DNA of 39,211 nucleotides from Bacillota bacterium (GCA_021797825.1 JAJZZA010000029.1:1-39211), one strand, 5' to 3'. Shown: positions 1-39,211, counted from the first letter of the stretch. Program-made: numbers and translations. The notes: generated by a model from the letters alone, not told the origin.

Positions 1-346
1 GGCCGCGGGCCACGTCCGGCAGCGCGGCGATAACGGTCCCCTGCGGTTCCGCGGCGAAGCTGGTCAATCGGCCCGGCTGGCGATCCAAGGTTCCGGCTTC
101 CGGCTGTTTTCGGGTGGAGACGCGGGTATCGCGGGCCGCCGGGGACGGGTCTTCCCCCATCAGGGCGCGCAAGTCCGCTACGCGGTACCGGCGCTGATTG
201 CTCAAAGTGCGCACCGGGAGCAAAATGCCGGCGGATGCCCACTTGCGCAGGCCGTCGATGCTCATGCCAAGCATCTTGGCGGCGTTGCCGATGCTGACGA
301 ATTGACCATCCATCGTTTCATCACCGACAGTGAGGAGACCATCCAT
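1..346 (-). CDS. IS607-family serine recombinase (TnpA), 5' part; runs off the window
   Basis: The first 115 residues are visible; the gene continues past the left edge. Residues 17-60 form a MerR/excisionase-type helix-turn-helix (VSIGNAAKMLGMS, then RRYRVADLRALM). Residues about 74-115 resemble the start of a serine-recombinase domain, with the TRVSTRKQ block containing the probable nucleophile Ser77, followed by LDRQ and a VIA-LPDVA segment. HTH first and resolvase second is the order in IS607 TnpA, which catalyses transposition through a Ser-DNA intermediate. The usual Tyr-Ala before RVS is Asp-Thr here, so the copy may be diverged. The start at 346 has GGAAAG seven bases upstream; an in-frame ATG at 313 is the alternative. 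Any TnpB partner would lie outside the window. A non-transposon MerR-resolvase regulator is less likely. Confidence 0.7.
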   Translation of the reverse strand, partial: MDGLLTVGDETMDGQFVSIGNAAKMLGMSIDGLRKWASAGILLPVRTLSNQRRYRVADLRALMGEDPSPAARDTRVSTRKQPEAGTLDRQPGRLTSFAAEPQGTVIAALPDVARG

Positions 347-769
347 GGTGATGCTTTCCAAGTAATTGTTGAAGCAGCTACAACCTCCGCCGCCTAGGCC
401 AGGCCGAGTCGCCTGTCAGCGTGTTGAACACTTTGCGGTGAGGCCCGAGCAAGCGGTTGCGCGCGTCCGGTTCACCGACCGTCCCCGCTTATTGCCGACC
501 GCAGCGCAACGCCCCCCTGTCACCGTCCCCGACCGGGCCTGGCCGCGTCGATCCCAAGACCAAGTCGGATCGTTCCGTCAAAGCCTCCGGAGGGATTATC
601 CCGAACAGTCGACTCGGGTGTATGACGGGCCGGCAGACGGCGGCATATCCTGTTCCAGGTCTGGGTGCGGAGACCGTGCCAAAGTCAGGCGCGTTGAGGT
701 TTGGTTCAACGGTCAAAACAGGCGAGTTGTCGGTCGGGACGGTGCGACCGCGACGCCATCAGCCGGGAG
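347..769. other. Intergenic stretch without a supported gene
   Basis: Between the recombinase start and the promoter of the next gene I see no ORF with a ribosome site and protein-like composition. Open frames exist on both strands, but their translations are rich in Arg, Pro and Gly, as expected from GC-rich noncoding sequence. It may include the flank of the IS607-type element; that family lacks terminal inverted repeats, so its boundary cannot be read by eye. Confidence 0.5.
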
Positions 770-789
770 TTGTCAACACCTGTAGACAA
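770..789. promoter_or_regulatory. 20-bp inverted repeat overlapping a -35 box (candidate operator)
   Basis: The half sites TTGTCAACAC and CTGTAGACAA are reverse complements at 8 of 10 positions. The right half covers the -35 hexamer at 783-788, so a bound dimeric repressor would block RNA polymerase. The core ACA-CC-TGT resembles a generic winged-helix repressor site. No regulator gene for it is visible nearby. Confidence 0.5.
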
Positions 790-811
790 TTTTTCGGAAT
801 GGGTGTAACAT
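783..811 (+). promoter_or_regulatory. Sigma-A type promoter for the 125-residue gene
   Basis: TAGACA (783-788) and TAACAT (806-811) are separated by 17 bases. Transcription would start near 818, giving a leader of about 33 bases that contains the strong AAGGAGG ribosome site. Confidence 0.65.
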
Positions 812-850
812 GTGACCGGAATCACAATCGTTTCAAAAAGGAGGTTCGTT

Positions 851-1228
851 ATGTCTCAAATGACGCCTGTTTCAGAGTATCCCTGGGTCCAGGCTTTAGC
901 GCTTGTCGGGCGCAGTGTTTCGGCGTTTCCCCGGTACGGCGTGATGTGGCCGGCGTATTCGAACTCCGCTCCAGTGATATTTTATGCGCTGAAGAGTTCG
1001 CAAGGGTATCATCAACTCGTCCAACACCTCGCCCGCCATCCCGAGTGGCAGTTCAGTTTTGCCTGGTCTTCGCGCCGGTTTTATGGCTATCAACGGGAAC
1101 TGAGCAACCAAGGCCACAACTGGCTCATGTACCAAGAAACCAAGACGGGTTGGAAATTTGCCGACCACGCGCAAGCCGCCGTGGCCACCCGCTCCCCCGC
1201 AACCCGTTTTATCCCCACGCTTTCTTAG
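851..1228 (+). CDS. Conserved-looking hypothetical protein, 125 residues
   Basis: I do not recognise a family. The gene has a near-perfect ribosome site (AAAAAGGAGG, then six bases, then ATG), a promoter 40 bases upstream and an operator-like repeat, so it is almost certainly expressed. The product has no signal peptide or membrane segment. It is rich in aromatic residues, with a Trp/Tyr/Phe-dense middle (about residues 40-100, including SSRRFYGYQREL and WLMYQE), and mildly basic, suggesting a compact soluble domain. It stands alone: the IS607-type gene diverges on one side and the transporter operon begins 456 bases downstream. It could belong to the cargo of a mobile element or be a small DNA- or RNA-binding protein; both are guesses. 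Confidence 0.75.
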   Translation: MSQMTPVSEYPWVQALALVGRSVSAFPRYGVMWPAYSNSAPVIFYALKSSQGYHQLVQHLARHPEWQFSFAWSSRRFYGYQRELSNQGHNWLMYQETKTGWKFADHAQAAVATRSPATRFIPTLS

Positions 1229-1246
1229 ACGCGAGTCTGTCGCCGG

Positions 1247-1289
1247 CATGCCAGGGCGCGCTCTGGCAAGCCAAACGCGCCCTGGCATG
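1247..1289 (+). terminator. Perfect 14-bp stem hairpin after the 125-residue gene
   Basis: CATGCCAGGGCGCG (1247-1260) pairs perfectly with CGCGCCCTGGCATG (1276-1289). The 15-base loop can itself fold through TGGC-AAG-CCA. It starts 18 bases after the stop codon. There is no T-tract, so it could be a transcript-stabilising hairpin or a factor-assisted terminator. Confidence 0.5.
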
Positions 1290-1684
1290 AGGCGTTGGAT
1301 CGGGACGGCGTCCACGGGAGGACGCAATTTGCCGCGACGGTCCCGCACCCCGGAACCTAAGGCCTCGCTCGTGTTTTCCCCCCGGTCACTCGCAAGCGGT
1401 CGCATCGATCCAAATCCCCTATACGATGTCCGGTCATCAGCAGGCAGTCTGCAGACCGGCCACCAACGGAAGCTCTGGACGCGCCAGCGCGGGTCCAGAG
1501 CTTCGGCATGGGCGGGATTTTAAACAGTCCGGGCGGTTCCCAGTGGATGGCGTCTGTGGCATAATGTTGCAGACCTTTTCCTGGGAAATCGCGGACCAGC
1601 TGGATGGGCCGCGCATCCTGATAGACAGCAGGGAAGGAGCCGACGGTTCGTCAACACAGCATTCGCAACGGGGAGGGGAGATGA
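1290..1684 (+). other. Intergenic and leader region upstream of the ABC importer
   Basis: No gene is supported here. A second perfect hairpin, GAAGCTCTGGAC (1469-1480) with GTCCAGAGCTTC (1493-1504) and a 12-base loop, may end upstream transcription. A CATAAT -10-like hexamer lies at 1560-1565 with only a weak -35 (TTCCCA 17 bases upstream), which would give a leader of about 115 bases. I looked for guanidine, SAM, TPP and cobalamin riboswitch motifs in it and found none. Confidence 0.45.
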
Positions 1685-2536
1685 ATGGGGCATTCCTGGA
1701 AAAATCGACCTGGACCTGCGGCGGAAATGGCGGACGTGGCAGCCGCACAAGGACTATGGGAGCGCACCCGACCGGGTTATCGCCAGTTGGTGCCGTGGAT
1801 GGTGGCCGTGACGCTGGTGCTGGTTTGGGCGGGAGTGGCCGCGAGCGGCATATTTCCCAAAATATATGTTCCGTCGCCATTGCGGGTGGTTCGCGACGGT
1901 GCCACGCTGGCGACATCCGGGTTCGCCGGGGTTACCCTACTGACCGACGTATTGGCTAGCGTGGGCCGCATCAGCGCCGGTTTCATCGCGGCCATTCTGG
2001 TGGGTGTTCCCATCGGATTCTGGATGGCCACGTCCGACATCGTCTTTGCGGCGATTGACCCGATGTTGCAATTTCTGCGTCCGATTCCCCCCTTGGCGTA
2101 CATCCCCATCATGATTATCTGGTTTGGAATTGGTGAGCTGTCCAAGGTCATCTTGATCTTTTTTTGCACCATTCCGATCATCATTATTAGCGCCATGTCG
2201 GGGGTTCGGGGAACCCAGGAGACCCGTCTGCGGGTGGCCCGGTGTTTTGGGGCCACGCGCTGGCAGGTCTTTCGCCATGTTATCCTGCCGTCCGCTCTGC
2301 CGGAGATTTTTACGGGCATGCGCGTGGCCATCGGGGTGGCGTGGACGTGCTTGGTGGCTGCCGAAATGATTGCCTCGCAATCGGGTCTGGGTGCCATGAT
2401 CCACACCGCCGGCAACGAAATCCGGACGGGGGTGGTTTTTGTCGGCATCATTTTCATCGGGCTCATCGGCTACACGATGGAGCTCGTTATCCGCTTAATC
2501 GAAAAACGGGTCATCCCGTGGAAAGGCAAGGCGTAA
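1685..2536 (+). CDS. ABC transporter permease, SsuC/TauC/NrtB type
   Basis: This is the membrane channel of a sulfonate/taurine/nitrate-class importer. It is 283 residues, typical for the family. A hydrophilic N-terminus is followed by a first membrane helix at about residues 35-57 and about five more. The EAA loop that docks the ATPase lies at residues 183-212 (RVARCFGATRWQVF, then LPSALPEIFTGMR). The start at 1685 follows a GGGGAGGGGAG ribosome site; an ATG four bases upstream is in another frame. The binding protein and ATPase follow at short spacing, so the three form one operon. The family moves sulfonates, taurine, nitrate, bicarbonate or thiamine precursors; sequence alone does not choose among these. 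Confidence 0.93.
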   Translation: MGHSWKNRPGPAAEMADVAAAQGLWERTRPGYRQLVPWMVAVTLVLVWAGVAASGIFPKIYVPSPLRVVRDGATLATSGFAGVTLLTDVLASVGRISAGFIAAILVGVPIGFWMATSDIVFAAIDPMLQFLRPIPPLAYIPIMIIWFGIGELSKVILIFFCTIPIIIISAMSGVRGTQETRLRVARCFGATRWQVFRHVILPSALPEIFTGMRVAIGVAWTCLVAAEMIASQSGLGAMIHTAGNEIRTGVVFVGIIFIGLIGYTMELVIRLIEKRVIPWKGKA

Positions 2537-2574
2537 ACCTATCGCGTACAAAACATCATTCGGAGGGATGCACA

Positions 2575-3630
2575 GTGATTGTTATAAGGAGATATCTGCG
2601 CGCCCTGGGCGTGGTAACGGCCGGAGCGTCCCTGATGACGACGGTGGCGGGGTGTGGTGTTTCCAGCGGGACCGGACAAGGCCCGGGGGCTTTGCCGACG
2701 GTTACCATCGGTTACGAAAACGCGCCGGATCCGGAAGCCGTGGCGATCGAACAGGGATTCTTCCAGAAATACATGCATGCCCATGTGGTAACCAAATACT
2801 TCAGTTCGGGACCGAATGCCCTGTCGGCCCTCGCGTCCGGGTCGCTCAACTTCATGACCACGCTGGGTAACCCCCCCACCGCGTCGGCCATCGCGCGGGG
2901 GGTGCCGTTAAAGGTGATATGGGCGATGGAACGGTATACTACCGCCGAAGGTTTGGTGGTGAAAAAAGGCAGTCACATTCATAGTTTGGCGGGGCTGGAG
3001 GGGAAGACCGTGGCATTGGTGGCCGGCTCTACCTCGCCTTTTGAATTGGATACGGCCCTAAAGGCGGCGCATATTCCGGTCTCCCGCGTGACCCAGGAAA
3101 ACATGGCGCCGGCTCAGATGGTGGCCGCGTGGAAAACCGGGCAGATTCAGGCGGCCTATGTTTGGGTGCCCTTTATGAGTCAAATGGCGCAGGCGGGCGG
3201 ACGCACCGTGATGTATGACCAAAATGTCGTGAGCCAGGCCCCCATTTTCAATTTGGCGGTGGTCAATTCGCCATGGGCCGCGGCGCATCCCGCTTTGGTG
3301 CGCGGTTTCATCCGCGCTGAGCAGGCGGGGGTCGCCTTTTTCAAGAGCCATCCCCGCACGGCCTATCAGGACATGGGCAAATTGAACGGCATCAGTGCGT
3401 CTCAAGCGAAGGCGCACGCCGCCGGATTAAGCTTTACCAGCCTGTCGCAGGAGGTGGGTTCGCGACGCTTGGGCCAGGGCAGGGCGGTCGCGACGTCGTT
3501 GGTGACCCGCTCCCTCGCGTCCGCGGCGCGGTGGCTGCAACAGTCGGGAACCATTTCCCGCGCGCCGGCCAACATGAGCCAATATGTGGATCCGAGCTAC
3601 TGTGAGCAGGTCCTTCAAGCGGGGAAATAA
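2575..3630 (+). CDS. ABC transporter substrate-binding lipoprotein, TauA/SsuA (NMT1/THI5-like)
   Basis: This is the extracellular solute receptor of the importer, 351 residues. It begins at GTG with GGAGGG nine bases upstream. A short basic N-terminus and hydrophobic stretch lead to the lipobox TVAGC, so Cys27 should be lipidated and the protein tethered to the outer face of the membrane, as in Gram-positives. The mature protein starts with TVTIGYENAPDPEAVAIEQG, typical of the taurine/sulfonate binding fold; the ASGSLNFMTTLGNPP region corresponds to the ligand-contact loop, and KTVALVAGSTSPFELDTAL follows. It lies 38 bases after the permease and 12 bases before the ATPase. The ligand is unknown; taurine or another alkanesulfonate is a fair guess from TauA-like features. 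Confidence 0.92.
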   Translation: MIVIRRYLRALGVVTAGASLMTTVAGCGVSSGTGQGPGALPTVTIGYENAPDPEAVAIEQGFFQKYMHAHVVTKYFSSGPNALSALASGSLNFMTTLGNPPTASAIARGVPLKVIWAMERYTTAEGLVVKKGSHIHSLAGLEGKTVALVAGSTSPFELDTALKAAHIPVSRVTQENMAPAQMVAAWKTGQIQAAYVWVPFMSQMAQAGGRTVMYDQNVVSQAPIFNLAVVNSPWAAAHPALVRGFIRAEQAGVAFFKSHPRTAYQDMGKLNGISASQAKAHAAGLSFTSLSQEVGSRRLGQGRAVATSLVTRSLASAARWLQQSGTISRAPANMSQYVDPSYCEQVLQAGK

Positions 3631-3642
3631 GGGGGGATACGG

Positions 3643-4425
3643 ATGGTAAGTCTCCAGCAAGTGCGCAAGACCTATCCCGCGCCGGTTCGGGGCCAGGATC
3701 CCCTGTTGGCGGTTGACACGATCGATCTGACGTTGGCCGACGGTCAGTTTTGCAGTTTGGTCGGTCCCAGCGGGTGCGGAAAAACCACGATTTTAAACCT
3801 GGTGGGAGGGTTCGAGCAACCGAGCGCGGGACGGATTGCGGCCAGCGGGCGTTCCGTAATCGGACCCGGGCCCGATCGCGCGGTGGTGTTCCAAGAAGCC
3901 GCCTTGCTGCCTTGGATGACCGTGGAGGCCAACCTGGCATTTGCCCTGACGCTGCGCGGCGGACGCCCCGCCGCAAATACCGAGCGGATTGCGCAAATGA
4001 TGGAGGTGATGGGATTGACCGGATTCGAACGGCATTATCCCTATCACCTGTCCGGAGGCATGCAACAGCGCGTGGCTATCGGGCGGGCGCTGTTGACCAA
4101 TCCCGAGGTGCTCTTGATGGACGAGCCGTTTGGGGCGCTCGACGCCCAGACGCGCAGCGACCTGCAGCGGTTTCTGCTAGAACTCTGGTCGCGCCTTAAC
4201 CCCACCGTGCTGTTTGTCACGCATGACGTGGAAGAGGCGATTTTGTTGGCGGATCGGGTCGTGGTGATGAGTCCCCGACCGGGACGCATCGTGGACGACA
4301 TTGCGGTGAATTTGCCCCGCCCGCGCACCTGGGACGCCGTCTTGAACCGGGAGTTCGGAGAGTTGCGAAGGCAAGTGCTAGACGCCCTGCGACCGTCTGA
4401 TTCGCGGGCTCGCCGGTTGTCGTAG
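3643..4425 (+). CDS. ABC transporter ATPase, SsuB/TauB type
   Basis: This nucleotide-binding subunit powers the importer. It is 260 residues with every expected motif: Walker A GPSGCGKTT (41-49), Q-loop FQEAALLPW (83-91), signature LSGGMQQR (136-143), Walker B VLLMDEP (156-162), D-loop GALD, and the switch His in FVTHD (His194). The start ATG follows GGGGGGATACGG. It is the last gene of the three-gene transporter operon; the next gene has its own promoter. The assignment to the nitrate/sulfonate/taurine subfamily rests on the partners and on the VEEAILLADRVVVMSPRPGRI block. Confidence 0.94.
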   Translation: MVSLQQVRKTYPAPVRGQDPLLAVDTIDLTLADGQFCSLVGPSGCGKTTILNLVGGFEQPSAGRIAASGRSVIGPGPDRAVVFQEAALLPWMTVEANLAFALTLRGGRPAANTERIAQMMEVMGLTGFERHYPYHLSGGMQQRVAIGRALLTNPEVLLMDEPFGALDAQTRSDLQRFLLELWSRLNPTVLFVTHDVEEAILLADRVVVMSPRPGRIVDDIAVNLPRPRTWDAVLNREFGELRRQVLDALRPSDSRARRLS

Positions 4426-4534
4426 ACATTGCGGAGACGGCGGCGCCGCATGCCGCAGGACTCCGGGCAGCCGGCTTTGGGTGCCGGGCGGGCGCGACGG
4501 GTAGGCGTGCTTTTGGCTCCGGGCTCGAAAGAGT

Positions 4535-4563
4535 TTGCAAACGGGGTGTTCCCCAGCTATGGT
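4535..4563 (+). promoter_or_regulatory. Promoter for the MarR-acoX pair
   Basis: TTGCAA (4535-4540) and TATGGT (4558-4563) are 17 bases apart. The spacer holds a small inverted repeat GGGG-TGTT-CCCC that could be an operator or part of a local hairpin. The predicted start lies about 24 bases before the GTG of the MarR gene. Confidence 0.55.
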
Positions 4564-4593
4564 ATGCTGATCAGGACAGAGGGGGGACGCCGT

Positions 4594-5019
4594 GTGGCGG
4601 ATGAGTCAGCACGCCTGTTTGATGCCACCTTTGCGCTGGTGCGGGTTTTTGAACGCCAGTTCCGGCGGGATCCGGACCCGTATCATATTACTCCGACACA
4701 ATTTCACGCGATGACCCTGCTTTCCGTGCACGACACCGTGACGTTGCTGGAAATCGCGCACCTATTAAGAGTCGCTCCGCCTACCGCGACCCGGGCCATC
4801 GACGCCCTGGAGCAAAAAGGCCTGTTGATTAAGGACCGCGATCCCCAGGATCGACGGCTGGTATGGCTTCATTTGTCCGGGTTGGGGGTTAGTCTGGTGC
4901 AAGAAGCACGTCGACAGCACCTGGACAGCTTTCGGACTTGGCTGGCCCCATTGTCGGGGGACGAACAACAACGCTTGCTGGAGACGCTGGAAAAGATCGT
5001 AGCGGAGGGCGATGGATGA
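4594..5019 (+). CDS. MarR-family transcriptional regulator
   Basis: This is a 141-residue winged-helix repressor. The GTG start follows AGAGGGGGGA at six bases; longer readings upstream enter the promoter and are rejected. The core is typical: PTQFHAMTLLSVHDTVTLLEIAHLL, then recognition helix VAPPTATRAIDALEQKGLL, then wing KDRDPQDRRLVWLHLSG, then a C-terminal dimerisation helix. MarR proteins bind palindromes as dimers and release on binding a small ligand. The stop codon overlaps the start of the AcoX-like gene (ATGA), so the two are translationally coupled. Probable targets are its own promoter and perhaps the upstream importer. Confidence 0.92.
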   Translation: MADESARLFDATFALVRVFERQFRRDPDPYHITPTQFHAMTLLSVHDTVTLLEIAHLLRVAPPTATRAIDALEQKGLLIKDRDPQDRRLVWLHLSGLGVSLVQEARRQHLDSFRTWLAPLSGDEQQRLLETLEKIVAEGDG

Positions 5020-6083
5020 TGCCAGGGGTTGTCGGTTTGATTGTCAATCCGATGGCTGGTCGGGATATCAGGCGGGTGGTGGCGGCGGCTTCTTTGCAGT
5101 CCTCTCCGGAAAAATTGTTGGCGGTGCGCCGGATTTTAGCAGGCATCGCCGCGGTCCCGGGGATTCGGGTGGTTATGCCGGACGACCGGGAAGGCTTTTC
5201 AGATTACGTGGCCAGTGAGGTGCGGAGTCCGGTGCGGATTAGCCTGGCCAAGGGACCCGATGGGGACGCCGGGGCGTTGACCATGGGCTGGGTGGGAGCC
5301 CTGCAAAGCGCGGGGGCCGGGGTATTGGTGGTGGTGGGGGGAGACGGCACGCAACGCAACGCCGCTCAGGGCCTCCCGGCGGTTCCCGTCTTGCCGGTGG
5401 CGGGGGGGACCAATAATGTGGCGTGCTGGACCGGAGACCAAACGGTCGCAGGTTATGCTGCAGCCCTTTATTTGGCACGGTCGCTGGATCCGGCCAGCGT
5501 CGGCCAACGGGCCAAAATCATCCATGTCAGGGTCGGAGGGCACGAGGACATGGCGCTGATCGATGTCGCCTTGGTGCGCCAGCCGTTTACCGGGGCGCTG
5601 GCGGTCTGGCGGGCGGATGATGTGGAAGCCCTGATATTGGGCATCGCCGATCCCGCTCGGCCAGGACTTTCGAATGTCGGCGGATTTGTCTCCCCGTTGC
5701 GGCCGGAGGATGACTTCGGGTTGTTCATGGCGTTGGCGGCCGACGACGACGAGGTGCCGGGCGTGCCGACGGTGTTGGTGCCCGGACTGATGGCGACGAT
5801 GCGAGTCCGCGGGTTTTCGCAGCTGGCTTTTGGTCAAACGGTGTCGGTGTCCCGGCCTGCGGGGGGAACCTTGGCGCTTGATGGGGAGCGCACCGTGGTG
5901 TTGCACCGCGGGGAGACGGCAGAGGTGTGGGTGCAACGCGACGGGCCCTATGTGTTGGACCCGGTGCGGGTGTTGACCGCGTCGCCCGCGTACGGGATCC
6001 CCCATATCGCCCTGCACGTTCCCCCGGCCGCGTCCGGCGCGGACGGTGTCGGCAAGCCCGGCCACGGGATCTTTCCAGCTTGA
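5016..6083 (+). CDS. acoX: AcoX-like ATP-NAD kinase homologue
   Basis: This 355-residue protein belongs to the NAD kinase/diacylglycerol kinase superfamily. It closely follows AcoX, a protein of unsettled function from acetoin catabolism clusters: NPMAGRDIRR (11-20), an EKLLAVRRILAG helix (32-43), the nucleotide-binding GGDGTQRN (108-115) and GGTNN (130-134). The start ATG overlaps the MarR stop, with GGAGG seven bases upstream. No acetoin dehydrogenase genes are nearby; the gene is instead coupled to a MarR regulator behind a sulfonate-type importer. It may phosphorylate NAD or another nucleotide-like substrate. Membership of the superfamily is firm, the AcoX assignment good, the substrate unknown. 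Confidence 0.82.
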   Translation: MMPGVVGLIVNPMAGRDIRRVVAAASLQSSPEKLLAVRRILAGIAAVPGIRVVMPDDREGFSDYVASEVRSPVRISLAKGPDGDAGALTMGWVGALQSAGAGVLVVVGGDGTQRNAAQGLPAVPVLPVAGGTNNVACWTGDQTVAGYAAALYLARSLDPASVGQRAKIIHVRVGGHEDMALIDVALVRQPFTGALAVWRADDVEALILGIADPARPGLSNVGGFVSPLRPEDDFGLFMALAADDDEVPGVPTVLVPGLMATMRVRGFSQLAFGQTVSVSRPAGGTLALDGERTVVLHRGETAEVWVQRDGPYVLDPVRVLTASPAYGIPHIALHVPPAASGADGVGKPGHGIFPA

Positions 6084-6253
6084 GCGGGGCGCGATGGCTA
6101 AGCGTCCTGCCCACGCAACATAACCCCCTGGCGATCCCTTGCCGATGTTTAGACGGACGAATCGGGTTGTGGCTCGGCCGCATGCATGGCCTGCAGAGGT
6201 GGTCGCTGCCTGGCGACGGGTCCCGGTGCTCCCCGGTTAGGGCGGGCGCCGGG

Positions 6254-7132
6254 TTAGAGTGCCTCGCCTACGCGCACGCGAATCGCCTCCGGCACCGTCC
6301 GGAAGGTCACGGGCGGATGACCGATGAGTTCGCCGTCGGCGTGGACCCAAAGATGTTCGGGCGCGTCGACGGCAAGTCGGGGGACCATAAAGGTTTTTAC
6401 CCGCCGGTGGCGCACGTGGCTACCGCCGAATACGCGAACCAACAAAGGCAGCACGGCAAACGGCGAGATCGCCTCCACCCAGACGACTTGAAACAGGCCG
6501 TCTTGGGGATCGGCATCCGGGCATATCTTCATGCCGCCGGCATAATAGCGGGTATTGCCAACCGCAATCATAAAGGTGAGTTCCTGTCGACGGGCCTCGC
6601 CCAACGCCACTGTCAAGGGTTGAGCCCGGTAGAACAGCAAATGCCGAAAAACCCCTCGCACAAAGATCCAAGTGCCGTTGCCCCGTTTGGGCCGCGCGTT
6701 GACCCAATTGGCCACTTCGGCGTCAAATCCGATTCCGGAGACGGTCAAAAAGTATTGGTCGCCAACCATGCCGATGTCGAGTTTGCGGGTCGGACCCTTT
6801 AAGGCCAGGGTCAGCTGCTCGACGGGAGTGGGGGGATAGTGCAGCACCCGGGCAAAATCGTTGCCGGTTCCAGCCGGAATGACGGCAAAGGTGGCGCGAC
6901 CCGCGGGCAAGAGGCCGTTTATCACCTCATGATGGGTTCCGTCCCCGCCCAACGAGATGACCGTCATGTCGTCCAATTGCGCCACTTCCCGGGCCAGTTC
7001 GGTGGCGTGTCCGGGCCGTTGGGTGCGAAAAACCTCGACATGGGCTTCGTTGATAAAGGGCTTAAGCTTGTCGTAGACCGCCAGCGCGCGTCCGCTCCCC
7101 GCCGCCGGGTTTAAAATCAAGCGTGCCGCCAC
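6254..7132 (-). CDS. Diacylglycerol kinase-family lipid kinase (DagK/YegS-like)
   Basis: This 292-residue cytosolic enzyme probably phosphorylates diacylglycerol or a related lipid. It has the DAGK catalytic domain: NPAAGSG (8-14), the nucleotide-binding GGDGTHHEVINGL (62-74) and IPAGTGNDFAR (85-95). The C-terminal half contains the expected G-IGFDAEV and VGNTRYYAGGMKICPDADPQDG blocks. I chose the GTG start at 7132 because it lies ten bases after AGGAGG and the protein then begins directly with AARLILNP. It follows endonuclease IV by 28 bases on the same strand, so the two are probably cotranscribed. YegS-like proteins may use phosphatidylglycerol, so substrate is open. Confidence 0.9.
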   Translation of the reverse strand: MAARLILNPAAGSGRALAVYDKLKPFINEAHVEVFRTQRPGHATELAREVAQLDDMTVISLGGDGTHHEVINGLLPAGRATFAVIPAGTGNDFARVLHYPPTPVEQLTLALKGPTRKLDIGMVGDQYFLTVSGIGFDAEVANWVNARPKRGNGTWIFVRGVFRHLLFYRAQPLTVALGEARRQELTFMIAVGNTRYYAGGMKICPDADPQDGLFQVVWVEAISPFAVLPLLVRVFGGSHVRHRRVKTFMVPRLAVDAPEHLWVHADGELIGHPPVTFRTVPEAIRVRVGEAL

Positions 7133-7160
7133 TTGCCACAAACCTCCTGTTCTTGCTGAT

Positions 7161-8003
7161 TCATGCGTCTCGGTCGCCGAGCAGTCCTTGCACGATGCGG
7201 ATTTCATCCGCATATTGGCGCTCGTCGTGGACGGGAGTTTCCAGGTAGAACGGCAGAGCGGCCACGCGCGGGTCGTTTAACAGGAGGGACAGGGCAGGCA
7301 GGCCGATGGACCCTTGACCGATCAATTCGTGGCGATCCCGGCGGCCGTTAAAGGGGACCTTGCTGTCGTTCAGGTGAATGGCCTGCAGACGGTCCAGGTA
7401 GCCCCGGTGGGAAAATCCGGCAAACGCCGTCGGATGTTCGGCAGACAGCACCCCGGCCGCAAACGCATGCTGGGTGTCGAGACAAAACCCCACCCGTTCG
7501 GCGGGAAACGGCTCCGCGATGGCTAGCAGCTCGTCAATCGTGGTTCCGATTTCAGAGCCCTGTCCCGCGGTGTTTTCAAGCAAGACGGCTGGGCTTGGGC
7601 GAGGGCTTTGTTGCAGGACGGCGGTCAGCGCCGCTTGCATGCGGGCGATGCCGTAGTCCCGGCCATGCTGCTTGGGTTTGCCGCAATGCACCACCACGGC
7701 ATAGGTGCCACGCGCGCTTGCGATCACCAGATCCTGAATCAGCGCATCAATCGAGAGGTGCCACAATTCGTCGTCCGGGGAGGCGAGATTTATCAGGTAG
7801 GGAGCGTGACCGATAGCAATCAGATCCCGTTCCGCCATCAGCCTGACTCCTTCGGCGGCATCCGCCAAATTGACCGTCTTGGCGCCCCGAAAGGCGCGCG
7901 GGTTTTTGGTGAAATATTGAAAGGCGGTGGCGCCCAGAGTGGGGGCGACGCGCACCGCCTGGGCAAATCCTTTGGCCACGCTGAGGTGGCAGCCAATCCG
8001 CAT
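7161..8003 (-). CDS. nfo: Endonuclease IV (AP endonuclease)
   Basis: This 280-residue TIM-barrel enzyme cuts DNA 5' to abasic sites and uses three metal ions, usually zinc. Conserved metal-binding segments are present in order: IGCHLSVAKGF at the N-terminus, AIGHAPYLINLASP, VVVHCGK, LLENTAGQGSEIG, FCLDTQHAFAAG, IHLNDSK, RDRHELIGQGSIG and YLETPVHD. The length matches the family. The start ATG at 8003 follows AAAGGAG at about nine bases; longer upstream readings are rejected. It heads a two-gene minus-strand unit with the lipid kinase. In a hot or acidic habitat abasic-site repair would be in demand, which is inference. Confidence 0.95.
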   Translation of the reverse strand: MRIGCHLSVAKGFAQAVRVAPTLGATAFQYFTKNPRAFRGAKTVNLADAAEGVRLMAERDLIAIGHAPYLINLASPDDELWHLSIDALIQDLVIASARGTYAVVVHCGKPKQHGRDYGIARMQAALTAVLQQSPRPSPAVLLENTAGQGSEIGTTIDELLAIAEPFPAERVGFCLDTQHAFAAGVLSAEHPTAFAGFSHRGYLDRLQAIHLNDSKVPFNGRRDRHELIGQGSIGLPALSLLLNDPRVAALPFYLETPVHDERQYADEIRIVQGLLGDRDA

Positions 8004-8282
8004 GACAACCCGCTCCTTTATCGTCTTTTGTATCATGCCTTGTGGGATCAGCGGCGTCAAGCCGCGCCCGGCAAGAGGACCGCGCAGGTGGCGCGGGGAC
8101 GCGGCGACGGCGAAGCGCGCGACGTGTTGCGCACCGGCCCCGGCAGGAATTTTGAGGAAAAAAGCGAATGCTTTAGAGAGAAAACGAGCGTGGCTGCAAC
8201 CGGACCATGATCGGCCGTGTCACTCGGTGCGCGACCCGAAGTGCTTTCGGGGGACGGTGTTCCTAGGGAAGGGGAAACCAGC

Positions 8283-9443
8283 GTGTACGGTAAAGACTTG
8301 CGGCTGCTTATCCCCGCAGCCAGGGATCTGACCTATTTGAATACGGGAACCTTGGGCCCCACCCCGGTTACGGCGCTGGCGGCGTCTTCCGCCGGGGAAA
8401 TGGAGTGGGAAGAACGGGGCCCCGGCCATCTCCCACATTATTTGAACGCCAGAACCAAAGCCCGGCACTTTGCCCAGCGGATTGAGACGCAATGGTCCGG
8501 CGGCATGGTAAGTTTGACTGCAAACAACAGCGAGTCCTTGCTTCGGGTCTTGTGGGGCATCGATTTTCAGGCGGGGGATGAAATTATCACCACTTCCCAT
8601 GAGCATAGCGCCCTGGTCATGGGATTGTCGTCGCTGGCGCGTCGGTTTCACATCAAAATCCATGTGGTGCCAGTGGACGATCCCCTCGGGCTAACCGATC
8701 ACATCCGACAGGTGTTGAGTTCCCGCACCCGTCTGGTGGCGATGAGCCACGTCTCGCATTTGACCGGCTGGACATTGCCGGTGGCCGATGTGCGGCAATT
8801 GCTGTCGTCCTTTGCCCGGTGCCGGCTGCTGGTGGATGGAGCCCAGGCGCTGGGCAACATCGTGGTCAACCCGGAACAGCTGGGTGCCGATTATTACGTG
8901 TTTTGCGGCCACAAATGGATGATGGCCCCGGCTGGCTGGGCGGGGCTTTGGGTGCGCACCGGCTGTGGGGAGGAGCTCTTTACGGCTTGGCCCGACGAAC
9001 AGGAAGCGGGCGAGGCGGCGCGCCTGGCGCAAGGTCCGGTGGGGCCGAGCGCCCGCGGGGGCGAGGCCTTCGAGTATGGCACGCGCGGGTGGCCACGGGT
9101 GGCGGGCTGGTCGGTGACCTGGGATTATTACGAAGAAGAGGGCTTTGCTCATCATGCCGAGTACCAGCAGGCGTTGGCGGACGAGGCTCGTCAGCGCCTC
9201 GCGCGTTTGCCCGGGATCCAGGTGTTGATGACTCCGAACCCCAGCCTGCAAGACACCGCGCTGATGACGGCGATGTCGGACAAGGCGGGTTCCGGCATTG
9301 TGGACTGGTTGTGGAGCCGCGAGATTATTGTCAAGCCGGTCCCATCCTATCACGGGATTCGGATTTCCTGGGCGCTATTCAACACCGAAGACGATCTCGA
9401 CGCGCTGGAGTCGGCTCTGGTTATGTTTCATCGGGAATTTTGA
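8283..9443 (+). CDS. Aminotransferase class V (cysteine desulfurase/isopenicillin N epimerase-like)
   Basis: This 386-residue PLP enzyme has the class V fold. Key positions: TYLNTGTLGPTP near residue 20, TTSHEHSA (103-110, with the PLP-stacking His), SHVSHLTGW (155-163), VDGAQALG (184-191, with the cofactor Asp and Gln) and the Schiff-base lysine Lys211 in FCGHKWMMAP. A C-terminal GIRISWALFNTEDDL block contacts the substrate. The GTG start follows GGGAAGGGGAAA. I do not see the mobile-loop catalytic Cys of true cysteine desulfurases, so a lyase, epimerase or amino-acid transaminase role is more likely than Fe-S assembly. The acyl-CoA-ligase-like gene starts 61 bases downstream; the two probably form an operon. 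Confidence 0.88.
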   Translation: MYGKDLRLLIPAARDLTYLNTGTLGPTPVTALAASSAGEMEWEERGPGHLPHYLNARTKARHFAQRIETQWSGGMVSLTANNSESLLRVLWGIDFQAGDEIITTSHEHSALVMGLSSLARRFHIKIHVVPVDDPLGLTDHIRQVLSSRTRLVAMSHVSHLTGWTLPVADVRQLLSSFARCRLLVDGAQALGNIVVNPEQLGADYYVFCGHKWMMAPAGWAGLWVRTGCGEELFTAWPDEQEAGEAARLAQGPVGPSARGGEAFEYGTRGWPRVAGWSVTWDYYEEEGFAHHAEYQQALADEARQRLARLPGIQVLMTPNPSLQDTALMTAMSDKAGSGIVDWLWSREIIVKPVPSYHGIRISWALFNTEDDLDALESALVMFHREF

Positions 9444-9504
9444 CCTCCCCCGATCTTGCGGAGGACAAGCGGATCACCCAGAATTGAGATGGGAGGAGAT
9501 TCCA

Positions 9505-10668
9505 TTGATCCCATCAATTGGTATGTTATGGGCGCGTCTTGTCCGACGTCCCGAGCTCCCGTATCACCAGCCGTGGCAAGAGGGGCGGATGCCGATTTTC
9601 GAACGTCAGGATTTCGCCCGGGTGGTGGTTTCCGCTATTTCCGCCGCACGCTATGTGCGCACCGCTGGCGCGACCGGGGAGCCGTTGTTTTGGGCACGGT
9701 CACCGGCCGATCTGGATCGAGAGGTCCTGCTGTGGTCAGAGATCTTGGCGGCGTCGGGCGTGCGGCGAGGGATGCGCGGCGTGGTGGCTTTGCCCAATCA
9801 GGATATGGCTCAAGCCGTGGCGCGGGGAAGCGAAATTCATGGCGGGGCCATGGCGGTGGTGGCGGATTTTGACTTGGCCGCCGCATTTGAGGGACTGAAA
9901 CCGGACGTCCTCATCACATCGCCGCTGACCGCGTTCCGGTTGCATTTGCGGAATCGGCTGAAGGATCTGGGCGTGCTCTTGCTCACCGCCGATGTTGGAG
10001 GGTTTGGACCGTTGCGGGAGTTTTTCGCGGCCTGCTACCCCGATCTTAGCATGCGCGAAGTCTACGCTCTGACCGAACATGCCGGACCGCTGGCGCTGGG
10101 GTGCGAGGCGGGCAATCTGCACTGGGTCAGCGACGGTGTGGCGGTGGAATTGATTCATCCCGGCCGCGGCGAAGACGCCAGGCCGGGCGAGGTGGCGAGC
10201 GTGGTGCTGACCGATCTGGGGGAACGGGCGATGCCGCTTTGGCGTTACAATACCGGCGACCTGGTGCGGGTGGCGTCCGGACCATGCCGCTGCGGTGCCG
10301 ATAGTGTCGTGCTGTCAAGCGGGATCTTGGGCCGGCTGGCGCGAACTCGGGCCATTTCCCAGCGCGTGGTTTTCCCGGCGGACGTGGCCGCCGTCATTTA
10401 TTCGGTGCCGGGATTGACCGATCGCTTTAAAGCCGTGGTCAGGGCCGATCCGGAGATGGGCCGCGATCTATTGGAGGTAACCGTGGCGCTCTTGCCGGGC
10501 CTGGACCAAGCGGTGGCGAAGCGGCTGGTGAGAGAACGCGTGCTGGATCGCACGGGTCTGGTGGTCAACGTGAACATTGTTCCGCCCGCGGCGGTTGAGC
10601 CGGTGTTGCAAGTCTTCGCGCAAGAACTCCGCTCCCGCGTCCCCGACCCGGTGCGATGGCTTTCGTGA
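9505..10668 (+). CDS. Phenylacetate-CoA ligase-like (PaaK/AMP-binding) protein, short form
   Basis: This 387-residue protein resembles the adenylate-forming PaaK family, which activates aryl acids to CoA thioesters in the cytosol. Visible motifs: the phosphate loop RTAGATGEP (52-60), TADVGG-GPLREFFAACYPDLSM in the middle, YALTEHAGPLALGCE with the acyl-adenylate Thr-Glu, LHWVSDGVAVELIHP, the LWRYNTGDLV hinge, and CRCGADS like the PaaK cysteine motif. A C-terminal lid with VVFPADVAAVIYSVPGL follows. It is about 40 residues shorter than typical PaaK because the region before the P-loop is reduced. The TTG start is supported by GGGAGGAG at six bases. Substrate unknown; the neighbouring aminotransferase suggests an amino-acid-derived acid. 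Confidence 0.82.
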   Translation: MIPSIGMLWARLVRRPELPYHQPWQEGRMPIFERQDFARVVVSAISAARYVRTAGATGEPLFWARSPADLDREVLLWSEILAASGVRRGMRGVVALPNQDMAQAVARGSEIHGGAMAVVADFDLAAAFEGLKPDVLITSPLTAFRLHLRNRLKDLGVLLLTADVGGFGPLREFFAACYPDLSMREVYALTEHAGPLALGCEAGNLHWVSDGVAVELIHPGRGEDARPGEVASVVLTDLGERAMPLWRYNTGDLVRVASGPCRCGADSVVLSSGILGRLARTRAISQRVVFPADVAAVIYSVPGLTDRFKAVVRADPEMGRDLLEVTVALLPGLDQAVAKRLVRERVLDRTGLVVNVNIVPPAAVEPVLQVFAQELRSRVPDPVRWLS

Positions 10669-10997
10669 CGTCCCTCCCGCATAAATCCGGGGATTGGCGG
10701 GGGGCATGCTTTCCGCGCATACCGTTCGTACCCCCATTCGGGGCATGCCATTGGGTCCACGGGGGCGCTCCCCAGACCCACCGGGCGTGCCCCGCCCGGT
10801 CGGACGACGTCGAGGGGGTTGTCATCTTCGACGGAGAATATTGCTGCATGACACGGCGCGGAAGACAAGATTTTGGCCTGGTTGGGCACTGGGCCGGTAT
10901 CCTATGACGGGGATGAACATTCCCCAGAGAAAACATCAGGGCGTTGCGCCCGATTGGCAAGTCCGCATCGGAGCCGGAGACGGGATGCGGGCAGTGT
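10669..10997. other. Convergent intergenic region with overlapping hairpins
   Basis: No gene is supported. The region separates the PaaK-like gene from a convergent unknown gene. Two strong hairpins compete: TGGGTC (10752-10757) with GACCCA (10775-10780), enclosing a GGGG/CCCC inner stem, and ACCGGGCG (10780-10787) with CGCCCGGT (10793-10800). They share base 10780 and so are mutually exclusive. Neither is followed by a T-tract. They may stop transcription from either side. Confidence 0.4.
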
Positions 10998-11399
10998 CTA
11001 CGGACCCGGCGGAAGGTCGGCCAATCCGGCCTGTTCGCGCGCGGTTTGCAGTCGGTCGGCCAGCAGCCAAGCAAAGTCTGGATCGAGAGCCTGCTCGGGA
11101 ACCGCCCGCCCCGCATAAAGCGTCCAAAACCCGTCGAGGGGCTCCGGCAAACGTTGCAGCGCCCAATGACGGTAGGCGGGATCCCGGAGAAACCGCGCCA
11201 TATGCTCAAATGACAGCGGAACCTGGGCAGTCAGCAGGACCTCCGCCAGTGCGGACAGCATGGCGAGGGCTTGGTCCGTGCTGCGCTCAGGATATAAGAG
11301 GGCGACGATCTGTTTGACCGCGTCGACTCCGGATGCGATGTCCCGGGCTTTGGGTCCAAATCCCATGGCGTGACTCAACCTCCCTAAAACCCTGGCCAA
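10998..11399 (-). CDS. Hypothetical protein, about 133 residues
   Basis: I do not recognise this protein with confidence. It is mostly helical, with a leucine/alanine-rich middle (VDAVKQIVALL, ALAMLSALAEVLLT) followed by FEHMARFLRDPAYRHWALQRLPEPLDGFW. That last block loosely resembles a segment of TraG/VirD4-like conjugation ATPases (a Leu-Leu-x-Asp-x-x-x-Arg stretch followed by DP-x-x-x-FW), but no Walker motifs are present, so at most it is a detached domain. I place the start at TTG 11399 because GGAG lies six bases upstream and a TAAACT -10-like element precedes it; an ATG at 11492 would give 164 residues but lacks a ribosome site and would overlap the divergent gene's start. Confidence 0.55.
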   Translation of the reverse strand: MARVLGRLSHAMGFGPKARDIASGVDAVKQIVALLYPERSTDQALAMLSALAEVLLTAQVPLSFEHMARFLRDPAYRHWALQRLPEPLDGFWTLYAGRAVPEQALDPDFAWLLADRLQTAREQAGLADLPPGP

Positions 11400-11490
11400 G
11401 ATCAGCTCCAGCCATAGTTTACGCCATACCGGGGCGGTCGGCACCTTTTTCCGCGGATCTCGTACGGTAACAGGGAAAGGCGGGAGAACC

Positions 11491-12159
11491 ATGCCAAGGG
11501 ACGGGCGCAGGCCGCGGTGCTATGTGCCGCTGGCGGATCGGGCGGGGCAGCGGTTGATGGCGCAGGGAGTCAAATGGGCGCGTCCGCGGCGGGTGTGGTG
11601 CTGGTTTCAGCAAGAAGGATACCGCGCAGGCCAAGCTGCCGATGGCATTCCGCTGGCGGTGCGCGATCGCGTCGCGAGCCGATTGCGCCGCCGATGGCGT
11701 CGCTGGCTGACCGCCGAGGTGGTGTTGGCCAGCGCGTCGGGCCCGGCGGCGATGGCTGTCGCGGTCGCCTGTTTGACGATCGTGCTAACCGCCTGGGGCG
11801 TTGAAATGGCCGCCGCCTACGGCCTCGACGGCCATGCCGACGGCCGCTTGGGGCGGTTGCGCGAGATTTTAGGCGAGGGCTTGACGCAACGGCTGACCGG
11901 CGCCCATCGGCCGTCGCGCAATGGCTGGCGTCGCGCCGGACGCACCGCCAGCGCTTGGGTGTTGGCGGGATGGGGTCAGGAAATGCTATGGGCCGATGAC
12001 ATTATGGCCCAGGTTCGTCGACAGTGGCGCGGGGAAGCGTGCGATGACGGACGATGGGCCGCGTCGGCAGAGCCGCTGGATGACGCCGCCGACACGAGCG
12101 TTGCCGTCGCTCAGGTTTGTGACGCGGAGAACAAAGAGCGGCCATTCGCGGCGATGTGA
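11491..12159 (+). CDS. Hypothetical protein, 222 residues, with a hydrophobic core segment
   Basis: This gene is unrecognised. The N-terminal 70 residues are strongly basic and Trp/Arg rich (RRRWRRWLTAE). Residues about 75-115 are hydrophobic (SGPAAMAVAVACLTIVLTAWGVEMAAAYGLDG), enough for one or two membrane-inserted helices. An LGRLREILGEGL helix and a Trp-rich stretch follow, then an acidic tail. The hydrophobic-then-AYGLDG pattern recalls EcsC-like proteins, but the match is weak. The ATG follows GGCGGGAGAACC. It is divergent from the unknown gene at 10998-11399, so the pair may share control. The 32-residue microprotein unit follows at 12275 under its own promoter. Confidence 0.6.
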   Translation: MPRDGRRPRCYVPLADRAGQRLMAQGVKWARPRRVWCWFQQEGYRAGQAADGIPLAVRDRVASRLRRRWRRWLTAEVVLASASGPAAMAVAVACLTIVLTAWGVEMAAAYGLDGHADGRLGRLREILGEGLTQRLTGAHRPSRNGWRRAGRTASAWVLAGWGQEMLWADDIMAQVRRQWRGEACDDGRWAASAEPLDDAADTSVAVAQVCDAENKERPFAAM

Positions 12160-12200
12160 TGTTTCTTCACCGCATTATTCTGCCGATTCAAGCCGGATTT

Positions 12201-12230
12201 CTGACAGGGGCTCCCCCCAAGCCATAAAAT
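12201..12230 (+). promoter_or_regulatory. Promoter of the 32-residue microprotein
   Basis: CTGACA (12201-12206, one mismatch to consensus) and TAAAAT (12225-12230, one mismatch) are 18 bases apart. The spacer contains GGGG-CT-CCCC. The predicted start near 12237 gives a leader of about 38 bases. Confidence 0.6.
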
Positions 12231-12274
12231 ACGACCAACAACCAACGTTGATCCTTGGCAAGGGGGTGCACGCA

Positions 12275-12373
12275 GTGAACGGAGAAATTCGCCAGCAAGA
12301 CGATCGTCATGAAGAGTGGTTCGACGTGATGCGGGAATGGTTCGCCGAGGACGACGGTGAGGACCGGGAATAG
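12275..12373 (+). CDS. 32-residue acidic microprotein
   Basis: A GTG start with AAGGGGG upstream opens a 33-codon frame. The product has 13 acidic and 4 arginine residues and the helical amphipathic core EEWFDVMREWFAED, where two Trp-Phe pairs seven residues apart would lie on one helix face. It has no membrane segment. A promoter 45 bases upstream and a textbook terminator 13 bases downstream make it a self-contained transcription unit. The family is unknown to me. Such a peptide could bind a basic protein surface, act as an anti-regulator, or mimic nucleic acid; all are inference. The reading would be wrong if the RNA itself is the product. Confidence 0.6.
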   Translation: MNGEIRQQDDRHEEWFDVMREWFAEDDGEDRE

Positions 12374-12385
12374 CGCTTCTTTAGC

Positions 12386-12410
12386 AAAAGCCTGCAACGC
12401 AGGCTTTTTT
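12386..12410 (+). terminator. Rho-independent terminator
   Basis: AAAAGCCTGC (12386-12395) and GCAGGCTTTT (12399-12408) form a perfect 10-bp stem closed by the triloop AAC and run into a T-rich tail. It ends the microprotein transcript. Confidence 0.9.
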
Positions 12411-12478
12411 GTTGCCCGATATCCCATTTGGGAGCGAGAATCCCCGATCTGCGAACAGCCGCATGGGCTACAATAACA

Positions 12479-12484
12479 GACGGA
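12479..12484 (+). promoter_or_regulatory. Candidate -10 element for mgsA
   Basis: TACAAT in the context CTACAATA lies about 100 bases before mgsA. No good -35 lies 17 bases upstream. The same CTACAATA octamer precedes the DUF2892 gene (22872-22877) and gmk (25164-25169), which argues for function. Confidence 0.4.
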
Positions 12485-12586
12485 GTGAAGTTGAGGACGC
12501 GTGTGGGCACGCTGCACTCGCGTTGAACAGAATCCGTCGCCTGGTCTCCGACCTCGACCGGGGCGATCGGTTGGGGGGTCACATGC

Positions 12587-12946
12587 ATGCGTATCGGACT
12601 GATTGCTCATGACACGAAAAAGGAGCCGATGGTGGATTTTGTAGCCCAATATCGGGAACGGTTTGCGCGTCATGAATTGTGGGCGACCGGCCATACCGGA
12701 CAACTGCTGGCGGAACGGATCGGTTTGGCCGTGCACTGCCTGATGCCGGGACCGCTCGGAGGCGACCAGCAGATGGGCAGCCGCATCGCCCAGGGCGAGA
12801 TTGACATGCTGTTTTTTTTGCGGGATCCCTTATTTGCGCATCCGCATGAGCCGGATGTGGCGGCCCTGCTCCGGTTGTGCGATGTGCGGCCGATTCCGGT
12901 GGCGACCAATCCGGCGACGGCGCAAAGCCTGGTGATTAAGCTCTAA
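12587..12946 (+). CDS. mgsA: Methylglyoxal synthase
   Basis: This 119-residue enzyme converts dihydroxyacetone phosphate to methylglyoxal and phosphate, a bypass that relieves sugar-phosphate stress and frees phosphate. Signature segments are intact: [10 protein letters not shown] at the N-terminus, [10 protein letters not shown] (32-41) for phosphate binding, [10 protein letters not shown] (55-64) with the catalytic Asp60, [10 protein letters not shown] (72-81) with Asp80, [16 protein letters not shown] (85-100) with His87, and PVATNPATA. The length is close to the Bacillus form and shorter than the E. coli protein. The start follows GGGGGG at several bases' distance. A CoA-transferase follows immediately and may be cotranscribed. 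The assignment is secure. Confidence 0.97.
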
Positions 12947-12973
12947 ATTATGGGCGTGAAGGGACGTGTCGGC

Positions 12974-14125
12974 GTGTTGCCGCTTGAAGACGTGGTGGTG
13001 CTGGATTTATCGCGCATTTTGACGGGGCCTTATTGCACCATGATGCTTGCCGACTTTGGGGCTGAGGTGGTTAAAATCGAACCGCCGGCGGGCGATGATA
13101 CCCGTGCCTGGGGACCTCCGTTTATTGAAGGGGAGAGCGCGTATTTCCTTTCGGTCAACCGGAACAAACGCTCGATCGTCATGGACTTTCAAATTGAACG
13201 CGACCGGGCGCGGTTTCGCCGGATGGTTCGCAGCGCCGATGTCGTCGTGGAGAATTACCGTCCGGGCACCCTGAACAAATGGGGGTTCGACTATCCGCAA
13301 CTGGCTGCCATCAATCCGCGGATCATTTTGGCCTCCATTTCCGGATTTGGCGCGACCGGTCCGGGCCGGGACCGACCCGGATATGACGTGGTGGCGCAGG
13401 CCATGTCCGGTCTAATGTCGGTGACCGGAGACGGCGGGCGGCCCACCAAAGCCGGATTCTCGGTGGCGGATATCGGGGCGGGAATGTGGGCGGCGTTCGG
13501 CATCATGACCGCGCTGTGGGCCCGTCGGCGGACGGGACGCGGCCAATGGGTGGACACATCACTGTACGAGACGCTGGTCTCTTGGCAGACCTATCAGGCG
13601 GGAAATTTTTTTGCTACCGGCCAGGTTCCCCGGGCATTGGGATCGGCTCATCCCAATATCGCACCGTACCAGGCGGTGCGGGCGCGAGACGGCTATTTCA
13701 TTTTGGCCTGCGGCAACGACGGACTTTGGCGGACGTTGGTGAAGGTGGCACCGGTTCCGTTTGGCGACGAGGAGGAGTTTATGACCAACGCGCAGCGGGT
13801 CATGCACCGCCAGGAACTGATTTCGCGCCTGGAGGAAGAGGTCTTTGCAGCGGCCGACGTCAAGGACTGGGTTGAGCGGCTAGGGGCGGCCGGAATCCCG
13901 GTGGCGCCGATTCAAGACCTCGCCGAGACCTGGCAGGATCCCCAGCTCTTGTCCCGCGGCATGTTGGCGGTCTTGAACCATCCCATGGCGGGCAACATCA
14001 AGACCGTCGGCATCCCGGTCAAACTCTCGGACACCCCGGGATCGCTGCGTGAAGCGCCTCCATTGCTCGACCAACATCGGACAGAAATTCTGGACCGCTT
14101 TGGTTTGGATCCAGACCCATCGTGA
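12974..14125 (+). CDS. CoA-transferase family III (CaiB/BaiF/Frc)
   Basis: This 383-residue enzyme exchanges CoA between carboxylic acids by way of an aspartyl-CoA intermediate. The family start LPLEDVVVLDLSRILTGPYC leads to DFGAEVVKIEPPAGDDTR, then VNRNKRSI, VVENYRPGTLNKWGFDY, ASISGFGATGPGRDRPGYDVVAQAMSG and the probable catalytic Asp167 in VADIGAGMW. The C-terminal segment carries the usual GIPVAPIQD block. I prefer the GTG at 12974 because GAAGGGA lies nine bases upstream and the protein then begins as family members do; the in-frame ATG at 12950 has no ribosome site. It lies directly behind mgsA. The donor and acceptor acids cannot be read from sequence; succinyl-CoA and an aromatic or short branched acid are common in this family. 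Confidence 0.92.
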   Translation: MLPLEDVVVLDLSRILTGPYCTMMLADFGAEVVKIEPPAGDDTRAWGPPFIEGESAYFLSVNRNKRSIVMDFQIERDRARFRRMVRSADVVVENYRPGTLNKWGFDYPQLAAINPRIILASISGFGATGPGRDRPGYDVVAQAMSGLMSVTGDGGRPTKAGFSVADIGAGMWAAFGIMTALWARRRTGRGQWVDTSLYETLVSWQTYQAGNFFATGQVPRALGSAHPNIAPYQAVRARDGYFILACGNDGLWRTLVKVAPVPFGDEEEFMTNAQRVMHRQELISRLEEEVFAAADVKDWVERLGAAGIPVAPIQDLAETWQDPQLLSRGMLAVLNHPMAGNIKTVGIPVKLSDTPGSLREAPPLLDQHRTEILDRFGLDPDPS

Positions 14126-14571
14126 CCGCTCCCGCTGCGGGCACCGATGGCGTTTAGGCAACTCGCGAGCCGAGGGAGGTGGGCAGAGGCCGCTTCGGGC
14201 GGTGCGCGCGGCGGAGGCGACAGGCCAGGGCGGCGCACGGACTGACCCGGTTCTGCATCAACTGCGGATTGCCTAGCGGCATCAAGCAGCGGGAGCCGTT
14301 GCCGAAATGGTTGCCGGTTCCCGCCAGGTTCGGCGAGGCTTTTTTCGACTGCCAGGCAATTTAGCCTGGCCGCTTTTTGTTTGGCTGGCCCGCGCAGCGA
14401 CATTGACCGCGATGGTGTTTACGGTACCGATAGGCGGATAACGGTGCGCATCCCCTGCCGGCGAGCCAGGCGAGACCGGGTGATACTGGCCCGAGACCCA
14501 TTCGCTCCGCCATTTCCGGCCCGGGGGGGTCATCGCGGGTTCCCGGAACGCGCCGGCAACCCAACAGGGGC
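14126..14571. other. Intergenic region with structured transcript end
   Basis: No gene is convincing here. A 61-codon plus-strand frame ending at 14364 carries a Cys-x-x-Cys-like stretch but has no ribosome site and its last codons form the terminator stem. The first 150 bases are featureless; the terminator block at 14290-14382 is listed separately. The part after 14383 precedes the exporter promoter. Confidence 0.4.
14290..14382 (+). terminator. Tandem terminator block
   Basis: Two hairpins in series. CGGGAGCCG (14290-14298) pairs with CGGTTCCCG (14315-14323) with one G-T wobble, and a run of six T's follows at 14340-14345. GCCAGGC (14351-14357) pairs with GCCTGGC (14364-14370) and is followed by CGCTTTTTGTTT. 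Together they should end the mgsA and CoA-transferase transcript before the exporter promoter. Confidence 0.65.
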
Positions 14572-14601
14572 TTGCGTTGCTAGTAACTAACGCAGTATAC
14601 T
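14572..14601 (+). promoter_or_regulatory. Promoter of the fosmidomycin-resistance-type exporter
   Basis: TTGCGT (14572-14577) and TATACT (14596-14601) are 18 bases apart. The -10 lies inside a perfect palindrome and the -35 abuts the outer repeat, as expected for a repressible promoter. Confidence 0.7.
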
Positions 14602-14622
14602 GCAAATAGCATTATTACTAGC
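14579..14622. promoter_or_regulatory. Nested palindromic operator over the exporter promoter
   Basis: The inner palindrome GCAGTATACTGC (14592-14603) is perfect over 12 bases and contains the -10. Outer arms GCTAGTAA (14579-14586) and TTACTAGC (14615-14622) are perfect inverted repeats. Two layers of symmetry suggest one or two dimeric repressors, of MarR or TetR kind. No regulator is adjacent; the MarR gene at 4594 is a distant candidate. Confidence 0.6.
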
Positions 14623-14639
14623 GGAATGGAGATGGGATC

Positions 14640-15830
14640 ATGGTGACATCGGCAGAGACCGGGGTGCGGGCATCGGTCATCCGTCCGCGTCCCTGGAAGA
14701 CGGGGATTTTTACCTTCGCCCACTTTTTAAACGATGCGTATCCCAACCTGTACCCAGCCTTGCTGCCGGTGCTGATGGTGGCGATGCACTTTTCTGTGGC
14801 GTTGGCGGGCCTCTTAAGCAGCGTCGCGGCCTTGACCACGCAACTGCTGCAACCCGTCATGGGGCTCTGGGCGGATCGGGTGGGAGGACGCGGGTTCGTG
14901 GTCGGCGGGCTGCTGGTCGGCAGCCTGGTGTCCGCCTTCGCCTTGGCCTTTTCCCCGTCTTATGCCGTGTTTGTCGTGGCGCTCTTGCTGGGCGGACTCG
15001 GTAATGCCGCCTTTCACCCCCATGCCTCGGCGCTGGTGGGGGATTGGTCGGGGGAGCGCAAGGGTTTTGCCATGAGCCTCTTTATGATTGGGGGCAACGT
15101 GGGTCGTGCGGTGGCGCCGGTGGCGGCGACGACCGCTTTTCTGCTGGTCGGGGGCCGCTCCGGACTTTGGATCTTGGCTCTGCCCGGCATTGCGATGGCT
15201 CTGGTGATGACGTTCGTGATGCGCCCGGCGCCGGCACCTCGAAGCCGCCCGGTGGCGATTTGGACGCCCGAATTTCGCCAGGGTCTTCGTCATGCGGGCA
15301 ACCTGCTAATCGTCGTCATGTTGCGAAATCTGGCCTCGATGGCCACGATGACGATGATTCCGATTTTGTGGCACACCCTGCATCGGCCGTTGGCCCAGTC
15401 CGCCGGCCTGCTGTTCGTGCTGTTTATGGTGGGGAGCCTGGGCAACATGGCTGGCGGGGCCATTTCGGATCGCATCGGGGCGAAACCCGTGCTCATCGGA
15501 TCGGCTCTCTTGTCGGGAGCGTTTCTGTGGATCTTCGTGCACGTGAGCGGTATCTTAAGTTGGGTCCTGATCGGGTTGTTGGGAGCCTCTCTGTATTCCA
15601 CCGGATCGGTGGTAATGGTTTACGGCCAGGCGTTGTTTCCTCAAAACAAAGGGATGGCTTCCGGGTTGACTTTGGGATTGGGCAACACGCTAGGAGCCTT
15701 GGCGGTCGGGTTGGTCGGCATCGTGGCCAAGTTCGTTGGCATCGTCACCGCGTTGGATTTGACGGCTTTCGCCGTGCTGTTGAGCATCCCGTTTTCGATG
15801 CGGCTCAACGAAGCCGGCCGGGCCGATTAA
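14640..15830 (+). CDS. MFS exporter of the fosmidomycin-resistance (Fsr) family
   Basis: This 396-residue protein should have 12 membrane helices and export small toxic compounds by proton antiport. Family marks are FAHFLNDAYPNLYPALLPVLM in helix 1, AALTTQLLQPVMGLWADRVGGR in the helix 2-3 loop, and GNAAFHPHASALVGDWSGERKG in helices 4-5, where the FHP motif is typical of Fsr members. A long central loop after FVMRPAPAPRSRP separates the halves. The start ATG follows GGAGATGGG. The promoter overlaps an elaborate palindrome, so expression is probably inducible. It is convergent with the O-antigen-ligase-like gene. The substrate may not be fosmidomycin; related proteins export several drugs. Confidence 0.9.
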   Translation: MVTSAETGVRASVIRPRPWKTGIFTFAHFLNDAYPNLYPALLPVLMVAMHFSVALAGLLSSVAALTTQLLQPVMGLWADRVGGRGFVVGGLLVGSLVSAFALAFSPSYAVFVVALLLGGLGNAAFHPHASALVGDWSGERKGFAMSLFMIGGNVGRAVAPVAATTAFLLVGGRSGLWILALPGIAMALVMTFVMRPAPAPRSRPVAIWTPEFRQGLRHAGNLLIVVMLRNLASMATMTMIPILWHTLHRPLAQSAGLLFVLFMVGSLGNMAGGAISDRIGAKPVLIGSALLSGAFLWIFVHVSGILSWVLIGLLGASLYSTGSVVMVYGQALFPQNKGMASGLTLGLGNTLGALAVGLVGIVAKFVGIVTALDLTAFAVLLSIPFSMRLNEAGRAD

Positions 15831-15838
15831 ACGCTATC

Positions 15839-15877
15839 GCGGGGGGACGGGACCGGCACGACGGGCCCGTCTCCCGC
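15839..15877. terminator. GC-rich hairpin between convergent genes
   Basis: GCGGGGGGACGGG (15839-15851) pairs with CCCGTCTCCCGC (15866-15877) with one wobble and one bulged G. It is the only structure in the 51-base gap between the two converging genes and may serve both. No T-tract is present on either strand. Confidence 0.45.
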
Positions 15878-15881
15878 GGCG

Positions 15882-17231
15882 TCACCTGGGAACGGCCTTC
15901 GGGCTCGCGGGCGACGACGGGGTGCGTGGGGCGATGGCGTCCGCGACCACCGCGCCGACGACGATGCCGTATACGACCCACATCACGTGAAAGCCGATCA
16001 TGACGCTGGACGGAGAGAGGCTTCCGACCAAGAATCCGGTGAGGGCCGTGGCTGCGGCGGCTCCGAGATAGCGGAGAAAGGGATCGCCGGCGCGTCGGCT
16101 CAAGCGAAACGCGGCAACCAGCAGGAGCAGATACCAGACCAGATAGAGCGCCAAACCGATCCAGCCAAAATCGATGCCGTTTTCGAGCCACATGTTGTGG
16201 GCATCAATGACACCATAGGTGTTGTAGGGAGAGGGATGATGAAGCCAATAGGCGTACCACCGTTCCGCTCCCCGCGGGCCCAGCCCGAAGGGATGCTGCC
16301 GCATAGCCTCGAGACCGCTTTGCAAAAGGGCCATGCGGATGGAAAGCGAGGTTGGCTTGGCGTCAGGGGATGGCAGGTGAAAGCGCGTGAAAATGTCGGC
16401 CAGGTGCTGAACTTTTTTCAGCGCGAAGGGGAGCGGGGCGTTGGCGGGCAAGGCATGCAGCATCAGCACGCCAGCGGCCAGGATGGTGACTCCTCCAGCC
16501 AACAGGGCCCATCCCCAGCGACGCAACCGGGACGGGATAACGGCCGGCATCACGGCCAGATCCACCAACAAAGCCAGTTCTCCGCCGCGACTGCCGGTCT
16601 TGTACAAGAGATACAACAACGGTAGAACCAAGAGCGCCACGACCAGCGCCGTGCGCCGTTTGGGGCTGACCATCAGCCAAAGTCCGACAAATGGGAGAAT
16701 CAAGGCGATGGCCGCCCCGAGACTGTTGGCGTCGAAGTAGAAGGTGGTGGGGATGAATCCGTTGGACCGGGCGGCTCCCAGATGAAGGCCGGTGGCGGTT
16801 TCCCAAAGGCCAACGGCGATCGTGGCGGTTACGTAAAGTCCCACGGCTAGGATTACCGTCGTCCGGAACGCGGTGCGGTTCCAGCCCAAGGTCCAAAGCG
16901 CGAGGACCAGCGCATAGCCTCCGATCTGCGACCAGAGGTAATATTCGTCGTAGTAGATGCGGGGGCTAAAGGCAAGAAACGTGGCGACCGCCACCCCTAG
17001 CCAAGCCGTTAGCACTGCCAGCGGGAGCCACCCCGGCCGCCGTCCGCGCCACAGCGCCCAAGCGGTCAGAAGAGGCAATGCCACCACCAGCGGACGGGCC
17101 AGAACGCTGAATATGGAATGGCCCTGCATGCCGGGGAGGGCCGTATAGCCTTCAAACAACGATGTCACGACAAAGACCGCCAGCACGGCGAACCACATGT
17201 TTCGACCTGTTGCTGATCGCCCCACACGCAT
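15882..17231 (-). CDS. O-antigen ligase/polymerase-like membrane protein (Wzy_C family)
   Basis: This 449-residue polytopic protein has about 10-12 hydrophobic segments. The DAHNMWLENGIDFGWIGLALY block matches the conserved extracytoplasmic loop of the Wzy_C/O-antigen-ligase family, with its His-Asn pair. A large outside loop between residues about 270 and 350 (FALKKVQHLADIFTRFHLP to GLGPRGAERWYAYWL) is typical. In Gram-positives such proteins join or polymerise cell-wall glycans (TuaE-like) or exopolysaccharide. The ATG at 17231 follows GATAGGGGG. No other polysaccharide gene is adjacent; the GT4 gene lies 8 kb away. The substrate is unknown. Confidence 0.85.
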   Translation of the reverse strand: MRVGRSATGRNMWFAVLAVFVVTSLFEGYTALPGMQGHSIFSVLARPLVVALPLLTAWALWRGRRPGWLPLAVLTAWLGVAVATFLAFSPRIYYDEYYLWSQIGGYALVLALWTLGWNRTAFRTTVILAVGLYVTATIAVGLWETATGLHLGAARSNGFIPTTFYFDANSLGAAIALILPFVGLWLMVSPKRRTALVVALLVLPLLYLLYKTGSRGGELALLVDLAVMPAVIPSRLRRWGWALLAGGVTILAAGVLMLHALPANAPLPFALKKVQHLADIFTRFHLPSPDAKPTSLSIRMALLQSGLEAMRQHPFGLGPRGAERWYAYWLHHPSPYNTYGVIDAHNMWLENGIDFGWIGLALYLVWYLLLLVAAFRLSRRAGDPFLRYLGAAAATALTGFLVGSLSPSSVMIGFHVMWVVYGIVVGAVVADAIAPRTPSSPASPKAVPR

Positions 17232-17490
17232 CCCCCTATCATCCTTTTCATCTTACCGTCTTTGACAACCAAACGCCAGGGGCGACGCCATGGTATCATG
17301 ACGTCAACCGGTCACTTGGAAGGACGCGGGCAATGTCTGCCGGGGCAAATGCGGTGCCCCCACGCCTTTTGGGCGGGAAGGCGAGCCGTCGGCCTGGAAT
17401 TGAGCTGAGCGACGGGAAGGGAGCCGCGGGCAGAGTTCGGGGAGGGTTCAACCATGACGCTCGTGGCCGGGAGCGGAGAGGGGTGTGGCA

Positions 17491-19269
17491 ATGACAACGG
17501 CCGTGGATCGATACTTGCGCGTGCGACAGGCGTTTGGACCCAGTTTTCGCGGGGATCGGCCGGAAGTGTTGTTTCTCATGAACCTGACCGGCACCGTGCA
17601 AGTTTACGCCATGGACTTAAACGGGGGATGGCCGGATATGGTGACCGAGTTGTCCGACCGCGCCACGGCGGTTCACGCGTCGCCGCGCGGGTCGGCACTG
17701 GTGGTGGCGACCGATGTCGAGGGCAACGAGCGGCACGGGTTCTTGGTCTTGGCCGACCGTGACCGGGAACCGCAATGGCTGACATCCGAAAATGATGCGA
17801 TTCACGAATTTGGGGCCTTTCATCCCGATGGCGAGCACATCGCCTATACCGCCAACATCCGCAATGGGCGGGATTTCGACTTGTACCTGCAACCTATCGA
17901 GCCGGGATCGCCGGCCCAACGGTTGCTATCCCTAGACGGGACCTGGCATGTGGAGGGGTTTCGCCCGGATGGGAAAGGCATCCTGTTGCGGGCAGAGCTG
18001 TCGAATGCCGACCAATACTTGACGCTGTTTGACCTCGCTACCGGCCAACTCGAGCGATTGACGCCCGAAGGCGCCTCGGATGCGTACCAGGAACCGGGGT
18101 TCGATTATCAGGGCAAGATTTGCACGCTCACCAACTATGGGCGCGAATGGCTGGGTGTGGCCAGACTTCAGCCCAACGGACAGTTGGAGTGGGGGTATGC
18201 GCCGGATGCGGACTGCGAACACTTGGCGCTGTCGCCGACCCAGAGCCTGTGGGCGGTTGTCGTCAATCGCCAGGGATTTTCCGAACTGCACCTATTTGAC
18301 CCGGAACGCGGGCGCGACCAAGTGGTGCAAGGGCTCGGTCCGGGCGTGATTGGCGACGTGGTGTTTTCGCCGGACGGCCGCTGGCTGGCCTTGACTTTTC
18401 ACGGACCTGACGCCAACCTGAACGTCTGGTTGGTATCGGTTTGGGACGCTTTGGCCCGTCCGCTGACGCACGCGCCGTGGAACGGCGTCGATCCGCGACG
18501 CTTGGTGCGGCCGGTGCTTGACCGCTATCCCAGTTTTGACGGGCGGGAGATTCCGGTGTGGGTCTATTATCCCAAACCCGCGCGGGATCCGGCTCCGGTG
18601 GTGGTCTCCATTCATGGCGGCCCCGAGTGGCAAGAAAGGCCGGGCTTCAATCCGGTGTACCAGATGCTGCTGTCGCGCGGATATGCCGTGGTGGCGCCCA
18701 ATGTTCGCGGGAGTACCGGTTATGGCCGCACCTATTGTCACTTGGACGATCGGGATCAGCGCGGGGATGCCATCCGGGATCTCGGTGCCTTGGCGGCATG
18801 GATCGGATTGCAGCCGCAGTTGGACGCCGACCGCATTGCCTTGATGGGCGGATCCTATGGCGGCTATATGGTCTTGGCGGGTTTGACGTGGTTTCCGCAC
18901 GCCTTTCGGGCAGGAATCGAAATCGCCGGGATCGCCAATCTCGAGACGTTTCTGGAAGAGACCGGGCCCTGGCGGCGTCATCTGCGGGAGGCGGAATACG
19001 GGTATCTGGACACGGACCGCGAAAGCTTGCGGAACTTGTCGCCGATTTACCAGTTTGACCGTATCGTCGCCCCCTTGATGGTGGTGCATGGAAGCAACGA
19101 CCCAAGGGTTCCGATACGCGAAGCCGAGCAAATCGTGGCGGCCCTGGCGGCCCGCCGCCGAACCGTCATCTATCTTCGATATGACAATGAAGGACATGGG
19201 GTTTCCCGTATTGAAAACCGTTTGGATCTGTATCCACGGATTTTGAGTTTTCTGCAACGGCATTTGTAA
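17491..19269 (+). CDS. S9-family peptidase (prolyl oligopeptidase/acylaminoacyl-peptidase type)
   Basis: This 592-residue serine peptidase has an N-terminal beta-propeller (residues about 25-340, with repeated FHPDGEHIAYTA- and FSPDGRWLALTF-like blades) and a C-terminal alpha/beta hydrolase domain. The catalytic triad can be placed: Ser455 in GGSYGGY, Asp537 in HGSNDPRVP and His569 in EGHGVS. The oxyanion segment SIHGGPEWQERPGF and NVRGSTGYGRTY are intact. There is no signal peptide, so it acts in the cytosol, trimming short peptides or removing N-acyl residues. I chose ATG 17491, nine bases after GGAGAGG; GTG at 17485 is too close to it. It appears monocistronic. Confidence 0.94.
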   Translation: MTTAVDRYLRVRQAFGPSFRGDRPEVLFLMNLTGTVQVYAMDLNGGWPDMVTELSDRATAVHASPRGSALVVATDVEGNERHGFLVLADRDREPQWLTSENDAIHEFGAFHPDGEHIAYTANIRNGRDFDLYLQPIEPGSPAQRLLSLDGTWHVEGFRPDGKGILLRAELSNADQYLTLFDLATGQLERLTPEGASDAYQEPGFDYQGKICTLTNYGREWLGVARLQPNGQLEWGYAPDADCEHLALSPTQSLWAVVVNRQGFSELHLFDPERGRDQVVQGLGPGVIGDVVFSPDGRWLALTFHGPDANLNVWLVSVWDALARPLTHAPWNGVDPRRLVRPVLDRYPSFDGREIPVWVYYPKPARDPAPVVVSIHGGPEWQERPGFNPVYQMLLSRGYAVVAPNVRGSTGYGRTYCHLDDRDQRGDAIRDLGALAAWIGLQPQLDADRIALMGGSYGGYMVLAGLTWFPHAFRAGIEIAGIANLETFLEETGPWRRHLREAEYGYLDTDRESLRNLSPIYQFDRIVAPLMVVHGSNDPRVPIREAEQIVAALAARRRTVIYLRYDNEGHGVSRIENRLDLYPRILSFLQRHL

Positions 19270-19360
19270 CGGGAATCGCGGCCTCCCCTCCCCGATCGCG
19301 ACAAACCGCCGGGGGTGGCGGCGGTCGTCGATCCGGCTGCAGGCGTGTTTGCGGACGCAG

Positions 19361-19386
19361 GCAGATCCCGTTCTACCTGGATCTGC
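19361..19386 (+). terminator. Hairpin downstream of the S9 peptidase
   Basis: GCAGATCC (19361-19368) and GGATCTGC (19379-19386) form a perfect 8-bp stem with a 10-base loop. It lies in the convergent gap between the S9 peptidase and lutC. No T-run follows. Otherwise the 19270-19521 gap shows nothing. Confidence 0.35.
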
Positions 19387-19521
19387 TCGGACCGGCGAAG
19401 AGGCGGCGATCGGCCAACCCCCATCCTGCTGGCAGGAGGTGGACACCGCCCGATGTTTGGATGGCGGCGTGGGCTGTCGCGGGGCGCCGCGCGTGCCGGG
19501 AGGCGTACGTTGGGGGGGTGA

Positions 19522-20112
19522 CTAGGGCGGAACAACCAAGTCGCCGCAGGGTTGGTCTAAAATCAAAGGCCCCGCGCCCGCTCCCTCCCAGGCCAAAATC
19601 CAGGCCTCAATCTGGCGGGGACCGTGCATGCCCCGCACCAAGCGCCCCGCGATGTCCGCCGTCTGACTGGGCCCGGAAATCCAAGAAATGACGCGGGGCA
19701 GACGCTCCGGCCGCGCCTGGCGCACGTTCGCCAGGGCCGCCGCCCAATCCGCGGCGACGCGCGCCAAGGGGACCAGCGCCACGTGACGGGGAGGCAGGTT
19801 GGAGACCCACCGGGCCAATCCGTTGTCTTCGGCCAACATCAGGGTGCCGGTGCGACTGGCCAATTGGCTCACGCCGGTTACCCCCACTTTACTGGCTGCC
19901 AAGCGGTCCCGATCGCCCGGCTGGGCAATCCACCGGACGTGCGGACTTTGCCGCAAGAGCGGTAGCGTGACGGCGTCACACAGAACGGGGATGGGTTCTT
20001 CGGTTTCAGCGGCTAAAGCCGCCCAGGCCTCATGAAATGATTCCGGGGATGCGCACCAGGTGATGCCAAAGCCTTTTTTCTGCAGGGTCTCTGCCCACTC
20101 TGGACTATTCAT
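19522..20112 (-). CDS. lutC: LutC-like LUD-domain protein
   Basis: This 196-residue protein belongs to the LUD (lactate utilisation) family, subunit C of the iron-sulfur L-lactate oxidation complex. The KVGVTGVSQLASRTGTLML segment, then LARWVSNLPPRHVALVPLARV, and ISWISGPSQTADIAGRLVRGMHGPR are the family core, with a closing GAGPLILDQP-like tail. I chose the ATG at 20112 because AGGAGGGTGACC precedes it. It overlaps the end of the fused LutB-LutA gene by 8 bases, so translation is coupled. LutC contains no Fe-S motif; its precise role in the complex is not settled. Confidence 0.9.
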   Translation of the reverse strand: MNSPEWAETLQKKGFGITWCASPESFHEAWAALAAETEEPIPVLCDAVTLPLLRQSPHVRWIAQPGDRDRLAASKVGVTGVSQLASRTGTLMLAEDNGLARWVSNLPPRHVALVPLARVAADWAAALANVRQARPERLPRVISWISGPSQTADIAGRLVRGMHGPRQIEAWILAWEGAGAGPLILDQPCGDLVVPP

Positions 20113-22171
20113 TGCGGTCACCCTCCTGGCGGTAGGCATCCGCCAAGACTTCGGCGAGATGACGGACGGTCATGGCGCCGCGGCGCGCTTGCATGCCGGC
20201 GCGAAGTTGCATGAGGCACCCCGGGTTGGCCGTGATGAGCCATGCGGCGCCGGTTGTCAGCGCATCGTCAGCCTTGTCGCGGGCGAGTTGCCAGGCCAGG
20301 TCGGGGTGTTCCAAATTGAACGTGCCCGCCGACCCGCAACACGCCTCGCGCTCCACCAGGGGTTTTATCACCAAACCCGGAATGGCGGACAAAAGGTCGA
20401 CCGGCTCCCGCGAGATGCCCTGGGCATAGGCGAGATGGCATGGGTTATGATAGGTGGCGGTGACGTCGAGCCGTCCGTGTGGCGCCCGCAATCCGGTGCG
20501 GACCAAAAACTCCGAGAGATCAAAGACCCGTTCCGCCAGGTCGGCGCCCGCGTTGTCTTGTTGCACGATGCCGTGGGCGTACTCTTTAAGGAACGCGCCG
20601 CATCCCGCGGAATTGACCACAACCGGATCCGAACCCCGGAACGCCGCGCCGTTTTGAGCCGCCAGCCCCCCTACCGGTCCGGATTGTCCAGCGTGCCAGT
20701 GCAAGGCGCCGCAACAGACTTGTCCCGGAGGGACCGTCACGTCCCAGCCGTTTTGGTTCAAGACGTAAATCGTGTCCCGGTGAATGTTGCCATAAAGGGC
20801 GTCCATCACACAGCCCGCGAAAAAGAGCACGCGCCCGCGTCGTATGCTGGAGGGAGCCGGATAAATGACGCCGCGCCCGAGACTCGGCGCGGGCCCCGGG
20901 GCCGGAATAAAGTCGATGGCGCGCCGCCCGCGGCGTCGGAGGGCGCGGCCGAGGCCGATCCGCTCGCTGGCGAGCAGCGAGAGCCGGGCTAAGCGAAGCG
21001 CGCGCCGGGAAATGACGGCATGCAGCACCTGCCGGCGCACATAGGGCATGGCTGAGGAGCCGGCCCGCTGCCGCAAGCGGCTGGTGATGGCGGGCGTGTC
21101 AATGGCTACGGGACAGGCCGGGATGCAGCGTTGGCATCCCAGACACAAGTCCAGGCCATCGCGTACCGCCTGCTCGGGATGGCCGAGAACAAAGGTTTGC
21201 AAGACACCGATGCCCCCGATGCGCTCCCCTCCGTACTCTTCTCCAATCTCCGCAAAAACCGGGCAGACGTTGAGACAGCTGCCGCAGTTAATGCACATTA
21301 ACGGTTCCTGCTCGCGGGCGCTGAGGCGGCCGTCGTCGATAAGCACCACGTGGATTTCGGGGCCGGCCGCCAGGGCGGGTCCGGTCAGCACGGTGCAGTA
21401 ATTGCCAAAGTCCTGTCCGACGCCAAAAATCGAGGCGGCTTGAACCACCGAGAGGCCGTCTTCCAGGGTCGGCACCACTTTGGTTACCGCCGCCATCACA
21501 AAATGCACCGCGGGTAAACTGGAGACCGCCCGGATGTTCCCTTCGTTTTCCATCAGGACGATGGCCCCGTCAACGGTAACGGCATTGGCCCCGCTGATTC
21601 CCACGTTGGCATCCAGCAGGATCGGCCGCATATGCTGACGGGCGGCGGCGACCAACTCCTGTTCACTCTCGCCCAAATCGGGCTGACCAAAGGTCTTGCG
21701 GAAGGTGTCGCGGATAGCCTGCGGAGGAATGCTGATGGCGGGAGCCAGCACATGTCCGGAACGCCGTCCCATCAATTGATTGATGCGATCGCCGAGGTCG
21801 GTTTCCACCACCGTGTGGCCGGCGGCCAGCAACGCGTCGGGGAGGTGAATCTCCTTGGCCTGGTTGGATTTTGACTTGATGATCCGGCTGTTGGGCGAAA
21901 TGTGCTGCAAGACGTAGTCCCGGGCGGCTGCGGCGTCTCTGGCGACAAACACGTGAAACCCGTGCTGAGCCAGGTTGTCCACGGCCCGCGCGACCAGGTC
22001 GGGCAGATTCGCCAGGGCGGTCTCCTTCATCCGGCGCACGTCGCGCTGCAGGCCGGGGTACTGGGCCACCACCAGGGGTACTCGGCTGCGAATCGCAGAA
22101 ATGCCATTTCGGCGGGCTCTTCGCCCGGTTTCGTCGGCGAGTCCGCGCGCGATCTTGATTGAGGTGGACAT
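20105..22171 (-). CDS. Fused LutB-LutA iron-sulfur lactate oxidation protein
   Basis: One 688-residue protein joins what are usually two subunits. Residues about 60-285 form the LUD domain of LutB. Two ferredoxin-type 4Fe-4S motifs follow: Cys293/296/299/303 (CINCGSCLNVCP) and Cys343/346/349/353 (CLGCQRCIPACP). A basic linker (about 380-440) leads to a LutA/GlpC-like part with two CCG domains: AGCV, QVCCGALHWHAG (Cys486-487) and NSAGCG, then HNPCHLAYAQG and ACCGSAGTFN. The complex oxidises lactate to pyruvate and passes electrons on through Fe-S centres. The ATG follows AGGAGGAATT. It is the first gene of a two-gene minus-strand operon with lutC. I see no frameshift, so the fusion is genuine. 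A glycolate or other 2-hydroxyacid substrate is possible. Confidence 0.9.
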   Translation of the reverse strand: MSTSIKIARGLADETGRRARRNGISAIRSRVPLVVAQYPGLQRDVRRMKETALANLPDLVARAVDNLAQHGFHVFVARDAAAARDYVLQHISPNSRIIKSKSNQAKEIHLPDALLAAGHTVVETDLGDRINQLMGRRSGHVLAPAISIPPQAIRDTFRKTFGQPDLGESEQELVAAARQHMRPILLDANVGISGANAVTVDGAIVLMENEGNIRAVSSLPAVHFVMAAVTKVVPTLEDGLSVVQAASIFGVGQDFGNYCTVLTGPALAAGPEIHVVLIDDGRLSAREQEPLMCINCGSCLNVCPVFAEIGEEYGGERIGGIGVLQTFVLGHPEQAVRDGLDLCLGCQRCIPACPVAIDTPAITSRLRQRAGSSAMPYVRRQVLHAVISRRALRLARLSLLASERIGLGRALRRRGRRAIDFIPAPGPAPSLGRGVIYPAPSSIRRGRVLFFAGCVMDALYGNIHRDTIYVLNQNGWDVTVPPGQVCCGALHWHAGQSGPVGGLAAQNGAAFRGSDPVVVNSAGCGAFLKEYAHGIVQQDNAGADLAERVFDLSEFLVRTGLRAPHGRLDVTATYHNPCHLAYAQGISREPVDLLSAIPGLVIKPLVEREACCGSAGTFNLEHPDLAWQLARDKADDALTTGAAWLITANPGCLMQLRAGMQARRGAMTVRHLAEVLADAYRQEGDRNE

Positions 22172-22210
22172 AATTCCTCCTCTTCGTCTTCTGGCAGACG
22201 GCAGTAATGA

Positions 22211-22233
22211 CGTCTATATTCCCGGAACAGACG
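22211..22233. promoter_or_regulatory. Dyad upstream of the lut operon (candidate operator)
   Basis: CGTCT (22211-22215) and AGACG (22229-22233) flank the odd palindrome TTCCCGGAA (22219-22227), giving two nearly concentric dyads about 40-60 bases before the lut start. Lactate operons are often under a GntR or LacI repressor; no such gene is adjacent. Confidence 0.4.
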
Positions 22234-22895
22234 ACAAATTCCTTCCCGTGATCATATCCCAATCGCCGTCAAGCCGGGATCTTTTGCGCAGAGTGGCGAT
22301 GAACCGGCTTAAACCTTCGATAATGGGGCCAAGACGGTGCCGGAGCCTTGGTCTACCAGTGCGTCCGCGATGGCGTTATCAGAGCCGGGCGCTCGCTCGC
22401 GGCTGCTTTGAGCAATTTTCCAGCAGCGGTCCAGCGCAACGGTCGGCTAGCTGGTCATGGCCCTCTGCGACGTCTGCGAAGGGGGGCCAGAAGGGTTTTC
22501 CGCCTGTCGCCAGCAGGCGCCTTGGCCGGAGGCGGCAGCCTACGCTCCGGATTTCCCCGTCCACGGATCGACCCCCCCGGCTTTAAGCACGCCCAAGGAC
22601 CGCGGGCCGGGTATGAAACGCGGCATGGGAGCCGGGAAAAGTCCGGCGCAGGCCTGGCCAGGGGGATGGGCATGATTGGCGCCGAGGGGTTTGGGCAACC
22701 GCAGGCGGATTGCGGCGGCATCCGGTCACGGCCCTCGTGGCCCACGGCGGTTAGCGGCTGATTCCGGCGCATTTCGCGGCAAATCGCGTGGGCGGCCGTG
22801 CGGATTCGCTTCCCGGCGGATGGTGGCGAAGTCTCTTCCCTGGGCCTGGTGTATCTGACGGCCAGAATCGCTACAATAGGGACGAGGTGACAGTG
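22234..22895. other. Long intergenic region between divergent units
   Basis: About 660 bases carry no supported gene. The minus-strand side holds the lut promoter region, which I cannot define well. The plus-strand side ends with CTACAATA (-10 at 22872-22877) before the DUF2892 gene. A segment near 22610-22680 has GGAAAAGTCCGGCGCAGG, which superficially recalls conserved blocks of structured RNAs, but no complete family could be matched. Confidence 0.45.
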
Positions 22896-23138
22896 ATGTA
22901 CGTTTGTGGAGGACGCGGCGACGGGGTGCGACTGATGGGCGGGCTGTTTGTGCTGGCCGGCGTGTTGCTGAGTTTCGCCAGCCGCTGGTTTCTGTTGTTG
23001 GCGGTGCTCCCGGCCGTCATGGGGATTTTATCGTTTTTTACCGGGTTTTGCCCGTCGGAGATGGTTATGCAGCGGTTGGGCGTGCCGAAGCGGGATCTCG
23101 TTCCGCTGTTTCCCGCGCCGCCCAAACCGAAACCGTAG
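22896..23138 (+). CDS. Small membrane protein, DUF2892 family
   Basis: This 80-residue protein has an N-terminal arginine-containing segment, two adjacent membrane helices (about residues 14-28 and 30-46) and the FFTGFCPSEMVMQRLG end typical of DUF2892, where the Cys-Pro follows the second helix. Proteins of this family often accompany or are fused to rhodanese domains, and the cysteine may be a sulfur or redox site. The ATG lies five bases after GAGGTGA; a GTG codon just upstream is too close. A CTACAATA -10-like element lies about 20 bases upstream. A hairpin separates it from the HIT gene. Confidence 0.8.
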   Translation: MYVCGGRGDGVRLMGGLFVLAGVLLSFASRWFLLLAVLPAVMGILSFFTGFCPSEMVMQRLGVPKRDLVPLFPAPPKPKP

Positions 23139-23141
23139 CGC

Positions 23142-23164
23142 ACGGGGGCCAGGCTCGCCCCCGT
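23142..23164 (+). terminator. Hairpin after the DUF2892 gene
   Basis: ACGGGGGC (23142-23149) and GCCCCCGT (23157-23164) form a perfect 8-bp stem with a seven-base loop, followed by only three T's in all. It may be a weak terminator or attenuator, since the HIT gene starts 28 bases later without an obvious promoter. Confidence 0.5.
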
Positions 23165-23192
23165 TTCCGGCGCGATGAGAGGGGGCAAGCGG

Positions 23193-23588
23193 ATGCCGTC
23201 GGTGTTTAGCCGGATTGTGGCCCGGGAGTTGCCCAGTCACGGGGTGTATGAGGATGAGGCGGTCTATGCATTTTTGGATATCAATCCCGTAGCGGCCGGG
23301 CACACGATGGTCATTCCCAAGGTCGAGGTTGACGAGTTTTTTGCACTCGATCCCCTGATCCTGGCCCACCTGATGAAAGTGGCTCAGCCCATCGCGGCGG
23401 CGATCAAGCGGGTTACCGGGGTGGCCAGAATTGGAGCGGTGGTGGCGGGATTCGATGTGCCGCACGCCCATCTGCACCTGATTCCGGTGAATAGCCTGGC
23501 CGACCTGGACTTTCGCCGCGCACGCGCCGCAAAACAGGAGGAACTGAGGGAAATGGCCGACAATATTCGTCGCGCCTTGGCCGAATGA
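23193..23588 (+). CDS. HIT-family nucleotide hydrolase/transferase
   Basis: This 131-residue protein carries the histidine triad HAHLHL (His91, His93, His95) after FDVP, and the family N-terminus VFSRIVARELPSHGVYEDEAVYAFLDI. The GHTMVIPKVEVDEFFAL strand is typical of Hint-like members, which hydrolyse nucleoside phosphoramidates or adenylated substrates. The ATG at 23193 lies seven bases after GAGAGGGGG; an ATG at 23175 overlaps that ribosome site and is rejected. It is followed six bases later by an exporter gene. The physiological substrate of bacterial HIT proteins is often unknown. Confidence 0.93.
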   Translation: MPSVFSRIVARELPSHGVYEDEAVYAFLDINPVAAGHTMVIPKVEVDEFFALDPLILAHLMKVAQPIAAAIKRVTGVARIGAVVAGFDVPHAHLHLIPVNSLADLDFRRARAAKQEELREMADNIRRALAE

Positions 23589-23594
23589 ACGCAC

Positions 23595-25142
23595 ATGGGG
23601 GATAACTCCCGGTATTCACGGCGGACGATCCTGTTTGCCCTGATGTTGGTGATGGCCTTGGCTGCCATGGACGCCACCATTGTGGCCACCGCAATGCCGT
23701 CAATCGTCCGCGACTTGGGCGGTTTTCCTCTGTTTCCGTGGGTTTTTTCAATCTATTTGCTGGCGCAGGCGGCGATGGCGCCGATTTACGGCAAACTAGC
23801 CGATCTCTACGGACGAAAACCGGTGGTTATGGTCGGCACCGGCATTTTTCTGGGAGGCTCAGTCCTGTCCGGCTTGTCGTGGAACATGGTCGCCTTGATT
23901 GTCTTCCGAGGCATTCAAGGGCTGGGCGGGGCGGCGATTATTCCCATGTCGCAGACCTTGGTGGGCGATTTGTTTTCTGTGGCGGAGCGGGCTCGCATGC
24001 AGGGCTATTTGGCCAGCGTCTGGGGTTTATCGGCCATTTTGGGTCCCACGGTGGGGGGCCTCTTGGTTCAATATGCCTCCTGGCGCTGGATATTTTATAT
24101 CAATGTGCCCATCGGACTGGCGGCGCTGGCGGCCATCGGCAGCGTCTTGCACGAAGAGGTCAAACGCCAACCCCACACGATTGACCTGGGGGGAGCGGTC
24201 CTGTTGGTTTTGGCATTGGCGGGCATCGTCACCAGTCTGTTGCAAGGGGGCGTGGCTTGGACCTGGACATCCTGGCGCAGCCTGACTTTGCTGGGCGGCG
24301 GTGTCGCCACGGGTGCGGTTTTTGGGTGGTGGGAAGCGCGGGTTTCCGAACCGGTGCTGCCGCTTTGGGTTTTCCGCCAGCGCATGCTGCTGGCCGCCAA
24401 TCTGGCGGCCCTGGCGATGGGCGCCTTGACCATGGGGTTGAGTTCCTATCTGCCCGCCTTTGTACAAGGAGTGTTGGGCCATGGACCGCTCCTGGCCGGT
24501 TTTGCGCTGGCCGCCATGTCAATCGGTTGGCCGCTGGCGTCCAGTTTAGCGGGGAGTCTGTACCTTCGCGCGGGATTTCGCTGGACGGCCCTGTTGGGCG
24601 GCGTGTTAGCCGTGGCGGCGGCGATTGGCCTGGTGTTTGTCAACGCCCAGTCAACCATCTGGCAGGCGGCCGGACTCAGTTTTGTGATGGGATCGGGACT
24701 GGGACTCAGTTCGACCGCGCTGGTGGTGGCCATCCAATCGGCCGTTCCCTGGAATCGCCGGGGGGTGGCTACCGGCAGCAATGTCTTTACCCGGCAAGTG
24801 GGCAGCGCGGTTGGGGTGGCCCTTTTCGGCAGTCTGGTCAATGCCACCTTAAGCCAGCGGTTCGCCCACCCCCCGGCGGCGTTGGCGAACCGGTTGCCGC
24901 ATTCGTTGAACGCCGCCGCGCTGGCGTTGGGGCCGATCCCGCCAGGGGCGCGCGACGTTCTGCTCTACGTCCGCCGTTCCCTGGCTCTGGGCATCCACAG
25001 AGTCTTTGTCGGCGTGTTGGTGGTGGCTCTTTTGGCCGTGGGGTTTGAATGGCTGATGCCCCGCATCCCGGTTTCCCTGGTGGGTTCGTCCGCCGACCCC
25101 TCGCGTCAACGGCGGACCAAGCCGGGCCGGGAGCAGCCCTAG
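23595..25142 (+). CDS. MFS multidrug exporter, DHA2 (EmrB/QacA) family
   Basis: This 515-residue protein should have 14 membrane helices. Helix 1 carries AAMDATIVATAMPSIVRDLGG, the DHA2 motif with a membrane-embedded Asp. YGKLADLYGRKPVV is motif A in the helix 2-3 loop, FRGIQGLGGAAIIPMSQTLVGD is motif B, and SVWGLSAILGPTVGGLL is motif C of antiporters. The C-terminal half includes NRRGVATGSNVFTRQVGSAVGVALFG. It exports lipophilic drugs or cations by proton antiport. The ATG lies just after the HIT stop; the ribosome site is poor, so coupled translation is likely. The substrate is unknown. Confidence 0.93.
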   Translation: MGDNSRYSRRTILFALMLVMALAAMDATIVATAMPSIVRDLGGFPLFPWVFSIYLLAQAAMAPIYGKLADLYGRKPVVMVGTGIFLGGSVLSGLSWNMVALIVFRGIQGLGGAAIIPMSQTLVGDLFSVAERARMQGYLASVWGLSAILGPTVGGLLVQYASWRWIFYINVPIGLAALAAIGSVLHEEVKRQPHTIDLGGAVLLVLALAGIVTSLLQGGVAWTWTSWRSLTLLGGGVATGAVFGWWEARVSEPVLPLWVFRQRMLLAANLAALAMGALTMGLSSYLPAFVQGVLGHGPLLAGFALAAMSIGWPLASSLAGSLYLRAGFRWTALLGGVLAVAAAIGLVFVNAQSTIWQAAGLSFVMGSGLGLSSTALVVAIQSAVPWNRRGVATGSNVFTRQVGSAVGVALFGSLVNATLSQRFAHPPAALANRLPHSLNAAALALGPIPPGARDVLLYVRRSLALGIHRVFVGVLVVALLAVGFEWLMPRIPVSLVGSSADPSRQRRTKPGREQP

Positions 25143-25163
25143 ATTTTCCGGAAGGATTTCGTC

Positions 25164-25169
25164 TACAAT
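25164..25169 (+). promoter_or_regulatory. Candidate -10 element for gmk
   Basis: TACAAT in CTACAATA lies 35 bases before the gmk start with no good -35. It matches the octamers before mgsA and the DUF2892 gene. Confidence 0.4.
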
Positions 25170-25203
25170 ACGCTAAGACAACGTGCAGCGGACGGAGGTC
25201 ACG

Positions 25204-25794
25204 GTGGAGCCCATTCTTTTTGTGTTTACCGGTCCGAGCGGAGCCGGCAAGGGATCGGTGATGCGTGCCTTGCTGGACCGGGACCAGACCTTAAATAAGG
25301 TGGTGACCTATACGACCCGTGCTCCCCGGCAAGGGGAAGTGGACGGGTTTGACTATCATTTTGTGTCGGTGTCCGACTTTAACCGGCTCATCCGGGCGGA
25401 TGGTTTATTCGAGTACGAACAAGTCTACAACGACCATTACTACGGGTCGCCGCGCGAACTCTTTGAGCCGGGACATGACGGTTTAATTGAACTCGATTAC
25501 AAAGGACGGCTCAAATATCAGGAGCGTCACCGGAAAGTGGTCTCCATTTTTATCTTGCCGCCCAGCCTGCCGGAATTGCGGCGGCGCATTCTGGCGCGTT
25601 CGGAAGTCAGCAATTTGGATGCGCGGCTGGCCAATGCCGTGGAACAAATCCGCCATGCCAGAAGTTATGATTATATTATCCGCAACGATGATTTGGTTTC
25701 TTGCATCGAACGGGTGGAGGCCATCGTGCGGGCGGAACGCATTCGGCGGCAAGGGCTGCTCGACATGGACGACATCTTGCGTCAGGTTCCGTGA
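25204..25794 (+). CDS. gmk: Guanylate kinase
   Basis: This 196-residue enzyme phosphorylates GMP to GDP with ATP. The P-loop GPSGAGKGSV is at residues 10-19. GMP-binding residues lie in TTRAPRQGEVDGFDYHFVS and in YGSPRELF; the ELDYKGRLKYQ segment replaces the usual EIDVQG-x-x-Q, a mild departure. A lid helix with LARSEVSNLDARL and DYIIRNDDL complete it. I chose the GTG four bases after GGAGGT; a GTG at 25183 has no ribosome site. Its context is unusual for a housekeeping gmk (often beside rpoZ and coaBC): it is followed with a one-base overlap by a glycosyltransferase. It could be a second copy or a related kinase acting on another nucleotide. Confidence 0.88.
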   Translation: MEPILFVFTGPSGAGKGSVMRALLDRDQTLNKVVTYTTRAPRQGEVDGFDYHFVSVSDFNRLIRADGLFEYEQVYNDHYYGSPRELFEPGHDGLIELDYKGRLKYQERHRKVVSIFILPPSLPELRRRILARSEVSNLDARLANAVEQIRHARSYDYIIRNDDLVSCIERVEAIVRAERIRRQGLLDMDDILRQVP

Positions 25795-26879
25795 TGCGCA
25801 TCGCGATGTTGGCGGACGCGGGCAGTGTGCACACCGTGCGTTGGGTCCAAGGATTGGCCCGGGCCGGGCTGTCCGTGGCGGTGTGGTCGGATCGGGCCCC
25901 TCGCGAGACCTTGCCGGGCGCGGTGTTTCCGATCCCGGTGGCGGGCCGGGGACGATGGAATGTTCCCGCCATTGCCCGTCAGGTGCGCCGGGAACTCGAC
26001 GCGTTTCGGCCGGACGTGGTCCACGCCCATTACGTATCGCGTTACGGCTTATATGGGGCATTGGCGGGGCGGCGCCCGTTGGTGCTTTCCGCCTGGGGAG
26101 CCGATGTCGAGGTGTTCCCCCAGCGGCATCCGTGGTTAAACGCGCGCCTCTTAAAGTGGATTTTGGCCCAGGCCGACCGGATTACGGCATCAAGCGCTTA
26201 TCTGGCCGGGGTCACCCAGGCCTACACCGATCAGCCGATTACGGTCATTCCCTTTGGCATCGACCTCGCCCGGTTTACGCCGCGACCTCCCGGCACCGGT
26301 GTTTTGCGCTGGATGACCAATAAGGCGCTGGAGCCGGTGTATGGCCTGGATTTAATCGTTGAGGCGTGGGCTCAGGTCCCTCGCACGCTGGCCTGGACCG
26401 GTCGTGTGTTGGGGGAAGGATCCGAGCTGGCCCGGCTGCAGCGTCTGATTAGCCGGTGCGGCTTGGCTGATCGCATCGCATTTTCCGGCCGGGTGTCGAC
26501 CGATGCTCTGCCGGACGCGTTGGCCTGGGCGGATGTTGGCCTCTACCCGTCGCGCCGCGAGTCGTTTGGCGTGGCGCCGCTGGAGATGATGGCTTTGGGC
26601 CGGGCGGTGGTGGCGCACGATGTGGGCGGGCTGAGCGAGGTGGTTGCACCGGGACGGAGCGGAATTTTGGTGACGGCGAACGATGTCCAAGCCTGGGCAA
26701 CCGTCCTGGCGGACGCGTGTCGCAATCCGGACGGATTGCGGGAGATGGGAAAGTTCGGTCCGGGCTGGGTCGCTGAGCGCTATAATTTTGCCGAGAATCT
26801 GTCGCAAATGATTGAAGTGTACCAACGGGCGGTGGCCGGGACCCGATCAAGGAAGGGGAAAAATCAAGATGGCTCGTGA
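25794..26879 (+). CDS. Glycosyltransferase family 4
   Basis: This 361-residue GT-B enzyme transfers a sugar from a nucleotide donor. The N-terminal acceptor domain starts RIAMLADAGSVHTVRWVQGLARAG and includes RPDVVHAHYVSRYGLYGAL; the C-terminal donor domain includes ITVIPFGIDLARF, AFSGRVSTDALPDALAWADVGLYPS and the family Glu-x7-Glu motif (Glu256 and Glu264 in ESFGVAPLE). No membrane helices are visible, so it works in the cytosol or at the membrane face. Its start overlaps the gmk stop by one base, and the next small gene overlaps its end by 11 bases, so the three form one translationally coupled unit. Acceptor unknown. Confidence 0.92.
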   Translation: MRIAMLADAGSVHTVRWVQGLARAGLSVAVWSDRAPRETLPGAVFPIPVAGRGRWNVPAIARQVRRELDAFRPDVVHAHYVSRYGLYGALAGRRPLVLSAWGADVEVFPQRHPWLNARLLKWILAQADRITASSAYLAGVTQAYTDQPITVIPFGIDLARFTPRPPGTGVLRWMTNKALEPVYGLDLIVEAWAQVPRTLAWTGRVLGEGSELARLQRLISRCGLADRIAFSGRVSTDALPDALAWADVGLYPSRRESFGVAPLEMMALGRAVVAHDVGGLSEVVAPGRSGILVTANDVQAWATVLADACRNPDGLREMGKFGPGWVAERYNFAENLSQMIEVYQRAVAGTRSRKGKNQDGS

Positions 26880-27141
26880 CATCGTCATTATGAGCGTGGA
26901 TCGTTCCGATCCGCAGGTGGTGCGGGTAAATACCGCCGTTGATTTGTTGCATTGTCCGCTGACGTTGCCGAAATCCGCCCTAAAACAACTGGGCTATTAC
27001 GTATTTCGCCCGGCCCCGCTCAAACCGCTGATTTACGCCCTGATCGAGCGTCACATCGCACGCAACGGGGGCAAACTCTTGCTGGGCGGCATCACGTTGT
27101 CGGAGGACGACCTGGCCGATCTGCCGGTTAGCCCCGACTGA
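26869..27141 (+). CDS. Hypothetical protein, 90 residues
   Basis: I do not recognise this protein. It starts inside the end of the glycosyltransferase gene, with GGAAGGGG upstream. The sequence reads like a small folded domain: a beta start (RDIVIMSVDRSDPQVVRVN), TAVDLLHCPLTLPKSALKQLGYYVF, a helix (LKPLIYALIERHIARN) and an end KLLLGGITLSEDDLADLP. It has one cysteine and no membrane segment. Overlap with the glycosyltransferase and shared strand with gmk suggest a linked role, but nothing in the sequence defines it. Confidence 0.75.
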   Translation: MARDIVIMSVDRSDPQVVRVNTAVDLLHCPLTLPKSALKQLGYYVFRPAPLKPLIYALIERHIARNGGKLLLGGITLSEDDLADLPVSPD

Positions 27142-27304
27142 CCGGCGCCTGGCACCGGCATAGCCTGGGCCGCTGGCGTGTGCGGCCACACTGCGGGCAG
27201 CCTGGCTTCGGTGGCGGCGGCGTTGCGGGATTATCGGCCCTGAATACGGCGTATTATGGGCATTGTTCTGCCGCCCGCCTCAGCGGAGCCAACCTGACCC
27301 GGCA

Positions 27305-27787
27305 TCATTCCCCATTGCGGGCCGTGTAATACCGTCCGGAAAAGTAGACCAGCGGGTTTCCGTGGTTTAAAACGTCGAAATCCTCGACCCGGCCAACCAC
27401 GATCTGATGGTCGCCCCCGGGGTAAAGCGCGTCCACCACGCAATCGAGATAGGCCAGCGCGTCGCGGAGAATCGGCATGCCCGCAGTGACCGTGCGAATG
27501 GGGAGACGGTCGACTACGCTGTCCGGCGTGGCCGGATCGGCGAATAGGCGGCTAAGCGACTCCTGCTCTTGGCGCAAGATGCTGACCGTGAAGCGTTCGC
27601 CCGGCCCGACGGCGTGACGGGTGCGCGCGTGGTTGTCGACGCAAAAAAGAATGAGCGGCGGATCGAGCGAGACCGAGGTCAGGGAGTTGACGGTCATGCC
27701 GTGCGGACCGGAACCGCCCATCGTAAAGACGACCGTGATGCCGGTGGCAAACTGGCCCATTGTCTTGCGGTACCGCCCACTATCCAA
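27305..27787 (-). CDS. Flavin reductase domain protein (RutF/HpaC-like)
   Basis: This 160-residue protein should bind FMN and either reduce flavin with NAD(P)H for a monooxygenase or use it directly. The family start YRKTMGQFATGITVVFTMGG leads to HGMTVNSLTSVSLDPPLILFCVDNHARTRH, FTVSILRQEQESLSRLFA, a middle segment LRDALAYLDCVVDALYPGGDHQIVVGRV and the final PLVYFSGRYYT. I place the start at TTG 27787 because a good promoter begins the transcript only about 24 bases upstream; the ribosome site is weak (GGGAAAG or CGGGG). No monooxygenase partner is adjacent. Confidence 0.9.
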   Translation of the reverse strand: MDSGRYRKTMGQFATGITVVFTMGGSGPHGMTVNSLTSVSLDPPLILFCVDNHARTRHAVGPGERFTVSILRQEQESLSRLFADPATPDSVVDRLPIRTVTAGMPILRDALAYLDCVVDALYPGGDHQIVVGRVEDFDVLNHGNPLVYFSGRYYTARNGE

Positions 27788-27817
27788 TCCCGTACCCCGC
27801 TTTCCCGTGTCGGTATC

Positions 27818-27846
27818 ATGTTAGCACAGCGGCGACTGGGGTTGAA
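27818..27846 (-). promoter_or_regulatory. Promoter of the flavin reductase gene
   Basis: On the minus strand TTCAAC (27841-27846) and TAACAT (27818-27823) are separated by 17 bases, placing the start near 27811 and making a very short leader. Confidence 0.55.
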
Positions 27847-27909
27847 TAGGGTTCCGGTGGCGCACACGCCCGGCCGGCGGTGGGCGGCGGGCGCGCCCGG
27901 TCAGGGTTT

Positions 27910-28143
27910 CTACACCGGATCCGGCTGCGGTCGGGTTTTCATCAGATGGCGCCATTTGCGCAGCGCGACGAGTGCCCAAACGCCTTCCACCACCCCGAAC
28001 GGCCAGGTTCCAGAGAGCCAGCCATAAAGCGATGACCCGGCGCATGCCAGCGCAAACGCCAAGGTAAACCAGGGCGAGCGCGATTCCAGGGCGTAAAATA
28101 TCATCATGAGGGTGACCACCGAAGCGCCATAGGCGGTTAGCAT
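27910..28143 (-). CDS. Small membrane protein, 77 residues
   Basis: An AGGAGG ribosome site six bases before the ATG supports this frame. The product has an N-terminal helix (MLTAYGASVVTLMMIFYAL), a second hydrophobic stretch (WFTLAFALACAGSSLYGWLSG) and a third weaker one (FGVVEGVWALVALRKW), ending in a basic tail. It resembles small YgaP/YbaN-type two- or three-helix proteins of unknown role, although I cannot name the family. It lies between the helicase pair and the flavin reductase on the same strand with 179 bases separating it from the former, so it may be the tail of the helicase operon. Confidence 0.7.
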   Translation of the reverse strand: MLTAYGASVVTLMMIFYALESRSPWFTLAFALACAGSSLYGWLSGTWPFGVVEGVWALVALRKWRHLMKTRPQPDPV

Positions 28144-28322
28144 GCGAGTCCTCCTGTCAACGTAGAGTCTGGCCCCGGGATGTGCGGCATAGCCGTTTAA
28201 TCATCCGAGATGGCGGGGTTCGCCCCGTTCGGGCCGATTGCGGCTGGCCGGGCGCAATCGCCGGGATCGTCCGCCTTGGGCTTGCCCGGCGGGGGTGTTG
28301 CCGCGCCCGTCAACGACCCCGC

Positions 28323-30080
28323 TTACCCCAATGGGCTGACCGTTAAAATGGCCTGCAAATCAAGTTGCAGCAGGCGGCCTTCGGCCAGATCCAGGACCTG
28401 CACCCAGCGCCCGTTCTGACCGACCGGAGCGACGTGGAGGGTGCGGGGGGCGCCGAGGTTGGGGAACAGATAGCTGACCACCACCCCCTGCCGGCGGGAG
28501 ATGGCCTCCGCCATCACGGTTTCCACGGACCGGGATTGCATGGTGGCGGGGTCGGGAAGGACGACGGATATAAAGGGCTCGCCGAGCCAAGGTTCGTCCG
28601 CCTCGGTCAAATCGTCTGCCGGATCGGATGCGCTGAGATGCCCCACGTCGGACCGGATCGGCAGTCCGGCTTTGTCCAGCGCCTTGCGGATCGCGGCCAG
28701 GTTGTGGGCGGGGAGCACTAAATCGGTAGGGGTCAGCCGGCCCCGCGCCAATTTCGCCAAGACCTTTTCGGCATGGAGCGAGTCTTGCGGGCTTTCGCTA
28801 TGGAGCAGCACGACATCCAGAATTTGATGCCGCGACAAGACTCGAAACCAATCCTCGATGTTGGTGGCCACGTTGCCCGGAAGGGAGGCGCGCGCCGCCA
28901 TTTCCAATGTGTCAAGGTAGTCATCCAGGGTCCAGCCGTGCGCCAGGGCGTTCGCCACGCTGTTCCGGGTCAAACGGTACACGGCCATCCGGTCGGAGCG
29001 GACCAGTTCCGCGATGGCGGCGATGTCCCACCTTTCATAAAATGGGGACTGCGGAGGGATCAGCACCTCCCCCGACGGTTCAATAATGATTTGGCCGGCT
29101 TGTTCGGGTTCAATCTGGCCGTTAATCGCGGCGTATCCCATGTCGGACAGGCGCACCCGGGGTCCGTCTTCCTGCCAAACGCCGAGACCGGTCAGATGAT
29201 TTCGCACCTGGGTATACGTGTAGGGGTTGTCCGCTTGCGGAAATCCCGCCTGGCGGAGCCACCCCAATGCCGGTTTTAACTTCAGATAGTGATCGGCCGG
29301 TGTCAAGCTGAGCAGTGCCAACAACCCATATTCACCGCCCCAGGCCGCGGGCAGGTTCCAGAAGAGCCCCCTAAACTGTTCCCACAGTTCCGTCAGCGGA
29401 ACGCGCCAGAACGAGTTGGCCTGCGGACCGAGCACCAGCTGCGCGGGATCGACTTGAAACGCCGTCAAATGGTTTGTGCGGCAAAACGCCAAAATAGTGT
29501 TTAAGCGCAGCAGTTTCACATCGTCCGCAGCGGGCCAGAACCGTTCCAAGAGCTTGTTTTGCACGCGTTTGTACAGCGTGGAGTGCTGGGTTACGGCCAA
29601 CGGGGTCTCGCGGGTATAGCTCAGCACCTGGAACAAGTCATAAAAGAACCCGGACCAGTGCGAAGCGGACAGTTCGTCGCGCGCCGTGGACGGACTGTCG
29701 AGCAACTCCGGCCAGGGAATGTTCTCGAGCAGGGAGAATAACAGAGGATAATATTCCCGCGGGATGATGAGTCCCGACTGATACACGGTTCCTTGCCGTT
29801 GAAAGGCGATCCCGCTGCGCGAAAAGTCTTGCATCACCCGCTTTTGCATGGCGGGGGGCAACTGCGCAAGCGTCATGGCCATTTCCCGGGATCCACGGAG
29901 CCAGGCCCGCAAGATTTTATGCGTTGGTTCCGCGCTTAAGGCCAGCCACTTGCCAACCCGGCCGGGGCTCAGCAATTGTTGCGGCCAGGTCTCAACAGGT
30001 CCTGCCAAACCGAGGGCAGGCGACTCTTCAGGCGAAAGACCCCGCAAGCACGCCATAAGGCTGGGGAAATCTGACATCAT
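28323..30080 (-). CDS. Helicase-associated protein (Helicase_C_3/XPB N-terminal-like), XPB partner
   Basis: This 585-residue protein resembles bacterial proteins annotated as helicase-associated with an XPB/Ssl2-like domain. The N-terminal two thirds appear as stacked winged-helix-like segments (for example LPPAMQKRVMQDFSRSGIAF and VRNHLTGLGVWQEDGPRVRLSDMG). A central IIEPSGEVLIPPQSPFYERWDIAAIAELV and YRLTRNSVANALAHGWTLDDYLDTLE are the family core. The C-terminus carries RQGVVVSYLFPNLGAPRTLHVAPVG, a WYL-like beta segment, and LDLQAILTVSPL. It has no Walker motifs. Its ATG overlaps the XPB stop by four bases (ATGA), so the two are made together in fixed ratio, and it probably binds XPB as archaeal Bax1 does. 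A nuclease function is not visible. Confidence 0.82.
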   Translation of the reverse strand: MMSDFPSLMACLRGLSPEESPALGLAGPVETWPQQLLSPGRVGKWLALSAEPTHKILRAWLRGSREMAMTLAQLPPAMQKRVMQDFSRSGIAFQRQGTVYQSGLIIPREYYPLLFSLLENIPWPELLDSPSTARDELSASHWSGFFYDLFQVLSYTRETPLAVTQHSTLYKRVQNKLLERFWPAADDVKLLRLNTILAFCRTNHLTAFQVDPAQLVLGPQANSFWRVPLTELWEQFRGLFWNLPAAWGGEYGLLALLSLTPADHYLKLKPALGWLRQAGFPQADNPYTYTQVRNHLTGLGVWQEDGPRVRLSDMGYAAINGQIEPEQAGQIIIEPSGEVLIPPQSPFYERWDIAAIAELVRSDRMAVYRLTRNSVANALAHGWTLDDYLDTLEMAARASLPGNVATNIEDWFRVLSRHQILDVVLLHSESPQDSLHAEKVLAKLARGRLTPTDLVLPAHNLAAIRKALDKAGLPIRSDVGHLSASDPADDLTEADEPWLGEPFISVVLPDPATMQSRSVETVMAEAISRRQGVVVSYLFPNLGAPRTLHVAPVGQNGRWVQVLDLAEGRLLQLDLQAILTVSPLG

Positions 30081-31804
30081 GCCCGCGTGCCTCCCGGGAA
30101 GGGGATGACCGGCGCCTGCTGCAATTCGGCTGGCGCCCCCGTTTCGTCGGCCCGCGCAATATCATAGCGGTATCCTTGTTCGCACAAAAACAGTTGGCGC
30201 TTTTGGGAAAAATCCTGTTCCCGGGTGTCTTCGGTAACCACCGAATAAAACGTGGCCTGGCCGCCGTCGGACTTGGGTCGCAACAAGCGTCCCAGGCGCT
30301 GCGCCTCTTCCTGGCGGGAACCAAAGGTGCCGCTGACCTGAATGGCAACATTGGCGTCGGGCAGATCGATGGCAAAGTTGGCGACTTTGGAGACCACCAA
30401 CACCGGGATCTCGCCGTCCCGAAACGCCTGATAAAGGGTTTCGCGTTCCCGCAGCGGGGTTTCTCCGGTTAGCAGCGGGGCGCGGGTGTGGGCCGCGAGT
30501 TGCCGCAGTTGCTCGAGATATTGGCCGATAATCAGGACATGGCTGCCTTGATGGTGGCGCAGCAACTCGTCGACCACCCCGATCTTGGCGGGATTCTCCG
30601 CGGCCAGCCGGATGCGTTCGTAATCGTCGTCGGCGCTGGCATAGCGGTCACGAAGCCCTCGGCTCATGCCCACCCGGATTTCCCGGCACGCGGCGGTGGC
30701 AATCCAGCCTTGCAGTTCGAGCTCCTTCCAGGGCATGTCAAAGCGTTTGGGCCCAATCAGCGCAAATACATCGTCCGCGCGCCCGTCTTCGCGGATTAAG
30801 GTGGCCGTGAGGCCAAGCCGCCGGCGGGCTTGGAGACTGGCCGTCAACCGGAACACGGGAGCTGGCAGCAAATGCACTTCATCGTAGATGATAAGTCCCC
30901 AGGGCTCGCGGTCCACCGTGTGAAAATGGGGGTAGCTGGCGCCTCGGCGATGGCTGAGCAATTGATAGGTGGTCAGCGTAACCGGACGGATATCTTTGGT
31001 GGTGGCGGTGAACTCGCCAATGTCGTCCGCCGTCAGGTGGGTTTTAGCGAGAATTTCCCGTTTCCATTGGTGCAGGGCGGCGACCGACGTAGTGAGAATC
31101 AGGGTATGGGTGGCGGCTTCGGCCATTGCCCCCAGGCCCACCATGGTCTTGCCGGCGCCGCAGGGCAAGACGACCACGCCATGTCCGGCCTGGGCGGCTC
31201 CGTTTCCCCAGAATGCCCGCACGGCAGCGCTCTGATAGCCGCGCAGGCCAAACTCGCGGCCATCCGCGGTGCTCTCGCGCAGAAGGACCGCAAGCGGGGC
31301 CCCGTCGACATAGCCGGCGGTATCGTCGGCCGGCCACCCGGCTTTGGCCAGGGCCTGTTTCAGCAATCCCCGGTGTTCCGGGAGAATCCGGTATCCGGGA
31401 TGAAGAATTGGGCCCAGATAGGGCTGAACATGCTTGTGATGGCCGATTTGGGTTAACAAAAAGGGCTCGTCCGATGTGAGCCAGAGGCCGTCGCCATCGG
31501 GGGAGGGCTTGAGCAGCAACCGTCCATAGCGCCGCGCCTGGTCCACCACAAACGAGGCGACCTCGACCGGGATGGGATAGCGCGAATAGGCTTGCAGCCG
31601 TGACAAAATATCGTCAGGTCCCAGACCGGCGGCGGCTGCGTTCCACAAAGAGAGCGGCGTCATCCGGTAGGTGTGCACGTGTTCGGGACTCTTCACCAAT
31701 TCCGCGAATCCGACCAGCGCGTCGCGCGCCTCCTCAAACGCCGGGGTTCCCACTTCGAGTAAAATGGTTCGGTCGCTTTGGACGATAAGCGGCTTGGGTT
31801 CCAA
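30077..31804 (-). CDS. XPB-family DNA repair helicase (SF2)
   Basis: This 575-residue helicase resembles TFIIH subunit XPB and its bacterial relatives. Residues about 1-180 hold the N-terminal XPB damage-recognition-like region. Motifs: Walker A LPCGAGKT (213-220), DEVH box (308-311), GLTAT (331-335), the XPB-specific RED motif (338-340), and the motif VI region RQEEAQRLGRLLRPK. It unwinds or translocates along DNA with 3'-5' polarity in related proteins. The TTG start follows AAAGGAGGGATCTC. A perfect TATAAT -10 lies 50 bases upstream on the minus strand. It is cotranscribed with the partner protein and, given endonuclease IV elsewhere in the window, fits a repair role, though bacterial XPB function is little known. 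Confidence 0.93.
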   Translation of the reverse strand: MEPKPLIVQSDRTILLEVGTPAFEEARDALVGFAELVKSPEHVHTYRMTPLSLWNAAAAGLGPDDILSRLQAYSRYPIPVEVASFVVDQARRYGRLLLKPSPDGDGLWLTSDEPFLLTQIGHHKHVQPYLGPILHPGYRILPEHRGLLKQALAKAGWPADDTAGYVDGAPLAVLLRESTADGREFGLRGYQSAAVRAFWGNGAAQAGHGVVVLPCGAGKTMVGLGAMAEAATHTLILTTSVAALHQWKREILAKTHLTADDIGEFTATTKDIRPVTLTTYQLLSHRRGASYPHFHTVDREPWGLIIYDEVHLLPAPVFRLTASLQARRRLGLTATLIREDGRADDVFALIGPKRFDMPWKELELQGWIATAACREIRVGMSRGLRDRYASADDDYERIRLAAENPAKIGVVDELLRHHQGSHVLIIGQYLEQLRQLAAHTRAPLLTGETPLRERETLYQAFRDGEIPVLVVSKVANFAIDLPDANVAIQVSGTFGSRQEEAQRLGRLLRPKSDGGQATFYSVVTEDTREQDFSQKRQLFLCEQGYRYDIARADETGAPAELQQAPVIPFPGGTRA

Positions 31805-31853
31805 GAGATCCCTCCTTTTGTCCTCTTGCCAAATCTCGACAGGCTATGGCGTT

Positions 31854-31859
31854 ATTATA
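31854..31859 (-). promoter_or_regulatory. -10 element of the XPB operon
   Basis: On the minus strand a consensus TATAAT lies about 50 bases before the XPB start. The -35 is weak (TTCCGA with an 18-base spacer), which may mean activator dependence or low basal expression. Confidence 0.55.
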
Positions 31860-32012
31860 CTGGATGTTCGCGGGCCGTCGGAAGATCGGGCGGGTTGTGG
31901 GCGAGGACTCTTTTCGTTTGCGTGCCGGAACAGTAAAATGAGTGCTTAACGAGGGTTGAGGCGGCCCGGTTCCCGGGGCCACACGCATCTCCCGATTTCA
32001 AGGAGGCCGACC

Positions 32013-32252
32013 ATGGCGTTTATAATCACCGACTTATGCATCGACGTCAAAGATGCTTCGTGCGTTGAAGTCTGTCCGGTGGACTGCATTCAGTCTACGG
32101 ATGACGATCCGCAGTACTATATTGACCCGGAGGTCTGCATTGACTGCGGAGCCTGTCAGCCGGAGTGCCCGGTGAGCGCGATTTTCGAGTTGAGTGAGGT
32201 TCCGCCGGAATACGAGGCGGCTATTCAGCGCAACGCGGATTATTTCAAATAA
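32013..32252 (+). CDS. Seven-iron ferredoxin (3Fe-4S/4Fe-4S)
   Basis: This 79-residue electron carrier has eight cysteines: 9, 17, 21, 25 and 42, 45, 48, 52. The DASCVEVCPVDCI half, with the spaced Cys9, and the VCIDCGACQPECPVSAIF half match the Bacillus/Thermus/Azotobacter type that binds one 3Fe-4S and one 4Fe-4S cluster. The start follows AAGGAGG at eight bases. It transfers electrons in the cytosol at low potential; partners may include the LutB-LutA system or flavin enzymes, which is inference. It is divergent from the XPB operon, with the two promoters sharing about 200 bases. Confidence 0.95.
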   Translation: MAFIITDLCIDVKDASCVEVCPVDCIQSTDDDPQYYIDPEVCIDCGACQPECPVSAIFELSEVPPEYEAAIQRNADYFK

Positions 32253-32303
32253 TCCCCCGGGGCGCCAGGCCTTCTCCCCATAAACGGCTGCTGCCGCCGG
32301 GCG

Positions 32304-32379
32304 CAATGTCCCTGGCCGGTCGGAGACGGGCTGGGGCATTGTCGGACCCCGGGTTGTGAACAACCTGCGGTTGCCGGGG
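32304..32379 (+). other. Structured leader-like region before the GAF-kinase operon
   Basis: Three stems can be drawn. CAATGTCCC (32304-32312) pairs with GGGGCATTG (32333-32341). CCCCGG (32347-32352) pairs with CCGGGG (32374-32379) and overlaps a small hairpin GGTTG-TGAA-CAACC (32352-32365). Together they fill most of the gap between ferredoxin and the GAF gene. I could not match a known riboswitch; the c-di-AMP (ydaO) class would be logical for potassium control, but its conserved blocks are absent. Confidence 0.4.
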
Positions 32380-32426
32380 AGACAAGGCGCGAGCCGTTGG
32401 GGGCGGGCATAAAGGAGGTGAGCGGC

Positions 32427-32957
32427 ATGGACGTGCCGTTTCAACTAAACGAAGGGGCTCGTCGGGAGGATGTTCTGTTGTTTACGGAGGGCATCCTCGA
32501 GGGCGAATCCAACCGGATTGCCAATCTTGCCAATCTCGCTGCACTCCTCAAGGAGTTTCTACCCCGCATCAATTGGTGCGGGTTTTACTTGCGGGAGGCG
32601 CCGAGCGGAGATTTTGTGCTGGGACCCTTTGCCGGCAAACCGGCCTGTACGCGGATTGCTTACGGGCGCGGGGTGGTGGGCGCGGCGGCGGCCCAGGCGC
32701 AGACGCTGTTGGTGGCCGACGTCTTGACATTTTCGGGCCACATCGCGTGCGATCCGGCCTCGCGGTCGGAAATGGCCGTGCCGGTCCGCTCCGGGAGCCG
32801 CGTGGTGGCCGTGCTCGATGTGGATAGTCCCGAGGTCAACCGGTTTGGCTCCGCGGACCGGGAGTTGCTGGAAGAGATGGCAGACAGGCTTGGGCGCAGC
32901 TGGCCAAGGATGACCGGCTATGCGCATGCTGGGACTTGCCTGGCGAAGGACGGTTAG
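32427..32957 (+). CDS. GAF-domain protein, free methionine-(R)-sulfoxide reductase-like, one cysteine missing
   Basis: This 176-residue protein has the GAF fold of fRMsr, which reduces free methionine-R-sulfoxide. Segments INWCGFYLREA, LGPFAGKPACTRI, YGRGVVGAAA, VADVLTFSGHIACD and SRSEMAVPV follow the family. Family members usually have three key cysteines; here Cys74 (KPAC) and Cys108 (HIACD) remain, but the cysteine of GRGVCG is Val84. Catalysis or regeneration should therefore be altered, or the domain may have become a sensor. The start lies six bases after AAGGAGG. The kinase gene begins 24 bases after its stop, so it belongs to the same operon. Confidence 0.88.
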   Translation: MDVPFQLNEGARREDVLLFTEGILEGESNRIANLANLAALLKEFLPRINWCGFYLREAPSGDFVLGPFAGKPACTRIAYGRGVVGAAAAQAQTLLVADVLTFSGHIACDPASRSEMAVPVRSGSRVVAVLDVDSPEVNRFGSADRELLEEMADRLGRSWPRMTGYAHAGTCLAKDG

Positions 32958-32981
32958 GCAGGAACCGGAAAAGGAGCGGAT

Positions 32982-34646
32982 GTGAGGGAGGGCGAAAGGC
33001 GGCCATCGGCTTCGCGGCGGACTTGGATGCTGGGGCTTAGCCTCGGAGCCATCGCGGTCTTCTTGGCAGCGGCGGCTTTCGCCGCCCACCAGTATCTGCG
33101 CCGACTGGCTTTGGCGCTCACGGCCTTGCAGGAAGCCGCACGCCTCTTGCCCCTGCGGCCGGGACTGGCGGAGCACCTGATCGCGGCCGCGGCGGATCTG
33201 TTGGGGCAACCCCGGCCGTCCGGCGGTTTGGCGGACCAGATTGGGCAGCTTGAGCAGATTGCCATGTCGCGGCTCGCCTATACCACGGCGGGATGGGCGC
33301 CAGCCGGGCTTTCGATCCTGTTGGCGGTGCTGCTGCTGATGGTGGTCGCGGTGTATTGGGTCAAGGAACGCGCCATCGATCGCATCGCGGAGGAACGCCA
33401 GCTGCTGCAAAAGCAACTCTTGGCGATTACCGGAGGGTGGGGGGCGCTCCCCAGCCAAGCCGGCACCCAGGCCGTGGTCGAACATATTTTGCGTCAGCTG
33501 CGCGAGCATACCGCGGTGAGGTCGGCCACGGTGTTCCGCATCGACGAGTCGATGCGCAACAACGCGGTGGTGGCGTATTGCCAGGCGGGACTGGGTGTGC
33601 CTTTGGGGCACGATCCCATACCGCGCTTGTTTCTGCATCCCAATTTCGGTCTGCTCGGCCGCGCACTGACAGACAACCTGGCGGTCTACAGCGGTGATGT
33701 CGGCGAGCAGGGCATGGTTGTGCCGGGCGTGCGGCTGGCCCGCGTCGCCCTCTACCCGTTGCGCTACCAAGAGACCTTGTGGGGCGTGTTGGCCTTGCAA
33801 GGCGAAGAGCCGGGATGGTTTGCCCGCTATCGTGATTTGCTGGATGTGATTGTGCAGGACATCTCCATCTTGCTGGTCAATGCCAAACTTGCCGCCCAGT
33901 CTCGACAAATTGCGGTGTACCAAGAGATGGCGCGGGTGCGCTCGGAGATCCTGGCCAACGTGTCCCATGAGCTGCGCACGCCTTTAGGCCTGATCAAAGG
34001 CTACGTCGAGACCCTCTTGTCCGCCCCGGACCAGTTGTCGCTGGGCGATCGCCAGGAATTCTTGGCGATCGTAGGCGAAGAGACCCGGGAACTTGAACAT
34101 TTAATTGACAACCTGCTCTATATGTCGCGGCTGGAAACCGTCGGGATTCGCTTGGAGAAGGACTGGTTTGACGCGCAAGAATGGGTGGCGCAGGTCTTGC
34201 GGCGCATCCTCGGCGAGGCCCGCTCACGGGTATCGCTCGAGGTGGCGGACCATGTCTCACTCTACGGCGATGCGGGCCAATTGGCGCATGTTCTCGACAA
34301 CATCCTGCAAAACAGCCTAAAATATTCCAGTGGACCGGTCGAACTGACTGTCGAGCAAACTCCCCAGGGAGGACAGATTACGGTGCGCGACCGTGGTCCT
34401 GGGGTTTCGGAAGAGGATTTGCCGCGAATTTTTGAAAGGTTTTACCGTAGCATGGACCATGCTCAGTCCGAGATCCGGGGCTCTGGCCTGGGTCTTAGCA
34501 TCGCCCGGCGCGTGGTGGAAGCGCACGGAGGGCGGATCGTGGCCGCCAATGGAGTCCCCGGCGGATTGGTTGTCAGCGTGGATCTGCCCGCGCCGCCGGC
34601 GCGCGCCGACGCGGCAGAAGGGAGTCCCAACCGGCATGGCGGATGA
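32982..34646 (+). CDS. Membrane sensor histidine kinase with GAF domain
   Basis: This 554-residue kinase has two membrane helices (about residues 14-36 and 106-128) bracketing a small outside domain of some 70 residues, then a coiled segment, a GAF domain (about 160-305), the dimerisation domain with phospho-acceptor His329 in NVSHELRTP, and an ATPase domain with the N box (NILQNSLKYS), DRGPGVSEEDLPRIFERFYR and GSGLGLSIARRVVEAHGG. The GTG start follows AAGGAGCGG. It sits where KdpD would be but lacks KdpD's N-terminal ATP-binding and universal-stress domains and its four-helix bundle. Its end overlaps the regulator gene by 11 bases. The input may be redox, small-molecule or osmotic; this is inference. 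Confidence 0.93.
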   Translation: MREGERRPSASRRTWMLGLSLGAIAVFLAAAAFAAHQYLRRLALALTALQEAARLLPLRPGLAEHLIAAAADLLGQPRPSGGLADQIGQLEQIAMSRLAYTTAGWAPAGLSILLAVLLLMVVAVYWVKERAIDRIAEERQLLQKQLLAITGGWGALPSQAGTQAVVEHILRQLREHTAVRSATVFRIDESMRNNAVVAYCQAGLGVPLGHDPIPRLFLHPNFGLLGRALTDNLAVYSGDVGEQGMVVPGVRLARVALYPLRYQETLWGVLALQGEEPGWFARYRDLLDVIVQDISILLVNAKLAAQSRQIAVYQEMARVRSEILANVSHELRTPLGLIKGYVETLLSAPDQLSLGDRQEFLAIVGEETRELEHLIDNLLYMSRLETVGIRLEKDWFDAQEWVAQVLRRILGEARSRVSLEVADHVSLYGDAGQLAHVLDNILQNSLKYSSGPVELTVEQTPQGGQITVRDRGPGVSEEDLPRIFERFYRSMDHAQSEIRGSGLGLSIARRVVEAHGGRIVAANGVPGGLVVSVDLPAPPARADAAEGSPNRHGG

Positions 34647-35358
34647 ATGGTCGGCATCGATTTTGGTGATTGAGGATGAACCGAAATACCGGCGCTTGAT
34701 CGCCACCAATCTCGTCATGGCGGGGTATCAGGCGCGGGAAGTGGGCGACGGCTACTTGGCCCTGCAGGAGCTCTACCAAAATGAGCCTGACCTGATTCTG
34801 CTGGATCTGCGGCTGCCGGACATGGACGGGTTTACGCTCTGCCAGCGGCTGCGCAAATTGACGACGGTGCCGATTCTGGTCTTGACTGCGCTTGACACCG
34901 AAGAGGCGCTGGTGCAGTCCTTGGATTTGGGTGCCGATGACTACATCACCAAACCATTTTCCGCCTCGGAACTGACCGCCCGGATTCGTGCCCTGCTGCG
35001 CCGCAGTCAACCGGCTTTGACATCCAACGGGACCATGCCATGCGGCCGGGTGCGGCTTGATGCCAAGACCCGGGAAATGTCGAGCGGGGACAAGACGGTT
35101 CGGCTGACCCCGACCGAATGGCGGCTGATGCGGGAGTTTGTTTTGCATTGCGGGAAGGTTCTGCCGCATGAGCACCTTCTGGGCAAGGTCTGGGGCCCCG
35201 GCTATCAAGCCGAGCATGAATATCTCCGCGTCTATGTGCGGCGGCTGCGCCAACACCTGGAACCGGACCCGCATCATCCGGTCTACTTGGTTTCCCATGC
35301 GGGAATTGGCTATGCGCTCTACCCGGATCCCCGGGGAGAACTCGGCGGGCGGGGATGA
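34636..35358 (+). CDS. OmpR/KdpE-family response regulator
   Basis: This 240-residue two-domain regulator has a receiver (residues 1-120) with acidic pocket IEDE, phospho-acceptor Asp57 in LLDLRLPDMDG, and Lys in DYITKPFSA, followed by an OmpR-type winged helix (RLTPTEWRLMREFVLHCGKVLPHEHLLGKVWG, then YLRVYVRRLRQHLEPDP). The family resemblance to KdpE is good, including VPILVLTALDTEEALVQSLDLGADDYITKPF. The start overlaps the kinase end, with GAAGGGAG upstream. A terminator overlaps its stop codon, and the kdp unit begins 150 bases later, so it is separately transcribed from, but probably controls, kdpFABC. Confidence 0.94.
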   Translation: MADEWSASILVIEDEPKYRRLIATNLVMAGYQAREVGDGYLALQELYQNEPDLILLDLRLPDMDGFTLCQRLRKLTTVPILVLTALDTEEALVQSLDLGADDYITKPFSASELTARIRALLRRSQPALTSNGTMPCGRVRLDAKTREMSSGDKTVRLTPTEWRLMREFVLHCGKVLPHEHLLGKVWGPGYQAEHEYLRVYVRRLRQHLEPDPHHPVYLVSHAGIGYALYPDPRGELGGRG

Positions 35359-35388
35359 AATCCGAATCAAGGATTTCACTTTTTTTTT
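35356..35388 (+). terminator. Rho-independent terminator after the response regulator
   Basis: TGAAATCC (35356-35363) and GGATTTCA (35371-35378) form a perfect 8-bp stem with a seven-base loop, followed by C and nine T's. The left arm begins at the stop codon of the regulator gene. Confidence 0.92.
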
Positions 35389-35409
35389 ATGGGTTTGCTA
35401 TCCCCTTTT

Positions 35410-35440
35410 ACGGATTTGTTCACGGATGGTCGGCTATACT
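35410..35440 (+). promoter_or_regulatory. kdp promoter with a direct repeat
   Basis: ACGGAT occurs at 35410-35415 and again at 35422-35427, a 12-base period, where a -35 box would be expected. TATACT (35435-35440) is a good -10. The lack of a consensus -35 (GGATTT at 17 bases) together with the repeat suggests activation by an OmpR-type regulator bound as a tandem dimer, probably the regulator encoded just upstream. Confidence 0.5.
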
Positions 35441-35509
35441 AGCGCCGTTTGCATGATTCGCCGGGTCTTGGGGCCTGGTGCCACAAAGCGATTGCTAGGG
35501 GGGGACCCG

Positions 35510-35593
35510 ATGCTCGACCTGGAAATGGTGGTGCTGATGGTGGCAACCATGCTGGGCATGGTTCTTTTGATCCATTACCTGGAGCGGCTTTAA
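35510..35593 (+). CDS. 27-residue single-helix membrane peptide upstream of KdpF
   Basis: The ATG follows GGGGGGG and the frame encodes MLDLEMVVLMVATMLGMVLL plus IHYLERL, a single hydrophobic helix with a short acidic N-terminus and a basic C-terminus. It lies between the kdp promoter and kdpF, 30 bases before the latter, so it is the first gene of the kdp transcript. It is not KdpF itself: the next frame has the KdpF signature. It may be a second small subunit, a diverged KdpF duplicate, or a leader peptide. I know of no described protein of this kind. Confidence 0.65.
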   Translation: MLDLEMVVLMVATMLGMVLLIHYLERL

Positions 35594-35623
35594 GCCCCGG
35601 CGGGCAGGAGGAGGATGCAAATC

Positions 35624-35707
35624 ATGGAGGGCTGGATTCTTCTGACGCTGTCGATCGCGGTGATGATCTATCTGGTTTACGTGATCATTCATCCGGAGAA
35701 ATTCTAG
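35624..35707 (+). CDS. kdpF: KdpF, small subunit of the potassium-transporting ATPase
   Basis: This 27-residue peptide forms one membrane helix and ends with YLVYVIIHPEKF, matching the YL-x-x-AL-x-PE-x-F ending of KdpF. KdpF stabilises the KdpFABC complex by sitting between KdpA and KdpB. The ATG at 35624 lies nine bases after AGGAGG; an in-frame ATG at 35615 is too close to that site. kdpA begins 40 bases after its stop. Confidence 0.88.
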   Translation: MEGWILLTLSIAVMIYLVYVIIHPEKF

Positions 35708-35747
35708 GGGTTAACCGGGTTGCCAAGGATAACGAGGAGATGATGAG

Positions 35748-37442
35748 GTGTCGGTGCAGACGATAGTGACCTGGGCGGTCGTGGCCGCGATTTTTGCGCT
35801 GACGGTCAAACCGCTCGGAACCTACATCGTGCGAGTGTTTACGTTTCAGCCGACTATTTTGGACAAACCGCTGCGTCCGCTGGAAAATGCCGTCTTCCGA
35901 ATGTTTGGGGTTGACCGCGACAGCAACATGACGGCCAAGCAATACGGCATCGCGTTTGTGCTGTCCAATCTCGCCTGGATGATCCTGTCTTACGTGTTCT
36001 TGCGGATGCAGGGGATTTTACCGTTTAATCCGCAACACTTCGGCGCGATTAACCCGCAACTGGCCTTTAACACCGCCACCAGTTTTACCACCAACACCAA
36101 CTGGCAGGCGTACAGCGGCGAGAATACCATGTCATATTTCTCGCAGTTCGCCAACCTGGGATTCCTCCAATTTGTGACGCCGGCGGCAGGGGGGGCGGTT
36201 GGGATCGCATTTTTGCGGGCGTTGTCCGGTCGCAAGCTCGGCAACTATTTTGTGGATTTGACCTTGATGTGCACGCGATTGTTGCTGCCGCTCGCGATTG
36301 TGGTGGGACTCATCATGGTGGGCCAGGGCGTGCCGGAGACGCTGGCGCCCTATCTTCACATCCATACCATTTCCGGCCAAACCCAGGTGGTGCCGCGCGG
36401 ACCGATTGCCTCCTGGGAGGCGATCGAACACTTGGGGAATAACGGCGGAGGCTACACCAACGCCAATTCGGCCAACCCGCTGGAAAATCCGACACCGTTT
36501 ACCAATGTCGTGCAGACCGTCGCCATGGGATTGATTCCGGTCGCGTTTTTCTACGCGTTCGGGGTGATGACCGGCCGGAAAAAAGTGGCGTGGACGCTGA
36601 TCGGCGTGGCGGGCACCATTTTTGCGGTGCTGTTGGCGATGATTTACGTTCCGGAGCATCTCGGCAACCCGCTGATCAATGCGTTGGGTCTCAACACGCA
36701 TGCCAATATGGTGGGTAAGGAGCTGCGGTTCGGCATCGGCGGCACTTCGATTTTCGAGACGGCGACCATGTCGTTTACCACCGGATCGGTCGCCAGCGCC
36801 CACGACAGCTTTTTGCCGATTCCGGGCTTGGCCTTTTTTACCGCGATGTTCCTGAATCTGGTCTTCGGGGGCAAGGGCGTCGGGCTCATCAACATGATGA
36901 TGTTCGTCATTATCGCCGTGTTCCTGATGGGCCTGATGGTGGGGCGCACCCCCGAATTTTTGGGGAAGAAGATTGAGACGCGGGAAGTTTCGCTGGCATC
37001 CATTGCCTTTTTGCTTCATCCCTTGTTGATCCTGGTGGGCACGGCGCTGGCCATTGCGTTGCCCGTCGGACTGAAAGGGGTCTACAACCCGGGTCCGCAG
37101 GGATTTTCCGAGATTCTCTACGGGTTTTCGTCGGCGGCGGCCAACAATGGATCCGCGTTCGGCGGCTTAGGCGCCGCGCTTCCCTTCTATGAGGTCGCGC
37201 TGGGCGTCACCGTGCTGATCGGACGTTATGCGTCGCTGATGGCGATGCTGTTGTTGGGGGAATCCCTGCTGCGCAAGAAGACGGTGCCGGTCACCTCGGG
37301 CACGATGCGAACCGAAGGATGGCTGTTCGGCGGCATCCTCTTGGGTGCCATCGTGGTCTTGAATGCCCTGACATTTTTTCCGGTGGCCGCGCTTGGCCCG
37401 TTGGCCAATCACTATCTGCTCATGGCTCACCACCTGTTTTAG
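35748..37442 (+). CDS. kdpA: KdpA, potassium channel-like subunit of Kdp ATPase
   Basis: This 564-residue membrane protein selects potassium for the high-affinity KdpFABC pump, related to the Trk/Ktr channel family. The four pore-loop repeats are visible: TNTNWQAYSGENTMSY, NNGGGYTNANSANPLENPT, FETATMSFTTGSVASAHDS and SSAAANNGSAFGGL. About ten membrane helices are evident. The start is GTG, preceded by GAGGAGATGATGAG. Compared with the usual loop 3 (GSVNSMHDS) the asparagine and methionine are alanines here, which may be normal for this lineage. kdpB follows 18 bases downstream. Confidence 0.97.
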   Translation: MSVQTIVTWAVVAAIFALTVKPLGTYIVRVFTFQPTILDKPLRPLENAVFRMFGVDRDSNMTAKQYGIAFVLSNLAWMILSYVFLRMQGILPFNPQHFGAINPQLAFNTATSFTTNTNWQAYSGENTMSYFSQFANLGFLQFVTPAAGGAVGIAFLRALSGRKLGNYFVDLTLMCTRLLLPLAIVVGLIMVGQGVPETLAPYLHIHTISGQTQVVPRGPIASWEAIEHLGNNGGGYTNANSANPLENPTPFTNVVQTVAMGLIPVAFFYAFGVMTGRKKVAWTLIGVAGTIFAVLLAMIYVPEHLGNPLINALGLNTHANMVGKELRFGIGGTSIFETATMSFTTGSVASAHDSFLPIPGLAFFTAMFLNLVFGGKGVGLINMMMFVIIAVFLMGLMVGRTPEFLGKKIETREVSLASIAFLLHPLLILVGTALAIALPVGLKGVYNPGPQGFSEILYGFSSAAANNGSAFGGLGAALPFYEVALGVTVLIGRYASLMAMLLLGESLLRKKTVPVTSGTMRTEGWLFGGILLGAIVVLNALTFFPVAALGPLANHYLLMAHHLF

Positions 37443-37460
37443 CAAAGGAGAACGTGAACG

Positions 37461-39211
<1,751 letters not shown>

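Follow-up and report, generated by a model that had tools for sequence, protein, structure and literature searches.

Does the XPB helicase of bacteria act on its own, or does it belong to a larger assembly with a partner protein of recognizable kind? To our knowledge, bacterial XPB has been assayed in purified form for more than ten years as a lone and rather inefficient enzyme, and we know of no partner. The question is raised by a locus in a DNA stretch of 39,211 nucleotides from a Bacillota bacterium (GCA_021797825.1, JAJZZA010000029.1:1-39211; hereafter the window), in which an XPB gene overlaps the gene of a large second protein. According to the analysis described below, what the two genes encode is probably a module of XPB and p52 in bacteria that corresponds to the XPB/p52 portion of TFIIH. 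The second protein looks like a homolog of p52/Tfb2 that is composed of winged helices, a clutch domain and a C-terminal alpha/beta domain, with a WYL domain added. The homology and fold of both proteins, a common gene order with translational coupling and a near-constant co-occurrence were established computationally.

Organization of the XPB locus

The XPB helicase gene is located on the minus strand (30077..31804), starts with a TTG codon and encodes a protein of 575 amino acids. A Shine-Dalgarno-like element, AAAGGAGG (AAGGAGG), can be read from the sequence 6 nt 5' of this start codon (31811..31818, minus strand). The gene of the partner (28323..30080, minus strand) encodes 585 amino acids and is termed p52/Tfb2-like according to the Foldseek and profile matches of its product. 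Both genes are joined by the motif ATGA (30077..30080, minus strand), in which the XPB stop codon and the start codon of the partner gene overlap, as expected for translational coupling and as seen also in Bacillota loci; the gene coordinates and the 4-base overlap given in the initial annotation were thereby reproduced. Among 27 related Bacillota loci, 13 have an overlap of exactly 4 nt, which, along with the near-constant co-occurrence of the two genes, indicates a pairing beyond chance. A promoter scan of the locus yielded two weak matches compared with 0.9 expected. The neighboring genes on the plus strand, encoding a histidine kinase (32982-34643) and the potassium transport protein KdpA (35748-37439), are unrelated to the pair.

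The XPB helicase and its N-terminal domain

The deduced helicase scored 822.8 bits with the curated model NF045503 (cut-off 610) and 344 bits with TIGR00603, and it contains the Pfam domains ERCC3_RAD25_C, ResIII and Helicase_C. Comparison with 18 relatives revealed that the motifs GAGKT, DEVH, RED and QEEAQRLGR are invariant or nearly so, with motif I CGAGKT (31145..31162), motif II DEVH (30872..30883) and the RED motif formed by R338, E339 and D340 (30785..30793; all on the minus strand) being invariant in the 18 XPB proteins. The score above the cut-off and the conserved motifs confirm the initial description of an intact XPB with its RED motif.

The protein begins with a eukaryotic-type N-terminal domain (NTD; PF13625, residues 6-130, 3e-32; 31415..31789, minus strand), and a profile of bacterial XPB NTDs searched against the PDB matched XPB NTDs alone (2e-20). 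The type of XPB was judged on the XPB part of a second structure model, that of Cryobacterium. The Cryobacterium XPB matched eukaryotic XPB with an E value of 4e-35 including the NTD, whereas the match to archaeal XPB of the Bax1 type was weaker (5e-20) and began after the NTD. The archaeal XPB proteins that have been crystallized are those pairing with Bax1. Since these NTD-less archaeal proteins have Bax1, which is absent here, the XPB NTD and the p52-type partner appear to go together. By analogy, the NTD would be expected to pair with the clutch domain of the partner.

Predicted structure of the partner protein

An AlphaFold2 model of the partner was built from 39 homologs (mean pLDDT 85.2, pTM 0.72) and compared with 350,542 PDB chains by Foldseek. 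Ranks 1-21 were occupied exclusively by p52/Tfb2 chains from TFIIH structures, with E values from 1e-12 to 2e-6 and mostly about 500 aligned columns, followed by XPB NTDs (3.4e-6) and then by WYL regulators (7e-4 and weaker). Full-length p52 was matched with 1.6e-12 and a C-terminal piece of p52 starting at residue ~145 (7nvv_2) with 1.3e-8; because the longer p52 outscores both this fragment and the XPB NTD, the similarity is not due to the clutch domain alone. VIA-align placed residues 7-472 of the model on residues 19-459 of p52 (Z 11.6), and the order of the winged helices at the N-terminus, the clutch and the C-terminal domain is the same in both proteins, with nearly equal residue numbering. 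The overall TM-scores are low (0.2-0.4), which we read as the result of differing angles between the domains of flexible multidomain chains and which remains a weakness of the comparison.

The N-terminal half of the partner (29109..30080, minus strand) is rich in winged helices, was modeled with pLDDT values mostly of 80-95 and aligns with the winged-helix domains of p52. The adjoining clutch domain (residues 328-419; 28824..29099, minus strand) was recognized by PF13625, VIA, hhalign and the p52 profile match. PF13625 is the single Pfam match in the partner (residues 332-428, 1.4e-13) and represents the same domain that forms the N-terminus of XPB. In VIA superpositions, the clutch fits XPB NTDs with an rmsd of 1.2-1.3 A and a Z value of about 10.4, and the profile comparison with hhalign yielded 1.5e-22 at 25% identity over 130 columns, confirming that the partner clutch and the XPB NTD are homologous. 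The C-terminal alpha/beta domain (residues 420-472; 28665..28823, minus strand) lies within the p52 alignment, which extends to p52 residue 459, and occupies the position of the p8-binding domain of p52 in the VIA alignment.

The initial annotation had assigned winged-helix-like and WYL-like segments to the partner, and the AlphaFold2 model with its Foldseek and VIA matches bears this out. Overlooked, however, were the PF13625 domain common to the partner and the XPB N-terminus and p52/Tfb2 as the nearest structures. Correspondingly, the view of a helicase-associated protein holds in so far as the partner belongs to a conserved XPB module, but the protein is more than one of an unassigned kind, being p52/Tfb2-like in sequence and fold.

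The WYL-type domain

The C-terminal residues 516-585 of the partner (28326..28535, minus strand) form a WYL-type domain that is absent from p52. It was recognized by its VIA fit to BrxR (1.9 A over 70 residues, Z 9.9) and superposes on BrxR, CapW, PafBC and DriD at about 1.9-3 A. The Pfam model PF13280 was detected in seven of the 39 partner homologs (best match 3.9e-9), and the domain of the window partner gave no Pfam match; several partners, namely those of Thorarchaeota and of locus L085, are devoid of a WYL domain according to Pfam. WYL domains like those of PafBC, BrxR, CapW and DriD sense single-stranded DNA, as is known for the family and reflected in the titles of the PDB entries 9c5g and 8tp8, and the WYL domain of the partner may, by analogy, have a comparable role.

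Sequence similarity of the partner to p52/Tfb2

A profile of the 39 partner sequences matched p52 of Chaetomium (2.7e-9), human p52 (1.2e-5) and yeast Tfb2 (2e-4), as well as XPB NTDs (1e-10), slightly better than p52. When the profile was constructed from the partners of Bacillota and a few other non-actinobacterial species, human p52 ranked first (5.8e-6), with a match covering the last winged helix and the clutch, and XPB ranked second (8.6e-4). The clutch region alone provided a profile that matched p52 (4.3e-6) and XPB, whereas the control profile of the bacterial XPB NTD did not detect p52 at E values up to 10. The p52 likeness is therefore the partner's own and goes beyond what the domain in common with XPB would explain.

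The N-terminal half of the partner, searched separately against PDB sequences, gave no significant p52 match above noise level. PF03849, the Tfb2 model of Pfam, was not found in the window partner and matched seven of the 39 homologs (best 6.9e-5), all of them below the cut-off of 34.5 bits among the matches listed. Since this cut-off was not reached, the plain Pfam label Tfb2 is not claimed for the protein. With the weak PF03849 matches and no p52 match for the N-terminal half on its own, the homology of this half is argued from fold and domain order. A phmmer search with the single partner sequence was without a match, and a profile of the Thorarchaeota partners alone matched XPB only, and weakly, with no match to p52. 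The partner evolves fast, with 15-30% identity where XPB retains 50-72%. In three Brevibacillus genomes (G154, G155, G156), extra reading frames of 377 amino acids matched the N-terminal half of the partner alone (about 1e-15 to 1e-19). As judged from their sequences, these putative proteins may form a related, clutch-less family that lacks the XPB-binding domain.

Conservation of the gene pair

A true XPB gene was detected in nine of 101 Bacillota genomes. All nine also contain the partner, which did not occur without XPB in any of the 101 genomes. In an enlarged set of 398 Bacillota genomes, PF13625 was present in 35, of which 31 contain two or more copies; with few exceptions, these copies share a contig, and the distance between them is in most cases about 2.4-3 kb. 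A further 80 XPB loci, drawn from many phyla, were gathered with an XPB query, the partner alignment being too divergent for a contig search. The partner gene is situated near XPB in 52 of these loci and elsewhere in the genome for 24 of the other 28, amounting to 76 of 80 XPB genomes with a partner, Thorarchaeota included; the remaining four genomes are small, possibly incomplete or uncertain. A frequent occurrence of XPB without the partner, named in the initial annotation as an outcome speaking against the pair, was thus not observed (9/9; 76/80).

The order of the genes is XPB followed by the partner in Bacillota and the reverse in most Actinomycetota. In Thorarchaeota, the partner gene is found a few kb downstream of XPB, beside a gene resembling replication factor C. 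The evolutionary distances of XPB and the partner are correlated (r 0.34, with none of 2000 permutations as high and without a control gene), which fits co-inheritance and is given little weight.

Several loci deviate from the common arrangement. Two divergent XPB-like genes (G005:C20:47122-48741, with 397 bits below the XPB cut-off, and G299:C1:277136) were found with a single PF13625 domain and no detectable partner, and they perhaps represent a partner-free XPB subfamily. A second p52-like gene (L051, 4604-6403, minus strand) is present in genome G107 from the family of the window organism, with the XPB-linked copy on another contig. In Chloroflexota, XPB is followed by two different tandem p52-like genes, both with PF13625 (L089, 4911-9557; L130, 2330-6628), the products of which might possibly form a heterodimer. 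The Thorarchaeota loci L098, L106 and L113 encode bacterial-type XPB proteins with an NTD that form one clade; their p52-like proteins lack the WYL domain and contain a C-terminal cysteine cluster, and the replication-factor-C-like gene adjoins. Contamination of the metagenome-assembled genomes is a possible explanation of this pair. In five loci (L131, L139, L142, L143, L145), the tblastn matches of XPB span about 2.4-2.5 kb versus 1.6 kb, probably because the NTD match runs into the upstream p52-like gene, with an insertion as the alternative. A Hydrogenedentota locus (L087, 3337-6513) contains an AddB-like PD-(D/E)XK nuclease gene directly after XPB and the p52-like gene elsewhere, and in two spirochaete loci (L088, 7734-8951; L095, 2041-3270) XPB is overlapped by 4 nt by the gene of a protein of 405-409 amino acids, for which Pfam and NCBIfam gave no significant match.

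Alternative explanations

The WYL domain and the winged helices would also suit a DNA-damage-responsive regulator of the XPB gene or of a damage regulon, which would have borrowed a domain resembling the XPB NTD. The structural fit of the WYL domain to BrxR, CapW, PafBC and DriD at about 1.9-3 A, the presence of winged helices in the partner and the response of such WYL proteins to single-stranded DNA, known for the family, are all compatible with this explanation. It is nevertheless considered unlikely, since the full-length match to p52 (1e-12) stands against 7e-4 for the WYL regulators, the partner has the type of domain by which p52 contacts XPB in TFIIH, its gene is translationally coupled downstream of XPB, and several partners (Thorarchaeota, L085) do without a WYL domain according to Pfam. 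Alternatively, a copy of the XPB NTD might have been fused to ordinary winged helices in bacteria, in which case the likeness to p52 would be the result of convergence. That the partner clutch matches p52 when the bacterial XPB NTD does not, that the Bacillota-based profile favors p52 over XPB, and that domain order and near-equal numbering agree with p52 from end to end leave such a fusion with a comparably small probability, even if winged helices occur widely, a p52 sequence signal is missing from the N-terminal half by itself, and clutch and NTD are clearly homologous.

The third possibility, a helicase-nuclease pair of the XPB-Bax1 type with a cryptic nuclease, follows the same genomic logic of an XPB gene with an adjoining partner gene. 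It is highly improbable, because DUF790 is absent from the partner and from its genome while the controls were positive, no nuclease family was detected in the 39 partners, and no nuclease fold occurred among the top matches. The identification of the partner as Bax1 was accordingly rejected on the missing DUF790. Comparison with Bax1, suggested in the initial annotation, hence sets the module apart from XPB-Bax1, and the statement that the partner has no visible nuclease motif stands for the window protein as well as for the 39 homologs. The assignment to an anti-phage defence system by PADLOC was unsupported as well: the partner matched none of the systems and XPB gave generic helicase matches only.

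Proposed function of the probable XPB-p52 module

Within TFIIH, XPB is recruited through a pseudo-symmetric dimer in which its NTD pairs with the homologous clutch of p52 (PMC6422496), and its ATPase is both stimulated and held in check by p52/p8 (PMC7708078). Mutants of the yeast Tfb2 clutch at the XPB interface are impaired in growth, and those tested are very UV sensitive (PMC9557730). By analogy with TFIIH, the clutch of the bacterial partner would pair sheet to sheet with the XPB NTD, recruit XPB and regulate its ATPase. More loosely, the winged helices might position the two proteins on double-stranded DNA, and the WYL domain might sense or hold single-stranded DNA at an opened or damaged site, at which XPB would act as a double-stranded DNA translocase. 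Because UvrA was found in the same genome as the pair, the module would work beside UvrABC; it would add to UvrABC repair or serve another DNA-opening process rather than replace UvrABC. The complex was modeled as an in-frame read-through of the Cryobacterium partner and XPB genes (L144) with the stop codons read as a serine linker, yielding a pLDDT of 79.9, a pTM of 0.44 and no readable interface. A search for p8/Tfb5 gave no match in the genome, with the control remaining silent everywhere too.

According to a paper from 2012 (PMC3353954), neither homologs of p52 nor a complex of XPB had been detected in bacteria. Likewise, no description of a bacterial XPB-p52 pair was encountered in the literature searched by title, abstract and term count, with subscription papers and preprints lying outside this search. 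The Mycobacterium tuberculosis genes Rv0861c and Rv0862c presumably represent such an XPB/partner pair. If the partner is p52, earlier assays of bacterial XPB were performed without its regulator, and simple organisms would allow an ancient part of TFIIH to be tested. A TFIIH-like core may thus exist in bacteria, and the pairing of XPB with p52 would be older than eukaryotes, with a possible sensor of single-stranded DNA added to it. The more extended proposal has about an even chance of being correct: that the XPB-p52 core of TFIIH arose before the eukaryotes as a widespread two-protein machine of many bacterial phyla and Thorarchaeota, and that many bacterial p52 proteins use a WYL sensor of single-stranded DNA to couple opening by XPB to damage or single-stranded DNA.

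Comparison with known systems

The proteins related to parts of this module resemble it to different degrees. PafBC, BrxR, CapW and DriD share the C-terminal WYL fold and the winged helices with the partner, but they are transcription regulators without a clutch domain or a linkage to XPB. The XPB protein of M. tuberculosis is likewise a bacterial XPB with an N-terminal domain but was studied alone (PMC3353954). Archaeal XPB-Bax1 also combines XPB with a dedicated partner; Bax1, however, is a DUF790 nuclease, and the XPB that goes with it is devoid of the NTD; the pair described here differs in both respects. The XPB/Ssl2-p52/Tfb2 part of TFIIH has the same type of XPB with an NTD and a partner in which, according to the fold comparison, winged helices, a clutch related to the XPB NTD and a C-terminal domain follow one another as in the bacterial protein. 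The bacterial pair differs from this eukaryotic subcomplex in its organization as a translationally coupled two-gene operon, in the extra WYL domain and in the presence of UvrA in the same cell.
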